NCBI GenBank assembly: GCA_937928045.1
Contig: CALFWO010000032.1
Location: 1-64,000 of the forward strand
Length of the DNA: 64,000 bases
Direction: 5' to 3'
DNA from: an uncultured Saprospiraceae bacterium
GTDB taxonomy: Bacteria > Bacteroidota > Bacteroidia > Chitinophagales > Saprospiraceae
Position numbers and translations under genes: made by a program. Shown here one piece after another: positions 1 through 64,000 of this stretch (its first letter is position 1; every line of letters begins with the position of its first letter). A model generated the notes under the pieces. It saw only the letters and a list, made by a program, of their open reading frames with translations. It was not told where the DNA came from and did not search any database.

Positions 1-1080
1 AGAACCCCAATTTCCACGATAAGTATCACCAAATTCAAAGGAGATTCTTTTTTCATCAGTGCTTGGGTGATGAATTCCTATGGTCGTATCTAAGGACATT
101 GTTTGACTTAAGGAATACCCAGCCATAAAACCTTGCGCCGCATCTGGAATAGGATCATCCAATTCTACCAAGGTAAAGTCAGTAGGTGCATATCCAGCTC
201 GATAAGTAGACCCTGTATTAAATATATTTAATTGACCATCGCCATTTCCACCACTAGCCGCAGAGTTAGGTTGACGGCAGGTTGAATTTTCAAATTTCCA
301 ATAGGTGACAAGCGACGCGGCATTTCCAGCGTTAATTCCACAATGCGCAGCAGTCATAAAAAATGGTTTGCCGTCACCATTGACATTGTTTATCAAAAAT
401 CCTGTGCAAAAAGTACCACCACCAGTACCAATAACTGCAACTGATCTTATGATGTCTCTGTATCCTTCGACGATATCAAATCCGTCGGCAGTTCCACAAA
501 TAACGTCCAGATTACAAGAGCCAGAAACAACCTGACCGAATCCCATGAAATCGTGATTGACAAATCCTAAGTGTAATCTTAGATCGTCCTTCTTATCTAT
601 TGGAAGTACTACTTCAACAACCAAATTATCATCTTGAAGTATTGGAGTCCAAAGTTCACTATGCGTTTCATTGTCTTGGGCTGAAAAAGGGCCGACAATT
701 TCGGACTGTTCCTCATTGTACATTACCAAAGTACCACCTTCCGGCATTTCGTATCTTGTAAAACCTAGATTCAACGATTTTGCATTTTTTGATTCAATGA
801 TTAATCTCCAAATTGCATGATCATTTGTATAACTCCATGTTCCACTTGATAAGGGAGAAATATCAACCGCAATATTTTCAGCATACTTAGGAGCTAACCC
901 TGGAGCTCTTCGTGACATTTCTGAAGCTAAAAGCGCTGCATTGTCTAATTCAGGTAAATCAATCTTCTCTATTTCGACCCATTTTAAAGAATTTTGAGCA
1001 ATCCTCGAATCTGATTGGGCGGATAGTCCAAAACACAAAATGGATGTAAGAAAAACTAAGGTGTAATGATGTATTTTCAT
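1..1080 (-). CDS. Lysyl-endopeptidase-like trypsin-fold serine protease, 3' end cut off by window edge
   Basis: An ATG at 1078-1080 opens a reverse-strand frame that runs without a stop to base 1, giving 360 codons with the C-terminus missing. A signal peptide of about 20 residues ends in SAQ. The middle part has cysteine-containing segments (CNLDVICGTADGFD) followed by RSVAVIGTGGGTFCTGFLI, then the serine-protease histidine motif TAAHCG (His at about residue 246) and DFTLVELDD (candidate catalytic Asp, about residue 301). This pattern matches Achromobacter protease I-type lysyl endopeptidases of family S1, which are secreted and cut after lysine. The Ser motif and any T9SS sorting domain would lie outside the window. 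Lys specificity is inferred from the family resemblance only. Confidence 0.82.
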   Translation of the reverse strand, partial: MKIHHYTLVFLTSILCFGLSAQSDSRIAQNSLKWVEIEKIDLPELDNAALLASEMSRRAPGLAPKYAENIAVDISPLSSGTWSYTNDHAIWRLIIESKNAKSLNLGFTRYEMPEGGTLVMYNEEQSEIVGPFSAQDNETHSELWTPILQDDNLVVEVVLPIDKKDDLRLHLGFVNHDFMGFGQVVSGSCNLDVICGTADGFDIVEGYRDIIRSVAVIGTGGGTFCTGFLINNVNGDGKPFFMTAAHCGINAGNAASLVTYWKFENSTCRQPNSAASGGNGDGQLNIFNTGSTYRAGYAPTDFTLVELDDPIPDAAQGFMAGYSLSQTMSLDTTIGIHHPSTDEKRISFEFGDTYRGNWGS

Positions 1081-1182
1081 TTGATTTTAATTGTGAACAC
1101 TAAGATGCGTAAAATTACCAATTATACGCTGCTAATGTTGTCGTTATAATGACATGCTTAAGATCAGAAAGAATGTAGTTTT

Positions 1183-3690
1183 CTATTTAGGATCTAAAAA
1201 AATAGCATTGGTAAGTAGTCTTGCCCCTTCCGTCCAAAAGGCTCTAAAAAGAGGATTATCGACAAAGTAAATCAACTCACCATTCCCCTTATTCTCTACT
1301 CCGAACATGAGACTATTCTTCAAGTTGGGTAAAGTCGCGGAACCAGCGAAACCAAGATGATCAGCATCGCTGTTAATAACACCAACATTATATCCCTTTT
1401 CCAGTAGATCGTAACTTGTCGAACCCGTCTTTAAAGAAAAATATGTTGACCCAAAACCAGCTGCAATAGGATTGGTATAATCTAAATTAATTTTGAATAT
1501 TGCTCCTGGAATAAAATTCTTAAGAAAACTTCTTTCTCCTTCAGCATAACTTTTCTGTTCGATAGAATCATCTTCTTTCTTTTCACTTACTCTTTTTTTC
1601 AACTCAAAACCATCTTTATCAGCAAAGTTCCTAAGTGCTCCAGATAAAGCAATAACTCTGCCTCCACCAGAAACCCATTTTTTAATATTTGTTCTTTCAG
1701 ATTCTGAAAAACTATAATAACCAGACGGTAAAATTAATGTTGAATATTGATCTAAGTCTATGGATCCAAAATCTGAAGGGCTAACGACGCTATGAGGATA
1801 ATTTATAGTCTGCTCCAAATAGTGCCAAACTTGACCAAAGTCGTTTGGCCCAACTTTTTCTCCTCCTAGAACTAAAATGTTTGGAGTCTTTAAAAGTTGA
1901 AATTTGCTAGATCCTAAGTCTGGGCCTTTTTCAGAAAGACCAGTTTTAGTTTCGGTAATATTTACATTAAAGTTTGTACTCAGTTCATTGATTACATTTG
2001 TCCAACCAAATGAATTATATTTATTGTCCACTTTGTTGGCAACCAATGTGCCTATTGGATAATTTTTCCCGAATTGTGTGAAGGCAGCTGTTGCCATTCT
2101 AAAACGTATTCCTTTTTGACTAAGTGCGGCAACGAATTTAGCACTCTCCATTGATTCCCATGGAATAATTGCCGCATAACTAGACTCAGTAAGTTCGTCC
2201 GCTAAAAGTTTTGGTCGGGCTATTTTTTCGTCTTTCGAATTATAAACTTTTGTAGATGCGATTGCTTTCAACCCTTGCGCATAAGGCAAAGCCCAAGCAG
2301 TGATATCATAGGTCAATGAATCCTCCAAAAATGGTTCAGGTTCAAATAACACTTGAGTGAAAATCGACTTTGGCTGCCTTGCACTAATTAGCAAATCATT
2401 TTTCTTCGAAATATAATCTCCATTTCTATGGTCTTGATAATTCCATCCAGAAATTTTTTCTCCATCTTTTCCAAACCTACTGTATCTGATTTTATGTTGA
2501 TCCAATAATTTACAAAGTGAATTTAGCTTACCTTCACTATTATCAGCAGAGATAATAAATGACTTGTATTTCCCTGGAGGGTTCTCAGCGTTTCTAGCGT
2601 AGTAGGAGCTAAAATTTTCAACCAATTGATCTGCATTCTTGGCCGCAGTTTCTATGGTAGACAAACCTGTGGTTAAATGATGTTCAATTCGGTCAGCCAA
2701 CAATAAGGTATCTCCATTTTCCATTGCTATTCCTTTTCCCGCTCTACTATGCCCTCCTTGTTCATAAGTCATTCCTACTCCTCCATTAAATATTGGATAA
2801 GTATCACCATAAGAGGGGTATAATAGATCGAAAACTTCTTTGGAAAAATAATGCCAACCGTTGGCGTCAAAATATTTGGAATGATTACTTCCAACCATAT
2901 GTTGAAAATCTCCTTGCCAATCAGTAATATATTGATGATAGGGTTTTGCTGCTGGAGCAAAATAATAAGGCTCATTGTGTCCCATTTCATGAAAATCAAC
3001 ATGAATCTGAGGTATCCATTTTTGATACTCTATAATTCTTTGTTGGCTTTCAACTTGGGACAACCATGCCCAATCCCTATTCAAATCAAAAAGATAATGA
3101 TTTACCCGACCACCAGGCCAAGGCTCATTGTGCTCTCTAGATTCCGGGTTTATATTTAATTGATTATTAGCAACACCATTATTCCAAGAAGTATATCTTG
3201 AGTATCCGTCCGGATTTATACAAGGATCCAAAATAATTACCACCTTTTCTAACCACTCCTTTAATCCAGGTTGACGCATCAACGCCAATTCATAAATTGT
3301 CGCAATTGAACTTTCAGAAGCTCCCGCTTCATTTCCATGAACGCCGTAACTCAGCCATACAATTGGAATTGATGTTTTCGGCGTACCCTCTTTTTCCATC
3401 GCTCGGATTAGATTATCGTTTCTAATTTGATCTATATTTTTGAGATTCTTCGGAGATGATATTACGGTGAAAATTAGTGGTCTATTTTCATTGGTCTCAC
3501 CGTATTCAAAAAAATTGATGTGGGCGGTGTTTTCAGCTACATGCTTGAAATAATCCACCAACTGATGATGAGGTGTAAAGGTTTCACCATATTCATGTCG
3601 CATGAACTCATTAGGACTTTTCAAGTTTGATTGGGCAAATCCTGAAACGGCGGTTAGTACAGTTACTAGTAAAATGAAAGATATTCTCAT
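1183..3690 (-). CDS. Secreted M14 zinc carboxypeptidase family protein with C-terminal GATase-like domain
   Basis: Family M14 peptidase of about 835 residues. The ATG at 3690 is preferred over the in-frame TTG at 3699 because it starts directly at the signal peptide (MRISFILL, cleavage near GFAQS). Zinc ligands are seen in HGNE (His118, Glu121) and in HVDFHEMG (His near 234). The substrate-binding style motif FDLNRDW and the catalytic-Glu region TYEQGG (Glu near 310) are also present. After about residue 380 a second half contains ILVLGGEKVG and STLILPSGYYS, resembling the class I glutamine-amidotransferase-like domain often fused to Bacteroidota M14 proteins. It probably acts in the periplasm or outside the cell on peptides; the substrate is unknown. 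It stands alone between two reverse-strand genes with about 70-100 bp gaps. Confidence 0.88.
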   Translation of the reverse strand: MRISFILLVTVLTAVSGFAQSNLKSPNEFMRHEYGETFTPHHQLVDYFKHVAENTAHINFFEYGETNENRPLIFTVISSPKNLKNIDQIRNDNLIRAMEKEGTPKTSIPIVWLSYGVHGNEAGASESSIATIYELALMRQPGLKEWLEKVVIILDPCINPDGYSRYTSWNNGVANNQLNINPESREHNEPWPGGRVNHYLFDLNRDWAWLSQVESQQRIIEYQKWIPQIHVDFHEMGHNEPYYFAPAAKPYHQYITDWQGDFQHMVGSNHSKYFDANGWHYFSKEVFDLLYPSYGDTYPIFNGGVGMTYEQGGHSRAGKGIAMENGDTLLLADRIEHHLTTGLSTIETAAKNADQLVENFSSYYARNAENPPGKYKSFIISADNSEGKLNSLCKLLDQHKIRYSRFGKDGEKISGWNYQDHRNGDYISKKNDLLISARQPKSIFTQVLFEPEPFLEDSLTYDITAWALPYAQGLKAIASTKVYNSKDEKIARPKLLADELTESSYAAIIPWESMESAKFVAALSQKGIRFRMATAAFTQFGKNYPIGTLVANKVDNKYNSFGWTNVINELSTNFNVNITETKTGLSEKGPDLGSSKFQLLKTPNILVLGGEKVGPNDFGQVWHYLEQTINYPHSVVSPSDFGSIDLDQYSTLILPSGYYSFSESERTNIKKWVSGGGRVIALSGALRNFADKDGFELKKRVSEKKEDDSIEQKSYAEGERSFLKNFIPGAIFKINLDYTNPIAAGFGSTYFSLKTGSTSYDLLEKGYNVGVINSDADHLGFAGSATLPNLKNSLMFGVENKGNGELIYFVDNPLFRAFWTEGARLLTNAIFLDPK

Positions 3691-3758
3691 GTTGACCAAA
3701 TTTGTTTATTGTCTTTGGCCCTAAGTTAATCAAACTCCTTGGTAGATTAGATTTAAGA

Positions 3759-4715
3759 TTAATAAATTGCGCTTACAATTCGATGAATTGTTTTTGAATC
3801 TCCCATGGTGTAGTAGTGAAGACATGGAACTCCCTTTTCCTTTAGTTCTTTAGATTGTCTGATGCACCATTCAATTCCAACTTCTTTAACCGCTTCATCT
3901 GTTTTGGCCTTTTGAATCTCCTTAACAAGTTCCTCCGGCATATTGACAAAAAACATTCTAGGCAGAGACTTTAGTTGATAAAGCTTGGTCAATGGTTTCA
4001 ACCCTGGGACAATAGGTACATTTATTCCGATAGCTCGACATTTATCCACATAATCAAAGTAAGCTTGATTATTAAAAAACATTTGGGTTACTATGTAATT
4101 TGCTCCAGCTTCTACTTTCTTTTTTGTCCACAAGAGATCCATTTCGAAGTTTGGAGATTCAAAATGTTTTTCAGGATAACCAGCAATACCGATACAGAAT
4201 TCTGTTTTATTACCATTTTCAATATTGGAATCCAAGTATTTGCCTTGGTTCATATCTGAAATTTGCTGAACCAAATCCAATGCATATTCATGTCCACCCT
4301 TTTCAGGAACAAATTTTCCATCAAACTTTCTAGCATCTCCACGCAAGGCTAACACATTATGTATATTTAGAAAGGCTAAATCAATTAAAGCATTTTCAGT
4401 ATCATCTTTGGTGAATCCTCCACAAATCAAATGAGGAACAGCATCTACACCGTACCTATGCGTAATGGAGGCACAAATTCCAACTGTACCAGGACGTTTC
4501 CTAATTGAAGTCTTTTCATAATAACCACTCGGTCTTTTGTTATAAATGAATTCTTCTCTGTGATAAGTTACATCAATAAAAGGAGGTTTGAACTCCATAA
4601 GTGGATCAAGTGTTTTGAAAATCGAATCCATTCCACCTCCTTTTAGAGGTGGCAATACTTCGAAGGAAACAAGTGTTCTTCCATCAGCTTTTTCAAAATA
4701 ATCCGTAACCTTCAT
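3759..4715 (-). CDS. metF: 5,10-methylenetetrahydrofolate reductase
   Basis: FAD-dependent enzyme that reduces 5,10-methylene-THF to 5-methyl-THF, the methyl donor for methionine synthesis. It has 318 residues, a normal bacterial MetF length without the eukaryotic regulatory domain. Visible motifs: SFEVLPPLKGGG at the start of the TIM barrel (Glu19 corresponds to the catalytic acid Glu28 of E. coli MetF), RPGTVGICASI, NVLALRGD (FAD/folate contact region) and VTQMFFNN. The ATG at 4713-4715 fits the family start. A plausible promoter lies 30-60 bp upstream, in the divergent spacer shared with the methyltransferase gene. No methionine-cycle partner (metH) is adjacent. Confidence 0.97.
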   Translation of the reverse strand: MKVTDYFEKADGRTLVSFEVLPPLKGGGMDSIFKTLDPLMEFKPPFIDVTYHREEFIYNKRPSGYYEKTSIRKRPGTVGICASITHRYGVDAVPHLICGGFTKDDTENALIDLAFLNIHNVLALRGDARKFDGKFVPEKGGHEYALDLVQQISDMNQGKYLDSNIENGNKTEFCIGIAGYPEKHFESPNFEMDLLWTKKKVEAGANYIVTQMFFNNQAYFDYVDKCRAIGINVPIVPGLKPLTKLYQLKSLPRMFFVNMPEELVKEIQKAKTDEAVKEVGIEWCIRQSKELKEKGVPCLHYYTMGDSKTIHRIVSAIY

Positions 4716-4746
4716 TCCTAACTAATTTTTGGAAATTTTAACTGGC

Positions 4747-4778
4747 TAAAAGTAGTAAGCATTTTAGACTTTTTACAA
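4747..4778 (-). promoter_or_regulatory. Candidate Bacteroidota-type promoter for metF
   Basis: On the reverse strand a TTG (4776-4778) is followed after 21 bases by TACTTTTA (4747-4754), one mismatch from the -7 consensus TAnnTTTG. The spacing fits the known -33/-7 arrangement and the box is 32 bp before the metF ATG. No transcript data are available. Confidence 0.35.
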
Positions 4779-4853
4779 TTCAAAAAAACAACGAAAACAG
4801 AATTTGTTTATCATTGCACGGTCATAGAAGTTAGATTTCTTTTTATTTAACTG

Positions 4854-4865
4854 ATTGACGTCAAT
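4854..4865. promoter_or_regulatory. 12-bp perfect palindrome next to methyltransferase start
   Basis: ATTGACGTCAAT is a perfect palindrome ending 8 bp before the ATG at 4874. Its position suits a repressor site, but a single 12-bp palindrome in AT-rich spacer can arise by chance and no second copy was seen in the window. Confidence 0.25.
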
Positions 4866-4873
4866 ATTAGACA

Positions 4874-5704
4874 ATGCTTCGAAGACTTTATTACGCACTT
4901 CCTGCCAAATTTAGATTTACAGTTCGACGATTGTATTATTTCCCTATCGATTTAATCGAAGGATTGATAGGAAAACGTGATCCACTTACTCCTCCAAAAG
5001 GTATGATTTTCACCGGAAGCGGTGACTTTAGAAATCAGGGGCGACACCTTCTTCATTTATTTGAAAAATTAGGTAATCTTAAGCCATACCACCGCGTGTT
5101 AGATATTGGTTCTGGTATTGGTAGATCGGCCGTCGCTTTAACCAGTTTTTTGAATAACGAAGGTACCTACCAAGGTTTTGATCCGATTGAGAAAGGAATC
5201 AATTGGTGCAAAAAAAATATTACGAGTCGCTACCCTAAATTTAAGTTTGATTACATTCCACTGAAAAACGATTTGTATCGGGATGATGGAGCATCAGCTT
5301 CAAATTTTACATTTCCGTATCCAGATGACTCTTTTGATTTTATAATTTTGACCTCTGTTTTTACCCATATGGTGAGTGCCGAAGTCGATAATTATTTATC
5401 GGAAATCAATCGAGTTTTATCTTCAAATGGAGTTGTTTTTGCGACCTTTTTTGTATTAACCGAAGAAAGTAAAAAACTATCTGCCAACAATTCTTTTCAA
5501 TTCAAATTTAAGAATGGAAATGACTGGTTGATGGATGAAAAAGTGGTTTCAGCTAATGTTGCTTTTGATGAAGACTTTCTTCATCAATCTTTAGTAGAGA
5601 AAAATGATCTGAAAATTGAAGCGTTTTTCAATGGATATTGGTCCGGAAGGGACAAAAAAGAATGTAAAGATTTTCAGGATGTTCTAATATTGAAAAAAGC
5701 TTAG
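4874..5704 (+). CDS. Class I SAM-dependent methyltransferase
   Basis: A 276-residue protein with a Rossmann-type methyltransferase core. Motif I is VLDIGSGIGRSAVAL near residues 76-90. DSFDFIILTSVFTHM around residue 155 is the motif typical of strand 4, and EINRVLSSNGVVFATFF follows. The N-terminal 60 residues are basic and contain no clear membrane segment. Proteins of this type are often placed in glycan or lipid methylation, but nothing here identifies the substrate. It is divergent from metF and runs convergently into the next gene with only 4 bp between the stops. Confidence 0.8.
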   Translation: MLRRLYYALPAKFRFTVRRLYYFPIDLIEGLIGKRDPLTPPKGMIFTGSGDFRNQGRHLLHLFEKLGNLKPYHRVLDIGSGIGRSAVALTSFLNNEGTYQGFDPIEKGINWCKKNITSRYPKFKFDYIPLKNDLYRDDGASASNFTFPYPDDSFDFIILTSVFTHMVSAEVDNYLSEINRVLSSNGVVFATFFVLTEESKKLSANNSFQFKFKNGNDWLMDEKVVSANVAFDEDFLHQSLVEKNDLKIEAFFNGYWSGRDKKECKDFQDVLILKKA

Positions 5705-5708
5705 GGGT

Positions 5709-6356
5709 CTAATTTTTCTTCTTTTTATTTTTAAAGTCCCCACCTTTCCAAGCATCAAAGAATTTCTTCCAGGCAATTGGATTAAAGATGTTCATCGGGG
5801 GCCTTTGTCCGTTATAGTAATAGGCGCTTGCTTGTTCTCTAAGGTATAAATCTGCGGATTCATTGGCATCCACCTTGACCAATTCTCTTCCATTCTCCAA
5901 AGTCTCTTGCGCCAAGTTTTCAACCGCACGCTGCTGTAATTCTTGGGTTACGTCCATTGCCAAAAATTCCAATTTAAAATGGTCTTTGTCTGGCCAAGGG
6001 AAAACAACGGTCTCCGGTAAATTAATGGTATCCTGCGTCATCAATTGAATGACTGAATATCTATCTTCAGTTAAGGTATCTGGGATTACCACTTCTACTG
6101 AAGAATATCCAATTGCGGAAAAAACTATAACATCTCCTTTTCTTACCACAATTGAGAAGAACCCTCTTAAATCTGTAAACGTTCCTCTACCTTGATCTTT
6201 CACCAATACATTTGTATAGGATACCGGGAAAAGCTGTTCGGTAGTTCCATCCAGAACCATTCCTGAGAATTGGACTAATGAACTGTCTGTTTGACTATGA
6301 ATGCTAGTCAGGAATGTACAAAAGCTTAAAGTCAGGATGATAATTACTCGCAACAT
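5709..6356 (-). CDS. Secreted protein with carboxypeptidase-like regulatory domain
   Basis: 215 residues with a signal peptide (MLRVIIILTLSFCTFL, cleavage near SIHSQ). Residues 28-105 form a CarboxypepD_reg-like beta-sandwich: FSGMVLDGTT, then RGTFTDLRGFFSIVVRKGD and VFSAIGYSSVEV. This is the fold found at the N-terminus of SusC/TonB-dependent receptors, but here no barrel follows. The rest is a charged tail ending in lysines. Likely periplasmic or outer-membrane associated; function not assigned. The ATG at 6354-6356 is the only start that fits the signal peptide. Confidence 0.8.
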   Translation of the reverse strand: MLRVIIILTLSFCTFLTSIHSQTDSSLVQFSGMVLDGTTEQLFPVSYTNVLVKDQGRGTFTDLRGFFSIVVRKGDVIVFSAIGYSSVEVVIPDTLTEDRYSVIQLMTQDTINLPETVVFPWPDKDHFKLEFLAMDVTQELQQRAVENLAQETLENGRELVKVDANESADLYLREQASAYYYNGQRPPMNIFNPIAWKKFFDAWKGGDFKNKKKKN

Positions 6357-6440
6357 GTTTCCAAATATAGTATTACTTCAAAAAGATAACAGTTAAAAGA
6401 GTCAAAATGATTAAGCTAGGTTCGATCAATTTTAAAAAAG

Positions 6441-8846
6441 TTAAAAACCAACAGCCAAATGTAACACTTCATGCATTCTATTGATATAATGAATGACCAA
6501 GCCTTCAATATATTGAGGCGGAATATCTTCAACATGTTTACGATTCACTTCACAAAGGATGATTTCTTTGATTCCAGCTCTGTGTGCCGCCAGAATCTTT
6601 TCTTTTATCCCTCCAACCGGAAGCACTTTTCCTCGAAGCGTAATCTCACCTGTCATAGCTAAGTGAGATTTTACTGGTCTTTTATTAAAAGCAGAGGCCA
6701 AAGCTGTCATCATAGTGATTCCAGCAGAAGGTCCATCCTTTGGAATTGCTCCTTCGGGCACATGAATATGGATATCATTTTGCTCAAATAAATCCGCATT
6801 TATACCGATACTTTCACAATTCGCCTTTAGGTAACTCAAAGCGGTACTTGCGGACTCTTTCATTACATCACCAAGATTTCCAGTGAGTGTTAATTTTCCC
6901 TTTCCCTTACTTAGAGATGCTTCAATAAAAAGAATATCTCCGCCAACTCTTGTCCAAGCGAGACCAACCGCCACTCCACTAGTTTGTGATTCTTGATAAA
7001 AATCATTGCTAAATCTTTCTGGTCCTAAAATTTTACGAAGCTCTGATGATTTTAAGGTGATTGCATATTTTTCTTCCATCGCTACCTTTTTGGCCGTGCT
7101 TCTCATTACTCCCGCAATCTGTCTATTTAAATTTCTAACTCCAGATTCTCTTGTATACTTTTTGATGATATCTGATAAAACTTCATTCTTCAAAGTAATT
7201 TGCTTGGCTGTCAAACCATGTTCTTGTCTTTGATTAGGAATTAGATGTTGCTTAGCAATTTCTATTTTCTCTTCTTGGGAATATCCGCCAATCTCAATGA
7301 TTTCCATTCTATCCAAAAGAGCGGGTTGAATGGTACTCAGAGAATTTGCAGTCGCAATGAATAAAACTTTGGACAGATCATATTCTAAGTCCAAATAATT
7401 GTCATGAAAAGTTTCATTCTGTTCTGGGTCCAAAACTTCCAATAGGGCCGAACTTGGATCTCCTCTAAAATCTTTTCCTACTTTGTCTATTTCATCCAAA
7501 ATAAAAACAGGATTGCTTACACCCGCCTTTTTGATAGATTGAATAATTCTACCAGGCATGGCACCGATGTAAGTTTTTCGATGTCCTCTTACCTCAGACT
7601 CATCATGTAGTCCACCAAGAGACATCCTAATGAATTCTCTTTTTAAAGCATTGGCAATTGATTTCCCTAAAGATGTTTTACCAACTCCGGGAGGTCCAAC
7701 CAGGCAAAGTATCGGAGATTTCATATCTCCTTTTAATTTCAAAACTGCAAGATGCTCAAGAATCCTATCCTTTACTTTCTCTAATCCAAAATGATCTTTA
7801 TCCAACACCTTTTCAACCTTAGTTAGATTGAAGTTATCTTTAGAATAATGTTCCCAAGGTAGATCAACCAACAATTCCAAATAATTTAACAAAACAGAAT
7901 ATTCCGCCATTTGCGGATTGATTCGTTTTAGTTTGGCTATTTCTCTATCGAAAGTATCTTGCGCACCTTTGCTCCATTTCTTTTTCTTTGCCTTTGCAGT
8001 TAACTTTTCGACAACTGCTTCTTGCGGGTTTTGACCCAATTCATCTTGAATAGTTTTGAGCTGTTGATTGAGAAAATAATCCCTTTGTTGTTTTTCAATA
8101 TCACCTCGGACTTTACTTTCAATTTGATCTTTTAATTCCAGGAGTTGCAATTCATTGTCCATATGCTCCAGAATTAACTGCGCCTTTTTATGCAACTCAT
8201 CTACTTCTAAGACCTTCTGTTTGGCTTCTACTTTGATCCCTAGGTTGGAAGAAATAAAATTCAGTAGAAAAGAATCTTTGTTGATATTTTTTAACATTAC
8301 AACAGCCTCGCTTGGAATATTTGGAGACAGTTCAATGATTTGTTTGGCCATATCTTTGACCGAAGAAATTAATGCTTCAAATTCAATATTCTCTGAAACT
8401 GGAATTTCAGATCTTGCCGAAATTTTGCATTTCAAATATGGATCTTCCTGAATAATTTCTTCGATTTGAAATCTACTTCTTCCCTGTAAAATTGCGGTAG
8501 CGGAACCATCTGGCATCCTTAACAATTTTAAGATTCTAGCAACTGTTCCAACTTTGAAAAGATCTTCCGGCTTAGGATTTTCTAATTTGCTATTTTGTTG
8601 ACTTACTACACCAATCATTCGATTGGAATCATAAGCTTCTTGAATCGCTGCCAATGATTTTTTTCGTCCAACCGTAATTGGAATAATTATTCCAGGAAAG
8701 AGAACAGTATTTTTCAATGCAAGTACCGGGATTTCTTCTGGAAAGTCTCCTGCATCTTTTGGCTCTTCATCTTCATCAATAGAAAAGAGTGGCATAAAGT
8801 CATTCTCCTCGTCCACTTTTGAAGGGTGGCTGTATTTTTCAAACAT
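6441..8846 (-). CDS. lon: ATP-dependent Lon protease
   Basis: An 801-residue cytoplasmic AAA+ serine protease that degrades misfolded and regulatory proteins. The N-terminal substrate-binding domain ([14 protein letters not shown]) is followed by a coiled-coil region and Walker [13 protein letters not shown] at about residues 383-394. The ATPase core follows (ADP-contact region [27 protein letters not shown]) and then the Lon protease domain. The catalytic serine sits in [11 protein letters not shown] (Ser707) and the partner lysine in [10 protein letters not shown] (near 748). Length and domain order are those of a normal LonA, with no membrane segments. An imperfect inverted repeat sits about 26-46 bp before the ATG and could regulate it. 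Confidence 0.98.
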
Positions 8847-8871
8847 AAATAAGATTCGTATTCCTCAAAAT

Positions 8872-8892
8872 TTGATGACAAGCTGTCAGCAA
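8872..8892. promoter_or_regulatory. Imperfect inverted repeat upstream of lon
   Basis: TTGATGACA (8872-8880) and TGTCAGCAA (8884-8892) form a 9-bp inverted repeat with one mismatch and a 3-bp centre, placed 26-46 bp before the lon ATG on the opposite strand. It is not the CIRCE element. A repressor or activator site is possible; no second copy was found by eye. Confidence 0.3.
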
Positions 8893-9018
8893 TACCAACT
8901 TGAAATCGGCTAGTATAGTGGAGTCAAAGTTTATGCCATTGGCCTGATGACTATAATTAGCCTTCACAATAGATGAAATTCATCAAGAATCGGACAATTC
9001 GGCAGAAAAAGTCCCGCT

Positions 9019-10920
9019 TTAAACTGCCTCAGCTGTTTCTTCAACCGCCGCGGTTTCTTTAAATTCTGCTACTTCATTTTTCTCAACCTTCAAATTATCA
9101 ATGATAAATTCTTGGCGGAGCGGTGTATTCTTACCCATGTAATAGGTAAGGATATGTTCTATGTTTCCATCTTCACCCAAAACCACAGGATCAAGTCTAA
9201 TTTCTGAGCCAATAAAATCTGAAAATTCCTCCGGAGATATCTCACCTAAACCTTTGAAACGAGTAATCTCTGGTTTCCCCCTTAACTTCTTCACTGCTTC
9301 TTGCTTTTCAGTTTCGCTATAACAGTAATAAGTATCTTTTTTATCCCTAACTCTGAACAATGGAGTGTCTAAAATAAATAGGTGACCATTGCGAACTAAA
9401 TCAGGAAAAAACTGAAGGAAAAAAGTCAATAGTAAAAGGCGAATGTGCATACCATCTACATCCGCATCTGTTGAAATTACAACTTTATTGTATCTAAGAT
9501 CATCAATAGAATCTTCAATATTTAAAGCGTGCTGTAGCAAGTTAAATTCCTCGTTTTCGTAAACCACTTTTTTAGTCAACCCAAAGCAATTTAATGGCTT
9601 TCCACGGAGACTGAATACAGCTTGTGTTTGAACATTTCGAGCTTTGGTTATAGATCCTGATGCAGAATCTCCCTCAGTGATGAATATCGTGGTTGCTAAT
9701 TTGTCTTCCTCTTTCACTTTTCTGGAAGAATCATTAAAATGCAATCGACAATCACGCAATTTCTTATTATGTAGATTTGCTTTTTTAGCTCTTTGATTAG
9801 CCAGTTTTTTAATTCCAGCAATGTCTTTTCTTTCTCTTTCAGATTGAACAATTCTGGCTTGAATTGCCTTGGCTGTATCAGGATTTTGATGAAGAAAATT
9901 ATCAAGTGATTTTGATAAAAAGTCATTAACAAAAGTTCTCAATGTCGGGCCACCTGGACCTATTGTCTGTGATCCTAATTTAGTTTTAGTTTGCGATTCA
10001 AAAACAGGTTCCTCAACTCTTACGGAAAGCGCAGTAATGATCGAAGCACGAATGTCTTTGGCATCATAATTCTTATTGAAAAACCCGCGAAGCGTATTTA
10101 CTATGGACTCTCTAAAAGCAATTAGATGAGTTCCACCTTGAGTTGTATTTTGACCATTTACGAATGAATGATATTGCTCGCCGTATTGCTGTCCATGGGT
10201 TATTGCAACTTCGATATCGTCGCCCTTTAAATGAATAATTGGATATCGAATAACATCATTTGCAGTCTTCTTGGTTAGAAGATCTAAAAGTCCATTTTTC
10301 GAATAAAGAACTTTACCATTGAATCGAATTTTAAGACCAGCATTTAAGTAAACATAGTTCCATAGTTGCTGCTCAATAAATTCCATTCGGAATTTATAAT
10401 TCTTGAATATACTTTGGTCTGGATAAAAAGTAACCAAAGTTCCATTATCTTCCTTAGCTTTTGATTGTTTAGGATTATTTACCAAATTCCCTTTTTCGAA
10501 TTCGGCCATTTTGGTTTTCCCTTCTCGGTATGCTTGAACTTTGAAGTGATCTGATAGCGCATTGGCGGCCTTCAAACCTACCCCATTCAATCCAACGGAT
10601 TTCTTAAAAGCTTTAGAATCATACTTTCCACCGGTGTTTATTTTAGAAACAACATCCACCACTTTTCCCAAAGGAATTCCACGGCCATAATCTCGAATGG
10701 ATACAAAGCCTTCTTCAACGGTAATCTGAATCTCTTTACCATAGCCCATGACGTACTCATCGATTGAGTTGTCAATTACTTCCTTAATTAAAATGTAAAT
10801 TCCATCATCAGGTGAAGATCCGTCACCTAATTTTCCAATATACATACCCGGGCGCATTCTGATATGTTCGCGCCAATCAAGAGAACGGATATTATCCTCA
10901 TTGTAAGTTACCTCTGCCAT
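9019..10920 (-). CDS. parE: DNA topoisomerase IV subunit B
   Basis: A 633-residue type IIA topoisomerase B subunit that hydrolyses ATP to drive decatenation of daughter chromosomes. The GHKL ATPase starts with [20 protein letters not shown] and [14 protein letters not shown], followed by GRGIPLG and [14 protein letters not shown]. The transducer domain and the TOPRIM domain follow, with [18 protein letters not shown] and [10 protein letters not shown] (metal-binding acids). The N-terminal sequence resembles Bacteroidota ParE rather than GyrB; this is from memory and the main uncertainty. The C-terminal 20 residues are an acidic Glu/Ala tail. The usual partner parC is not adjacent: lon follows after about 170 bp. 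Confidence 0.92.
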
Positions 10921-11001
10921 CCAAATGGGATTCTAGTGTTTCAACAAAATTTTCAAATCGTTAGTAAAGTTACAAAAGCCTCTTGTATATCCACCAAAAA
11001 T

Positions 11002-11805
11002 CTACCATAATGGTAGAAATTGTTGCTTGGCCATTTGCCGAACTTGCTTTACCAATTCTCTATTTGCATTTTTAGGGTAAAGGGTCATTGAATCCTTTCT
11101 ATCATCGCGAATTTCTACTTTCAATTCATTCGCAAAGATTTTTGCCAAGTCTCCCATATCCTTGGCATAGTGTTCAGAGTTTCCTAGTGCGAGGAATAAA
11201 TCAATTACTGCCATTCTTATCATTTCATATTTGTCCGTTTTAATCAACATTTGTCTCATATTCTTGCCTTTGTAAGATGCGCCAATATCTGCCATCTTAG
11301 ATTTAAGCGTGGCAACATTATACCCCAATAACTTGGCTCTATAATTCCACCATTCCTTAGTTTTTCCGAGGTCTGCTGATTTTGCATGTTGATGACCAAG
11401 CTCTGCTGATTTCTGACAAGAAATAAGTCCCATGACCTTAGTAAGCTCCAAAACCGCAAGTATTTGATCTTTGCTAAAAGTTTGCGATGCTCTTTTTGGC
11501 TTTACCAAATCTGTAAGTTTTCTTGCAAAAACCAATTTTACAGGACTATTAGAATTCAAAGTAATTAATCGAGCCAATTCTAATGAAATGTAGTAATCCT
11601 TTCGCTTAGATATTGACTGCTTTTTTTCCGAAAAATCCTTTAAAAGTTGAGGCCTTCTAACGTCATCCGAAAAATCATAAATGTCTTGTATCCAATATTT
11701 CACTGCACCATTGTATAAATGAGCTGGCAATTGCAGCGCTTCATACAAATTAGAGGTAGTTACCACCTTTGTTCCTTTCTTACTTTGAAATACTTGAATT
11801 TCCAT
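11002..11805 (-). CDS. Antirepressor-like (AntA/AntB-type) DNA-binding protein
   Basis: About 267 residues from the ATG at 11805 (MEIQVFQSKKG). A longer in-frame start at 11868 exists but would place an inverted repeat inside the coding region. The N-terminal 100 residues contain YNGAVKYWIQDI, QLLKDFSE and KDYYISLELARLITLNSNS, a pattern resembling phage AntA/AntB antirepressor domains. The C-terminal half is helical and basic (ATLKSKMADIGASYKG resembles a helix-turn-helix). No other phage gene is near and the base composition resembles its surroundings, so this may be a domesticated regulator. The function is inferred from domain resemblance only. Confidence 0.55.
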   Translation of the reverse strand: MEIQVFQSKKGTKVVTTSNLYEALQLPAHLYNGAVKYWIQDIYDFSDDVRRPQLLKDFSEKKQSISKRKDYYISLELARLITLNSNSPVKLVFARKLTDLVKPKRASQTFSKDQILAVLELTKVMGLISCQKSAELGHQHAKSADLGKTKEWWNYRAKLLGYNVATLKSKMADIGASYKGKNMRQMLIKTDKYEMIRMAVIDLFLALGNSEHYAKDMGDLAKIFANELKVEIRDDRKDSMTLYPKNANRELVKQVRQMAKQQFLPLW

Positions 11806-11844
11806 AATTTGACTTTTTGACATCAATTTGTTTTCATTCGATAC

Positions 11845-11863
11845 ACAAATAAATGACATTTGT
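11845..11863. promoter_or_regulatory. Inverted repeat upstream of antirepressor-like gene
   Basis: ACAAAT and ATTTGT are separated by 7 bp (11845-11863), about 40-58 bp before the preferred ATG at 11805. This is where an autoregulatory operator might lie. AT-rich spacer makes a chance origin quite possible. Confidence 0.25.
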
Positions 11864-11965
11864 TTCAAAATATCAAATTTTTGTGAATATTTATTACATC
11901 TGTAACTAATTTGATTAGTATTAGTTTTTCGCTGCTTTTAGATGCTTTTTCAATAATTTAGCCGC

Positions 11966-13345
11966 ATGGATTGGTTGAACAGACAAGTGGATATTGCTTC
12001 GTTAGTGTTTTTTAGAATTGTCTTTGGCGGACTAGCAGTAGCCGAAATGATCGCTCAATTGACCTATAAGCATTGGTATAAAGGCTTTTATGATATTGAT
12101 GCCTTCCGTTTTCACTATATCGGTTTTGAATTCATCAATCCATTTCCGGAACCATTGATGTCCATCTTTCTTATTGCAATGGTTGGATTTGGCTTTGCAA
12201 TCCTGGTAGGTTACCGATATCGATTGATGACTTCACTTTTTGCGATAGGATATATTTATACTTACTTATTGGAAAAAGGTCTTTATTTGAATCATGGCTA
12301 TCTTTTTTGTTGGTTGGCTGTTGTCATGATTTTCCTTCCCGCACATTTGAATTTCTCATTGGATGTTAAGAAAAGTCCTTCGATTAGAAAAGAGCGCATC
12401 CGCTATTGGCCAATTGCAATGCTTTGTTTTTTGATGTCCATCGTTTATTTCTTTGGAGGAATTGCAAAAATAAACCCCGACTGGATCAGAGGTGTACCAT
12501 TGATAACTTGGGTTGGAAACAAATCTGATATGCCTTTGCTCGGGTGGCTTTGGGCTATACCGGCAACTGGGCTTTTCATGTCCTATGCCGGATTGTTTCT
12601 GGACTTACTTTCTCCTTTCTTTTTGATTTGGAAAAAAAGTCGACCAGTTGTATTTGTAGCATTGATTTTATTTCATTTGACCAATGCCCTAATATTTAAG
12701 ATTGGAATTTTTCCGTGGTTAAGTTTGGGTTTGACTTCCTTGTTTTTTAGTCCTTCTTGGCCTAGAAACTTATGGAATTATTTAATTAATAAACACCCGA
12801 GCGCCAACGCTATCAATGCATGGTTCCTTCAGTTTTTTCCTAAATCATCCTCCAATGAATCGACTGCAAAAATCGGAAAGCTTGGTTTGCTGACAATTGC
12901 TTTGACTGCATTGATTCATATTTCTCTTCCGCTTCGACATCATTTCTTTGAAGGAAATGTTGCTTGGACAGAAGAAGGGCATCGTTATTCATGGAGAATG
13001 ATGTTGCGCTCAAAAAATGGCTATGGTACATTTACAGTCAAAGAAAAAGGAACTGATCGCATTGTGAAGGAAAAGCCAAAAAACTGGATGGATAAAAAAA
13101 TGACCAGAAAACTTTTTACGCATCCGGATATGATTTGGCAATTTTCAAATCATCTAGCTGATCATTATAAAAAAGAAGGATGGAATGCTCCGGAGGTTTA
13201 TGCAGATATTCGAGCACAATTGAATGATGGTAAATATCAACAATACACTGATAAGACTATAGATCTCGCAGCTGAAAAATGGAAATTTATGAAGCACAAG
13301 AATTGGATCATTCCAATGAAATCAAAGGAGCTCAAATCTGACTAG
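11966..13345 (+). CDS. HTTM-domain membrane protein, vitamin K-dependent gamma-carboxylase-like
   Basis: A 459-residue multi-pass membrane protein. The N-terminal 270 residues have about eight hydrophobic segments and motifs of the HTTM/VKGC family: ASLVFFRIVFGGLAVAEM, WYKGFYDIDAFRFHYIGFEF, and YFFGGIAKINPDWIRGVPL. The C-terminal 150 residues are soluble (RHHFFEGNVAWTEEGHRYSW, then a charged region ending in LKSD). Eukaryotic members carboxylate Glu to Gla using reduced vitamin K. The role of bacterial relatives is largely unknown and no substrate protein is recognisable beside it. Its 3' end overlaps the convergent propeller gene by 24 bp. Confidence 0.85.
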   Translation: MDWLNRQVDIASLVFFRIVFGGLAVAEMIAQLTYKHWYKGFYDIDAFRFHYIGFEFINPFPEPLMSIFLIAMVGFGFAILVGYRYRLMTSLFAIGYIYTYLLEKGLYLNHGYLFCWLAVVMIFLPAHLNFSLDVKKSPSIRKERIRYWPIAMLCFLMSIVYFFGGIAKINPDWIRGVPLITWVGNKSDMPLLGWLWAIPATGLFMSYAGLFLDLLSPFFLIWKKSRPVVFVALILFHLTNALIFKIGIFPWLSLGLTSLFFSPSWPRNLWNYLINKHPSANAINAWFLQFFPKSSSNESTAKIGKLGLLTIALTALIHISLPLRHHFFEGNVAWTEEGHRYSWRMMLRSKNGYGTFTVKEKGTDRIVKEKPKNWMDKKMTRKLFTHPDMIWQFSNHLADHYKKEGWNAPEVYADIRAQLNDGKYQQYTDKTIDLAAEKWKFMKHKNWIIPMKSKELKSD

Positions 13346-14272
13346 GATACCACCCTCTCCTACGAGCCATCCATAGTTGTCGTTAATCGTAATATCTTGA
13401 AAGTTATCTTTGGGTAGGTTTTTTATATGTTTCCAATCATCTCCTCCATTATCGGTAAAAAATAATGTCCCATTTTCTCCAGCTACATATCCTTCTTCAG
13501 CATTCATAAAATACAAAGCCCTAAATGGTTCATCCGTAACCGCCCAGTTTTTACCATTGCGAATAAATTCCCAGTTTAACCCGGCATCAGTAGTTTTCAG
13601 AATAGAACCTCCATATCCAATCATATAACCTAAGGATTCATTAATGAATTGAATCTCTTGAAAATTATCACCGGCTGCAGTTTCATTTCGAGTCCAAGTG
13701 AGTCCACCATCGGCAGACCTCATCACCAAACCATAACCGGCAACATGAACAGTTTTTTCATCTGAGTAAACTACATCTACTAGTCCATTGTCAAATGTGT
13801 CAATTTGAATCCTTTGATAGTTTTGATTAAACCTTTGAATAACCCCATTGCCAAAAGCATTTCCTGAAACTGTAATGCCTTCTTGGTTAGATCCAAAGTA
13901 AACGCCACGATGGGGATCAAAAGTTCCTACCCGATGAAAATCCCATCGCTCATTAGCTTCATAGGTAAGCAAATACCCGTCGATTCCTACTGCGTAGCCT
14001 TTTCCCGAATTGTCAAAATGCAAATCATACAATCTTTTATTGCATATGGAATCAACTTTCCAAGTTTTGCCACCATCATTGGAAATTCCCGCAATACCAA
14101 GACTCCAAGTATCACCACCGACAAAGTGACCGATACCGTTATTGTCAAAAGCAATTTGTTCTATGTTTTTGGAAGTTGGAAGATCGATATACTCCCAAAC
14201 GACTTCGGAATTTTTTGCTTGGTCGCAAGCCAATACTGAGCAGCAAGTTAAGATCAATGCTACATATCTCAT
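13322..14272 (-). CDS. YCF48/BNR-type beta-propeller lipoprotein
   Basis: About 316 residues. The ATG at 14272 is preferred to the in-frame TTG at 14281. It starts with a lipoprotein signal (MRYVALILTCCSVLAC, lipid-modified Cys near residue 16, followed by DQ). The body shows repeated propeller-blade motifs: SNDGGKTWKVDS, SADGGLTWTRNET, TTDAGLNWEFIRNG and TDNGGDDWKHI, each followed by a glycine-rich YMIGYGG or YVAGENG strand. This is the YCF48/photosystem-II-stability-factor-like or sialidase-like propeller common in heterotrophic Bacteroidota; a photosynthetic role is not implied. Probably anchored in the outer or inner membrane facing the periplasm. It overlaps the HTTM gene tail-to-tail. 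Confidence 0.82.
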   Translation of the reverse strand: MRYVALILTCCSVLACDQAKNSEVVWEYIDLPTSKNIEQIAFDNNGIGHFVGGDTWSLGIAGISNDGGKTWKVDSICNKRLYDLHFDNSGKGYAVGIDGYLLTYEANERWDFHRVGTFDPHRGVYFGSNQEGITVSGNAFGNGVIQRFNQNYQRIQIDTFDNGLVDVVYSDEKTVHVAGYGLVMRSADGGLTWTRNETAAGDNFQEIQFINESLGYMIGYGGSILKTTDAGLNWEFIRNGKNWAVTDEPFRALYFMNAEEGYVAGENGTLFFTDNGGDDWKHIKNLPKDNFQDITINDNYGWLVGEGGILVRFELL

Positions 14273-14293
14273 GGAAAACAAAAACTACAGAAA

Positions 14294-14824
14294 TTAATTT
14301 TGTCCAACCGTGCCGGGTATTGGCTGCGGTGATGGTTTAGGCTTTGCAAATACCGGGAAACGAGCTAAACCATAGTGAGAATACTTCCCAGGGTAAGTCA
14401 AAGGAAATTGATAAGTCAAAGAAAATTCTTTGAACAGGGCCGTTAAGTATCTTTGGTCTACATTCTTTGATTGTGGCTTAAGATAATAAGCAATATGATC
14501 AATACCACCTTCTTCATCCCAAAAAACATTCATCCACATTTTTACTCCATTCAAATCTACACCACTAGAATGAGCAAAACTTTCAAGTGCCTGAAGCATA
14601 TCTAACCATTTCTTATAGGCCAGATCAATGTTTTCATCACAAGCCGCCAACAAAGAAGTATTATAACTGAAACTTAGAGCTTCGAACGCAGGCTCATGTT
14701 CGCCTATTTGAAAAACTTCCGGAAGCGCCTTATTAGGGCTTTCGTCAGCTCCCAGTTGAGCAGAAAGTGTATTCACCATTGCAATGAGGGTGAGACTCAA
14801 AAAGATTGTTTTCAACTTAGACAT
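14294..14824 (-). CDS. Secreted protein of unknown function
   Basis: 176 residues from the ATG at 14824, which gives a clean signal peptide (MSKLKTIFLSLTLIAM, cleavage near LSAQ). The upstream ATG-like start at 14881 would put 19 residues before the signal. The mature part contains KMWMNVFWDEEGGIDHIAYY and RYLTALFKEF, faintly like a TonB C-terminal-type alpha/beta fold, and ends with a proline-rich tail (PKPSPQPIPG). No family recognised. It lies 21 bp upstream of the propeller lipoprotein gene in the same direction, so the two are probably co-transcribed. Confidence 0.65.
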   Translation of the reverse strand: MSKLKTIFLSLTLIAMVNTLSAQLGADESPNKALPEVFQIGEHEPAFEALSFSYNTSLLAACDENIDLAYKKWLDMLQALESFAHSSGVDLNGVKMWMNVFWDEEGGIDHIAYYLKPQSKNVDQRYLTALFKEFSLTYQFPLTYPGKYSHYGLARFPVFAKPKPSPQPIPGTVGQN

Positions 14825-15028
14825 ATTACAAGTACTTACCAGAGTATCCCTAAAGATGGGATTAATTTTGGTTTTAATCAACTTAATTGGTATTAACAGA
14901 ATAAATTCAATCTAGGAATGAACCATTTACCCAATAAATTTCACAGAATCAACGCTTTAACTTATCGATAAGTTTTATAGTAAGACAAATTCTTTGCAAT
15001 TCAGGAATAAGTTTCTGCAAATACCCGT

Positions 15029-15036
15029 TACTTTTG
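15029..15036 (+). promoter_or_regulatory. Candidate -7 promoter box for S9 peptidase gene
   Basis: TACTTTTG matches the Bacteroidota -7 consensus TAnnTTTG and lies 25 bp before the ATG at 15062. A convincing -33 TTG at the right spacing was not found, so confidence is limited. Confidence 0.35.
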
Positions 15037-15061
15037 CAACTTACAATATTGATTATTGCTT

Positions 15062-16981
15062 ATGTCACAAATAGAAGAAACCGTTGCTCTACCGGGAGAT
15101 ATTACTTTGCCTACAACCAAAGCAATGCTGGATCAACTCTCCGCCGGATTTGAAAATACTTCCAAATACTCGGTAGAAGATTTCTTTAGACTTCCTTCAA
15201 AAACGATGTTTCGCTTGTCTCCAGATGGAACACATTTCGCTTTCATGGCCCCTTTTGAACGTCGGCAAAATATTTTCGTCCAAAAGATAGGATCATCTGA
15301 AACCAAGCGTATTACGACTGAAACAAAGCGAAACATTGCTGGTTTTCTTTGGGCTAACGACAATAGACTGATATATATTAAGGATAGTGGCGGAGATGAG
15401 AACTTCAAGTTATTTGCAGTGGACATGGACGGTTCTAATGCTATCGATCTTACACCTTTTGACAAGGTACGTATTCAGTTGATTGATGATCTTCCGGAAC
15501 AGGCGGATGCTTTGATCATTGGAATGAATAAAAACAACCCTTCACTTTTCGAGCCTTACCGCATTAATATAATTGATGGAAGTATTACTCAATTGGCAAA
15601 AAACGACAATCCTTTGGAGCCAATTGACCAGTGGATTACTGATCACGATGGCAAACTGAGAATCGCTAGTAAATTGGTGGACGGTGTCAACAGCGTACTA
15701 CTCTATCGACCAGATGAATCTTCTGCTTTCCAAGAAGTTATTAAGACAGATTTTAGAACTTCTGTTCAACCTTTGTTATTCGATTTTGACAACGGTTCTG
15801 AAGTTTGGGTTTCTTCCAACTTAGATAGAGACAAATCAGTAATTATTAAATTTGACATGACTACCGGTAAGGAAATAGGCGCTCCACTTTTTAGCCATCC
15901 GGAGGTTGATGTTAGCGATATAGGTTACTCTAGAAGACATAAAAAGCTTGCCTACGTTAAATACAATTTTGAGAAAAGTCATTATCACTTTGTTGATAGC
16001 GAACGAGAAGCGCTTCATGTTTATCTTGAAAAAAAGTTGGGATCTTCGGAGATTTCCATTGCTAGCGCAAACAAAGCAGAAACAAAATTTATAATTAAAA
16101 CAGCAAGTGATGTTTCTCGTGGGGCTTACTACTTCTATGATTCAACATCTGAACAGTTAGAAAAAGTGGCAGAACTTAGTCCATGGATTGATCCGAAGGA
16201 CATGGTGGAAATGAAACCCATTCAATACACTTCTCGAGATGGATTAACCATTCATGGTTACTTAAGTTTACCCAAAGGATCCCAAAAAAATATTCCAATA
16301 ATTGTAAATCCTCATGGTGGCCCATGGCATCGTGATTCTTGGGGATTCAATCCGGAAGTTCAACTTTTTGCCAGCCAAGGATATGGTGTTTTGCAAATGA
16401 ATTTCCGTGGCAGTGTTGGCTATGGTCGATCTTTTTGGGAAAGCAGTTTCAAACAATGGGGATTAGCCATGCAAGATGATGTTACCGATGGTGCTCGATG
16501 GTTGATTGATCAAGGTATTGCAGACGAAAACCGAATAGCAATATATGGTGGATCTTATGGTGGATATGCTACGCTAGCAGGATTGACATTTACGCCTGAT
16601 CTTTATGCATGTGGAATTGACTACGTTGGAGTTTCCAATCTTTTCACTTTTTTCAATACAATCCCTCCCTACTGGAAGCCATACTTGGAGACGATGTACG
16701 AAATGGTCGGTAACCCAGAAAAAGATATTGAACAATTAACGGCTACTTCCCCTGCTTTGCAACAGGAGAAAATTAAATCTCCGCTATTCGTGGTTCAAGG
16801 AGCAAACGATCCAAGAGTCAATATTGACGAAGCAGATCAAATCGTCAGAAATCTTCGCGAAAGGGGAATCGATGTACCCTACATGGTCAAGTATGACGAA
16901 GGTCATGGATTTGGAAACGAAGAAAATGTTTTTGAAATGTATAAAGCTGCAATTGGTTTTCTTAAAAAACACATTGGCTAA
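15062..16981 (+). CDS. S9 family prolyl oligopeptidase / acylaminoacyl-peptidase-like
   Basis: About 639 residues from the ATG at 15062 (MSQIEETV); the TTG 6 bp earlier is unlikely. No signal peptide, so probably cytoplasmic. The N-terminal 380 residues form the beta-propeller typical of the family (FRLSPDGTHFAFMAPFERRQ, RLIYIKDSGGDENFKLF). The C-terminal alpha/beta-hydrolase domain starts around MVEMKPIQYTSRDGLTIHGY. Catalytic residues can be placed: Ser498 in GGSYGGYA, Asp583 in GANDPRVN and His615 in DEGHGF. Such enzymes cleave short peptides or release acylated N-terminal residues; exact specificity is not visible. It stands alone and ends 9 bp before the convergent yebC stop. Confidence 0.93.
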   Translation: MSQIEETVALPGDITLPTTKAMLDQLSAGFENTSKYSVEDFFRLPSKTMFRLSPDGTHFAFMAPFERRQNIFVQKIGSSETKRITTETKRNIAGFLWANDNRLIYIKDSGGDENFKLFAVDMDGSNAIDLTPFDKVRIQLIDDLPEQADALIIGMNKNNPSLFEPYRINIIDGSITQLAKNDNPLEPIDQWITDHDGKLRIASKLVDGVNSVLLYRPDESSAFQEVIKTDFRTSVQPLLFDFDNGSEVWVSSNLDRDKSVIIKFDMTTGKEIGAPLFSHPEVDVSDIGYSRRHKKLAYVKYNFEKSHYHFVDSEREALHVYLEKKLGSSEISIASANKAETKFIIKTASDVSRGAYYFYDSTSEQLEKVAELSPWIDPKDMVEMKPIQYTSRDGLTIHGYLSLPKGSQKNIPIIVNPHGGPWHRDSWGFNPEVQLFASQGYGVLQMNFRGSVGYGRSFWESSFKQWGLAMQDDVTDGARWLIDQGIADENRIAIYGGSYGGYATLAGLTFTPDLYACGIDYVGVSNLFTFFNTIPPYWKPYLETMYEMVGNPEKDIEQLTATSPALQQEKIKSPLFVVQGANDPRVNIDEADQIVRNLRERGIDVPYMVKYDEGHGFGNEENVFEMYKAAIGFLKKHIG

Positions 16982-16990
16982 GCGGAACTC

Positions 16991-17701
16991 TTATCCCATA
17001 TTGGTATAAACCGCTTGTACGTCATCATCTTCCTCTAACTTATCTAAGAATTTTTCGATATCAGGCATTTGATCATCCGAAAAATCAACAGGAGAAGTTG
17101 CAATTCGCTCCAGTTTAGCGCTGTTGATTTTGAAGCCTTTTGCTTCAATCGCCGCGTTTATCGTACCAAAATCTTTGTAATCGGCGTAAGCATAAACAGT
17201 TTCTCCATCTTCTTCAAATCTTTCCAAGCCGGAATCAATCAATTCAAATTCTAATTCCTCCATATCTAGGCCATCCGTTTTTTCAAATTCAATCACAGCC
17301 TTTCTATTAAACATGAATTCAAGGGATCCATTTGGCACCAATCCTCCACCTGCCTTATTGAAATATGACTTCACATTGGCGATAGTTCGTGTACCATTAT
17401 CAGTGGCGCATTCAACAAAAACCAAAATTCCAGAAGGTCCTTTACCTTCATAATTTACTTCTGAGAAGTTGGCTGAATCTTTCGCCTCAGCCCTTTTAAT
17501 TGCATTGTTGATATTATCCTTAGGCATATTCTGTGCCTTAGCATTCTGAATAGCCAAACGCAACTTTGCATTCATTTCAGGATCTCCGCCTCCTTCCTTT
17601 GCTGCCATTGTGATGGCTTTAGCCAGTTTTGGAAAAATACGAGACATGTGTCCCCATCTTTTCATTTTAGCTGCCTTGCGATATTCGAATGCTCTTCCCA
17701 T
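16991..17701 (-). CDS. yebC: YebC/PmpR family protein
   Basis: 236 residues, the normal length for the family. It starts with [17 protein letters not shown] and contains the conserved [32 protein letters not shown] and [19 protein letters not shown]. Members were first described as transcriptional regulators (PmpR) and more recently as ribosome-associated factors that help translation through difficult sequences such as polyproline. Cytoplasmic. The C-terminal 30 residues are strongly acidic ([17 protein letters not shown]), as usual. It is convergent with the S9 peptidase gene. Confidence 0.96.
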
Positions 17702-17830
17702 AATTGATAATTTTTAAAATCAAACTCAAAAATACTGTTCCATTATTTAAAATGCTTGATAAAAGGCCAAAAAATAGAACACTCGTCGATTTTTTTGCTA
17801 CAAATAAAAACAAATTGTCATATTTGAAAT

Positions 17831-18364
17831 ATGATAATAGACATTCTTTTTATTGCGGCGATCATTATTGGATTCTGGATGGGTTATGCCCGAGGTATTA
17901 TCAGTACCATCTTCGGATTGCTTTCATTGTTCTTTGGATTGATCATTTCTATGAAGTTCGCTCCGGTGACCACTGATATCATAGAACGGGTCTTTGGAAC
18001 CGAAAGTGTCTTTATCTCTATTCTTGGTTTCATTCTAACTTTTGTGGCGATTATGCTTCTAGTACGATTGATGGCAAAAGGGTTGGAAAAATTATTGTCA
18101 AAGATCAAATTAAACTTTATCAATAAATTCGCGGGAGGAGCATTGTTCTCCATGATGATGGTGGTAGTACTTTCGATTTTGGTATGGTTTGTAGATCGAG
18201 CTGGGCTCATAGAAGGAAGTACTAAAAATGCATCTATGAGTTATCCGACCTTGATTCAAGTTCCTCAGGCCAGCAAATCGCTCCTTGAAAAAGCTAAACC
18301 ATTGTTTCAAGAATTTTGGGAAGACACAGAAAAAACATTGGATAGGATCAAAGAAAAAAACTAA
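17831..18364 (+). CDS. CvpA family membrane protein
   Basis: 177 residues with four hydrophobic segments (MIIDILFIAAIIIGFWMGYA, FGLLSLFFGLIIS, FISILGFILTFVAIMLLVR, LFSMMMVVVLSILVWFV). The opening ARGIISTIFGLLSLFFG fits the CvpA family (named for colicin V production, in practice a broad envelope-stress-linked family). The last 40 residues are a cytoplasmic or periplasmic charged tail. The next gene begins about 30 bp downstream and is likely co-transcribed. Confidence 0.85.
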   Translation: MIIDILFIAAIIIGFWMGYARGIISTIFGLLSLFFGLIISMKFAPVTTDIIERVFGTESVFISILGFILTFVAIMLLVRLMAKGLEKLLSKIKLNFINKFAGGALFSMMMVVVLSILVWFVDRAGLIEGSTKNASMSYPTLIQVPQASKSLLEKAKPLFQEFWEDTEKTLDRIKEKN

Positions 18365-18394
18365 CCTTATTGTAGTTCCAGTTAAAATGTGTTT

Positions 18395-18994
18395 ATGAGT
18401 GGAGTGTGGGATCAGATTAAAAGACTGTTTAATCAAGTTGAAAAAAGTGATTCAAATCAGCCAGTGGTCCACGAAATTATACAGCGTTCAAATTTAGAAC
18501 AAAATTTTCTCAGTCAATTCAAACTCGGGATTACTTTTAGACAAATATTAGATTGGATTCGAGATGAATATAAAGTCCGTCCACAAAATAAGAGTGGCAA
18601 TAAGAAAGATCATTTACAATTTGTAAAAACGAAGGGACTAAGTGGGTTCATTATTTTTTTCAACCAAACCAACTATACACAGGAGGAGACGATCGCATTC
18701 TTCGATTCTTTAAAAGCTAAAATACTTGAAGAAAATTATGTCAGTTACGTTTCTGATAGCAGAGCCTTTGTTAAAGATGGAAACAAAGAAGAAGTGCAGC
18801 GACACTACTTAAAACCTTCGCTACGTAAGTCAACTGAAAAATTACTACCTCAACTTTTCGGAAATATTAATATTGAATTAGTTCTAAAAAATAATAAAAC
18901 TCAATATTTAAAATTTGTAGCCACGCATTATAAAGATCATCTATTCCAAGAAGTAGTTCCGTTTGAACAATTGATCAACTTCATCACTAAATAG
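18395..18994 (+). CDS. Hypothetical protein downstream of CvpA-like gene
   Basis: About 199 residues from the ATG at 18395 (MSGVWDQIKRLFNQ); a GTG 6 bp upstream is an alternative. No signal peptide or membrane segment; mixed alpha/beta and rather basic. Segments such as GLSGFIIFFNQTNYTQEETI and VKDGNKEEVQRHYLKPSLR do not bring a known family to mind. It follows the CvpA-like gene in the same direction and ends 5 bp before the convergent obg stop. Probably a soluble cytoplasmic protein; function not assigned. Confidence 0.7.
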   Translation: MSGVWDQIKRLFNQVEKSDSNQPVVHEIIQRSNLEQNFLSQFKLGITFRQILDWIRDEYKVRPQNKSGNKKDHLQFVKTKGLSGFIIFFNQTNYTQEETIAFFDSLKAKILEENYVSYVSDSRAFVKDGNKEEVQRHYLKPSLRKSTEKLLPQLFGNINIELVLKNNKTQYLKFVATHYKDHLFQEVVPFEQLINFITK

Positions 18995-18999
18995 TCAAT

Positions 19000-19992
19000 C
19001 TAAGCATTGAGCAATTCCCAAATTTTATCTTTAAGTTGATCTAAACCTTGCTGTGCTACTGAAGAAATAAACATGGATGGAATATGGGTTGGGATTTCAC
19101 TTTTCAGCAACTCTTTCAATTCTTCGTCCAATAGATCTGATTTCGTTATCGCCAATAACCTCGGTTTATCTAACAATTCCTTGTTGAACATTTCAAGCTC
19201 ACGATTCAATATGTTATATTCTTTCTTGATGTCATCAGTATCAGCAGGAATCATAAACAAAAGCAATGAATTTCGCTCGATATGTCGTAAAAAACGATGG
19301 CCCAAGCCTTTTCCTTCATGAGCATTTTCAATGATCCCCGGAATATCGGCCATGATAAATGATCTATCGGAACGATACTTTACAATTCCCAAGTTCGGTA
19401 CCAAAGTAGTAAAGGGGTAAGCCCCAATCTTTGGTTTCGCTGCAGAAAGAACTGAGAGCAAAGTAGATTTTCCAGCATTTGGAAATCCAACAAGACCAAC
19501 ATCAGCTAAAACTTTTAGCTCCAATATTTTCCATTCCTCACGGCCCAGTTCACCAGGCTGAGCAAATCTTGGTGTTTGATTCGTAGCAGATTTGAAGTGC
19601 GCATTTCCTTGCCCCCCTCTTCCTCCCGGCGTCAGAATTTCTTCCTGGCCATCTTCGCTTATCTCAAAATCAACTTCGCCGGATTCAAAATCCTTGGCGA
19701 TCGTTCCAATAGGAACTCTTAAGATAATATCTTCTCCAGATGCTCCTGAACTATGACTTCCGCTGCCATTCATTCCTGGTGATGCGATAATGTGCTTACG
19801 ATACTTTAGGGGTAGTAATGTCCACATGTTCCGATCTCCAACCACGATGATGTGACCTCCACGCCCCCCATCTCCGCCATCAGGACCTCCCTTAGCTGTT
19901 CTTTTATCCCTAAAAAAGTGAGCAGAACCAGCACCGCCGGCACCTGATCTACAACAAATTTTTACGTAATCGACGAAGTTTTTCTCTGACAT
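19000..19992 (-). CDS. obg: Obg family GTPase
   Basis: 330 residues. The glycine-rich Obg fold covers residues 1-160 ([52 protein letters not shown]). The G domain follows with G1 [10 protein letters not shown] near residue 164, G3 [17 protein letters not shown] and G4 TKSD. Obg binds the 50S subunit and couples ribosome maturation to nucleotide status. The C-terminal OCT domain is absent, as is common outside Firmicutes. It lies 62 bp downstream of adk in the same direction, separated by a small hairpin. Confidence 0.97.
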
Positions 19993-20005
19993 AATAGAAC
20001 AGAAA

Positions 20006-20031
20006 ATGCCATCACTTCAAAGCGATGGCAT
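20006..20031 (-). terminator. Hairpin between adk and obg
   Basis: ATGCCATC and GATGGCAT form an 8-bp stem with a 10-base loop. On the reverse strand it is followed by TTTTCTG, so it may be a weak or attenuating terminator after adk. Confidence 0.5.
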
Positions 20032-20054
20032 CTAAATTTTATGATAAATTGATC

Positions 20055-20627
20055 TTAAAGTTGATCAATCTGATTACAAATTCTTTCAAATACCTCTTCC
20101 AAAGATCCAACACCTTGGAGCTCATGAGATTTATTCTCTTTCGCGTAATAATCAAAAACCGGTCGCGTCTCTTGCTTGTAAACTTCGATTCGATTTCTAA
20201 TGATGCTTTCATCATTGTCATCGGATCTTCCAGACGTTTTTCCTCTATTTAAAATTCTAGAAACAATTTCTTCATCATCTACAGCAAGTGCAATCAATCC
20301 AGAAACTTGCGTATTCATTTCTGCTAGAATTCTATCAAGCGATTCAGATTGATTAATATTTCTTGGAAAACCATCAAATATATATCCAGCAACATCTTGA
20401 TTTGCGACCACCTTATTGGTTAGCATACCGATGGTAACTTCATCAGGCACTAGTTCACCTTTTTTAATATATTCTTTGGCTTTAAGGCCTAAAGGCGTAT
20501 TGTTCCCCATTTCGTATCTAAACAAATCCCCAGTCGAGATGTGCAATAAATTATATTTCTCAACTATCTTGCTTGCCTGCGTCCCTTTACCAGATCCTGG
20601 AGGTCCAAAAAGAATTATATTAATCAT
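20055..20627 (-). CDS. adk: Adenylate kinase
   Basis: 190 residues; interconverts ATP plus AMP and two ADP. The P-loop is GPPGSGKGTQ (residues 8-17). DGFPRNINQSESLD gives the AMP-side motif and RGKTSGRSDDNDESIIRNR the LID-hinge arginines. It is the short-LID type without the zinc-binding cysteines of some bacterial enzymes, which explains the length. The ATG at 20625-20627 starts directly with MINIILFG. Upstream, 121 bp separate it from the amidase gene. Confidence 0.97.
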   Translation of the reverse strand: MINIILFGPPGSGKGTQASKIVEKYNLLHISTGDLFRYEMGNNTPLGLKAKEYIKKGELVPDEVTIGMLTNKVVANQDVAGYIFDGFPRNINQSESLDRILAEMNTQVSGLIALAVDDEEIVSRILNRGKTSGRSDDNDESIIRNRIEVYKQETRPVFDYYAKENKSHELQGVGSLEEVFERICNQIDQL

Positions 20628-20748
20628 TTATAGCTATTTGAATCAGCAAAAGTACGGAATTTCAAAGACTCTTTGTCGATGTCCTTTCCTCTTTGAGGCA
20701 AATTGAGCAGATAAGTTTGCAATTATTTTGTAAAAACGAACAGGAGCA

Positions 20749-21528
20749 CTAATTCCGAAATTCAAATTTATCCTGATCATCTAGGAAAGCTAATTTACTT
20801 CTAAACAACATCATTGGCTCTTTTTCTACCGTTACTATTGCGATTTCTTCTTCTCTATTCATTTCATGTACTCGCTTTCCGGTGTAATCAATGCAAGCAC
20901 TATTTCCATGATAATCAAGTTGATTTGCATCGCTCCCTATTCTATTGACACCAATTACATAAGCTTGATTTTCAATGGCCCTTGCAACCAATAATGAGCG
21001 CCAGGCTTCTTTTCGCGGTGATGGCCAATTCGCTACATATAACATCAAATCATAATTCAAGTTATTCCTTGCCCAAACTGGAAATCTAAGATCATAACAA
21101 ATCTGAGGGAATATTTTCCATCCATTTACTTCAATCAGCTTTCTATCATTTCCAGCAGTAAAATTCTCATGCTCTTTCGATAGCGTAAACAAATGATGTT
21201 TATCGTAATGTTCAATTCGGCCATCAGGAAATGCAAAAATCAAACGATTGTAATTATTACCACGCTCTGATATAATAATACTTCCAGCCACAACCGCTTT
21301 CTTTTCTTCCGCATTGGATTTCATCCAATCAACCGTTTCCCCTGACATTGATTCTGAAAATTCTGCAGATGAATTCGTAAATCCAGTTGAAAATGTCTCC
21401 GGTAAGATGATTAGATCTACTGATCCATTAGCTATCCTAGAGAAATATTGTTCTAACGCCGTCCTCGTCGCAGCCGGGTTTTCCCAAACTGCGGCCATTT
21501 GAACAAGTGCGAATCTTAGTTTACTCAT
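20749..21528 (-). CDS. Carbon-nitrogen hydrolase, omega-amidase (Nit2/YafV)-like
   Basis: 259-residue nitrilase-superfamily enzyme. The catalytic triad can be placed as Glu44 (LPETFSTGF), Lys110 (YDKHHLF) and Cys144 (PQICYDLRFP). FSTGF after the Glu, DKHHLF and the overall length resemble YafV/Nit2 omega-amidases, which hydrolyse alpha-ketoglutaramate or alpha-ketosuccinamate as a repair step after transamination. This substrate assignment rests on family resemblance. The start codon lies at the base of a perfect 18-bp inverted repeat (21527-21573), so translation could be affected by RNA structure. Confidence 0.9.
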   Translation of the reverse strand: MSKLRFALVQMAAVWENPAATRTALEQYFSRIANGSVDLIILPETFSTGFTNSSAEFSESMSGETVDWMKSNAEEKKAVVAGSIIISERGNNYNRLIFAFPDGRIEHYDKHHLFTLSKEHENFTAGNDRKLIEVNGWKIFPQICYDLRFPVWARNNLNYDLMLYVANWPSPRKEAWRSLLVARAIENQAYVIGVNRIGSDANQLDYHGNSACIDYTGKRVHEMNREEEIAIVTVEKEPMMLFRSKLAFLDDQDKFEFRN

Positions 21529-21573
21529 ATTAGAAAAGGTCTTGCAGCAAAGCTACAAGACCTTTTCTAATAT
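21527..21573 (-). terminator. Perfect 18-bp inverted repeat between rplY and amidase gene, overlapping the start codon
   Basis: The arms 21527-21544 and 21556-21573 are exactly complementary over 18 bp, with an 11-base loop. On the reverse strand the 3' arm contains CCTTTTCT and ends within the amidase ATG at 21526-21528. It can act as the rplY terminator and could also hide the next gene's start in read-through RNA. Confidence 0.75.
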
Positions 21574-21590
21574 AATTGCGAAGAACTAAA

Positions 21591-22217
21591 TTATTCTGCA
21601 GCTGCGGCCTCAGCTCCTTCAGCTGTTGCATCTTCAGCAGTAGCATCATCAGAAGCATCAGCTGACTTGAGTGCTCTTGGAATTTCTACTGATGCGATTG
21701 GAATACCAGGTGCGTTCATAACTTGAACACCGTTAACAGATTGAATATCTGAAACTCTTACTGAGCTTCCTAATTCCAACTCTGAAATATCAACGTAAAG
21801 TGAATCCACGATATCCGCTGCATTACACTTGATTTTAGCTTTTCTCAATTTCTGAACAAGCTTTCCTCCTGTTTTCACACCTGGAGCTACACCAGTAAAT
21901 CGAATAGGCACTTGTAACTTTAATTTACGGTCAGCAACCATTTCCATAAAGTCCATGTGAACGATTTCGTCCGTCACTGGGTGAAAAACGACATCTTTAA
22001 GTACACATTTTACAGCTTGGTCTCCCAAAGCAACATCAACGGTCTTAAAATCTGGAGAGTAAATTAAATCTCTAACGCCCATTTTACCTGTTGTAAAATG
22101 AATGTTTTGTGCTCCTCCGTAGATTACACAAGGAATTTGTCCTGTTCTACGCGCTTGCTTTGTAGACTTTTTACCTAGATCAGTTCTTTTAGTACCTTGA
22201 ATAGCTATCGATTCCAT
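21591..22217 (-). CDS. rplY: 50S ribosomal protein L25 (Ctc family)
   Basis: 208 residues, the long Ctc/TL5-type L25 that binds 5S rRNA. The N-terminal L25 domain reads MESIAIQGTKRTDLGKKS and GQIPCVIYGG. The second TL5-like beta domain includes FMEMVADRKLKLQVPIRFTG and KTGGKLVQKLRKAKIKC. The last 30 residues are a low-complexity Ala/Glu/Asp tail (DDATAEDATAEGAEAAAAE), common in Bacteroidota members. A strong hairpin follows the stop. It is likely expressed together with prs, about 100 bp upstream. Confidence 0.96.
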   Translation of the reverse strand: MESIAIQGTKRTDLGKKSTKQARRTGQIPCVIYGGAQNIHFTTGKMGVRDLIYSPDFKTVDVALGDQAVKCVLKDVVFHPVTDEIVHMDFMEMVADRKLKLQVPIRFTGVAPGVKTGGKLVQKLRKAKIKCNAADIVDSLYVDISELELGSSVRVSDIQSVNGVQVMNAPGIPIASVEIPRALKSADASDDATAEDATAEGAEAAAAE

Positions 22218-22320
22218 AATATTTTTTATACTTTTTTTTCAAAAGGCACGCAAAGATATGAATTTCTACAACCAAATCCACTAGTTGGCTTAGATTTTAT
22301 CCTTTGAAACCTTAAATTTT

Positions 22321-23253
22321 CTATCCTTCTACGAATAAAGCCGAAATAGATCGGTTTTCATGCGTATTCCTAATTGCCCTAGCAAATAATTTAGCCGTAG
22401 AGAGTACTTTAATTTTCTTTGATTTCTCTCTTAAAGGAATGGTGTCACAAACTATCAACTCTTTCAAAGCTGACTTTTCAATATTATCATAAGCTTTGCC
22501 CGAAAGCACGGGATGTGTACAAAGTGCACGAACAGAATTGGCACCCTTCTCCATGATCAAATCTGCTGCTCTACCCAATGTTCCTGCCGTGTCCGCTAAA
22601 TCATCAACTAGGATTACATCTGCTCCGGTCACATCTCCGATTAACGTCATTCCAGCAATTTCATTTGCCTTTTTTCTATACTTATCACAAATGACCAATG
22701 GCCTTTCGAAATACTTGGCATAAGTACGGGCTCTTTTTACACCACCAACATCTGGAGACGCGAAGGTCACATTACTCAGGTCTTGCTTTTTCAAATAAGG
22801 AATAAAGATGGCTTCAGACTTTAGGTGGTCCACTGGAATATCAAAAAATCCTTGAATTTGATCCGCGTGAAAATCCATAGTCATTATCCGGTGCGCTCCA
22901 GCCGCCTCTATTAAATTAGCAATTAGCTTTGCCGAAATAGGAACCCTAGGCTTGTCCTTTCGATCTTGCCTAGCATATCCGAAATATGGAATCACAGCAG
23001 TAATATATCCTGCGCTTGCTCTTTTTACGGAATCAATCATTAATAGCAATTCCAAAAGGTTATCCGCTGGTGCGAAAGTAGATTGAATGAAAAAGACGTA
23101 AGTCCCCCTGACTGATTCATTTATGATTGGCTGCATCTCACCATCGGAAAATTTCAGAAGCGTTTTATCTCCAAGTGAATAGCCATAATAATCTGCAATC
23201 TTTTCGGCTAAATACTCAGATTTAGTGCCCGAAAAAAGTTTTACTTCGCTCAT
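22321..23253 (-). CDS. prs: Ribose-phosphate pyrophosphokinase
   Basis: 310 residues from the ATG at 23253 (MSEVKLFSG). A longer frame to 23304 exists but would add a non-homologous leader, while 310 residues is the normal Prs length. It makes PRPP from ribose 5-phosphate and ATP for purine, pyrimidine, His, Trp and NAD synthesis. Motifs: FIQSTFAPADNLLELLLMID, YFGYARQDRK (ATP flap), TMDFHADQIQGFFDIPVDH and the PRPP loop DVILVDDLADTAGT. The gene order prs then rplY on the same strand is common in bacteria. Confidence 0.97.
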   Translation of the reverse strand: MSEVKLFSGTKSEYLAEKIADYYGYSLGDKTLLKFSDGEMQPIINESVRGTYVFFIQSTFAPADNLLELLLMIDSVKRASAGYITAVIPYFGYARQDRKDKPRVPISAKLIANLIEAAGAHRIMTMDFHADQIQGFFDIPVDHLKSEAIFIPYLKKQDLSNVTFASPDVGGVKRARTYAKYFERPLVICDKYRKKANEIAGMTLIGDVTGADVILVDDLADTAGTLGRAADLIMEKGANSVRALCTHPVLSGKAYDNIEKSALKELIVCDTIPLREKSKKIKVLSTAKLFARAIRNTHENRSISALFVEG

Positions 23254-23301
23254 GAAAAATGTTTGTTGTTGGTGAAATGATCGTTCAGCGCTTTGGTCGT
23301 A

Positions 23302-23309
23302 CAAAAGTA
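23302..23309 (-). promoter_or_regulatory. Candidate -7 promoter box for prs
   Basis: On the reverse strand TACTTTTG matches TAnnTTTG exactly, 48 bp before the prs ATG. A matching -33 TTG is not evident. Confidence 0.3.
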
Positions 23310-23483
23310 AAAATCATTCTCGACGCATTGCATTATTCTGGCCACTTTCCGACAAAGTTTTGTCAACTATTTACTTTGAGACAACCTTTACCAGAGTTTG
23401 ACCGAATTTTATCAACGTTTGTAGAAAGAATTCATCAAATTGCCTTGAAAACAATAGATTTAAGGTAAGCACAATGTACCATC

Positions 23484-24080
23484 ATGACATTACTTTTTTT
23501 CGGAGATTGGTTTAGAGAGTTAAGTGGTCTAGAACAAGTGTTCTGGGGGATGTCTCTAATCTTCAGTGTACTATTTGTAATTCAATTCGTAGTCAGCCTA
23601 TTTGGTTTTGATTTCGATGCTGATGTGGAAACAGATCTCTCTACAGCCGATGGCGGCATTGAAGCTGATTTTAGCCTCCTTTCACTAAGGAGTGTGATCG
23701 CTTTTTTCACATTTTTTAGTTGGACTGGCGTATTGATGATAAAAAATGGCGCAAGCCTTTTAGCAATATTGGTAGGATCTTCTTTCTCCGGACTGTTGGC
23801 TTTCGGGATTGTGGCATACCTACTTTATTTATTTTCGAAGTTCAATCAAAGTGGAACTGTAGACATGGATCAAGCCCTATTCCAAAAAGGAGAAGTGTAT
23901 CTCACTGTACCTGGCGGAAAAGAAGGGATGGGAAAAGTACAAATTCAACTTGGCCAAAATTTGAAAGAACTTCGTGCAATCACCGATGGAGATTCTCTGC
24001 CAACTGGATCAAAAATCAGAGTGATAGAAGTACTTGAAGACAATCTGCTAGTCGTAGAAGCCTTTGAGCCGTTGAATTAA
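23484..24080 (+). CDS. NfeD-like membrane protein, flotillin partner
   Basis: 198 residues. Three to four hydrophobic stretches in the N-terminal 125 residues (FWGMSLIFSVLFVIQFVVSL, SVIAFFTFFSWTGVLM, LLAFGIVAYLLYLF). They are followed by a C-terminal OB-like beta domain (GEVYLTVPGGKEGMGKVQIQ, TGSKIRVIEVLEDNLLVVEA). This is the layout of B. subtilis YuaF, the NfeD-like protein encoded with flotillin FloT. The flotillin gene starts 22 bp downstream, which supports the pairing. Probable role: organising membrane microdomains with its partner. Confidence 0.85.
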   Translation: MTLLFFGDWFRELSGLEQVFWGMSLIFSVLFVIQFVVSLFGFDFDADVETDLSTADGGIEADFSLLSLRSVIAFFTFFSWTGVLMIKNGASLLAILVGSSFSGLLAFGIVAYLLYLFSKFNQSGTVDMDQALFQKGEVYLTVPGGKEGMGKVQIQLGQNLKELRAITDGDSLPTGSKIRVIEVLEDNLLVVEAFEPLN

Positions 24081-24102
24081 CAAATATCAAAACAAACAAT
24101 TT

Positions 24103-25542
24103 ATGGGAGCATCCATTTTAATTTTAGTAGCAGCATTTGTAGGCTTAATGGCCTTAATGTTACTTTTCTTCATAGCTAGATATAAACGCTGTCCTTCAGA
24201 TAAAATACTAGTTGTCTATGGACGAACAGGACAAGGTTCTGCAAAAACACTAGCTGGTGGAGCCGTCTTTGTCTGGCCAGTTATTCAAGATTATGAATAC
24301 TTGGACTTAACACCAATATCCATCGATGTGGATTTAAGAGGGGCTTTGAGTAAGCAAAATATTCGCGTAAATGTTCCTTCTCGTTTTACCGTCGGGGTAT
24401 CTAACGAACCTGGAGTTATGTTAAATGCTGCAGAAAGACTTTTAGGAAAAACGAATGATCAAATCAGAGACATTTCTAAGGATATCATATTTGGACAACT
24501 GCGTTTAGTAGTAGCAACTATGGATATTGAAGAAATTAACTCTGACAGAGATAAATTCTTAACCAATGTGGCCAGCAATGTTGGAGCGGAATTGAGGAAA
24601 ATTGGATTACAACTGATCAATGTGAATGTAACGGATATCCAAGATGAATCTGGATATATAGAAGCATTAGGTAAGAACGCTGCGGCGAAAGCGATTAACG
24701 ATGCAAAGCGATCGGTAGCTGAGAAAAACAGAGATGGATCTATTGGGGAGGCGAAGGCAAACCAAGACAAAAGAATTCAAGTTTCTGAAGCCGATGCCAT
24801 TGCCAAAGTCGGAGAAGCAGCTGCACAAGCAAATGCTATAGATGGGGAAAATGAGGCCGCAATAAGAATGGCCGCTTCGAATGCTGAAAGGAGACAAAAG
24901 GAAGCTGAAGCCCTACGTATCGCAACTTCTTCAGAAAAAATTCAAGCGGCAAAAGCTTTGGAAGAGGCTTACGTGGCAGAGCAAGAGGCAGAGATGGCAA
25001 GAGCAAAGCGAGAAAAAGCGACACTTGAAGCTGATGCGATTGTTAACGCAGAGATTGCCAAGCGCCAATTAGAAATAGATGCAGAGGCGAAAGCGGAGCA
25101 AATCAGAAGATTAGCAAAAGGTGAAGCGGATGCGATCTTTTTGAAAAAGGAGGCTGAGGCGAGAGGTATTCAAGAAATCTTAAACAAGCAAGCCGAAGGA
25201 TTTAAGCAAATTGTTGATGCCACTGGCGGTAATTCTAAAGAAGCCGTGTTGATGATCATTGCAGATAAATTGGAAGAACTTGTTAAAACACAAGTTGAAG
25301 CTGTTAAAAACATAAAGATTGACAAGGTTACCGTTTGGGAAAATGGTGGTGGTGGAGATGGAGACGGAACTTCCACTTCTAATTTTGTCTCCGGTCTTTA
25401 TAAATCGGTTCCTCCTTTGACAGACCTATTCAATATGGCAGGAATGAACTTGCCAGATTACTTAGGAAGCAAAGAAGAGGCGAAAAATAACCCATCGGCG
25501 GATGAAACAACAACTGTAGAAATCATAGAGCCCGAAAGTTAA
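24103..25542 (+). CDS. Flotillin-family SPFH protein
   Basis: 479 residues. The N-terminal membrane anchor (MGASILILVAAFVGLMALML) is followed by the SPFH/band-7 domain (KILVVYGRTGQGSAKTLAGG, PSRFTVGVSNEPGVML, IGLQLINVNVTDIQDESGYI). A long Ala/Glu-rich coiled coil (about 200-380, EAEALRIATSSEKIQAAKAL) is typical of flotillins. The tail is glycine-rich and then acidic. Flotillins scaffold ordered membrane domains. It is the second gene of a two-gene operon with the NfeD-like protein and is followed by a strong terminator. Confidence 0.93.
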   Translation: MGASILILVAAFVGLMALMLLFFIARYKRCPSDKILVVYGRTGQGSAKTLAGGAVFVWPVIQDYEYLDLTPISIDVDLRGALSKQNIRVNVPSRFTVGVSNEPGVMLNAAERLLGKTNDQIRDISKDIIFGQLRLVVATMDIEEINSDRDKFLTNVASNVGAELRKIGLQLINVNVTDIQDESGYIEALGKNAAAKAINDAKRSVAEKNRDGSIGEAKANQDKRIQVSEADAIAKVGEAAAQANAIDGENEAAIRMAASNAERRQKEAEALRIATSSEKIQAAKALEEAYVAEQEAEMARAKREKATLEADAIVNAEIAKRQLEIDAEAKAEQIRRLAKGEADAIFLKKEAEARGIQEILNKQAEGFKQIVDATGGNSKEAVLMIIADKLEELVKTQVEAVKNIKIDKVTVWENGGGGDGDGTSTSNFVSGLYKSVPPLTDLFNMAGMNLPDYLGSKEEAKNNPSADETTTVEIIEPES

Positions 25543-25564
25543 AGGCTTTGAAAAACCAAGTATG

Positions 25565-25598
25565 GCCTGTATTCTAAATAAGGATACAGGCTTTTTTT
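25565..25598 (+). terminator. Rho-independent terminator after flotillin gene
   Basis: GCCTGTAT and ATACAGGC form an 8-bp stem, extendable by a G-U and a C-G pair, followed by seven T residues. Confidence 0.85.
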
Positions 25599-25729
25599 GT
25601 CTTTGTAACGATAGTAGGTTCCACTTTTAGTAAATCATTTGCATGTTACGCTAATAATCAGCATTTTGCAAGTCCTATCTAATTCCTACTTCCCAAGATC
25701 CGATTCAAATAAACTAGTTCAACTAACTG

Positions 25730-28700
25730 ATGACCACACGCCCAATTAGGATTATATTTTCCTTTTTATTCATATGTGTCTCGTTAATGGTGCATAGTCA
25801 GGATGTTGTTGCCAAAATTACGGGCTCAACGACTAATGGATGCATACCATTTGATATCGAATTCTACAATGCATCATCGGGACCCATAGATTCAATTCTT
25901 TGGGAATTCCAGTCTGGTGATTCAGTTTCTTCGACAGAAGAAAACCCAGTGATCAATTATAATGAGGTAGGCCAATTCAGAGTATTGCTAACAGTTTTTG
26001 GCAATGGGCTAGTTGCTAAGGATAGTGTTTTTGTAAAAGCTTTCGATCCAAAACCCAAACCTACTTTTAATTTCCAAACTACTGGTTTAACCGTTTCCTT
26101 TGAAAATGAAACTCCTCATAGCCCAGAATACCAATGGGACTTTGGCGATGGTACATTTTCAAGTGAGAAAAACCCAACACATACTTACTCTGACGAGGGA
26201 ACATACATTGTCAGTCTTATTGCAGCAAATAGTTGCACAGCTGTTACCAAAGCAGATGTTCTAGTTTTGGCCAATCATAATCCACCAACCTATACCGCCA
26301 ATGAAGTAGGAATGCCTTATCAAGGAGATTTCAAACCTGGAGTAAACCTAGGCTACTTTCCTCCATGGAATGATAGAACCCTTTCCGACATTGCTGCAGG
26401 TCGTCCCGACCTTGGAGTAAAAGGAGTAGGCGTTAAAGCCATTCGGCCAGGACTATTCGATTCTTTCATTCAACAATTTGGATGGGATGCTAGAATTGAA
26501 ACTTATGAACACTTCAAAGGAAATGGATTGATTGACAATACTTTAATTGTTGGATTTCCTTCAGAAGAACATCGTGATACTACTTTTTACTGTGATGATC
26601 ACCAGTCAGAATTGTTCGCAAATCTCTATGCACCAATATGGGATAATGGTGAAAATGGAACACCTATAAATGACGACAATTATTTTGCGCAATATTTATA
26701 CAAACTAGTCAATTTAAAAAAGGAGTACATACAATTCTATGAGATTTGGAATGAGCCTGGTTTTGACTTTACCAATGTTACGGGATATTTACCGGCAGGT
26801 ACAGAAGGAAATTGGTTTGACAACAATCCTGATCCTTGTGATTATAAATTAAGAGCGCCCATTTTTCATTACGTCAGAACATTACGGATAGCTTGGGAAG
26901 TCATCAAAGCAGTCGATCCAGATGCCTATGTGACTTTAGCAGCTGTGGGCTACCCTTCCTTTTTGGATGCTGTACTAAGAAATTCAGATAATCCCAATGA
27001 TGGTTCAACAACGACTGATTACCCGTTAAAAGGTGGTGCTTATTTCGATGCAATCGGAATTCATACTTATCCGCACTTCGATGGAACATTGAGAGCTTGG
27101 AATCAAAGCATTCAAGATTTTGATTATTTCAGACATTCGGATAAAGCCATTACAAGCATTCCGGATACAAAATTATCCTTCGAAAATATATTGAGTAATT
27201 ATGGGTATGATGGACAGACCTATCCAGACAAAGAATGGATTATTACTGAGATCAATGTACCTAGAAAAGCATTTTTTGATTTCATCGGATCGGAAGAAGC
27301 TCAAATAAATTTTTTAATTAAATCATATGTAGAATGTGTCCGCTCGGACATCAGACAGATGCATGTTTTTGATATGGCTGAATCTCACTATATCGATGAA
27401 GCGAGTACCGAATTTCACATGATGGGATTCTATCAAAGATTGTATTCATTATTTCCTTATGATCAAATCGTAAACAATGGAGGAATGGCTTTTAAAACAG
27501 CTTCTGACCAATTGTTTAGATCAACTTTAGATAAAGACAGAACTGCTGCTTTGCAACTGCCAGAACATTTGGATGGCGCTGCTTTTTTAGATATTGAAGG
27601 CTACTATACTTATGTGCTTTGGGCCAAGACTTCTGAAGATATGTCTGAGATCGCATCCGGAACTTATAATTTCCCTGCTGCATTGAATATTAATGAATTA
27701 GAAAAAAGAGAATGGGACAATGGTTATAGTGATGAATTTAGCACCAGTGGTTCTCAAAATATACAGCTAACAGGTACACCTATTTTTCTAAAGGATTTGA
27801 ACGAGCGGGTTTTAGTTGCTCCTACTCCATTCTTTGACTTTGAAGTTATTAATACTTGCTCACCAGCTATGGTGGAATTTTTTGATGCGTCTACATCTAA
27901 TACGACAAGTTGGGAATGGTCTTTTCCTGGTGGAACACCTTCTAGTTCTACAGAACAGAATCCAATGACCGTTTATTCTGAGCCAGGAGAATACGATGTA
28001 ACACTAACAGTCAGTAATTCCGAAGGCTCAAAGACATTAACACAGACGCGGATTGTTGAAGTCGTGAATACCATTCCCGAAGCTGATTTTGAAGTGGACA
28101 TATTTGGAATACAACTAAGCTCTCACAACTACTCCAGTAACGCGACTAGTTACATTTGGGACATGGGAGATTCTAATATTTATGAAGAAAATAATCCTTC
28201 CCATGAATTTGCGACCCCTGGATATTTCACAATAACTTTGTATGCAATTAATGGTTGTGATACGGCCACACATAGTCAAGATGTAATCGTATTGCCGGAT
28301 CTTATTACTCCAAGGCCGAACTTCTTTAGTGTCCAACCTGGTGGATGTGTAGGAGATACCATATATATGATGGATGCTTCCACCCTTAATACTGAAACTT
28401 GGTATTGGGTTTTCGAAGGGGGAAGTCCAAGTATCTCAACAGAAAGAAATCCTAAGATAGTTTATGACCAAACCGGTTCTTATGATGTACTTTTAGTAGT
28501 AGGAAATGAATCAGGCACGGACACTAGATATAGAGGGAATTTCATTAAGATCAATGAAGCACCAACTGCCAATTTTGAAATTTCACAAAACGGATCGGAA
28601 ATAATGCTAACCAACCAATCTGAAGAAGGTCTAACTTATCTTTGGGATTTTGGTGATGGCGCTATTAGTGATGAAATTAACCCTACATATGATTACAGCT

Positions 28701-29533
28701 TTGGAGGTAACTTTACAGTCAGCCTGACTACTTACAATTATTGTGACAGTTCCACTATAGAACAATCAATCAACGTTGTTGGTTTCCCTATGGCCAATGC
28801 ATCTTTCGATCAGCCGGATCCATGTAAAACTGAATTAATATTTTCAAATGAATCCTCTGGTCAAGTTGATAGCATTTTATGGACCTTTGAAAGTGGAAAT
28901 CCTACGGCTACCAATGAAAATTCACCTACGATTTCTTTTCCAGCCGCAGGGAACTATTCCGGATCTTTAATTGCATACAATGAGCAAGGAGCCGATACGA
29001 GTATTATTAACTTCACAGTTGGGTTGACGGATTCCCCGACAGCTAATTTTTCCTCGACAGTATCAGATGACGTTTACTCTTTTGAAAATAATTCTATTGG
29101 AGCTACCGACTATTTTTGGGACTTCGGTGATGGCGAAACATCTGTAGAGTTGAATCCGCAACATACTTTTTCCGCTACCGGAAATTATACGGTTACATTA
29201 ATTAGTTCTAATGCATGTGGAGCAGACACATTGACTCAAGTGATCGACTTTGTCTCTGGTTCAAAAAATATTGCGCTAGATGTTCAATTAGCTATTTTCC
29301 CGAACCCAACTTCTGGTAATTTTGCAATTTTCGGAAAAGGATTTGGGGAAAAACATGTTTCACTAGAGTTGCATAATTCTCTGGGGCAATTGATTTACCA
29401 ACAAAATCTAAATACCTCGCAAGGAAATCTATCCCACAACATTTATCCCCCAACGATGACATCGGGATCTTACCTATTGACGATCAAAACCAATGATGGA
29501 AGTATTTCTAAAAAACTGATAATTCTCAATTAA
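25730..29533 (+). CDS. Secreted multi-PKD protein with glycosidase-like (clan GH-A) barrel and T9SS sorting domain
   Basis: 1267 residues. A signal peptide (to about residue 24) and two PKD domains (about 25-180) precede a 420-residue TIM-barrel-like domain. This carries the clan GH-A signatures YEIWNEPG (Glu342, candidate acid/base) and IITEINV (Glu507, candidate nucleophile), 165 residues apart. Six more PKD domains (about 699-1177) and a C-terminal T9SS sorting domain follow (AIFPNPTSGNF to SGSYLLTIKTND). The PKD domains alternate between a Cys-containing type with SWEWSFPGG or SILWEFQSG and a type with WDFGDG. The substrate is unknown; a polysaccharide is likely. No SusC/SusD pair or other CAZyme is nearby. 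Confidence 0.85.
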   Translation: MTTRPIRIIFSFLFICVSLMVHSQDVVAKITGSTTNGCIPFDIEFYNASSGPIDSILWEFQSGDSVSSTEENPVINYNEVGQFRVLLTVFGNGLVAKDSVFVKAFDPKPKPTFNFQTTGLTVSFENETPHSPEYQWDFGDGTFSSEKNPTHTYSDEGTYIVSLIAANSCTAVTKADVLVLANHNPPTYTANEVGMPYQGDFKPGVNLGYFPPWNDRTLSDIAAGRPDLGVKGVGVKAIRPGLFDSFIQQFGWDARIETYEHFKGNGLIDNTLIVGFPSEEHRDTTFYCDDHQSELFANLYAPIWDNGENGTPINDDNYFAQYLYKLVNLKKEYIQFYEIWNEPGFDFTNVTGYLPAGTEGNWFDNNPDPCDYKLRAPIFHYVRTLRIAWEVIKAVDPDAYVTLAAVGYPSFLDAVLRNSDNPNDGSTTTDYPLKGGAYFDAIGIHTYPHFDGTLRAWNQSIQDFDYFRHSDKAITSIPDTKLSFENILSNYGYDGQTYPDKEWIITEINVPRKAFFDFIGSEEAQINFLIKSYVECVRSDIRQMHVFDMAESHYIDEASTEFHMMGFYQRLYSLFPYDQIVNNGGMAFKTASDQLFRSTLDKDRTAALQLPEHLDGAAFLDIEGYYTYVLWAKTSEDMSEIASGTYNFPAALNINELEKREWDNGYSDEFSTSGSQNIQLTGTPIFLKDLNERVLVAPTPFFDFEVINTCSPAMVEFFDASTSNTTSWEWSFPGGTPSSSTEQNPMTVYSEPGEYDVTLTVSNSEGSKTLTQTRIVEVVNTIPEADFEVDIFGIQLSSHNYSSNATSYIWDMGDSNIYEENNPSHEFATPGYFTITLYAINGCDTATHSQDVIVLPDLITPRPNFFSVQPGGCVGDTIYMMDASTLNTETWYWVFEGGSPSISTERNPKIVYDQTGSYDVLLVVGNESGTDTRYRGNFIKINEAPTANFEISQNGSEIMLTNQSEEGLTYLWDFGDGAISDEINPTYDYSFGGNFTVSLTTYNYCDSSTIEQSINVVGFPMANASFDQPDPCKTELIFSNESSGQVDSILWTFESGNPTATNENSPTISFPAAGNYSGSLIAYNEQGADTSIINFTVGLTDSPTANFSSTVSDDVYSFENNSIGATDYFWDFGDGETSVELNPQHTFSATGNYTVTLISSNACGADTLTQVIDFVSGSKNIALDVQLAIFPNPTSGNFAIFGKGFGEKHVSLELHNSLGQLIYQQNLNTSQGNLSHNIYPPTMTSGSYLLTIKTNDGSISKKLIILN

Positions 29534-29640
29534 GACACTATGATTGATTGGTATCTATCAACTCAATTTTAGAAAAAGCTTTTTTCTCAACCGAACAAAT
29601 CATTATCAGATAACCGCGTATCTTCGCAGCTCATTCTTGA

Positions 29641-30537
29641 ATGGAATTGTGCATGCAGAAATCTTCGTCTTCTGATAGATTAATTAATTGGTCCATTTTA
29701 ATATTGCTAAGTCTCGTTTGGGGTAGCAGCTATATCTTAATCAAAAAAGGTCTTGTAGCATTTAACCCCGTTCAATTAGCTTGCCTTAGAGTGAGTCTTT
29801 CCGGATTGGCTTTTTTTCCAATATATTTCATGTATCAAAGTAAAGTAGATTGGAGGAACTGGAAGTTCTTTCTTGTCGTTGGACTGGGAGGTACTTTTAT
29901 TCCTGCGTTTCTATATGCATTAGCGCAGACTGAACTGAATAGCTCAATTACTGGAGTACTAGGCGCACTTACTCCTTTGAATACCATTCTCATTGCAGTA
30001 CTTTTTTTTAACGTAAATGCAAAAAGAAATGAATGGTTTGGAGTAATCTTGGGGCTCATTGGCGCGGTAGTTTTGATATTATTCGGCTCCAGCATTGAAT
30101 GGCAAAATTCCTTGTTCTATGGTGCTCTGGTATTCATTGCTACGGCATGTTATGGCTTAAGTAGCAATACCGTCAAAGCAAAACTTCAAGATGTTAATCC
30201 GCTTGCCTTGTCTTCGGCAGCTTTTGTAATGATTGTTCCACCGGCTATTGCATTATTACCAATTATTGGAGTTCAAGATGTATTGGTGAATGATCCTTTG
30301 GGTTGGTCCTCACTAGGTTATATTACTTTGCTTTCATTGCTTGGTACTGCCATGGCCAGCATCTTATTTTTCTATTTAGTACAAAGAACCAATCCAATCT
30401 TTGCATCAACCGTAAGTTATCTAATTCCAATGGTTGCATTAGCTTGGGGACATGTAGATCAAGAAGTCATTGGGTGGGGGCATCTAGTTGGAATGATCAT
30501 TATACTGTATGGAGTTTATCTAACCCGCCAAAAATAA
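29641..30537 (+). CDS. EamA (DMT superfamily) transporter
   Basis: 298 residues with ten hydrophobic segments arranged as two EamA repeats. The first starts ILILLSLVWGSSYILIKKGL with the family WG motif; the second starts LFYGALVFIATACYGLSSN. Members export amino acids, nucleosides or other metabolites across the inner membrane; the substrate is not visible. The stop is 6 bp before the start of the SET-domain gene, so the two are very likely one operon. Confidence 0.9.
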   Translation: MELCMQKSSSSDRLINWSILILLSLVWGSSYILIKKGLVAFNPVQLACLRVSLSGLAFFPIYFMYQSKVDWRNWKFFLVVGLGGTFIPAFLYALAQTELNSSITGVLGALTPLNTILIAVLFFNVNAKRNEWFGVILGLIGAVVLILFGSSIEWQNSLFYGALVFIATACYGLSSNTVKAKLQDVNPLALSSAAFVMIVPPAIALLPIIGVQDVLVNDPLGWSSLGYITLLSLLGTAMASILFFYLVQRTNPIFASTVSYLIPMVALAWGHVDQEVIGWGHLVGMIIILYGVYLTRQK

Positions 30538-30543
30538 ATAGCC

Positions 30544-30933
30544 ATGAGTCAACATATTCCAGATCTATACGTCGCACAAAGTGAAATTTCCGGTCGAGGT
30601 GTTTTTTGTGGTCGAGATATTCCTGAAGGGAGCTTGATTGAAATATGTCAAGTGATAAGAATACCAGCTAAAGACATGGCCAATCTAAAATCAACAGTCC
30701 TTTATGATTATTACTTTGAATGGGGAGAATCAGATCAGGAAGGAGCAATAGCTTTGGGTTCTGGATCCATTTACAATCACTCGACAAGTCCCAATGCCAA
30801 GTACTTAGCAGATTACGAAAACGATGAGCTACAAGTTATTTCAATCAAAGCGATTGAAGCTGGAACAGAAATTACTTTTAATTATCATGGCACGCCCGAT
30901 CAAAAAGGAAAAGTTTGGTTTGAGTTAGGATAA
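30544..30933 (+). CDS. Stand-alone SET-domain protein
   Basis: 129 residues, nearly all SET domain. The N-terminal strand motif is SGRGVFCGRDIPEGSLIE. The pseudoknot motifs are IYNHSTSPNAKY (residues 77-87, matching NHxxxPN) and GTEITFNYHG (107-116, matching the conserved ELxxDY-type motif with Phe-Asn-Tyr). SET domains transfer methyl groups from SAM to protein lysines. Pre-SET and post-SET cysteines are absent, as in other small bacterial SET proteins. The target is unknown. Translationally close (6 bp) to the upstream EamA gene. Confidence 0.85.
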   Translation: MSQHIPDLYVAQSEISGRGVFCGRDIPEGSLIEICQVIRIPAKDMANLKSTVLYDYYFEWGESDQEGAIALGSGSIYNHSTSPNAKYLADYENDELQVISIKAIEAGTEITFNYHGTPDQKGKVWFELG

Positions 30934-31032
30934 CTTTATGATCAGCTCTGCTGTGTGGCCTATTAAACCAAAACTTACAGCTTGACTCCTTGGTATAATT
31001 ATTGGTCTTTTACTTAGCTATAATCGCTACTA

Positions 31033-32391
31033 ATGATCATTGACAAAATTGTTCCTGCTTCTTTTAATTCTTCATATGAAGTAACGAAAGCAAGAATATT
31101 TGTATCAATACTGTTGACTTGTATTTTCGCCCAAAGTGCAATCTGGGCATATATTAGCATTAGCCCAGAACTTACGGCATATTTTCCCTTTGGTACGGCC
31201 ATCATGTTCTATTTTGCAGTGTTAGGCATATTCTACTTGTCGAAATCTCTTTTTTTAGCCGTTAATGTTTCCTTGGCATTTCTATTTTATCAATATGCTT
31301 CACTTAGTTTAACGACAGGAGGAATCTACTCTACAGAGACTTTTTTCCTTTGCTTAATTCCAATAGCTGCATTGATTCTGCTTCGAGCGGGATCAGCGTT
31401 TTTCTGGTTTGTAGCATTAATACTTTGGTCATTCTATTTATTTACGCAAAGTAATACCCTAGAACAAGTTCAATTCTTTAAAGATCAAATTTCAGGATAT
31501 GAACCAAAGTATTACTTAGTTTATCATATCAGTCGAGCAATCGGCCTTTTTATAATTGTCTATATTTTTTATTATCAGAATCAGAAGTTACTTAAAAGAT
31601 TAGAAGACAATCAAACTGCATTACAACTGAAAAATGTAGAACATGAACGACTGAATGATGAGTTGAGATTAACACAAGAACGATTGGAATATAGCAACAA
31701 GGAATTAGAGCAATATGCTTACACCACTTCTCATGATTTGAAACAACCCATTCGAACGATCAATAGCTTTTCTCGTTTACTGAAAAAGAATCTAGAAAAA
31801 CGGGAGGTTTTGGATACGCAAAGCAATGAGTTCTTAAACTTCATTTCAACTGGAACCAAAAATATGCAAGACCTCGTAACCGATCTTTTGGACTATGCTA
31901 AGTTATCCGCGAGTAAGGACATTCCAATGAAAACACTTAAACTCAATGATGTCTTAGACAAAGTACTAGGAGGACTAAAAAATCAAATTGATACCAATCA
32001 AGTTTCAATAATTAGAAATGATCTACCAACGGTAGATGCAGTCCCAACAAAAATTGATCAGGTCTTTCAAAACATCATTTCTAACGCAATCAAATTCAAG
32101 AAAAAGGACCAACCATTAACGATAAAAATCTCAAGTGAAAAAAAAGAGAATACCTGGGAATTAAGTATTGAAGATAATGGTATTGGTATCGATGAAGAAA
32201 ACCAGAATAGAATTTTTTCTCCGTTTGAAAAATTGCATAGCAAATATGAGTACGAAGGTTCAGGTATTGGATTAGCAACTTGCAAGAAGATCATAGAAAT
32301 ACATAACGGAAAAATTTGGGTAGAATCCGAATTGAATAAGGGTACCACATTTGTATTCACTCTTCCTGATGGTCAATCTTATCAACGATAG
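31033..32391 (+). CDS. Membrane-bound sensor histidine kinase
   Basis: 452 residues. About six hydrophobic segments fill residues 18-195 (FVSILLTCIFAQSAIWAYIS to AIGLFIIVYIFYY), with little periplasmic loop. A coiled coil (about 200-230) precedes the HisKA domain with phosphoacceptor His234 in SHDLKQPIRTINSF. The HATPase_c domain shows the N-box FQNIISNAIKF, G1 IEDNGIGID and G2 GSGIGLATCKKI. No response regulator gene is adjacent, so this is an orphan kinase. The lack of a periplasmic domain suggests sensing in or at the membrane (inference). Confidence 0.92.
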   Translation: MIIDKIVPASFNSSYEVTKARIFVSILLTCIFAQSAIWAYISISPELTAYFPFGTAIMFYFAVLGIFYLSKSLFLAVNVSLAFLFYQYASLSLTTGGIYSTETFFLCLIPIAALILLRAGSAFFWFVALILWSFYLFTQSNTLEQVQFFKDQISGYEPKYYLVYHISRAIGLFIIVYIFYYQNQKLLKRLEDNQTALQLKNVEHERLNDELRLTQERLEYSNKELEQYAYTTSHDLKQPIRTINSFSRLLKKNLEKREVLDTQSNEFLNFISTGTKNMQDLVTDLLDYAKLSASKDIPMKTLKLNDVLDKVLGGLKNQIDTNQVSIIRNDLPTVDAVPTKIDQVFQNIISNAIKFKKKDQPLTIKISSEKKENTWELSIEDNGIGIDEENQNRIFSPFEKLHSKYEYEGSGIGLATCKKIIEIHNGKIWVESELNKGTTFVFTLPDGQSYQR

Positions 32392-32430
32392 TATAATACT
32401 ATATTTCCATAATTCCTTCCGAGCAAATTT

Positions 32431-32462
32431 AACCAAGAAATGAGGGAGCTATCTTGGTTTTA
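32431..32462 (+). terminator. Weak terminator-like hairpin after histidine kinase gene
   Basis: AACCAAGA and TCTTGGTT form an 8-bp stem with a 13-base loop, followed by TTTAAAT. It starts 40 bp after the kinase stop. Confidence 0.5.
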
Positions 32463-32636
32463 AATATTTCAATAGACTATAGCTTTATACTCACAGACAT
32501 CATTTTTTCTAACTACAGCGTATCATTCGTGGCAAGAAAAAAAATCCGACTCTTGTCGAAAGTTATTAAAAATAATATTTCATAAAAAATTGCTGTATGA
32601 GGACCAGACTTAAAATTGAAAATTGGTTTGATGGAG

Positions 32637-33023
32637 TTATACTTTTATAATTCTTTGTTCGAAATGCTTACCATCTTCTGTTTCAATATCTAAATACTAA
32701 ATTCCACTTGGGATTCCTTTCAAATACATTTTCTTACCAAAGAATAGATTAATTAAGTTACCATTCAGGTCAAATAGTCTTACCGCTTTAATCAATATTT
32801 CGAATTCAAAACCTATTTCAGGTGTAGCCGTCAAAGTTACCACTGGACCATCAACATGGGTTCCGTTTGTTGGATTCGGATTCGCTGCAATCGTCCCATT
32901 CGCGGCACTCGTATTCAATGTCCATTGATTCGGGGGAATTATAGAAAAATTAGCAATAACAGATTTATTCCCATTTATCATTAGACTAGATGTTGGGTCA
33001 TTGCCACTGAGACTTTTGGGCTT
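32637..33023 (-). pseudogene. Remnant of a T9SS-secreted repeat protein
   Basis: The only recognisable content of the 698-bp stretch 32392-33089, apart from the kinase terminator. Reading in reverse, KSLSGNDPTSSL joins MINGNKSVIANFS, the end of an InlB-type repeat. Then comes TLNTSAANGTIAANPNPTNG with VVTLTATPEIGFEFE, the start of the next repeat. It then jumps directly to AVRLFDLNGNLINLF and LKGIPSGI, a T9SS sorting domain. A TAG at 32697-32699 interrupts it, after which the same frame continues YLDIETEDGKHFEQRIIKV to a TAA at 32637-32639. A TAG at 33024-33026 closes the 5' side and no start or signal peptide is present. It therefore shows an internal deletion, a nonsense codon and loss of the 5' part. 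I see nothing in 32463-32636 or 33027-33089. Confidence 0.75.
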
Positions 33024-33089
33024 CTAAGTTAAATTCTAATTTGATTGAGAAAATAATTCTGGCTGAAGGTATGAGCAATTGGTGTTAAT

Positions 33090-33605
33090 TTAATTTTTAA
33101 ACCAACCGGCATACTTGATATAATTTCCAGCAATTCTTTCAATTTCGCCTTTGATCAAATTTTCTCCAAGAGGTTTAATTTTTCGAGCAGGAATTCCAGC
33201 ATAAAGAAAGCCGGATTCTAATCGCGTTTTTTCTAACACGACAGCACCCGCTGCAATCAAAACATTTGATTCTACATAGACATGATCCATCAAAATGGCG
33301 CCCATTCCTACTAGGACATTGCTTTCAATAGTACTGCCATGAATAATGGCACGATGTCCGATGGATACATTATTTCCAATTTGAGTCGAAGATTTTTCAA
33401 AAGTTCCATGAATAATTGCGCCATCTTGAATATTCACCCGGTCACCCATCCGGATAGGGCTGACGTCTCCTCGTACCACCGACTGGAACCAAAAACTACA
33501 CTGTTTTCCACATTGGACATCACCAATAAGCGTGGCGTTTTCTGCTAAATAACAATCTTCGCCATAAACAGGTGTAAACCCCCTAACTGATTTGATAAGT
33601 GCCAA
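33090..33605 (-). CDS. Gamma-carbonic-anhydrase-like left-handed beta-helix protein
   Basis: 171 residues of hexapeptide repeats (NATLIGDV, VVRGDVSPIRMGDRVNIQDG, NVLVGMGAILMDHV) of the gamma-CA/YrdA family. Three histidines suit the trimer-interface metal site: His66 (IIHGT), His84 and His89 (GHRAIIHG). Bacterial members may hydrate CO2 or be inactive; activity cannot be judged here. The start is a TTG at 33603-33605: family members begin MALIK-VRGFTP and no ATG lies in frame between the upstream stop and this point. The upstream TraB-like stop is only 4 bp away, so translation is probably coupled. Confidence 0.92.
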   Translation of the reverse strand: MALIKSVRGFTPVYGEDCYLAENATLIGDVQCGKQCSFWFQSVVRGDVSPIRMGDRVNIQDGAIIHGTFEKSSTQIGNNVSIGHRAIIHGSTIESNVLVGMGAILMDHVYVESNVLIAAGAVVLEKTRLESGFLYAGIPARKIKPLGENLIKGEIERIAGNYIKYAGWFKN

Positions 33606-33609
33606 AAAA

Positions 33610-34575
33610 TTATGGTTTTGGAGTGAGCGTATAACCCCGGCTTTCTAATAGTTTAATAACTCCATTTTCTCCGGCCAAGTGACCTGCGCCAACTGCGAAA
33701 AAAGTTCGTTTTTTTTGCATCATACCCTCCATGATAGGAATCCAATTTTTATTTCTTAAGGTCAACAAAAAGTCTTCATAACTTTCAAATCCTTCTTCTC
33801 CTGACATGTAGCTGATCATTCCCTGAATATCTTGCGCTTTGTACAGTTCGACCATTTCATCAAACTGGCTTGAAGTCGTGTCCACTTGCGATTCTGACTT
33901 TACTGTTTCGACCAACATATCGGCTTGCGCTTGATAAGGAATACTATCGAACATACTCATTTGAAAAGCCATGGTTTCTAGACCTAAGGTTTCAAATTCC
34001 TTATTCTTGGCCATTTCATTGAATTCCATTTCATAAGAAACAATTTTGCCAGTACTCATATCTGAGCCCATATCACCAGAGGCAAAAGTTGTAAGAATCA
34101 TTGGTTTAACTTTATCGAATAAAAAAAATGGAAGACCTAATGCTTCAAAATGTTCTTTGATCAAAGTATAATCTTCTGCACTGACTAAATCTTTAATTGA
34201 TTTTCCGTCTTTCATCATCAATTGACCAAGCAAAGAAAAAAGCGCGCTAAAGTCTGTCATTTCATCCATATCTATTTCGAAGGTCACTTGCTCAACTTGA
34301 TCAAAAGCCAATTGGGTCGCAGGAGTTATGAAGAAGTCATCTTTAGGAATCATGTGAATGGTTCCATATAAGAATGAAGGACTTTCTAGATCTTTTCCGG
34401 AGATTTCCCAAAGCAAAGATTTAGCTAAATCAGAAGATACGCTTATAGTTTCTTCCGTGATTTCTGGCGCATTACTTATATCGGGGGCACTTTCTACTTG
34501 TGCATTGGACTTGACTGCAAACAGCAAAATCAAGCATTGTAAAACAAGTGCGATTATATTTTTTTTCATATCCAT
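33610..34575 (-). CDS. TraB/GumN family protein
   Basis: 321 residues with a signal peptide (IIALVLQCLILLFAVKSNAQ). The family shows a GTIHMIPKDD motif near the N-terminus (SFLYGTIHMIPKD; the histidine is a proposed metal ligand) and a conserved C-terminal FFAVGAGHLAGENGVIKLLE. In Tiki-related proteins this fold is a metalloprotease; bacterial TraB/GumN functions are mostly unknown. Likely periplasmic or surface-exposed. Either ATG at 34575 or 34569 can serve as start. First gene of a pair with the gamma-CA-like gene. Confidence 0.88.
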   Translation of the reverse strand: MDMKKNIIALVLQCLILLFAVKSNAQVESAPDISNAPEITEETISVSSDLAKSLLWEISGKDLESPSFLYGTIHMIPKDDFFITPATQLAFDQVEQVTFEIDMDEMTDFSALFSLLGQLMMKDGKSIKDLVSAEDYTLIKEHFEALGLPFFLFDKVKPMILTTFASGDMGSDMSTGKIVSYEMEFNEMAKNKEFETLGLETMAFQMSMFDSIPYQAQADMLVETVKSESQVDTTSSQFDEMVELYKAQDIQGMISYMSGEEGFESYEDFLLTLRNKNWIPIMEGMMQKKRTFFAVGAGHLAGENGVIKLLESRGYTLTPKP

Positions 34576-34640
34576 ATCTATATGACGTCATTTGGAGCTA
34601 AAGCCACGTGTCAAAACTCCTAAATAAATCTTAAAAAGCA

Positions 34641-34675
34641 AAAAAAAGCCGGAAGCCGTTTAATACAACTTCCGG
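34641..34675 (-). terminator. Rho-independent terminator after the RHH-like/ParA operon
   Basis: CCGGAAG (34649-34655) and CTTCCGG (34669-34675) form a 7-bp GC-rich stem; on the reverse strand it is followed by a run of eight Ts. Confidence 0.85.
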
Positions 34676-34703
34676 ATTGGGGAATTTTTTACTTCAAAAT
34701 TGG

Positions 34704-35264
34704 TTATGCTATTCCTTTTTTGTAATCCTCGATCCATTGGGTAACAGCTTCTCCAATGATATCCTTCATAAAACGAGAATCCTTTTTAGAGATTTCTCTT
34801 AATTTTTCTAATTGTTCTTTAGAATATAAAAAGGTAACTCGTTTTTGATCTTTTTTGACTTGTATTTCCTCAGGTGAAAGATTTTGTGTGTTTCTAATTA
34901 AAGAATCCAATCCCATTCTTGGGCGGATTTTTCTTACACGAGCTGGAGCCGGCACTTTCTTTTCAGGTGCACTAGTTGCTTCAACCGTTTCTTTTTCCTC
35001 CTCTTGGAGTTGTTCCATTTTTTCTTGGAAAGCCTCCTGAAAAAGTTCTTCTAAATCTGAGTGAAAGTTCTTAGTATTCCGCTTGATTGATTTCTTTGAC
35101 TTTGTAGGCACTGTTTTTTTAGCCACCGTTTTTTTAGGAGCGACCAATGTAGCAGTATCCGTTTCGTCATTATTCAATAGCGGGTTTTCTTCCTGGAAAG
35201 ATTCTACTTCCGGGGTAAAACCAAACAGGCTATTTAAATCATTTGAAAATTTCTTTCTAGACAC
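34704..35264 (-). CDS. Putative ribbon-helix-helix DNA-binding partner of ParA
   Basis: 186 residues. The first 125 residues are low-complexity and charged (KKTVAKKTVPTKSKKSIKRN, then Glu-rich). The last 50 read KRVTFLYSKEQLEKLREIS and DSRFMKDIIGEAVTQWIEDY. A short strand followed by two helices fits the ribbon-helix-helix pattern seen in ParG/Omega/CopG-type proteins. It lies 27 bp downstream of the ParA gene, where a centromere- or cargo-binding partner would be expected. No ParB domain is present. It could bind the parA promoter or a parS-like site; the binding site is unknown. Confidence 0.65.
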   Translation of the reverse strand: MSRKKFSNDLNSLFGFTPEVESFQEENPLLNNDETDTATLVAPKKTVAKKTVPTKSKKSIKRNTKNFHSDLEELFQEAFQEKMEQLQEEEKETVEATSAPEKKVPAPARVRKIRPRMGLDSLIRNTQNLSPEEIQVKKDQKRVTFLYSKEQLEKLREISKKDSRFMKDIIGEAVTQWIEDYKKGIA

Positions 35265-35291
35265 AATCGCTAAATTTTTAAGGTGAGAAAA

Positions 35292-36077
35292 TTATTGAGC
35301 GATCGCCATTTTGACTGTATTGCCAGTCTTCTGGGTTCTTTCAATGATTTCTTTACTCAAACTCAAATAATCTTGAGCTCCTTTACTTCTTCTACTGTAA
35401 GCGAAAATGTCTTTACGCTGAGCAGGAGCTTCAGCTAAAGCAACGTTATCTCGAATTAATGTTCGGAAAACCTTGTCTCCAAAATACTTGTGAATAGTTT
35501 CTACAACGTCTCTGTTCAGAACTTTTCTGTGATCGTACATCGTTGCGATTACACCCCCCAGTTGTAATTGCTTGTTAAGACGGAAACGAACTTTGTCGAT
35601 AACTTGTTTGATCTTTGCCAATCCCTGTAATGCAAGAAATTCCGTTTGAAGCGGAATGTAAACTGCATCAGATGAAGTCAAAGCATTCAAAGTAAGCAAG
35701 CCTAATGAAGGCGGGCAATCAATGATGATGTAATCATAGATTTCTTTGATTGGATCAAAAAGTTCCTGAAGAATGTATTCTCTTCCAGCTTCATTGATTA
35801 GTTCCATTTCAGCTCCTGAAAGATCCAGGCTGGAAGTTACAACATCAAGACCCGGTTTAACATTGTAAGGAACCAGCTGTGATTCGCCACGAATGGCTTC
35901 ATAGATGGAAACTTTTTGTCTAGGAATACCGAGAGAAAGTGTAAGATTTGCCTGAGGATCCAGGTCGATTAAAATTACTTTTTTGCCCATTTCGACTAGG
36001 CCAGCGCCAATGTTAATAGCACTTGTCGTTTTACCCACACCACCCTTGTGGTTGAGTAACGAGATTACGTGTCCCAT
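35292..36077 (-). CDS. parA: ParA/Soj family ATPase
   Basis: 261 residues from the ATG at 36077 (MGHVISLLNHKGG). A longer frame to 36140 would add 21 unrelated residues. Deviant Walker A is NHKGGVGKTT (signature Lys11, Lys16). LIDLDPQANLT and IIDCPPSLGLLTLNA are the other nucleotide and switch motifs. ParA ATPases bind nonspecific DNA as ATP dimers and move chromosomes, plasmids or protein cargos. The downstream partner is RHH-like rather than ParB, which sets this locus apart from standard parABS. The S24 repressor gene is divergent upstream. Confidence 0.93.
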   Translation of the reverse strand: MGHVISLLNHKGGVGKTTSAINIGAGLVEMGKKVILIDLDPQANLTLSLGIPRQKVSIYEAIRGESQLVPYNVKPGLDVVTSSLDLSGAEMELINEAGREYILQELFDPIKEIYDYIIIDCPPSLGLLTLNALTSSDAVYIPLQTEFLALQGLAKIKQVIDKVRFRLNKQLQLGGVIATMYDHRKVLNRDVVETIHKYFGDKVFRTLIRDNVALAEAPAQRKDIFAYSRRSKGAQDYLSLSKEIIERTQKTGNTVKMAIAQ

Positions 36078-36234
36078 AGTGTTTGTTTTTCTGTTGGTGA
36101 TTATAAATGCATAGTGAAAATCTACATTCACCCAATTCAAATGCTAATATAACTAAATATATTCTGTCCAGAGAGCCAAACGCTTAGTAAATAAAGAAAA
36201 ATCTACCCTACTTTTTGTAAAAAGGATAAAATAC

Positions 36235-36290
36235 AATTTGTTTAAACAAATTATTTGTTTTAAATTGCGCTCAAGAAGTATTATTTGTTT
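36235..36290. promoter_or_regulatory. Palindrome and direct repeats upstream of S24 repressor gene (putative operator)
   Basis: AATTTGTTTAAACAAATT (36235-36252) is a perfect 18-bp palindrome. ATTATTTGTTT occurs exactly at 36250-36260 and again at 36280-36290, 30 bp apart or about three helical turns. All three share the TTTGTTT core. They lie 15-70 bp before the repressor ATG at 36305 and could also affect the divergent parA gene. Confidence 0.55.
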
Positions 36291-36304
36291 ATAAAAATCA
36301 TCCT

Positions 36305-37036
36305 ATGATAAGACAAGATCGATTAGAATTGAATGAAAGATTTCTCAAAGTGTTCCAATTACTACAAGAACGAGGAGATGTCGTAATGAATGATCGAAAT
36401 GGAAAAGGTATGGGGGATTTTGCAGAAAAAATCCTTGGAAACCGAGCCTATGGACATATTGTTCGCGCCTTTTTAAACAAAGGGGATCGTAGAGTAATCG
36501 ATTATCATCAAGCTCGAGCAGTCTGTAGAGAGTACAATGTAAACGAGGCCTACCTGGTTGACGGAATAGGTACCCCTTTCGGATTTGATCTACCCAAAAG
36601 TTTGTCTGGGCCGGGTGCTCCCAAGGGAAATATCCTTTTTACAACAATTGCAGCTTTTGCAGGATCTGGAGTCGAAGCCACCGGCGGACAAGCAGTTGAA
36701 GACAATCTTTATTATGCCATTCCTGGAATCTCAGGATCAGGATTAGTCGCTTTTCCTATTGAAGGAAATAGTATGGAGCCGCAAATCATGCACATGGATA
36801 CGATCATTTGTAGAGAAATTGCAGGAGTTCATGACATCAAAGACAATGAGATTTACGCAGTCAAATCTAATGGTAGCATGTGGGTCAAGCATGTTCAAAA
36901 AATAGAAAACGAACGAGGACAAGTCACAGCCTTGCGTTTAATTTCAACCAATCATTTTGAATATGATCCATTCGAAGAAGATGTGACTCCAGAGACAAGA
37001 TTATACAAAGTCATCAAACGAATTTGTAACGTTTGA
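36305..37036 (+). CDS. S24 family LexA/CI-like transcriptional repressor
   Basis: 243 residues. The N-terminal about 95 residues are helical and DNA-binding-like (NERFLKVFQLLQERGDV, GDFAEKILGNRAYGHIVRAF, EYNVNEAYLVDGIGTPFG). The C-terminal S24 peptidase domain has catalytic Ser156 in EGNSMEP and Lys195 in MWVKHV. A likely self-cleavage site is Ala119-Gly120 in AAFAGSG. Proteins of this type are cleaved when RecA filaments form, or act as phage-like CI repressors. It differs from canonical LexA (no standard N-terminal winged helix recognised). It is divergent from parA, with AT-rich repeats before its start suggesting autoregulation. Confidence 0.88.
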   Translation: MIRQDRLELNERFLKVFQLLQERGDVVMNDRNGKGMGDFAEKILGNRAYGHIVRAFLNKGDRRVIDYHQARAVCREYNVNEAYLVDGIGTPFGFDLPKSLSGPGAPKGNILFTTIAAFAGSGVEATGGQAVEDNLYYAIPGISGSGLVAFPIEGNSMEPQIMHMDTIICREIAGVHDIKDNEIYAVKSNGSMWVKHVQKIENERGQVTALRLISTNHFEYDPFEEDVTPETRLYKVIKRICNV

Positions 37037-37071
37037 CAACAAAGAATCCTAATAGTTTTATGATTTATCCG

Positions 37072-37099
37072 AACTCCCGATTGTTATCGGGAGTTTTTT
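37072..37099 (+). terminator. Rho-independent terminator after S24 repressor gene
   Basis: AACTCCCGA and TCGGGAGTT form a 9-bp stem with a 6-base loop, followed by TTTT. It touches the stop codon of the convergent rlmB. Confidence 0.85.
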
Positions 37100-37847
37100 A
37101 TTGGGCGTTGCCAAATTTTCTTTGTCTCAATGCTTCATAACATATAACACCACCCGCAACTGCTACATTCAGGGAATCTGTTTTTCCAAGTTGGGGAATC
37201 AAAAAAGAACCATCTATCACTTCTTTGGTAAATCTACTAATACCCTCGCCTTCGGAGCCCAATACTACCGCCATGGGTTGAGCCCAGTTGACTTCATGCA
37301 ATAAAGTATCCGTATTTAATTCTGCTGCCCAAACTTCAATTCCAGCAGCTTGTAATTCCTGTACTGCCGAAGGAATACTTTTTTCTCTGCAAATGTGAAT
37401 TCGATTCAGTGCGCCAGCGGAAGATTTAATAGCAGCTCCATTGATCCAAGCTCCTCCTTTGGTTGGAATAACTAAAGCGTGTGCCCCTAGTACTTCTGCG
37501 GATCGAGCAATAGCTCCCATATTCCGCACATCGGTAATGCCATCTAAAAGAACGACAAATGGATCAGTCCCTTGTTCGAATAAAAAAGGAATAATATCAC
37601 TTAAACTTTGATAAGTAACCATAGGCATCATCCCAACAATTCCTTGATGGTTCCCTTTGACCATCTTGTTCAGTTTTTGAACTGGGACATATTGCAACGG
37701 CACATCTCTCTCCTTGCAAAGTCTTCGAACTTCCTTTTCTAACTCCCCTCTTACACCCTGCTGAAAATAGATTTTATCAATCGTTTTGCCTATTTCCAAA
37801 GCCTCAATTACAGGATGACGTCCAAAAATGATGTCGTTTTCTTCCAT
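37098..37847 (-). CDS. rlmB: 23S rRNA 2'-O-methyltransferase RlmB-like (TrmH/SPOUT family)
   Basis: 249 residues from the ATG at 37847 (MEENDIIFGRHPV); an upstream TTG at 37868 is unlikely. The N-terminal substrate-binding domain reads FGRHPVIEALEIG and VPVQKLNKMVKGNHQGIVG. The SPOUT domain shows motif 1 NMGAIARSAEVLGAHALV, motif 2 VVLGSEGEGIS and motif 3 DSLNVAVAGGVICYE. RlmB methylates G2251 in the ribosomal P site; closely related enzymes modify other rRNA or tRNA positions, so the exact target is inferred. It is monocistronic and convergent with the repressor. Confidence 0.93.
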   Translation of the reverse strand: MEENDIIFGRHPVIEALEIGKTIDKIYFQQGVRGELEKEVRRLCKERDVPLQYVPVQKLNKMVKGNHQGIVGMMPMVTYQSLSDIIPFLFEQGTDPFVVLLDGITDVRNMGAIARSAEVLGAHALVIPTKGGAWINGAAIKSSAGALNRIHICREKSIPSAVQELQAAGIEVWAAELNTDTLLHEVNWAQPMAVVLGSEGEGISRFTKEVIDGSFLIPQLGKTDSLNVAVAGGVICYEALRQRKFGNAQ

Positions 37848-37992
37848 TATTTCAATAATATGAGCCAAAGTTAAGCTAAGAATAGATTATGTCGGCCAAA
37901 AGCCGAGACGAATTGGGCAAATTGTTGAATTAAAGCTTAACATATTCGTAAATTGGAATCTGAATTCTAACTATAATTATTAAAAGAAAAAT

Positions 37993-40900
37993 ATGAGATT
38001 TTTTACTCTTTGGTTATTTGCAGTATTGCTTAGCGCCAATTCTTTATCGGCTCAAAACATGAGTAAGGCAGAACTTGCTCAATCTTATGTCTTGGAGCAG
38101 AGTGCGGCTTGGCAACTTACTTCAGAAGACATTGACGAATTGGTAATTTCAAATCAATATGAGTCTAAACACAATGGTGTAACCCATGTCTACCTTTCTC
38201 AGCATTACAAAGGAATTCCTGTTTACAATGCAATTCAAACTTTAGCTGTTACAAAGACAGGAAAGGTAGTTCATGTGGGAAAAACTCGTTTAGTAGCTAA
38301 CTTATTAGAAAAAGTAAACACAGATCGCCCTACTATCTCTGAAACAGAGGCCATTGCCAAACTATTCAACAATGTAGAAAATAGATCTATGGGGAAAACT
38401 CCAAGTAAACTCAGAACTGAAGGTCCAACTTCATTTTACTCAGGAGAAGGCCTTGCGAAACAGGAAATTTCTGTTCGTCTGGTTTATGAATTGACTCCTA
38501 ATAATGAATTGAGGTTGGCTTATCAAGTAAAACTTGATCAATTAAATACTCCTGATTGGTGGAATGCTCGAATCGATGCGGAGACAGGAGAAATTTTAGG
38601 AAAAGATAACTTTACGATTTCCTGTAAATTCGAAAATAATGCTTTTCACAATCATGACAGAAGTTGTGATGTAAAAATTGAAGTGAATGCATCAACAAGT
38701 CCAAGAACTGCACAAGCGAATAGCTATAAAGTTGTACCGTTTGGAATTGAAAGTCCAGTTCATGGTGGTTTCCAAATCGTTTCAGATCCAGCAGATGCAG
38801 AGGCATCGCCTTATGGATGGCATGACGTAAATGGTTCGCCAGGAGCTGAGTTTACTATTACTAGAGGAAATAACGTTCATGCATTCTCCGACCACACAGA
38901 TTCTGGTACTTCTTCTGGTAATGAGCCTGACGGTGGAGCTTCTTTAGATTTTCTTTTTGATGCTGATTTTAATGATGATCCTACCGAATATGTCGATGCA
39001 GCAACAACAAATTTGTTCTACTATTTGAACATAATGCATGATTTTACATATGCATATGGTTTTGATGAAGCAGCTGGTAATTTTCAACAAACTAATTATA
39101 CTGGAGATGGTGTAGGTGGTGACTATGTAAGAGCTAATGCTCAAGATGGCTATTTACTACAACCAACGCCAAATCTAAATAACGCTAACTACTCCGGTGG
39201 TGGAGATGGAGGAACACCTCAAATCCAGATGTACGTTTGGGATGGAAATGGTGGTGGAGGAACTAAATTTTTTACAGTAACAGCTCCTTCCAATGTAGTT
39301 GGAGAATACGGATCAACTGCTGCTGATTTTGGACCTCAAATTCCAGATACACCAATCGAAGCAGAAGTAGTGGAAGTTCTAGATGGCACTTACAATCCGT
39401 ACATCACAGATGGTTGTGAAATGGTGACTAATGCTGATGAGGTTACAGGAAAAATTGCATTGGTTGATCGTGGCGGATGTTTCTTTCAGCAGAAGGCACT
39501 TTTCGCTGAGGAGGCAGGTGCTGTGGCAATTGTTATCTGCAATTTTGAAGATGATCCAGTTGGAATGGCAGCCGCTCCAACTTTGGCCCAGCCGACTATT
39601 CCTACAATCATGATTGGTGGAATTGATTGTGCAACAATTCGATCTTTTGCAGGATCTGGATTAACCGCATCAATTGGCCAACCTGCGAATAGCGGACCAA
39701 CCTATTTAGATGGTGATTTTGACAATGGAATCATTGCGCACGAAATCGGACATGGAATCAGTAATAGATTAACTGGTGGTCCTGGTGCAGGTGGCTGTTT
39801 AGGAAACGCAGAACAAATGGGAGAAGGATGGAGTGATTTCTTCAGTTTAGTTACATCGGTTAAATCCACTGATAGTGGTGAACAAAGAAGAGGTGTAGGA
39901 ACATTTGTAAGCAGACAAGATTTAGATGGTCGAGGAATACGAAGATATCCTTATTCAACAGATATGGATATCAGTCCATTGACTTATGGTGATGTGGCGT
40001 CAAACACAGGAGTTCACGCTGTAGGAGAAGTATGGTGCAACGTCCTTTGGGATTTGTATTGGGCTTTAGTGGAAGTATATGGATTTGATGAAGATTTGTA
40101 CAATGGTACAAAAGGAAATAACCTAGCAGTTCAATTGGTAATGGATGGTATGAAATTACAAGGATGTTCTCCTGGATTTCTGGATGGTCGTGATGGTATA
40201 TTGATGGCTGATGAAATTTTAAATAACGGGGCAAACAGTTGTCTTATTTGGGAAGTATTTGCTAGAAGAGGAATGGGCCATGGTGCTGATCAAGGAAGCG
40301 AAAATTCTGCTTCGGATCAAAAAGAAGATTTTGAACCTTTCCCACTTTGTATTGAGGAATTAAAAATCAAGAAAGAAGTAACGCCTTTGGTCAATGCTGG
40401 AGATGCCGTTGATATTAAGATTAATCTTATAAATCATAAGCCAGAAACAATTACTGGTATCGAGATAAAAGAAACACTTCCAGATGGTTTGACTTTTGTG
40501 TCGGGCTCGGGTTCAATCAGTCCTACAATCGATGGAAATGAATTAACATTTACAGTAAGTCAAATGGAATACCTAGAAGAAATGGATATTACATTCCAAG
40601 TTGAAACTGATCCTAATAAATATAGTGCAACATTATATTTTGAAGGAGCAGAAAACAACGGTCTTGGTTGGTCTCCTCTTCCTGTTGAAGGACAGAACAT
40701 TTGGGCATTAACCAATGAATCTAACACAGGTGCTTTTGCTTACGAAGTAGAAAGTCCAAATACAGCAAGTCAGCAAATCATATTAGTTGAAGAAGAAATC
40801 GAAGTTACCGGAGAACAACCGGTTATTAGATTTTACCATAGATTTAATACAGAAGCCGGCCAAGACGGAGGTGTTTATCAAGTAACGGATGATTTCAATT

Positions 40901-41541
40901 CAGGCTTTTGGGCGAATTTCAATGAAGATGATATATTCAGGAATGGATATAATGGTGCTATAGATTACCAAACATTCGTAATTCCTAATTTTTCTACTTG
41001 GTACGGAAATTCTGATGGATATCAAGCATCATACGTTGATATGAAGGATTGGAAAGGAAAGAAAATTTTTACTCGATTCAACTTTGGTTCTTCAGATGAC
41101 AATGCCATTGGAGCACCAACCAATGGTTATTGGACCGTGGATGACTATGAATTAATGGATATGGTAAATTACAATCCAGAAACTTGCCTTAACTTTGATG
41201 GTGGAACTGAAGAATGCATTGTTGCAGAAGGTCGAGGAATCGTAGTTGAATCTCAAGTCATTTCTGGAACTAAAAATGTTCAGAATTCTGGAATTAGCTT
41301 TGGTATCTTTCCGAATCCTGCCTCTGAAATTTTGAACATTTCTGTCCAAAGTTTGGAAACTGGTAAAGCTGATTTAAGTTTATTGACTATTGATGGAAAA
41401 ACAATACAATCTCAGTCAGTTTTAACAAGCCCGGATACTCAAAGTTTAACTTTGGATGTTAGCAATGTTAGCCCTGGGTTTTACATCATTCGCTTCTCAA
41501 ACCCAAATGGTGCAGTAAATCAGAAAGTGATTATTCAATAA
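37993..41541 (+). CDS. Secreted M36 fungalysin-like metalloprotease with PA and T9SS sorting domains
   Basis: 1182 residues. After a signal peptide (to about SLSAQ) an FTP-type propeptide covers about 25-200. The M36 catalytic domain has HEIGH at residues 583-587 and third ligand Glu611 in GEGWSDF. A protease-associated (PA) domain is inserted before the zinc motif (about 450-560; GKIALVDRGGCFFQQKA). After about residue 795 come a DUF11-like domain (INHKPETITGIEIKETLPDG) and a beta-rich domain. The T9SS sorting domain follows (FGIFPNPASEILNISV to PGFYIIRFSNP). It probably degrades external protein. A strong bidirectional terminator follows. Confidence 0.95.
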   Translation: MRFFTLWLFAVLLSANSLSAQNMSKAELAQSYVLEQSAAWQLTSEDIDELVISNQYESKHNGVTHVYLSQHYKGIPVYNAIQTLAVTKTGKVVHVGKTRLVANLLEKVNTDRPTISETEAIAKLFNNVENRSMGKTPSKLRTEGPTSFYSGEGLAKQEISVRLVYELTPNNELRLAYQVKLDQLNTPDWWNARIDAETGEILGKDNFTISCKFENNAFHNHDRSCDVKIEVNASTSPRTAQANSYKVVPFGIESPVHGGFQIVSDPADAEASPYGWHDVNGSPGAEFTITRGNNVHAFSDHTDSGTSSGNEPDGGASLDFLFDADFNDDPTEYVDAATTNLFYYLNIMHDFTYAYGFDEAAGNFQQTNYTGDGVGGDYVRANAQDGYLLQPTPNLNNANYSGGGDGGTPQIQMYVWDGNGGGGTKFFTVTAPSNVVGEYGSTAADFGPQIPDTPIEAEVVEVLDGTYNPYITDGCEMVTNADEVTGKIALVDRGGCFFQQKALFAEEAGAVAIVICNFEDDPVGMAAAPTLAQPTIPTIMIGGIDCATIRSFAGSGLTASIGQPANSGPTYLDGDFDNGIIAHEIGHGISNRLTGGPGAGGCLGNAEQMGEGWSDFFSLVTSVKSTDSGEQRRGVGTFVSRQDLDGRGIRRYPYSTDMDISPLTYGDVASNTGVHAVGEVWCNVLWDLYWALVEVYGFDEDLYNGTKGNNLAVQLVMDGMKLQGCSPGFLDGRDGILMADEILNNGANSCLIWEVFARRGMGHGADQGSENSASDQKEDFEPFPLCIEELKIKKEVTPLVNAGDAVDIKINLINHKPETITGIEIKETLPDGLTFVSGSGSISPTIDGNELTFTVSQMEYLEEMDITFQVETDPNKYSATLYFEGAENNGLGWSPLPVEGQNIWALTNESNTGAFAYEVESPNTASQQIILVEEEIEVTGEQPVIRFYHRFNTEAGQDGGVYQVTDDFNSGFWANFNEDDIFRNGYNGAIDYQTFVIPNFSTWYGNSDGYQASYVDMKDWKGKKIFTRFNFGSSDDNAIGAPTNGYWTVDDYELMDMVNYNPETCLNFDGGTEECIVAEGRGIVVESQVISGTKNVQNSGISFGIFPNPASEILNISVQSLETGKADLSLLTIDGKTIQSQSVLTSPDTQSLTLDVSNVSPGFYIIRFSNPNGAVNQKVIIQ

Positions 41542-41560
41542 ATCATGTGATTGAAAAAAG

Positions 41561-41595
41561 AAAAGAGGCTGTTCGCTTGAACAGCCTCTTTTTTT
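41561..41595. terminator. Bidirectional terminator between M36 protease and coiled-coil genes
   Basis: A 14-bp perfect stem (41561-41574 with 41579-41592) with a 4-base loop, flanked by A-runs on one side and T-runs on the other, suits termination from both sides. Confidence 0.9.
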
Positions 41596-41619
41596 ATGCA
41601 CTTAATAAAGTAAAAAAAG

Positions 41620-42912
41620 TTATTCTTCTTCCTCTCTCGCCTTTCTTTGTTCTTTTAATTCTTCTGTAAAGTCAGTTACAGCATCTGATATCTTTTCTGT
41701 AACTACACCTGCAACGGCTTTGATAGTATCTACAACATCTTCAATTGCCTCTCCTACTGTTGCTCCTAAGGCATCCGCAACATTTTCTTCTGGTTTAGAA
41801 GATTCAGACATGTCACTAACCTTTTTCTCTTCATTACCGCCATTCTCTGCAGAAGATTTAGGTGCTTTCTTTTTTGCAAATTTGGCCACTTTCTTTTCTA
41901 AGTCAGCTTTGGTATTGAGCATGTCTTCCAACTTTTCACGCTTGGACTTAGCCCTTTCCTCCAACATTTTCAATTTAGCTTGCCTAATTTGCATTTCAAG
42001 CTGTCCATCTGTTTGATCCATTCTTCTATTTTCAAACTTGATGTCATTTTCATCTCGATTTATTGAACGCTGCATTTTATCAATAGCACCATTCAATCCT
42101 TGTAATCTTCTGTTCAATCTTTCATCCGGACTATTTCCTGGAGCATTGTCCGGTCCATATTTTTTCTCCTTGACCGCTTTAAAAGTCTTATCTAACTTCG
42201 TCCAAACGGCATTTCTATCTTCTCTAGTAAATTTAGTATCTCTATATTTATTTTGTATTCCCTTTAAATCTTCAAACAAACGATTCAAATTGGAATTCTC
42301 CTTCAACTTTGTTTCCACAGCAGTGATCATTCCGAGAAAGTCATCTCGGAATGTTTTAGACTTAGAACGGAATTCTTCATCCAACACCGCTCTTAAATCT
42401 TTCAACTTACCAAATAATTCATTGGTGTCATTGCGAAGCGTATTGGCATGATCTCTAAACAAGTTTTTTTCCTGAACTTGAGTTTGAACCTTGTTCCAAA
42501 ATCCTTTTAAGTTTTCCCAAATCGCTCCGTCATACTCGGTTAGCTTATCTACCTTTTCTTTAAGGTCTTCGAGCTCAGACTTATAGGCATCATGGAGTTT
42601 TGATGACAAAACCATAAAGTGCCATTCAGCTTGAGCCCTTACGAGAATATCTCCTTTTTCAATCTTAATATCCTCAGGAAGTAATCCTTCCGAAACTGAA
42701 AGTGCCCTGCTTGTTTCTACTGTTCCTTCTGGAAAATCAAACGGTTGATCCATTCTCCATTTTTCCATCATATCATTGAATACATTACCATTTGATAATT
42801 TAGCCGGGATAGTAAAAATCTTTGTATTGTTTTCTTCGGCGATCAATTGAATTCCAATTAACACCTTTTCTTCTTGGGCATTGATTCCCCAAATCACTAA
42901 TTTCTTTTTCAT
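41620..42912 (-). CDS. Coiled-coil-rich protein of unknown function
   Basis: 430 residues, no signal peptide or membrane span. The N-terminal 100 residues look globular and beta-rich (KKKLVIWGINAQEEKVLIGI, FTIPAKLSNGN, RAQAEWHFMVLSSKL). Residues 105-350 are mostly charged helix (LEDLKEKVDKLTEYDGAIW to KLKMLEERAKSKREKLEDML). The C-terminal 80 residues are Lys-, Ser- and Glu-rich and end in an amphipathic stretch (IEDVVDTIKAVAGVVTEKIS). No known family recognised. It is monocistronic between a terminator and asd (49 bp downstream of the asd start region). Confidence 0.7.
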   Translation of the reverse strand: MKKKLVIWGINAQEEKVLIGIQLIAEENNTKIFTIPAKLSNGNVFNDMMEKWRMDQPFDFPEGTVETSRALSVSEGLLPEDIKIEKGDILVRAQAEWHFMVLSSKLHDAYKSELEDLKEKVDKLTEYDGAIWENLKGFWNKVQTQVQEKNLFRDHANTLRNDTNELFGKLKDLRAVLDEEFRSKSKTFRDDFLGMITAVETKLKENSNLNRLFEDLKGIQNKYRDTKFTREDRNAVWTKLDKTFKAVKEKKYGPDNAPGNSPDERLNRRLQGLNGAIDKMQRSINRDENDIKFENRRMDQTDGQLEMQIRQAKLKMLEERAKSKREKLEDMLNTKADLEKKVAKFAKKKAPKSSAENGGNEEKKVSDMSESSKPEENVADALGATVGEAIEDVVDTIKAVAGVVTEKISDAVTDFTEELKEQRKAREEEE

Positions 42913-42961
42913 TTAAAATCGATTAAATCTGTAATTTAAATCAGTAGTCCTGTAAATAATT

Positions 42962-43984
42962 CTATGCCACAGTAGATGCTGCGGCCTTTACTAAGTTATT
43001 GTTTACTAAATATTCTGCAATCTGAATAGTATTTGTCGCCGCTCCTTTTCTAAGATTATCAGCCACCACCCAAATGTTTAACGAGTTAGGTTGAGATTCG
43101 TCCCTTCTAACTCTTCCTACAAATACTCCATCCTTATGGTGCGCAGCCAAAGGCATTGGATACTCATTGCTCTTAATGTTATCTATCAAAGTAAGTCCAT
43201 CAGCATTAGCCAGCAATGATTTAACATTTTCAATATCAAATTCATTCTCGAATTCAATATTTACGCATTCAGAATGTCCACCATGAACTGGCACCCTTAC
43301 GGCAGTTGCGGTAACAGCCAAATTGGGAATTCCCATAATCTTACGGGTTTCATGAACCAATTTCATTTCTTCTTTTGTATAATCATTATCCAAGAAAATG
43401 TCACAATGTGGAATACAATTATTGAAAATAGGATGCGGATAAGCCTGTTCATTTTTTCCGGTCGCTTGTCCAGTTCTTTCTGCGTCAAACTGTTTTACAG
43501 CTTTCACTCCGGTTCCAGTAATTGATTGGTAGGTTGAAATAACCAACCTTTTCATTTTGTAAGCTTCATGAAGTGGTTGTAATGCCACCACCATCTGAAT
43601 TGTTGAACAGTTTGGATTAGCGATAATACCTTCCTTGCCGGTAAGCACCTGAGCATTTACTTCAGGCACGACCAAAGGTCTTGTAGGATCCATTCTCCAT
43701 GCAGAGCTGTTATCAATTACAATTGATCCCACCGCTTCAAATTTTGGCGCCCATTCTAATGAGACAGAACCTCCAGCAGAAAACAGCGCCAAATCTGGCC
43801 TAGCTGCCACAGCATCTTCCATACTAATAATGGTATGTTCATTTCCTTTAAAAGATATTTTCTTTCCGACCGACCTTGTCGAGGCTACAGGTATAAATTC
43901 CGTTAAAGGAAAATTTCTTTCTGTTAAAACTTGGCACATTACGTTACCCACTAGTCCTGTTACTCCAACAACTGCTACTTTCAT
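42962..43984 (-). CDS. asd: Aspartate-semialdehyde dehydrogenase
   Basis: 340 residues; makes L-aspartate 4-semialdehyde from aspartyl phosphate using NADPH, the branch point to Lys/diaminopimelate, Thr and Met. NADP-binding GVTGLVGNVMCQVL lies at the N-terminus and catalytic Cys126 in NPNCSTIQMV. The residue HGGHSECVNIEFE supplies the conserved substrate-side histidine region. Length and start (MKVAVVGVTG) are as expected. Other genes of the pathway are not adjacent. Confidence 0.97.
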   Translation of the reverse strand: MKVAVVGVTGLVGNVMCQVLTERNFPLTEFIPVASTRSVGKKISFKGNEHTIISMEDAVAARPDLALFSAGGSVSLEWAPKFEAVGSIVIDNSSAWRMDPTRPLVVPEVNAQVLTGKEGIIANPNCSTIQMVVALQPLHEAYKMKRLVISTYQSITGTGVKAVKQFDAERTGQATGKNEQAYPHPIFNNCIPHCDIFLDNDYTKEEMKLVHETRKIMGIPNLAVTATAVRVPVHGGHSECVNIEFENEFDIENVKSLLANADGLTLIDNIKSNEYPMPLAAHHKDGVFVGRVRRDESQPNSLNIWVVADNLRKGAATNTIQIAEYLVNNNLVKAAASTVA

Positions 43985-44120
43985 TACTTTAAAATTATAT
44001 GATTTTACCCTTCAAAGATAAGTGGCTTCCCACATTATTGCTACCTTTATTTAGAAGAAATGAAGATTTTCTATTTCTGTAGTTTTAAGCATTATTTCCA
44101 ATCTAGATAGCACAGCATTC

Positions 44121-46766
44121 ATGAGGAAAGGTAAAAGAATCATTATACGTAGGATTTTTATCTATTGTTTGCCATTTTCGTTCATCTTGTCATTTCACAG
44201 TGCTTTCGGCCAATTGAATGAAGATTTTAGCAGTGGTTCTTTAACAACAAACAATTGGACTGGAGATACCGCATTATTTATTGTAAATACAAGTCTGCAA
44301 CTTCAGCTGAATGATCTCAATGCCGGAAGTAGTAATTTGAGTACTATAAAAAATAGTGTAGTCACTGGAGACAGCACACAATGGAGTTTTAATTTTTCGT
44401 ATGACTTTTCTCCTTCGGCCAGTAATTTCGCTGAATTCGTTTTGGCCGCAGATAATCCTGACTTAGAAAATTACTTTGGATATTACTTAAAGTTAGGAGG
44501 AATAAGCGGAGCTGATGATGCTATTGAACTTTATAGAAGAGACGGATCTTCAAGCGAATTATTGATCTCTGGCATGATCGGTAAATTGGGGACATCTACT
44601 GTAAATGCAGCTGTGCGTTGCACGCGTGATTCCGAAAACAATTGGACTTTGGAACTTGATGAAAACGGAGGGTCTAATTATTCTGTAGAAGGCTTCGTAA
44701 CTGATGATACTTACACCATTGGAAATGAGATTGGAATAAAATGTCAATACTCTTCTACTAGAGCTGATAAGTTTTTCTTCGACAATATTAATATAGGTCC
44801 AGCTTATGTTGATGATGATCCCGCTCAACTATTGAATTTTAGTATAGTTAATCAAAACGAGTTGGCGTTTGACTTTAATGAATCTCTTTTATCTTCATCC
44901 TTAGATCCGGAAAATTTCGTCCTTGATCCAAACATTGGATATTCCTCAATAAATTTTACGAATGTTGAAGAAAGTAAAATAACAATACTACTTTCTGGTA
45001 ATTTAGAAGATGGACAAATTTACAATCTTACGCTATCAGGAATAGAAGATTTATTTTCAAATCAATTTATCGACACCACATTAACTTTTGATTTCATTAA
45101 AATAGAAAGTCCGAATTCTAATGATATTTTAATCAATGAATTCATGGCAGATCCTACTCCATCTGTGGGACTTCCGGAAATAGAATTTATAGAGTTATAC
45201 AATCGAAGTGATAAAAATTTTCAACTAGGCGAGCTAACACTTGCTGATGGAAATTCAGAAATTCCTATTTCAAACTATATTCTAAAAAAAGGAGAATACG
45301 TAATTCTTTTCAAAGATGAATCAACGGATGTATATGCTAGCTTAGTCAATAAAATTCCTCTTTCTAATTTCCCTACTTTAGGAAATAGCAATGATGAAAT
45401 TACATTATACGATAACGCCGGAGAAATAATTAATTCCATTGAATACGATCTGTCTTGGTACAATGATTTAAATCGAAACGATGGCGGATATAGTATAGAG
45501 CGCATTGATCCTAACAGACCATGTCTCGAGCAAAATAATTGGCAAGCCTCAATTAGTAATTTGGGAGGTACACCAGGATCGGCTAATGCTAACTTAGATT
45601 TAACGATTGAAGAAATTCCATTTGCTTTTGCTAAAATTAGTCCAGTTCAATCGAATGTTTTATCTGTAGTCTTTAATCGTTCGTTGAATTCAAATATCCT
45701 CGGTCAAATTGATTTATTTGAAGTTGAAGGGTTTATCCCAACCGGAATCGTTGCTTTGTCCGATCAATTCAATGCTTTTGAAATTAGTTTTGATCAGTCC
45801 TTCGAAATTAATACGCTCTATGAATTGTGTTTGAATCAAGGATATGTCAATTGCGAAAATATTCCCGTAGGTACTACGATCTGTTCAAATTTTGGAATTC
45901 CAATTCAACCTCAATTAGGAGATATTTTGATTAATGAATTACTTCCTAATCCTGCAACTGGTGGGTCCGACTTTGTTGAGATCATTAATACCACGGATAA
46001 TATTTTCAATTTGAACAATTTATTTTTAGCCAAATTAGATAGCAATGGTCTACCTGATCAAATCAATCCTATTTCAAATGATTTTATAATGCTTCCAAAT
46101 GATTTGGTGGTTTTAACAGAAAATCCAGCAGATATTCTGGCGAGGTATACTGTACCCAAACCGAATAATCTTATTGAAATGGATCTACCTACTTTCGATG
46201 ATAAGGAAGGAAATGTAATTTTAATGCTTTCAGATTTTCCTACTCAAATTGACTTAGACCAATTGGATTATTTTGAAGACTGGCACAACCCACTATTGGA
46301 CATTAAAGACGGAGTTTCTTTAGAACGAATTAGTCTTATCGAGGAGACTAACAATCCAGCAAATTGGAGATCTGCGAGTGAACAGGCAAATTTCGCAACA
46401 CCGACTGGGGCGAATAGCCAGTCGATATTGGTACCTGAAGATGTTGAATCTCCATTTTTCTTCGACAAAAAAAGACTGTCTCCAGATGATGATGGATTTG
46501 AAGATTTTTTAGCTATTAATTATCAGGAACCTTCTGGAGATTTCTTGGTCAATATCAAGATTTATGATATTCAAGGTCGATTGGTAAAGGAGGTCGCTAA
46601 TAATTTTAGCGCGGGTAAACAGGCTTTTTTCCGTTGGGATGGAGATGGGATTGATGGTAAAAAATCAAGAATGGGTATCTATCTGCTTTGGATGGAAAGA
46701 TTTTCTGGCAATGGTGTAGTTGAAAGGTTTACTGAACAGATTGTTTTAGCCGAAAAATTAAACTGA
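44121..46766 (+). CDS. Secreted protein with two lamin-tail domains and a FlgD/T9SS-like C-terminal domain
   Basis: 881 residues. After a signal region (IYCLPFSFILSFHSAFGQ) comes a lectin-like beta domain (about 35-235) and an Ig-like domain (about 240-330). Two lamin-tail domains follow: about 335-455 (ILINEFMADPTPSVGLPEIE) and about 598-740 (GDILINELLPNPATGGSDFV). An Ig-like segment lies between them. The C-terminal 100 residues (LSPDDDGFEDFLAINY, IKIYDIQGRLVKEV, MGIYLLWMERF) resemble FlgD-like or T9SS type B sorting domains. Probably surface-displayed. LTD proteins often accompany surface nucleases, but none is fused here. Confidence 0.85.
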   Translation: MRKGKRIIIRRIFIYCLPFSFILSFHSAFGQLNEDFSSGSLTTNNWTGDTALFIVNTSLQLQLNDLNAGSSNLSTIKNSVVTGDSTQWSFNFSYDFSPSASNFAEFVLAADNPDLENYFGYYLKLGGISGADDAIELYRRDGSSSELLISGMIGKLGTSTVNAAVRCTRDSENNWTLELDENGGSNYSVEGFVTDDTYTIGNEIGIKCQYSSTRADKFFFDNINIGPAYVDDDPAQLLNFSIVNQNELAFDFNESLLSSSLDPENFVLDPNIGYSSINFTNVEESKITILLSGNLEDGQIYNLTLSGIEDLFSNQFIDTTLTFDFIKIESPNSNDILINEFMADPTPSVGLPEIEFIELYNRSDKNFQLGELTLADGNSEIPISNYILKKGEYVILFKDESTDVYASLVNKIPLSNFPTLGNSNDEITLYDNAGEIINSIEYDLSWYNDLNRNDGGYSIERIDPNRPCLEQNNWQASISNLGGTPGSANANLDLTIEEIPFAFAKISPVQSNVLSVVFNRSLNSNILGQIDLFEVEGFIPTGIVALSDQFNAFEISFDQSFEINTLYELCLNQGYVNCENIPVGTTICSNFGIPIQPQLGDILINELLPNPATGGSDFVEIINTTDNIFNLNNLFLAKLDSNGLPDQINPISNDFIMLPNDLVVLTENPADILARYTVPKPNNLIEMDLPTFDDKEGNVILMLSDFPTQIDLDQLDYFEDWHNPLLDIKDGVSLERISLIEETNNPANWRSASEQANFATPTGANSQSILVPEDVESPFFFDKKRLSPDDDGFEDFLAINYQEPSGDFLVNIKIYDIQGRLVKEVANNFSAGKQAFFRWDGDGIDGKKSRMGIYLLWMERFSGNGVVERFTEQIVLAEKLN

Positions 46767-46837
46767 TCGTAAAAGTCCTTTACTATTTTATAAGCTTAAA
46801 ATCCAACAAAATAGGGCTTCAAACGTATAATATTCTT

Positions 46838-46845
46838 TATATTTG
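46838..46845 (+). promoter_or_regulatory. Candidate -7 promoter box for EEP-fold gene
   Basis: TATATTTG matches TAnnTTTG exactly and ends 8 bp before the ATG at 46854. If used, transcription would start almost at the start codon. No clear -33 TTG. Confidence 0.3.
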
Positions 46846-46853
46846 TACTCAAC

Positions 46854-47804
46854 ATGCTATCACGCGTTTTCGACTTAAAGCCTATTAACCTTACATTGAC
46901 CTTGCTAATTATTGTTGGCGCGGCTATCTGTATTTTTACCCCGAACTATTTTTTCTTAAAATTGGGCACAAGATTCGCGGGAATCGTCATGCTAGGATAT
47001 TTGTCCCTGGGCATGTTTTTTTTGTTCATCAAGCAGCCAGGTCTCATGATGACTTCATTCATTTGTTGCGCCGGTCTTTGCCTTTTTCTTAAAAATTCAG
47101 CCAATACTACCTTACTACTACCTGCACAAACCAAAGAGGAAATTGTTGAAATAGTACATTTCAATGTTTCTTATTCAAACGAAGATCTAGCAACTTCAGT
47201 AGGTATTATTCTCGATACTGATGCAGATTTAATATCTGTACAGGATGTTACTCCTGATTGGAAATACGTATTAAATGAAACATTGGGGAAAAAATATCCT
47301 TATTACAGTTCCATTGAAAGAGTAGATCCTTATGGCCTAGCAGTATTTTCTAAATATCCTTTTGTAGAATTGGACACATTCATGTCAGGAAATATTCCTA
47401 ATTTAGAAGGCAAAATTGAAGTGAATCAAACAGAATTGAAATTCATTGCTAGTCATACGACTCCTCCCCTTTTCAACTCCGCATATTCCACTTTGCAAGA
47501 ACAAATGAATGATTTTGGGCAAAGAGCTGCTAACATAAAAGAACCTCTACTTATGATGGGGAATTTCAATGCTCCACCTTGGTGGAGTGAAGTTCAACAA
47601 TTAAGATCTGTAGCTGAACTTGAAGACAGTAGAATTTCTGCATCAATTGGTCTATCTGAAATTTTTCAATCACCGACAGACTATATCCTTTTCTCAAAGG
47701 ATTTAACTTGTGTAGGTTTTACCAATATTTTCACACCTAGTAACGAGCAATTTGGGATTCAAGGAATCTATCAATTTAGCTCGAATCAATCCGATGTCCA
47801 ATAG
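46854..47804 (+). CDS. Membrane-anchored endonuclease/exonuclease/phosphatase-fold protein with altered active site
   Basis: 316 residues. Three hydrophobic segments (about 10-82) anchor a C-terminal EEP domain. Alignment by eye to EEP motifs: VHFNVSYSN keeps the first Asn (Asn104). The metal-ligand Glu in the usual QE is Asp131 (SVQD). The usual GDFN is GNFN (Asn237 in place of Asp). The C-terminal DH pair is Asp276-Tyr277. His201 in SHTTPP is kept. Three active-site positions therefore differ, and the protein may be inactive or have changed activity. Its 3' end overlaps dgkA by 11 bp, suggesting translational coupling and a link to membrane lipid or undecaprenol metabolism (inference). Confidence 0.75.
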   Translation: MLSRVFDLKPINLTLTLLIIVGAAICIFTPNYFFLKLGTRFAGIVMLGYLSLGMFFLFIKQPGLMMTSFICCAGLCLFLKNSANTTLLLPAQTKEEIVEIVHFNVSYSNEDLATSVGIILDTDADLISVQDVTPDWKYVLNETLGKKYPYYSSIERVDPYGLAVFSKYPFVELDTFMSGNIPNLEGKIEVNQTELKFIASHTTPPLFNSAYSTLQEQMNDFGQRAANIKEPLLMMGNFNAPPWWSEVQQLRSVAELEDSRISASIGLSEIFQSPTDYILFSKDLTCVGFTNIFTPSNEQFGIQGIYQFSSNQSDVQ

Positions 47805-48162
47805 ACTAATCAAAAGTTTTGGATACGCAATTGAAGGAATAGCTACCCTTTTCAAAGAGACTCCAAACGCAAGAATTCATTTAAGCACCGCATTTTTCGT
47901 GGTTATCTTAGGCATCTATTTCGAAATTTCCTCTTTGGAATGGATTGGTTTGGTTCTGTGTATTGGCTTTGTAATCTGTGCAGAAGGGTTTAATACTGCA
48001 ATTGAGACAACAATAGATTTAGTCAGTCCTGAAATTCATCCTTTGGCCAAAAAGACAAAAGATATGGCGGCCGGGGCAGTTCTCATTTCAGCTGTTTCCG
48101 CATTAATAATAGGTATAATCATTTTTTTACCTAAAATATTTTCACTGCTCTCCGCGTTATAG
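47794..48162 (+). CDS. dgkA: Diacylglycerol/undecaprenol kinase, DgkA family
   Basis: 122 residues from the ATG at 47794 (MSNRLIKSFGYAIEG); the longer frame from a TTG at 47752 adds an unrelated leader. Three transmembrane segments. The signature CAEGFNTAIETTIDLVSPEI gives catalytic-site residues Glu64, Asn67 and Glu71. KKTKDMAAGAVLIS carries the ATP-side Lys and Asp. Gram-positive relatives phosphorylate undecaprenol and E. coli DgkA phosphorylates diacylglycerol; the substrate here is open. It overlaps the end of the EEP-fold gene by 11 bp. Confidence 0.94.
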   Translation: MSNRLIKSFGYAIEGIATLFKETPNARIHLSTAFFVVILGIYFEISSLEWIGLVLCIGFVICAEGFNTAIETTIDLVSPEIHPLAKKTKDMAAGAVLISAVSALIIGIIIFLPKIFSLLSAL

Positions 48163-48267
48163 TCACACAGATTTTTTATTTTAACTACAGGCGAATAATT
48201 AGGCATAGAATTAGTCTTGCTTAGATGATACCAAGCAAGTATTCACAAACTAATTAGATTAAATCAA

Positions 48268-49704
48268 ATGCGCAATTTCGCTTTCGCTCTATTTTTCCTA
48301 TTCCTATGTGTTTCCTGCGACATGATGGCCCAAGAACAAATTGGCCTTCGATTGGATAAGTATTCCGGTGTAAATTCGATTACACTAAACCCTGCCAATA
48401 GCGCTCATTTTGCCTTAGGATGGGATTTAAACTTGGTTGGAGCTGGTGTTTTTCTCGAACAAAATTATCTTTTTGCATCACCCACGAATATTCCTGATTT
48501 ATTGAGAAATTCAGATAGCGTTGGCTTTGCACCAGATATTGAGGGTCTTCCAACTTCTATTCCGCCCACTATATTGGTAGATTTTTACAACGATAATAAG
48601 ACCAGATTTTTAAGCAGTTATCAAGAGATACTTGGCCCATCGATACTTATCAATATCAACAAAAATCACGGAATTGGAATTCAAACCAAATTGAGGGCCG
48701 CAGTTGGTGGGTTTAATATTGATAATGATCTTAGTTACTATAAATATCAAGACATTGAACTTGGGAATCCTTTAGAAATCGAACCATTTGCTATTACAGG
48801 CATGGTTTGGCAAGAATACGCTTTAAACTATAGCTATGCTCAAGATATCGGTTCATCAAGAGTTAGTTTCGGAGGAAGTTTGAAACTAATGAAAGCTTAT
48901 GAAAGTTTCTTTCTCGATGTAAGTAAACCAATAATTAGTACAAAAATTGAAAATGATTCAATAGCCATCAATGACTTTGACGTTCGCATGGGATTTACTA
49001 CAGCAAGTCAAAGCCAAGAGGCATTCGCGAACGAATTTACTGGCCAAGGATTTGGACTTGATTTAGGTGCCAGTTTTTTAATTGAGCCAGATAACGGAGA
49101 CTATTTTGCTAGGATTGGAGTTGCGATTTTAGATTTAGGAAAAGTGAATTTTTCCACACAATCGGAGAAATATAGGTTACAGAATACAACACCTGCTGAT
49201 TTAAGTGCAGAAGATTTCAATGGCGTGACAACAAAAGATGAGGCCTTTAAAGCATTAAGCAGTGCAATTATTGGAGATAGTTTAGCGGCCAAACAGCCTG
49301 CGGGATATTCATTATGGGCACCAACGGCACTTTCTGTTCAAGGAGATATACAATTTAAGAAGAATCTATTTGTGGGTGGATCTTGGGTCCAAAGAATTCC
49401 TTTTTCACCACTTTCCGTAAAAAGGAATAATAGTCTTTCGCTTTATCCCAGATTCGAAACTCGCTGGTTTTCCGTAGGTGTACCGTTAGTTCTTTATAAC
49501 TGGCAAGATTTTCGCCTTGGAACTAGTATGCGAATAGGCTTTCTGACATTTGGATCCGATAATATTGGAAGTTTTGTTGGAAAAAGCGCCCTAACCGGTA
49601 TGGATTTTTACTTTTCTTTGAAAGCCAATCCATTTACGTTGAATTTCTTCGGTGGAGGTGGCGATCGCAGAAAAGGAAAATCAGTTAAATGTTACAAATT
49701 TTAG
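48268..49704 (+). CDS. DUF5723 family outer-membrane protein
   Basis: 478 residues with a signal peptide (MRNFAFALFFLFLCVSC, ending near MMAQE). The mature start GLRLDKYSGVNSITLNPANS is characteristic of DUF5723, a Bacteroidota family predicted to form FadL/PorV-like outer-membrane beta-barrels. Alternating hydrophobic and polar strands run through the whole length, and the protein ends KSVKCYKF with an aromatic last residue, as barrels often do. Function unknown. Upstream spacer holds a 7-bp inverted repeat of uncertain meaning. Confidence 0.85.
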   Translation: MRNFAFALFFLFLCVSCDMMAQEQIGLRLDKYSGVNSITLNPANSAHFALGWDLNLVGAGVFLEQNYLFASPTNIPDLLRNSDSVGFAPDIEGLPTSIPPTILVDFYNDNKTRFLSSYQEILGPSILININKNHGIGIQTKLRAAVGGFNIDNDLSYYKYQDIELGNPLEIEPFAITGMVWQEYALNYSYAQDIGSSRVSFGGSLKLMKAYESFFLDVSKPIISTKIENDSIAINDFDVRMGFTTASQSQEAFANEFTGQGFGLDLGASFLIEPDNGDYFARIGVAILDLGKVNFSTQSEKYRLQNTTPADLSAEDFNGVTTKDEAFKALSSAIIGDSLAAKQPAGYSLWAPTALSVQGDIQFKKNLFVGGSWVQRIPFSPLSVKRNNSLSLYPRFETRWFSVGVPLVLYNWQDFRLGTSMRIGFLTFGSDNIGSFVGKSALTGMDFYFSLKANPFTLNFFGGGGDRRKGKSVKCYKF

Positions 49705-49747
49705 GTAATAAACCCAGAATTGTTTCGAATAACTAAGAATGTAGAAT

Positions 49748-49797
49748 GTTCTTAAAGTTACTTTAACTGTCACAAAGTGACAAAATGTGTTAAGAAC
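49748..49797. promoter_or_regulatory. Nested inverted repeats upstream of hypothetical gene 49855
   Basis: Outer arms GTTCTTAA (49748-49755) and TTAAGAAC (49790-49797) enclose TGTCAC-AAA-GTGACA (49768-49782) and AGTTA-CTT-TAACT (49756-49768). The inner 15-bp site resembles a CRP/FNR-type operator. Placed 58-107 bp before the ATG, this looks like a regulatory element. Confidence 0.45.
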
Positions 49798-49854
49798 AAA
49801 TGCCCAAAGAACCCGAGATTAAGCATTAGTAATAAGCGTTGTTGAATAATTATT

Positions 49855-50661
49855 ATGAATTACAAGAATTTACTCTTACCAAGCATTATAGCATGCTTAC
49901 TCTTTGGAACAGTTTCCCTAAATGCGCAAGCAAGGGTAATACCTGTTTCTGAAGATGAATCTACTTTTACCAAATCATTGGCAAGAAAGTTCAAACGAGA
50001 TGCTGCCAGGCTTGCTTTAAGAATGGAAGCCAAGACTGAAGATTTACGTTATCAGAATATTGATATTCCTCAGCAGAATGTTGAAAGTATATATACAATG
50101 TTGAAAAACATCTATCAATCAGATCCACTTGCGCAGTCGATTGCCAAATGCAACATCCATACTTTTCCCAATCCATCAATAGATCACTTCATATTGATTT
50201 TTGATCGTGAAGTGGAATGGGCTTGGCCATTATTGGATGGTATCTCTGAAACCGATAGTGACGAGTTCAACGATTTATTGGACGATCATGATTTAATTAT
50301 AGAACGTCATGTTCAATGGAATGAAACTGAAGATGCCATTACGATCCGGTCAAATAGGCCTTTGAATATGGCTGCTGTAGCAAATGAATTCTACAATATT
50401 GAGGGAATAAAGTCTATCGACTTAGGAATTCCTCAAATTGGTGGAAATGATATCAATATCTGGAGAAAATCTGGAAGCTGGGAAATTGAATATGTTCTTA
50501 GATTCGGATCAATCATCGCTGATAAAGGAAAAGTTCATATTTGGAAATACCGTTACAATGACGATGGCATACTTGAATTCGTAACAGAAGGAGGAGATCC
50601 TATTCCGGATTACATGAGATGTAATTTTGAGCAAGAAGAATCAATAATGGTTGCTAAATAA
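49855..50661 (+). CDS. Secreted protein of unknown function
   Basis: 268 residues with a signal peptide (MNYKNLLLPSIIACLLFG, cleavage near LNAQA). The mature part is acidic with some basic helix near its start (TKSLARKFKRDAARLALRME). Later segments AVANEFYNIEGIKSIDLGIP and GSWEIEYVLRFGSIIADKGK look like alternating helix and strand. No family recognised. It has a candidate regulatory element of nested inverted repeats upstream and a strong terminator after it, so it forms a single-gene unit that may be specifically regulated. Confidence 0.7.
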   Translation: MNYKNLLLPSIIACLLFGTVSLNAQARVIPVSEDESTFTKSLARKFKRDAARLALRMEAKTEDLRYQNIDIPQQNVESIYTMLKNIYQSDPLAQSIAKCNIHTFPNPSIDHFILIFDREVEWAWPLLDGISETDSDEFNDLLDDHDLIIERHVQWNETEDAITIRSNRPLNMAAVANEFYNIEGIKSIDLGIPQIGGNDINIWRKSGSWEIEYVLRFGSIIADKGKVHIWKYRYNDDGILEFVTEGGDPIPDYMRCNFEQEESIMVAK

Positions 50662-50682
50662 TTAATCAATCAAAATTGTAGG

Positions 50683-50716
50683 AAAGCATCATCTGATTTC
50701 AGATGATGCTTTTTTA
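50683..50716 (+). terminator. Rho-independent terminator after gene 49855
   Basis: AAAGCATCATCTGA and TCAGATGATGCTTT pair over 14 bp (the innermost pairs probably open as loop), followed by TTTTATTT. Confidence 0.9.
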
Positions 50717-50776
50717 TTTGCCCCAAATTCTCGTTCATTTAATTCATTTTTAAAATATTGGCGATTACATTTGAGC

Positions 50777-51229
50777 ATGGATATCATTTGCCTGCCTTTC
50801 CAAAATCTAAGCTTAGATCAACTTTATGAGATCATGAGACTTCGGCAAGAAGTTTTTGTAGTTGAACAAGATTGTCCATATTTAGACGCGGATGGAAAGG
50901 ATCAGAAAAGTGAACATTTGATGATTCTTCAAAATGGCGAATTGGCAGCTTATACGCGACTCGTTCCTCCCGGTATTTCGTATAAGCACTATTCCTCAAT
51001 TGGAAGGGTCGCGAATGGATTACGATTTCGAGGACAAGGACTGGGGAAAAAACTTATGGAACAGTCCATTCAAGAGTGTCTTAGATTATATCCTGGTCAT
51101 TCGATCAAAATATCAGCCCAATGCTATCTTGAAAAATTTTATGCTGAACTAGGCTTTAAAGATCTAGGTAGCCGATATGATGAAGATGGAATTCCACACA
51201 TGGGAATGATATACAAACAGGATAAATAG
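50777..51229 (+). CDS. GNAT acetyltransferase, ElaA-like
   Basis: 150 residues from the ATG at 50777 (MDIICLPFQ); a TTG 6 bp upstream is less likely. The ElaA signature MRLRQEVFVVEQDCPYLDADG opens the protein in two pieces (RLRQEVFVVEQ then YLDADGKD). The acetyl-CoA loop is RFRGQGLGKKLM and the family QCYLEKFYAELGF ends it. The substrate is unknown. The pcm start lies 3 bp after its stop, so both are likely one transcript. Confidence 0.9.
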   Translation: MDIICLPFQNLSLDQLYEIMRLRQEVFVVEQDCPYLDADGKDQKSEHLMILQNGELAAYTRLVPPGISYKHYSSIGRVANGLRFRGQGLGKKLMEQSIQECLRLYPGHSIKISAQCYLEKFYAELGFKDLGSRYDEDGIPHMGMIYKQDK

Positions 51230-51232
51230 TAG

Positions 51233-51877
51233 ATGGTAAAAAAAGATGATTACCACCATCGTGGTATGAGAAAAAAAATGATTGAAGGATTAATGGCTAA
51301 GGGCATTACGAATCAGAAGGTAATGAATGCTATGATGGCCATTCCAAGACATTTTTTTATCGACAATGCCTTTGCCAAACTTATTTATGAAGACAAAGCA
51401 TTTCCTATTGGAAGCGATCAAACCATCTCCGCTCCTTTCACCGTTGCCTATCAAAGCCAAATACTAAATGTTCAAAAGCGATTAAAAATATTGGAAGTTG
51501 GAACCGGCTCGGGTTATCAGGCCGCAATTCTGGCTGAATTAGGCGGTCGAGTTTACACTGTAGAGCGTCAAGGAAAACTTTATAAAAAAACATCAAAATT
51601 CTTGGCTCAGTTTAGCCCAGGGATCAGATGTTTCTATCGTGACGGGTTTTTAGGGCTTCCTGAATTCGCTCCATTTGACCGGATTATTGTCACGGCTGGA
51701 GCAGTCGAAATTCCAGAAAAACTTAAATCACAGCTAGCAATAGGAGGAATAATGGTCATTCCAGTAGGAGAAAAAACCCAACGAATGATTCGTATCATTC
51801 GTCAGGCTGAATCTAAATTTCTATTAGAAAAAATGGAAAATTTTCGATTTGTTCCTTTTCTAAAAGGAAAGGTATAA
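51233..51877 (+). CDS. pcm: Protein-L-isoaspartate O-methyltransferase
   Basis: 214 residues; methylates abnormal isoaspartyl residues to start protein repair. The family motif TISAPFTVAYQSQIL (residues 64-78) precedes the SAM site LEVGTGSGYQAAIL (87-100), and FDRIIVTAGAVEIPEKLKSQ follows. The C-terminus keeps GGIMVIPVGEK. Length is normal. The ATG at 51233 is 3 bp after the stop of the GNAT gene. Confidence 0.96.
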   Translation: MVKKDDYHHRGMRKKMIEGLMAKGITNQKVMNAMMAIPRHFFIDNAFAKLIYEDKAFPIGSDQTISAPFTVAYQSQILNVQKRLKILEVGTGSGYQAAILAELGGRVYTVERQGKLYKKTSKFLAQFSPGIRCFYRDGFLGLPEFAPFDRIIVTAGAVEIPEKLKSQLAIGGIMVIPVGEKTQRMIRIIRQAESKFLLEKMENFRFVPFLKGKV

Positions 51878-51894
51878 TCAGCAATGAGCTGTTA

Positions 51895-52440
51895 CTAGTT
51901 GATTGATCGTCCCTTTGCTCTTCGAGAATCTACGCTTACATGTTTGATTTTTCTCAGATCTACCATCAAAGCTGCAAAAGCGGACCTACTCGGTGTTATC
52001 CATGTTTTCCCTTCGTAAGTGACCTTACCTTGAGATTTTTCCCAATCGCTTGCTAGCAAAACAAACTTTTCATTTTGCTTTGGATTTGGGCCAAACATCA
52101 AATATCTATCTTTACCTCCGTCCTCAAAACTCACAGCGAAGCGATTAGTTTTAGGCTGAAATAGTAATACCCCTGGGGTTTTCTCTGGTATTATTATTTC
52201 TTCCATTTCTTTACCATCAATCATTTTTATCTTCCCAGAGATAATTTCTGAACTTCCACTTTTAGCGGCTCTTCTTAGCACAATTGGGCTGGATAGATAA
52301 AATTGAATACTTTTTAATTCTTCTTCCGACCAATCATAATCCTCATACAAATCTTGTGTAAATGGAGTCAATTTTGGAGAGCAAGAAGAAGCCATGATAA
52401 GCATGGCTGCCAATAGCAAAATCAAATTATTGTTTTTCAT
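51895..52440 (-). CDS. Lipoprotein of unknown function
   Basis: 181 residues. The lipoprotein signal is MKNNNLILLLAAMLIMASSC with the modified Cys at residue 20. The mature part starts SPKLTPFTQDLYEDYDWSEE and contains YLSSPIVLRRAA, GVLLFQPKTNRFAVSFEDGG and ITPSRSAFAALMVDLRKI. This resembles conserved small Bacteroidota lipoproteins of unknown role. Convergent with pcm and divergent from the following secreted-protein gene. Confidence 0.78.
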   Translation of the reverse strand: MKNNNLILLLAAMLIMASSCSPKLTPFTQDLYEDYDWSEEELKSIQFYLSSPIVLRRAAKSGSSEIISGKIKMIDGKEMEEIIIPEKTPGVLLFQPKTNRFAVSFEDGGKDRYLMFGPNPKQNEKFVLLASDWEKSQGKVTYEGKTWITPSRSAFAALMVDLRKIKHVSVDSRRAKGRSIN

Positions 52441-52649
52441 ATTCTAGATGGTTTAATTTTCTTTCTATAGTGTTTAACAAAGATGAAACTCTGGAACAAT
52501 TCTTGCAAAACACTTAACTATTACTTAACCAATATGAATGTCACAGAAAAGAATTTAAGAGAAAATTAAAGTTTCTAAAGTCATACATATTGAATGAGAA
52601 GGAAATGCCTAATCAAAGTAGGCCTAAAGATCATCAAAATCTAAAGTTT

Positions 52650-53345
52650 ATGAAAGCAAGAAACTGTTCTGCTAAATTTTCTTCCCTCCATCTCACAATA
52701 CTGGTTTTTTTAATTGGTACTGCCACCAGTTCAATAAATGCTGCAGTATCATATGCAACACCTTTAAAAGGCGACGAACATATGATTGGTAACTTATTGG
52801 AATGGACGACTGCCGAAGAATTTAATTCTGAACAATTTCAGGTCGAAAAATCTTTGGACGGGATTGAATATGAAAAAATAGGCAAAGTTATAGCTGCCGG
52901 AGAATCCAATGGAGAAAAAAGCTATCGCTTTTTAGATGTTAATGCAATTTCTGATAGAGCTTATTATAGATTGAAACAAATAGACAATGATGGAACCATA
53001 TCATTATCTGAAATAGCACTTGTCAATAGAATCATCTCGAATAATTTCATGGTGGTGAATATGACCAATACCAGCACCAATGATGCTTTCAAATGCGCGA
53101 TTGATTTGCTCCAAGATGATAAAAACATTTCATTTGAACTTTATAATACTTCAAATGAAATGGTTCAAAGTGGAACTCCCTCTATGTTCTATGGTCTAAA
53201 CGAGCTTGAAATTAGCTTGAAAGATGAAGCAGAAGGAATATATTTCCTAAGGTTAATATTAGAAGGAGAATTAGAAACTTTGACATTAAGAAAAACTTTG
53301 GATGCCACTCAGACCAAAGAAAATGTGGCTTTAAAAGAGAACTAA
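52650..53345 (+). CDS. Short secreted protein: fibronectin-like domain plus T9SS-like C-terminal region
   Basis: 231 residues from the ATG at 52650, which starts at the signal peptide (ILVFLIGTATSSINA); ATG at 52605 and TTG at 52590 are alternatives. The body has the module common just before T9SS sorting domains: LLEWTTAEEFNSEQFQVEKS, YRFLDVNA, AYYRLKQIDNDG. A sorting-domain-like tail follows (FELYNTSNEMVQSG, LNELEISLKDEAEGIYFLRL). No catalytic domain is present. It has a similar neighbour, 53468-54127, with the same architecture, separated by a spacer containing a short palindrome (53365-53376). Confidence 0.75.
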   Translation: MKARNCSAKFSSLHLTILVFLIGTATSSINAAVSYATPLKGDEHMIGNLLEWTTAEEFNSEQFQVEKSLDGIEYEKIGKVIAAGESNGEKSYRFLDVNAISDRAYYRLKQIDNDGTISLSEIALVNRIISNNFMVVNMTNTSTNDAFKCAIDLLQDDKNISFELYNTSNEMVQSGTPSMFYGLNELEISLKDEAEGIYFLRLILEGELETLTLRKTLDATQTKENVALKEN

Positions 53346-53467
53346 GATTATTATTGAAGATAAAAGCCAATTGGCTCTATTTTTGAAATTATTAGCTAAT
53401 AGACCTCCCCTGTTCTGATAAAAAAAGTTCCCCTTTTTCTCTCACTTGAACAGAAAAACAAAAAAAA

Positions 53468-54127
53468 ATGCAGTTGGGTAAAAATATTATGTCTTTCATT
53501 TTTGCTTTTTTAGTCATTGTGTCTGGTATCCAGGCAAATGGTGGTGCTGTAATTGAGAATCCACTTTCCACTAAGACTATTAGTATTGGTGTAATGCTTA
53601 ATTGGAGTACAAGTGTAGAATCAAATGCAGATGTCTTTGCAATTGAGAAATCTCAAAACGGCGTTCACTTTACTCAAATTGCAAGAGTAAAATCTCAAGG
53701 CTCAGAAGAAAAAGGCTTTGAATACACCTTCATTGACTTAAATCCAGAAAACGGAATCTCTCATTACAGATTAAAAGTTATTCATAAGGATGGGACCTTT
53801 GCTTACCTTGAATCAACCACTGCTAAACTAACCCCAAAGATTAACTTTGTGATTTCCAATTTTTCTACCGATAATCCTAATGAAAGTTGGAATGTAAATC
53901 TTAATGTTTATAATGAGGGAAGTATAGTCTATGAATGGACCTCACTTGATAATACCGTTTATGAACAAGGAATTAAGCGGATGAAAGAGGGAATGAACGA
54001 TTTAACTTTCCCCATGCAAGATTGGCCTGATGGTATTTACCGACTCGATCTAGAAATGTCCGGAGACAAAAAATCATTGACTATTCAAAAATTTGGAGAA
54101 ACAACAATTCAAATCGGCAAGGAATAG
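53468..54127 (+). CDS. Short secreted paralogue of the preceding protein
   Basis: 219 residues with signal peptide (IMSFIFAFLVIVSGIQA). It shows the same module as its upstream neighbour: LNWSTSVESNADVFAIEKSQ, FEYTFIDLNPENG, SHYRLKVIHKDG. The C-terminal region ends WPDGIYRLDLEMSGDKKSLT, like a T9SS sorting domain without the usual FPNP start. The two genes probably arose by duplication; the sequences are clearly diverged. A 15-bp-stem terminator follows. Confidence 0.75.
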   Translation: MQLGKNIMSFIFAFLVIVSGIQANGGAVIENPLSTKTISIGVMLNWSTSVESNADVFAIEKSQNGVHFTQIARVKSQGSEEKGFEYTFIDLNPENGISHYRLKVIHKDGTFAYLESTTAKLTPKINFVISNFSTDNPNESWNVNLNVYNEGSIVYEWTSLDNTVYEQGIKRMKEGMNDLTFPMQDWPDGIYRLDLEMSGDKKSLTIQKFGETTIQIGKE

Positions 54128-54150
54128 TGCCTTGTAACCTATTGAATTGT

Positions 54151-54185
54151 AAAAAAGGATAGCTCAAAGAGCTATCCTTTTTTAT
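54151..54185. terminator. Bidirectional terminator between secreted-protein and tadA genes
   Basis: AAAAAAGGATAGCTC and GAGCTATCCTTTTTT form a perfect 15-bp stem with a 3-base loop (54151-54183) that reaches into the tadA stop codon. Confidence 0.9.
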
Positions 54186-54640
54186 TTTTGAGCAAGACTC
54201 CTTTTTTCAGAGAAGAAATCAGTTAATAATTGACCACAATCCTCATGATAAATTCCAAACTCCACTTTTGTTTTTGGATGAAGTACAGATTTCCCATGAA
54301 TCATGAACCCCTTCTTATCATCTGAAGCACCATAAACCAGCTTACCCAATTGTGCCCAGGACAATGCTCCACCGCACATAATACATGGCTCTAGAGTAAC
54401 ATATAAAGTACAATTATTCAAATACTTGGATCCTAAATAAGAAGAGGCTGCGGTAATCGCAATAATTTCAGCATGCGCCGTTACATCTTTCAATTGCTCA
54501 GTACTATTATGCGCCCTAGCTATAATTCGCCCGTCACAAACTACAACCGCACCAACAGGAACTTCGCCTAACTCCGCGCCACGCTGTGCTTCAATGATTG
54601 CCTGTTTCATAAAATACTCATCATTAAAAACCTCAATCAT
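54182..54640 (-). CDS. tadA: tRNA-specific adenosine deaminase
   Basis: 152 residues; deaminates adenosine 34 to inosine in the anticodon of tRNA-Arg(ACG). Zinc/catalytic motif HAEI (His56, proton shuttle Glu58) and PCIMCGGAL (Cys86, Cys89). The family N-terminus MKQAIIEAQRGAELGEVPVG is present. Length is normal. Its stop lies within the shared terminator hairpin. Confidence 0.95.
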   Translation of the reverse strand: MIEVFNDEYFMKQAIIEAQRGAELGEVPVGAVVVCDGRIIARAHNSTEQLKDVTAHAEIIAITAASSYLGSKYLNNCTLYVTLEPCIMCGGALSWAQLGKLVYGASDDKKGFMIHGKSVLHPKTKVEFGIYHEDCGQLLTDFFSEKRSLAQK

Positions 54641-54749
54641 CTTTCTGCATTTTGTCCAACAATGGAATAAATAAAATGGGAATTTACAGCTTGAAGTATA
54701 AATCTCAAAATGGCCAGCTAAGAAAAGTTTGTCGGATGGTTAAAAATGA

Positions 54750-56300
<1,551 letters not shown>

Positions 56301-56593
56301 TTTTCTTCAAATGGTCTTTAGGAAATTTAAGGAAAACATTGAAGGTGATCTATCCAATCAATTTTGGCTAAGTAAATACTCAACTTTGAACATTTTGGGA
56401 TGGATCTTTCACATTTCGAGTGAAGTACATATACCCTATTCAGGATAATTAGAATTCATCTGCTAGCAATCCTCTAGTGATTCTTAGCTGTGCTACCGGG
56501 ATAACAATTTCTTTTGCTTATTTCCGTTTATAAAAGGGTCATTTTAGCATTTTCTTAAGTGACCAGTTGTGCTTAATTCAGTCAAAAAAATAG

Positions 56594-57952
56594 ATGAAAA
56601 AAGTAATATTACTCCTGATAATAATTGTAATCTCATCTGGCTCTAGCTTTAGTCAATTTGACATTGTCTATGATGATGAGGTGTATGATGAGTCTATAGG
56701 CGCTGTTGAATTTAGATATCGAGGTCAATTTACAGGATTTCCCATTATGAACTTGAGAGGTAATCAGTCGTTGCTTTTATCATTTGATGACTTCAATGAT
56801 GAAAATCGATATTTAAACTGCAAGGTCATTCTCTGCAATGCTGATTGGACACCTTCCGAATTAGACCCGATTGAATACATTGATGGATTCGATGATAACC
56901 GAATCGAAGAGTTTGAACTTAGTTTTAATACCCGCGCAGAATACATTAACTATGAAGTACAAATTCCAAACGAAGATTTTAGAATAACAAAGTCCGGAAA
57001 CTATATCATGTATGTTTATGATAGTGATCGAGATGTTCCCGTTTTGACCCGAAGATTTCTAGTTCTGGAAGACAAACTAAAAATTGCGGAACCAGTGGTA
57101 GAGGCATCCTCTCAGGTGGCTCAAAGAAACACCCATCATGAAATTAAATTTAAAATAAATTCTGAGAACTTTCCAGTTGCAAATCCAGATAAGGAATTAG
57201 CAGTTGTAGTTTTACAAAATTGGAGATGGGACAACGCAATTAAAAATATCAAGCCAAGATTTACCAGAAGCAATATCATTGACTATTACTACCCCAATAA
57301 GATTGTTTTTGAAACTGGAAATGAATTCAGAGGAATCGATATTCGAAGTTTTGACTTTCTAACGCCGCAAATGAAACATATTGATATTTTCGATGATGGC
57401 TACGGAGTATATCTAAAATCTGACTTACCACGTTACACTAAACCTTACTTATCATATCGTGATCTTAACGGGGACTTTGTTATCCAGAACAATGATAACA
57501 ATGGCAATAGCGCAAGACAAATTTTACTAAGTCCCGAAGGACAAGCAACGAACATTGAATCGGTATTCAGTGCTGAAGGAAATATGCGAAGAAATAAACT
57601 GAATTCAGATTATGCAGATGTTCATTTTGAACTTACGGTAAGCCAGCCCTACTTTGACAAAGATGTTTATGTGGTTGGTCAATTCAACAATTGGAAACTT
57701 CGGGAGTCCAATCGTATGCTTTATAATGAATCCACCCAGTCCTACAAGAGCACGTTGGAATTAAAGCAAGGATACTATGACTATGTCTATGCACAAGTAG
57801 ACAAAGGTAAAAATGAAATTTCCCTAATGGAAACAGAGGGAAGCCATTACGAAACTCGAAATGAATACATTATTCTAGTCTATCAAAGGGCAATTGGTGA
57901 CCGGCATGATCGACTTGTAGGTTATCGAACCATTTCTTCTTCGCCGTTCTAA
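56594..57952 (+). CDS. Type IX secretion system plug protein (DUF5103)
   Basis: 452 residues with a signal peptide (MKKVILLLIIIVISSGSSF). The N-terminal DUF5103 domain reads FRYRGQFTGFPIMNLRGNQS, LLSFDDFNDENRYLNCKVIL and ADWTPSELDP. The C-terminal part contains VYVVGQFNNWKLRESNRM, resembling a carbohydrate-binding-like fold. In Flavobacterium the homologue closes the periplasmic side of the SprA translocon (plug protein). This supports an active T9SS here, matching the sorting domains on several proteins of the window. The 293-bp spacer upstream (56301-56593) shows no recognisable feature. No other T9SS gene is adjacent. Confidence 0.9.
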   Translation: MKKVILLLIIIVISSGSSFSQFDIVYDDEVYDESIGAVEFRYRGQFTGFPIMNLRGNQSLLLSFDDFNDENRYLNCKVILCNADWTPSELDPIEYIDGFDDNRIEEFELSFNTRAEYINYEVQIPNEDFRITKSGNYIMYVYDSDRDVPVLTRRFLVLEDKLKIAEPVVEASSQVAQRNTHHEIKFKINSENFPVANPDKELAVVVLQNWRWDNAIKNIKPRFTRSNIIDYYYPNKIVFETGNEFRGIDIRSFDFLTPQMKHIDIFDDGYGVYLKSDLPRYTKPYLSYRDLNGDFVIQNNDNNGNSARQILLSPEGQATNIESVFSAEGNMRRNKLNSDYADVHFELTVSQPYFDKDVYVVGQFNNWKLRESNRMLYNESTQSYKSTLELKQGYYDYVYAQVDKGKNEISLMETEGSHYETRNEYIILVYQRAIGDRHDRLVGYRTISSSPF

Positions 57953-57990
57953 TATCGGCTCGATTTTTTCTCTATTATTCAGTTGTTTAA

Positions 57991-58012
57991 ACCATTTTTA
58001 CATCAAAATGGT
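57991..58012. promoter_or_regulatory. Inverted repeat upstream of TolC-like gene
   Basis: ACCATTTT and AAAATGGT are separated by 6 bases, 77 bp before the TolC-like ATG. No T-run follows, so an operator is more likely than a terminator. Chance cannot be excluded. Confidence 0.25.
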
Positions 58013-58088
58013 AGGTTTATCCGTATTTCTGGAACTTTGATATAAAAAAATCAACTTCAGGGTATTGATTCTTTAAAATTGTAGCACA

Positions 58089-59528
58089 ATGAAGCCTAAG
58101 AATATGATTTTCAGAAGCATAATATTATTACTCCTTACTGGCCTGAGTACGCAAGTTATGGCGCAGCAGAAATGGACACTCCAAAAGTGCATACAATATG
58201 CGCAAGACAATGGCTTGGATATCAAACGGGCAGAACTCAATGTCCAAGACGCCGTCTATCTGGAAAAATTGGCAGAGCAAGAACGATTACCCAATTTAAA
58301 CGGAAGCGCTGGGGGTGGACTTTCATTTGGACGTAGAATTGATCCATTTTCAAACTTACCTGTTACACAAAAATTAGGATACAATTCTATAGCATTGAGT
58401 ACCAATGTAAATATTTACAATGGTGGAAGAATTAAAAACACGATCAAGCAGCGCGGTATTGATAAAGCAGCTGCTAAAGCGGATTATGAGCAAAGTGGTC
58501 AGAACATCGCTTTGGATGTAGCAGTTGCCTATTTGAATATTTTATTAGCTGAAGATCAATTGGAAAATAGTAAAAATCAATTTTCTCTTAGTCAAACTCA
58601 ATTAGAACAAACTGATAAACTGATAAAGGCAGGGGCAAGACCTGCAGCAGATCTATTGGATATAAAAGCACAGATTGCGCAAGATGAACAATTGATTGTA
58701 AGTCGAGAGAATGATGTCGCCTTGGCTTATTTAAATTTAAAGCAGCTACTAGAACTTGAACCTGACAAACCATTTGGTATTTCTCGACCTGAAATTACGG
58801 TTCCAGAAGATGCCGACCCAGAAGGTTTTACATTGAATAAAGTGTATCAAAAAGCAGTAAATAACCAACCCGGCATTCAGGCAGGTGAATTGAGAGTTGA
58901 AGCCGCCAAAGTCGGAATTGATATTTCAAAAGCAGATCGATTGCCAAGGCTTTCTGGCTTTGCTGAAATCTCATCTAACTATTCTTCTCTTGCGCAGAGA
59001 GGTACTGGAGTGCTCTCAGAAATTTTAATCCCTCAAGAGGTTATATTTAATAGTCAATCAACTACATTCGAATTCAAACAAGAAATAGAAGGACGAGAAG
59101 ACACTCCATACTTCAATCAACTTGCAGACAACTTCGGTCAAGTAGTTGGTTTAAATTTGAGTATTCCGATTTACAATCGTGGTCAAGTCAAAACCAATAT
59201 TCAACGTGCAGAATTAGCTTTGAAAACAAGTCAAATAAATGACCAAGCTCAAAAGCAACAACTAAAAGAAAATATTCAACGAGCTATTGCAGATGCTAGG
59301 GCTGGAAAGAAAAATTATGATGCTGCTTTACAAACCGAAGAAGCATTAGAAATCGCGTACAACAATACAGATAAGAAATTTAAATTAGGAGCATCGAATA
59401 CTTTAGAATTCACCACTGCAAAAAACAGATTGGAACAAGCGAAAGTTTCAACCATCATTGCTAAATACGATTACCTTTTCAAATTGAAAGTTGTAGACTT
59501 TTATATGGGGAAGAAAATAGTGCTGTAG
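58089..59528 (+). CDS. TolC family outer-membrane efflux protein
   Basis: 479 residues with a signal peptide (IILLLLTGLSTQVMA). TolC hallmarks: WTLQKCIQYAQDNGLDIKRA at the mature start, NIALDVAVAYLNILLAEDQL in the first long helix and a repeat of the pattern in the second half (LALKTSQINDQAQKQQLKEN). It forms the outer-membrane channel of a tripartite exporter. The HlyD/MacA-type adaptor follows 35 bp downstream. No ABC or RND pump gene is in the operon within view. Confidence 0.94.
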   Translation: MKPKNMIFRSIILLLLTGLSTQVMAQQKWTLQKCIQYAQDNGLDIKRAELNVQDAVYLEKLAEQERLPNLNGSAGGGLSFGRRIDPFSNLPVTQKLGYNSIALSTNVNIYNGGRIKNTIKQRGIDKAAAKADYEQSGQNIALDVAVAYLNILLAEDQLENSKNQFSLSQTQLEQTDKLIKAGARPAADLLDIKAQIAQDEQLIVSRENDVALAYLNLKQLLELEPDKPFGISRPEITVPEDADPEGFTLNKVYQKAVNNQPGIQAGELRVEAAKVGIDISKADRLPRLSGFAEISSNYSSLAQRGTGVLSEILIPQEVIFNSQSTTFEFKQEIEGREDTPYFNQLADNFGQVVGLNLSIPIYNRGQVKTNIQRAELALKTSQINDQAQKQQLKENIQRAIADARAGKKNYDAALQTEEALEIAYNNTDKKFKLGASNTLEFTTAKNRLEQAKVSTIIAKYDYLFKLKVVDFYMGKKIVL

Positions 59529-59563
59529 TAATTTTCAATCTACCAGAAAACAACTGACCAACA

Positions 59564-60970
59564 ATGAGCAAAACAAAGAAAAAGAAAAACAAAACAGTCC
59601 TTTATATTATAGGTGGAGTCCTTGTTCTAATTGGACTTTGGGCCGCATTTGGAAAGAAAGGAGATCTTGGTAAAAAGGTAGCCATCTCTGAAGTCGCTGA
59701 AAAGACGATCATTGAAACTGTAGCTGCCAGTGGAAAGATTTTTCCCACCACAGAAGTCGCAATATCTTCAGATGTATCCGGTGAAATTGTAGAACTGTTA
59801 GTCGAAGAAGGAGATTCTGTTATTGCTGGTCAAGTCTTGGCAAAAGTAAATCCAGATATTTATCAAAGTGCTGTAGAAAGAGGTGTTGCTACGGTGAACT
59901 CAGCCAAAGCGCAAAGTGCAAATGCCAGAGCAAATGTCGAAAGAAACCGCGCATTATTGGTTCAAGCCAAAGCAGAGATTACAAGAATTGAAGCTCAAAT
60001 TAGCAATACCAAAAATATTCATGATCGAAATATTCAATTAAAAGAAGATGGAATAATATCGGATGCAGAATTTGAATTATCACTTTCTAATCTAAGAACA
60101 TTAAAAGCAAATTTGGAATCTGCTCAAGCGAATGTGGCCAGTTCTGAAGCGAATATAAAAGCATCGCAAGAGACCGTTAAAGCTTCTGAATTTTCTGTAA
60201 AAAGCAATCAAGCCTCTCTTTCTGAATTGCGAAGTAATCTTAAAAAAACTACGTTATATGCGCCTTCAAATGGAATCGTTTCATCGCTTTCAGTTGAACA
60301 AGGAGAACGAGTCGTAGGTACTGCTCAGATGGCAGGAACTGAACTTATGCGAATTGCAAATTTAAATGCAATGGAAGTACAAGTCGATGTAAGCGAAAAT
60401 GATGTGCTTAGGGTAGCTCTTAATGATCGGGTTAAAATTTCAGTGGATGCCTATTTGGATCGAGATTTTGAAGGTGTCGTCACGCACATCGCAAGTTCAG
60501 CTACAAATGCAAACACTGGATCGCTGACAAGTGATCAGGTTACCAACTTTGTGGTGAAAGTCAGTATGTTGCCCGCTTCTTACAAAGACTTGGTATCTCC
60601 TAAAAAAAGATATCCGTTCCGTCCAGGAATGTCGGCAAGTGTAGAAATAGATACTGACATCAAAGAAAATATTATTGCTGTTCCAATACAATCGGTAACT
60701 ACGAGAATTCCTGAAGACGAGAATTCAAATCCTGAAAAAGTTTCTAAGGTTCAACCGCAAGAAGTTGTATTTGTGACTTCGGGTGATTCTGTGCAGCAAA
60801 TTGTTGTTCGTACTGGAATTCAAGATGATGACTTTATCCAAATCTTATCTGGACTTTCAAAAGACCAGGAAGTTGTTTCAGCACCCTACTCTGCAATTTC
60901 CAAAGATTTGAAAAATGGATCTAAAGTTGAAATTGTGAAGGAAAAGGATTTGTATAAAGAAGAAAAGTAA
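59564..60970 (+). CDS. Periplasmic adaptor (membrane fusion) protein, HlyD/MacA-like
   Basis: 468 residues. An N-terminal membrane anchor follows a lysine-rich start (TVLYIIGGVLVLIGLWAAFG). The lipoyl half-domain reads SGEIVELLVEEGDSVIAGQV and a coiled-coil hairpin spans about 110-220. The second lipoyl half is TLYAPSNGIVSSLSVEQGER, followed by beta-barrel and membrane-proximal domains (FRPGMSASVEIDTDIKENII). It bridges the TolC-like channel and an inner-membrane pump. Its pump partner is not next to it; the next gene is an unrelated DUF2064 protein 6 bp downstream. Confidence 0.93.
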   Translation: MSKTKKKKNKTVLYIIGGVLVLIGLWAAFGKKGDLGKKVAISEVAEKTIIETVAASGKIFPTTEVAISSDVSGEIVELLVEEGDSVIAGQVLAKVNPDIYQSAVERGVATVNSAKAQSANARANVERNRALLVQAKAEITRIEAQISNTKNIHDRNIQLKEDGIISDAEFELSLSNLRTLKANLESAQANVASSEANIKASQETVKASEFSVKSNQASLSELRSNLKKTTLYAPSNGIVSSLSVEQGERVVGTAQMAGTELMRIANLNAMEVQVDVSENDVLRVALNDRVKISVDAYLDRDFEGVVTHIASSATNANTGSLTSDQVTNFVVKVSMLPASYKDLVSPKKRYPFRPGMSASVEIDTDIKENIIAVPIQSVTTRIPEDENSNPEKVSKVQPQEVVFVTSGDSVQQIVVRTGIQDDDFIQILSGLSKDQEVVSAPYSAISKDLKNGSKVEIVKEKDLYKEEK

Positions 60971-60976
60971 CCACTA

Positions 60977-61573
60977 TTGGAATCGAATAAAGTAGTCATC
61001 ACCTTTATTAAAAATCCTGAATTAGGAAAAGTAAAGACAAGATTGGCAAGCACTGTTGGCAATGAGCAAGCTTTGAAAATTTATAAAAGCTTGATGACGC
61101 ATACGCGAAAGGTTGTTGAAACAGTCGAGGCCAAGAAGTTGCTTTTTTACAGTGAATGGATTAATCACGATGATGAATGGTCTTCTAAAATTTTTCATAA
61201 AAGTCTGCAACCCGAAGGGTCATTGGGCAATCGAATGAAAGTCGCTTTTGAGACCGGCTTTCAATCAAAGGGTCCAGTTATAATTGTTGGCTCTGATTGT
61301 CCCGGGCTTTCCTTTGAAATCATTGAAAAAGCATTTTTAGCATTGGAAGAGGATGATTTTGTAATTGGTCCAGCTTTGGATGGTGGGTACTATCTATTAG
61401 GTATGCAGTCCTTCTCACCAGAAGTCTTTGATGATATTCAATGGAGCACGGACACTGTAAAACAGACCACCGTCAACAAAATCAATGCCTTAGGAAAATC
61501 TTATCAAGAATTAACTCCACTATCCGATATTGATTTTGAAGAAGATTGGATTAAATACGGTTGGGAAGTCTAA
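60977..61573 (+). CDS. DUF2064 / TIGR04282-type glycosyltransferase-like protein
   Basis: 198 residues with a GT-A-like nucleotidyl-binding fold. KNPELGKVKTRLAST near the N-terminus, IIVGSDCPGLSFEIIEKAF and FVIGPALDGGYYLLGM match the family linked to arsenosugar biosynthesis-type clusters. The start is a TTG at 60977: it is 6 bp after the HlyD stop, and no ATG lies before the conserved KNPELGK segment. The real substrate is unknown. The position suggests co-transcription with the TolC/HlyD genes. Confidence 0.85.
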   Translation: MESNKVVITFIKNPELGKVKTRLASTVGNEQALKIYKSLMTHTRKVVETVEAKKLLFYSEWINHDDEWSSKIFHKSLQPEGSLGNRMKVAFETGFQSKGPVIIVGSDCPGLSFEIIEKAFLALEEDDFVIGPALDGGYYLLGMQSFSPEVFDDIQWSTDTVKQTTVNKINALGKSYQELTPLSDIDFEEDWIKYGWEV

Positions 61574-61663
61574 TTTTCAAAACATTTTTCGATATCAATT
61601 GTATCATCATTGGTGAATTGGTCAGAGTTTTAGCTAAAGCTTTAATCTTTAGGTCCAATACCT

Positions 61664-61671
61664 TATTTTTG
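61664..61671 (+). promoter_or_regulatory. Candidate -7 promoter box for bacilliredoxin gene
   Basis: TATTTTTG matches TAnnTTTG, 20 bp before the ATG at 61692. A clear -33 TTG was not found. Confidence 0.35.
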
Positions 61672-61691
61672 CGAAAGAAAAAACAAAAGAT

Positions 61692-62105
61692 ATGTATCCA
61701 GCAGAATTAGTAGCTCCAATGAGCAAAGAATTGACCGACTTTGGTTTTAAAGGCTTAACCACCCCAGAAGACGTGGATGAAGTAATGAAAAACGATCAGG
61801 GTACTTTTCTCTTGGTTGTAAATTCAGTTTGCGGTTGTGCCGCAGCGAATGCAAGACCAGGTGCATTAATGGCAGGACAAAACGATAAAAAGCCAACAAA
61901 CTTATACACGGTTTTTGCCGGAGTAGACAAAGCAGCAACAGAAAAAGCTAGAGAATATTTATTGCCATATCCTCCATCTTCCCCATCAATAGCTTTATTT
62001 AAAGAGGGAAAATTGGTTCATTTCTTAGAGCGCCATCACATTGAAGGTAGAAGCGCAGAAATAATTGCGCAGAATTTAAAAATGGCGTACGACCACTTTT
62101 GCTAA
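61692..62105 (+). CDS. Bacilliredoxin, BrxA/BrxB family
   Basis: 137 residues starting MYPAELVAPMSKELTDFGFK. The active site is VNSVCGCAAANARPGAL with the CGC motif at residues 47-49, as in B. subtilis YphP/YqiW. These remove bacillithiol from mixed disulfides on proteins. The family ending PPSSPSIALFKEGKLVHFLE and RHHIEGRSAEIIAQNL is complete. A third cysteine is the C-terminal residue 137. The presence of this gene suggests the organism makes bacillithiol. A bidirectional terminator follows. Confidence 0.95.
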   Translation: MYPAELVAPMSKELTDFGFKGLTTPEDVDEVMKNDQGTFLLVVNSVCGCAAANARPGALMAGQNDKKPTNLYTVFAGVDKAATEKAREYLLPYPPSSPSIALFKEGKLVHFLERHHIEGRSAEIIAQNLKMAYDHFC

Positions 62106-62124
62106 ATCACTTTGATTTTGGAAA

Positions 62125-62157
62125 AAAAAAGCAGGATGATTATCATCCTGCTTTTTT
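62125..62157. terminator. Bidirectional terminator between bacilliredoxin and Hpt genes
   Basis: GCAGGATGA and TCATCCTGC form a 9-bp stem with a 3-base loop, extended by A-T pairs, with A- and T-runs on both sides. Confidence 0.9.
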
Positions 62158-62176
62158 AGTTTAATACCTAAGGTAT

Positions 62177-62890
62177 TTAACTCGCCTCTACAGTTTTATA
62201 TTTTCTAATTTCTTGGCTCACTTGGTTCACCGCACACTTCAACATTTCTGAAGTATCGTTAAGAACATCATAAAATTCGGCTGCCGGATTCGCTTTAGTT
62301 TGATCTTCTATAGTATCGACTAATTGCATAATGGTATGCAAGCCCATCATTCTCACATTGGACTTCATCCTATGAGCTGATTTTCCAATCGCATCAAGAT
62401 CTTTTTGGGGAATTGCCTTTTCAATATTTTCCATTTCCTCATTTACTACGGTCACGAAAATCTCCATTAAATCCAGCTTTAAAGCTGTTCTACCTTTAGT
62501 AATTCTGTCCAAATACTCAAAATCAGGCAGTGTATCACTTTCGTTAATTGTTGTGTCGCGAGAAATGCCAGATAGGATGCTTTGAAAAGTAGCGGCGTTG
62601 AAAGGATGCTTCATAAAATGGCTAACCCCTCCGTTCAAAATATTATCAATCTCCGTTGAATTTTCCAAGTCACCTATGGCTACAATCGTTGTTTTACCCC
62701 TAACTGCATTCAATACATTTGGAACAAATTCTAATCCGCAAACAATCAAATCAAATTCTTCATTGCTCAGCGCATTACACATAGCTGGTGCAGCCATTGC
62801 ATACTTAGCACTCCATTCACTTTGACCTTTTAAGGCATTTAAAAAATTGACCTGGCTCACGTGGTCTGTATCGGCATACAAAATTTTCAT
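62177..62890 (-). CDS. Pseudo-receiver / Hpt phosphotransfer protein
   Basis: 237 residues from the ATG at 62890; a TTG 3 bp upstream is an alternative. Residues 1-110 look like a response-regulator receiver: KILYADTDHVSQ at strand 1 and GVSHFMKHPFNA with the conserved Lys94. The phosphoacceptor position in FDLIVCGLEFVP is Gly52 instead of Asp, so it should not be phosphorylated there. Residues 125-237 form an Hpt-type helix bundle with SAHRMKSNVRMMGL; His173 is the likely phosphorylated residue. It probably shuttles phosphate within a multi-step relay, with partners elsewhere in the genome. Confidence 0.82.
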   Translation of the reverse strand: MKILYADTDHVSQVNFLNALKGQSEWSAKYAMAAPAMCNALSNEEFDLIVCGLEFVPNVLNAVRGKTTIVAIGDLENSTEIDNILNGGVSHFMKHPFNAATFQSILSGISRDTTINESDTLPDFEYLDRITKGRTALKLDLMEIFVTVVNEEMENIEKAIPQKDLDAIGKSAHRMKSNVRMMGLHTIMQLVDTIEDQTKANPAAEFYDVLNDTSEMLKCAVNQVSQEIRKYKTVEAS

Positions 62891-63083
62891 CAAGTAGTAT
62901 TTACGGATAGCAAATCAAGAGAGACAACATAAAAATCTACTAGACATACCAATCCTCCTTTACCAAGCGGTAATCAAAGCATAAAGTAGAAAATAGATTA
63001 GGGGACACGTTTTCTCTATCTACTGTAATTCAAGTACTATACCAATTTGAATAATTTTCAATATGGCGCGAGAAAAAATTTAA

Positions 63084-63734
63084 TCAAGGGGCTATTCTTA
63101 CTGAATACCAGTCGTTTAAATCGTTTTTTTGATATAAAATTCTGTCATGCAAGCGAGACCGTCGACCTTGCCAAAACTCCATTTTGGAAGGTTTCAAACA
63201 ATACCCTCCCCAAAAAGGTGGGATGGGCAAAAACTCTTCTGATTTAAATTTCTCTTCTATCGCCGTTACCCGATTTTCTAAAAGTTCACGATCATCAATA
63301 ACTTTTGACTGCGGTGATGCCCATGCTCCAACTTGACTTCCTCTAGGTCTACTTTGAAAGTATTTAAGCGCAGATGCTCTATCTGTTTTTTGAACGGTTC
63401 CTTCTATACGTATTTGCCTTTGAAGGTCTAACCACAAGAAAAGTAAGCTTGCTTTAGGGTTTTCTTCAAGTACTTTCCCTTTAGAACTCTCATAATTTGT
63501 GTACCAAACAAAACCATCTTCACTCAATCCTTTCAATAATACTGTTCGTTGACTAACATGACCCGTTAAGTCCGAAGTTCCAAGAATCATAGCATTGGGC
63601 TCCTTTATCTCAGCATGTTGGGCTTCCTTAAACCAAGCTTTGAATTGATCAATAGGATTGTTAAGCACATCCTCAACATCTAAGGAATTTGCCAGGTAAT
63701 CTTGTCTTAAATTTTCTAAATCCTCATTATTCAT
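63084..63734 (-). CDS. pdxH: Pyridoxamine 5'-phosphate oxidase
   Basis: 216 residues; FMN-dependent oxidation of PNP or PMP to pyridoxal phosphate. Motifs: AMILGTSD, RTVLLKGLSEDGFVWYTNY (FMN and PLP phosphate contacts), SLLFLWLDLQRQIRIEG, SRPRGSQVGAWAS and the C-terminal WQGRRSRLHDR with YSVRIAP end. All typical. The ATG at 63732-63734 is the expected start. Single-gene unit. Confidence 0.97.
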   Translation of the reverse strand: MNNEDLENLRQDYLANSLDVEDVLNNPIDQFKAWFKEAQHAEIKEPNAMILGTSDLTGHVSQRTVLLKGLSEDGFVWYTNYESSKGKVLEENPKASLLFLWLDLQRQIRIEGTVQKTDRASALKYFQSRPRGSQVGAWASPQSKVIDDRELLENRVTAIEEKFKSEEFLPIPPFWGGYCLKPSKMEFWQGRRSRLHDRILYQKNDLNDWYSVRIAP

Positions 63735-63800
63735 AACTGATTACTTTGCAGTAAAGTTAGGCCTAGACATAGAAATAAGCATCAAAAGATGTTAGGAATA

Positions 63801-64000
63801 TTATTTTTTCTTTTTGAATCGATAGCCTAGATCCAATCTGAGATAAGGAATAAATGGAGAATTTTCGATTCCTCGGCCAGCACCAATTCCAAACTCGAAA
63901 ATAAGGCCTTTCTTTGCGACAATCTTTTGTCCTATTTGGAATCCTCCGCCAAAAGCCCCAGGGCCGGCTCCAAGAAAAACACCAACATTAAATCGATCTA
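63801..64000 (-). CDS. Outer-membrane beta-barrel protein, C-terminal end only
   Basis: Reverse-strand frame open from the window edge to a TAA at 63801-63803, about 65 residues. It contains alternating strands FNVGVFLGAGPGAFGGGFQI, GLIFEFGIGAGRG and YLRLDLGYRFKKKK. Glycine-rich strands ending near an aromatic residue suit an outer-membrane barrel such as DUF3575-like or opacity-type families. The start lies outside the window, so family assignment is weak. Confidence 0.6.
   Translation of the reverse strand, partial: DRFNVGVFLGAGPGAFGGGFQIGQKIVAKKGLIFEFGIGAGRGIENSPFIPYLRLDLGYRFKKKK

Follow-up and report, generated by a model that had tools for sequence, protein, structure and literature searches.

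Why does a Saprospiraceae contig carry a ParA-family ATPase gene that is followed by something other than parB, and does the S24 repressor gene on the opposite strand belong to the same system? Both questions are raised by the window (the whole stretch of 64,000 nucleotides analysed here), which is part of contig C32 in the 5.18-Mb assembly of an uncultured Saprospiraceae bacterium. The coordinates that the first-pass annotation, made from the letters alone, had given for the ParA (ParA2 from here on), the following 186-residue protein (the partner) and the S24 repressor are correct, and the strands can now be added (Table 1). The ParA2 and partner genes are separated by 27 bases, and the length of the partner depends on its GTG start. 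The reading that we favour, with a probability of about 0.6, is that a plasmid-type ParA/RHH partition module has settled on the chromosome and is passed on vertically in one Saprospiraceae clade, with a multivalent adaptor as its second protein.

Table 1. Features of the ParA2 locus, in positions of the window.
Feature	Position	Strand	Basis or remark
ParA2, ParA-family ATPase, 261 aa	35292..36077	minus	reading frame and Pfam AAA_31
Partner (adaptor protein), 186 aa, GTG start	34704..35264	minus	directly downstream of ParA2
Partner motif 1, residues 6-14, FSNDLNSLF	35223..35249	minus	putative ParB-like ParA-docking motif
Partner motif 2, residues 67-75, FHSDLEELF	35040..35066	minus	putative docking-like motif
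Partner motif 3, residues 115-123, core GLDSLI	34896..34922	minus	putative docking-like motif
Partner RHH domain (predicted), residues 141-186	34707..34844	minus	profile, AlphaFold2, fold comparison; conservation of R142 and T144
Terminator-like hairpin 3' of the partner gene	34649..34675	minus	2 in the region vs 2.7 expected from shuffles
S24 LexA/CI-like repressor gene	36305..37036	plus	divergent neighbour of parA2
ATTTGTTT/AAACAAAT repeats, including the perfect palindrome 36236-36251	36229..36301		putative S24 promoter/operator

ParA2 matches Pfam AAA_31 (E 2.7e-56, covering residues 3-172 of 261) and has no N-terminal HTH or DNA-binding domain, its deviant Walker A motif KGGVGKTT beginning at residue 11. 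A genome scan found 129 ParA relatives, of which the best 80 were used; these are labelled Saprospiraceae, Saprospirales, Lewinellaceae, Chitinophagales or, more broadly, Bacteroidota/Bacteroidia. Among these best 80 the Walker A lysines and the catalytic Asp are always kept, and the partner lies directly downstream of ParA2 in 78, the two other loci ending on the contig after 103 and 2 bp. In a separate set of relatives the partner was downstream in 21/22 loci, the miss being a contig end, and the ParA and partner pair is thus present wherever the contig allows. The partner was found in 37 of the 61 genomes of the window's family, and it needs two changes on a midpoint-rooted tree of 55 of them built from canonical ParB plus ParA (eight of the 55 are without the ParA part; of the six genomes off the tree, five have no ParB match and one sequence was not included). 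At the level of the phylum, 14 of 395 genomes gave a partner match at E <=0.001, three of them strong and in the family, the own genome included; outside the family there were weak profile matches, mostly to RHH proteins and some of them beside other ParAs.

Furthermore, a second, canonical ParAB exists in the source genome, as a check on a separate parABS in the same genome had asked: a ParA that is 42% identical to ParA2 and its adjacent ParB are on contig C3, and the single ParB_N match of the genome is on a contig other than that of ParA2. Canonical ParB is present in 56/61 family genomes and in 35/37 of those bearing the partner, and in one relative (G520) partner and canonical ParB share one 4.35-Mb contig. 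ParA2 and its partner make up a chromosomal module throughout a clade that we infer to be Saprospiraceae, and this module exists alongside canonical ParABS.

No Pfam or NCBIfam family matches the partner above the cut-off, and the Pfam search did not find the ParB_N domain in it. Its profile gave eight matches in the PDB up to E 10, with ParG (1p94) in first place (E 0.0035); five of the eight are RHH proteins (ParG, ORF56, E73 and CopG twice, where we take E73 and ORF56 to have this fold) and three are unrelated. In an AlphaFold2 run with 58 sequences, residues 141-186 reached 85-96 pLDDT when averaged over blocks of ten residues, at an overall pTM of 0.31, and in the monomer model both RHH helices are present and the ribbon strand is unassigned. 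When this model was compared by VIA-align, RHH proteins occupied nearly all of the 38 rows (Z of 6.9 for CopASO, 5.5 for CopG and 4.5 for ParG, with PutA, MatP and CdbA also among the rows), the rows being Foldseek's own candidates, with Foldseek E-values above 1 for RHH proteins and a Z below 8 being weak by itself. As profile, model and fold comparison all give RHH, the RHH-like C-terminus claimed by the first-pass annotation is upheld, also by the structure prediction that it had named as a refuting test. The C-terminus of the partner is a predicted RHH domain, through which the protein would dimerise; in the 58 aligned partners its R142 is invariant and T144 is kept in at least 90%.

Homologues of both proteins are found on plasmids. 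The best plasmid ParAs (Tenacibaculum, Flavobacterium, Adhaeribacter) are 60-62% identical to ParA2, the next ones being those of Lawsonia (57.5%) and Bacteroides (about 56%); 26 canonical chromosomal ParAs, all of which precede a protein with a ParB-like N-terminus, are 41-50% identical to it. ParA2 had 895 plasmid matches at 1e-30 and 75 at 1e-60, and 19 plasmid records were chosen by hand from the 895, with three near-duplicate pairs among them (Lawsonia, abalone Flavobacterium and Phocaeicola/B. theta). In addition, 48 phage records contain relatives of ParA2, with up to 55% identity. A tblastn search of the plasmid collection with the partner of the window gave no match at E <=1, and many plasmid ParA genes are followed by one for a short protein that combines a single motif with an RHH domain (e.g. 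MSKKNFTGGLNSLLG... in Tenacibaculum). In a search of 18 sequences encoded next to plasmid ParAs, the chromosomal partner profile matched 10 at E <=1.5e-5, seven at <=1.8e-11 and three more at <=1.5e-5, and an 11th, that of Flavobacterium CBA20B-1, was recognised by eye in the following gene; the candidates of the Smac51, Geobacter, Hymenobacter, Haliscomenobacter, Mucilaginibacter and Pedobacter plasmids gave E >=0.002. One of the Bacteroides counterparts is annotated as 'plasmid partition protein ParG'.

A ParA tree of 92 sequences, which included every second of the 80 loci, is consistent with this relationship. The chromosomal ParA2 clade has an SH-aLRT support of 100 and groups with 13 plasmid and two sister-family ParAs (87) and with four further ones from plasmids (91), and the node that holds every non-canonical ParA has a support of 62. 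The two sister-family ParAs (L048 and L049) have no partner in the stretch of flank covered, and none was found in those genomes by profile. The proposal that a partition module of the plasmid type has been placed on a chromosome is well supported by the plasmid homologues of both proteins, the ParA tree, the separate ParAB and the G520 contig, and the direction of transfer would have been from plasmid to chromosome. None of the refuting outcomes that the first-pass annotation had named was obtained.

The main change with respect to the plasmid proteins is in the part of the partner that precedes the RHH domain. Our alignment contains the window partner and 57 hand-chosen partners from the 78 loci, i.e. 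58 rows; the 21 left out include L092, L097 and L131, whose start positions are misplaced and which stayed in the profile used on the plasmid genes, and the partial L013 had been left out of the first alignment. Unlike the 11 resembling plasmid partners, which have 84-122 aa and one motif each, the aligned chromosomal partners have 150-194 aa and hold three copies of a nine-residue motif. Positions 1, 5, 8 and 9 are hydrophobic in 58/58 rows for motif 1 and in 57/58 for motif 2, and in motif 3 this is true of positions 5, 8 and 9 in 58/58 and of position 1 in only 5/58. Motif 2 of the window partner was picked up by the matrix of motif 1 (shuffle p 0.005), and in 53/58 partners this matrix located one more copy within the linker that scored above shuffles. 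Motif 1 is the counterpart of the single N-terminal motif of the plasmid partners, and motif 3 resembles, by eye, GGLDSLIQST of the Bacteroides plasmid partner. AlphaFold2 places short helices at all three motifs, with high confidence solely for the helix 67-96 and with low confidence at motifs 1 and 3.

In ParB, a central Arg/Lys of the N-terminal motif is needed for ATPase stimulation (PMC12462528). The partner motifs share the hydrophobic anchors of the ParB motif but not this residue, as K or R occupies motif position 3 in 1/58 rows for each of the three, and K or R is present within the three residues before motifs 1, 2 and 3 in 58, 58 and 52 of the 58 rows, respectively. A matrix made from 26 order-level ParBs missed the partner motifs (p<0.05 in 7/58 and none <0.01; 1/58 when limited to the N-terminal 25 residues), and, in reverse, the motif-1 matrix picked the ParB motif in two of the nine top matches listed for the 26 ParB N-termini. 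Because the matrices fail both ways, the likeness between partner and ParB motifs rests on anchor spacing and not on score. Judging from this spacing, the motifs are putative ParA-docking sites for the ParB-peptide pocket.

These features suggest how the module could work. ParA2-ATP dimers would sit on the nucleoid, and the partner would dimerise via its RHH domain and bind DNA sites. Its disordered N-terminal part would present three docking motifs per chain, and six per dimer, that would fill the ParB-peptide pocket of ParA2, tether the partner and stimulate ATP hydrolysis. The DNA bound by the partner would then be moved or spaced along the nucleoid, so that ParA2 and partner would work in a partition-like manner.

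The ParA side can be compared with the pocket and R13-site positions described for ParA in PMC12462528. Among the best 80 of 129 loci, the pocket equivalents L150, L152, L155 and L192 and the R13-site equivalents Y81/E82/D110/E117 are conserved in 80/80, and the deviations are the L187 equivalent, which is Lys in 80/80, and V116, which is Met or Leu. Moreover, the R238 equivalent is Ala, Ser or Thr in all of these 80. R238 of ParA is a DNA-binding residue. Because of these three replacements, the peptide and DNA binding of ParA2 may differ from that of ParABS. The 19 plasmid ParAs are similar in part, with Lys at the L187 site in 9/19, no basic residue at the R238 site in 18/19 and Gly at the E82 site in 13/19. 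We also considered a charge swap between Lys162 of ParA2 and the acidic position 6 of the partner motifs, an idea that was dropped because this position is N, S, D or A in the motifs of the plasmid partners and their ParAs keep the Lys all the same (L269, L270, L271, L274, L276 and L285).

This conservation bears on whether the partner is mainly a transcriptional regulator, i.e. an RHH repressor with ParA2 as co-regulator and the partition role lost. Phage Arc-like repressor families (PHROGs) do match its RHH domain, at E 0.0013 and 0.0018, and some plasmid partition proteins also autoregulate. However, the catalytic and most pocket residues of ParA2 are kept, the docking-like motif has been multiplied rather than lost and the conserved upstream repeats go with S24 and not with parA (see below), and we regard a mainly regulatory function as quite improbable.

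If the partner acts on DNA as proposed for a partition module, its sites might be expected upstream of parA as on plasmids. In six of 11 plasmid regions, AGTA or AGTAA repeats upstream of parA exceed shuffles (Tenacibaculum, Flavobacterium pA5BP1, Adhaeribacter, B. theta and two B. finegoldii), and there was no such excess in the Lawsonia (between genes), P. salanitronis, Mucilaginibacter, Pedobacter and Hymenobacter plasmids; the two words tried were picked after reading the plasmid sequences. Upstream of 75 chromosomal loci, AGTA/TACT was observed 130 times against 116 expected, with p<0.05 in 2/75, and neither in the window nor at the 80 loci did AGTAA clusters exceed 4 per 120 bp, a level also reached by controls. 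Repeated 8-mers at a frequency of 1 in 100 or rarer were found in 5/89 regions of all kinds, that of the window being the S24 repeat. Iterons with a period of 9, seen by eye in Tenacibaculum (z 3.4), gave nothing specific: z was <=1.9 in the other plasmid regions, and upstream of the 75 chromosomal loci it averaged 0.5 at lag 9, lags 10 and 12 giving comparable values. As there is no AGTA(A) excess at the chromosomal loci, the predicted sites of the partner are elsewhere, changed or absent.

The lack of plasmid-type AGTA repeats and the enlarged linker could also mean that ParA2 spaces a protein assembly, with the RHH domain merely dimerising or binding DNA non-specifically. Such a system would resemble McdAB and other ParA/MinD systems for protein cargos, with which the locus shares an extra ParA, a dedicated partner and a disordered charged N-terminus, and partner proteins with charged disordered N-termini are reported to serve many protein cargos (PMC10241942). 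Unlike McdAB, the partner of ParA2 has an RHH fold, which is retained with its invariant R142 and highly conserved T144, and no cargo gene is linked to all ParA-partner loci: among the best 80 of 129, some of them truncated, the other neighbours for which a gene is evident are most often S24 (35/80) and a DUF3137-type gene (33/80, by representative). We consider the positioning of a protein cargo rather unlikely. The most likely cargo of the partition-like module would be, by analogy with archaeal SegB, distant chromosomal sites; SegB is reported to bind sites scattered over the chromosome (PMC12284271).

Archaeal SegA-SegB, also a chromosomal ParA with an RHH partner, is by this analogy the nearest functional model; SegB is absent from the eight PDB matches of the partner profile up to E 10, and may still be a distant homologue. 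The name 'type Ib' is that of plasmid ParA-RHH partition, as in ParF-ParG of TP228 and delta-omega of pSM19035. Like these and the Bacteroidota counterparts (B. thetaiotaomicron p5482, Tenacibaculum, Flavobacterium), the module has an HTH-less ParA followed by a tailed RHH partner. Unlike type Ib plasmids, it is chromosomal and clade-wide and shows no AGTA excess at its loci, where other types of sites are possible; we do not file it as a member of plasmid type Ib because it lacks the plasmid location and the local repeats. With canonical ParABS it shares the ParA fold, a mostly conserved ParB-peptide pocket and the motif anchors at positions 1, 5, 8 and 9, and it differs from it in a partner without ParB_N and in the L187 and R238 replacements. 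In our reading, the module is a chromosomal, clade-conserved derivative of the known plasmid ParA-RHH partition whose adaptor has grown to hold three docking-like motifs. Tentatively, it could be a second, RHH-based system that organises or segregates the chromosome beside ParABS, i.e. a bacterial counterpart of SegAB recruited from a plasmid and with a multivalent partner.

Bacterial chromosomal partition proteins were stated in 2016 to be of the HTH class (PMC5002424), and our searches, which covered listings and abstract openings of open-licence PMC papers, brought up no report of a chromosomal RHH partner of ParA in bacteria. Should the module prove to segregate or organise the DNA of the chromosome, it would run against that statement, as a chromosomal ParA system of bacteria that has an RHH partner. 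It would also be a natural case of recruitment from plasmid to chromosome in which the adaptor gained docking motifs, and would thus make it possible to test valency, specificity and the cross-talk of two ParA systems that share a cell.

Finally, the S24 gene product matches Peptidase_S24 (E 2.4e-10), and the repeated AT-rich sites noted in front of its gene do exceed chance: AAACAAAT, a word picked after reading the sequence, occurs four times in the 227-bp intergenic region (shuffle mean 0.07; 0/500 shuffles reach four). Bacteroidota promoter elements are TTTG and TAnnTTTG, and parts of the repeats fit such a promoter. TAAAACAAA is found upstream of S24 in 22/25 unlinked and 4/4 linked copies, and within 170 bp upstream of parA in 1/40 loci without and 6/35 with an adjacent S24. 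As the repeats accompany S24 even when it is unlinked, they go with the S24 gene and not with parA.

This argues against a three-gene unit in which S24 would be a DNA-damage switch over ParA2 and the partner, a highly improbable arrangement in spite of several points in its favour. Based on 64 sequences, the S24 protein has the Ser/Lys dyad and the Ala-Gly pair that are typical of self-cleaving repressors (Ser156 in 64/64, Lys195 in at least 95% and Ala119-Gly120 in 63/64), and the TIGR00498 LexA model, which finds 9/14 controls, six of them over the cut-off, had no match in the genome. S24 and partner occur together in 34 of the 61 family genomes, with partner only in 3, S24 only in 1 and neither in 23 (Fisher p 1.5e-12). 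However, this co-occurrence is an effect of the clade, since two changes for the partner and four for S24 suffice on the tree. S24 is divergent from parA, at 181-1398 bp, in 35 of the 75 loci with at least 1.1 kb upstream, G031 has an upstream S24 that shares the strand of parA, and the 19 plasmid loci, whose gene table is incomplete, have no annotated S24 within flanks of 1.5-2.5 kb. The suggested DNA-damage control of ParA is thus not borne out, and such control was also rejected as an explanation of the repeats, the palindrome at 36236-36251 being a local site with one occurrence in the genome at up to one mismatch. With regard to the S24 protein itself, Lys187 was rejected as the catalytic Lys, since it is Lys in only 38/64 sequences, and by analogy with LexA we take Lys195 to be this residue.

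The two sister-family ParA orthologues at loci L048 and L049 (genomes G465 and G047, respectively; 59-64% identical) are orphan ParAs, with no RHH-domain partner either in the fetched flank or, according to a profile search, elsewhere in these two genomes. A DUF4129 gene adjoins one of the two. In other Bacteroidota genomes (loci L035-L038), a small RHH-like protein is encoded close to further ParA genes, and these sets could be mobile-element systems. The window's own genome carries an additional short ParA-like ATPase (SNSKGGVGKS) on contig C33 (L004). Downstream of the partner, a neighbour cluster represented by a DUF3137 protein is present in 33 of 80 loci, these being the best 80 of 129 ParA2 relatives.

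Two homologues of the S24 repressor (E 1e-20 or better) were found in eight genomes (G018, G024, G028, G030, G035, G498, G512, and G520), and in four of them (G018, G024, G035, and G498) the pair is in tandem.

AGTA/TACT words, the repeats found upstream of parA on six plasmid relatives, reach in the window a maximum of seven per 120 bp, the maximum in 15 Markov controls being 6. They lie within or adjoin a gene that on inspection by eye resembles an EamA transporter.

Coordinates of the neighbour-cluster example and of the AGTA/TACT words
Feature	Coordinates	Position
DUF3137-type neighbour cluster, example	L153:4617-5720	downstream of partner
AGTA/TACT words	window 29892-30070
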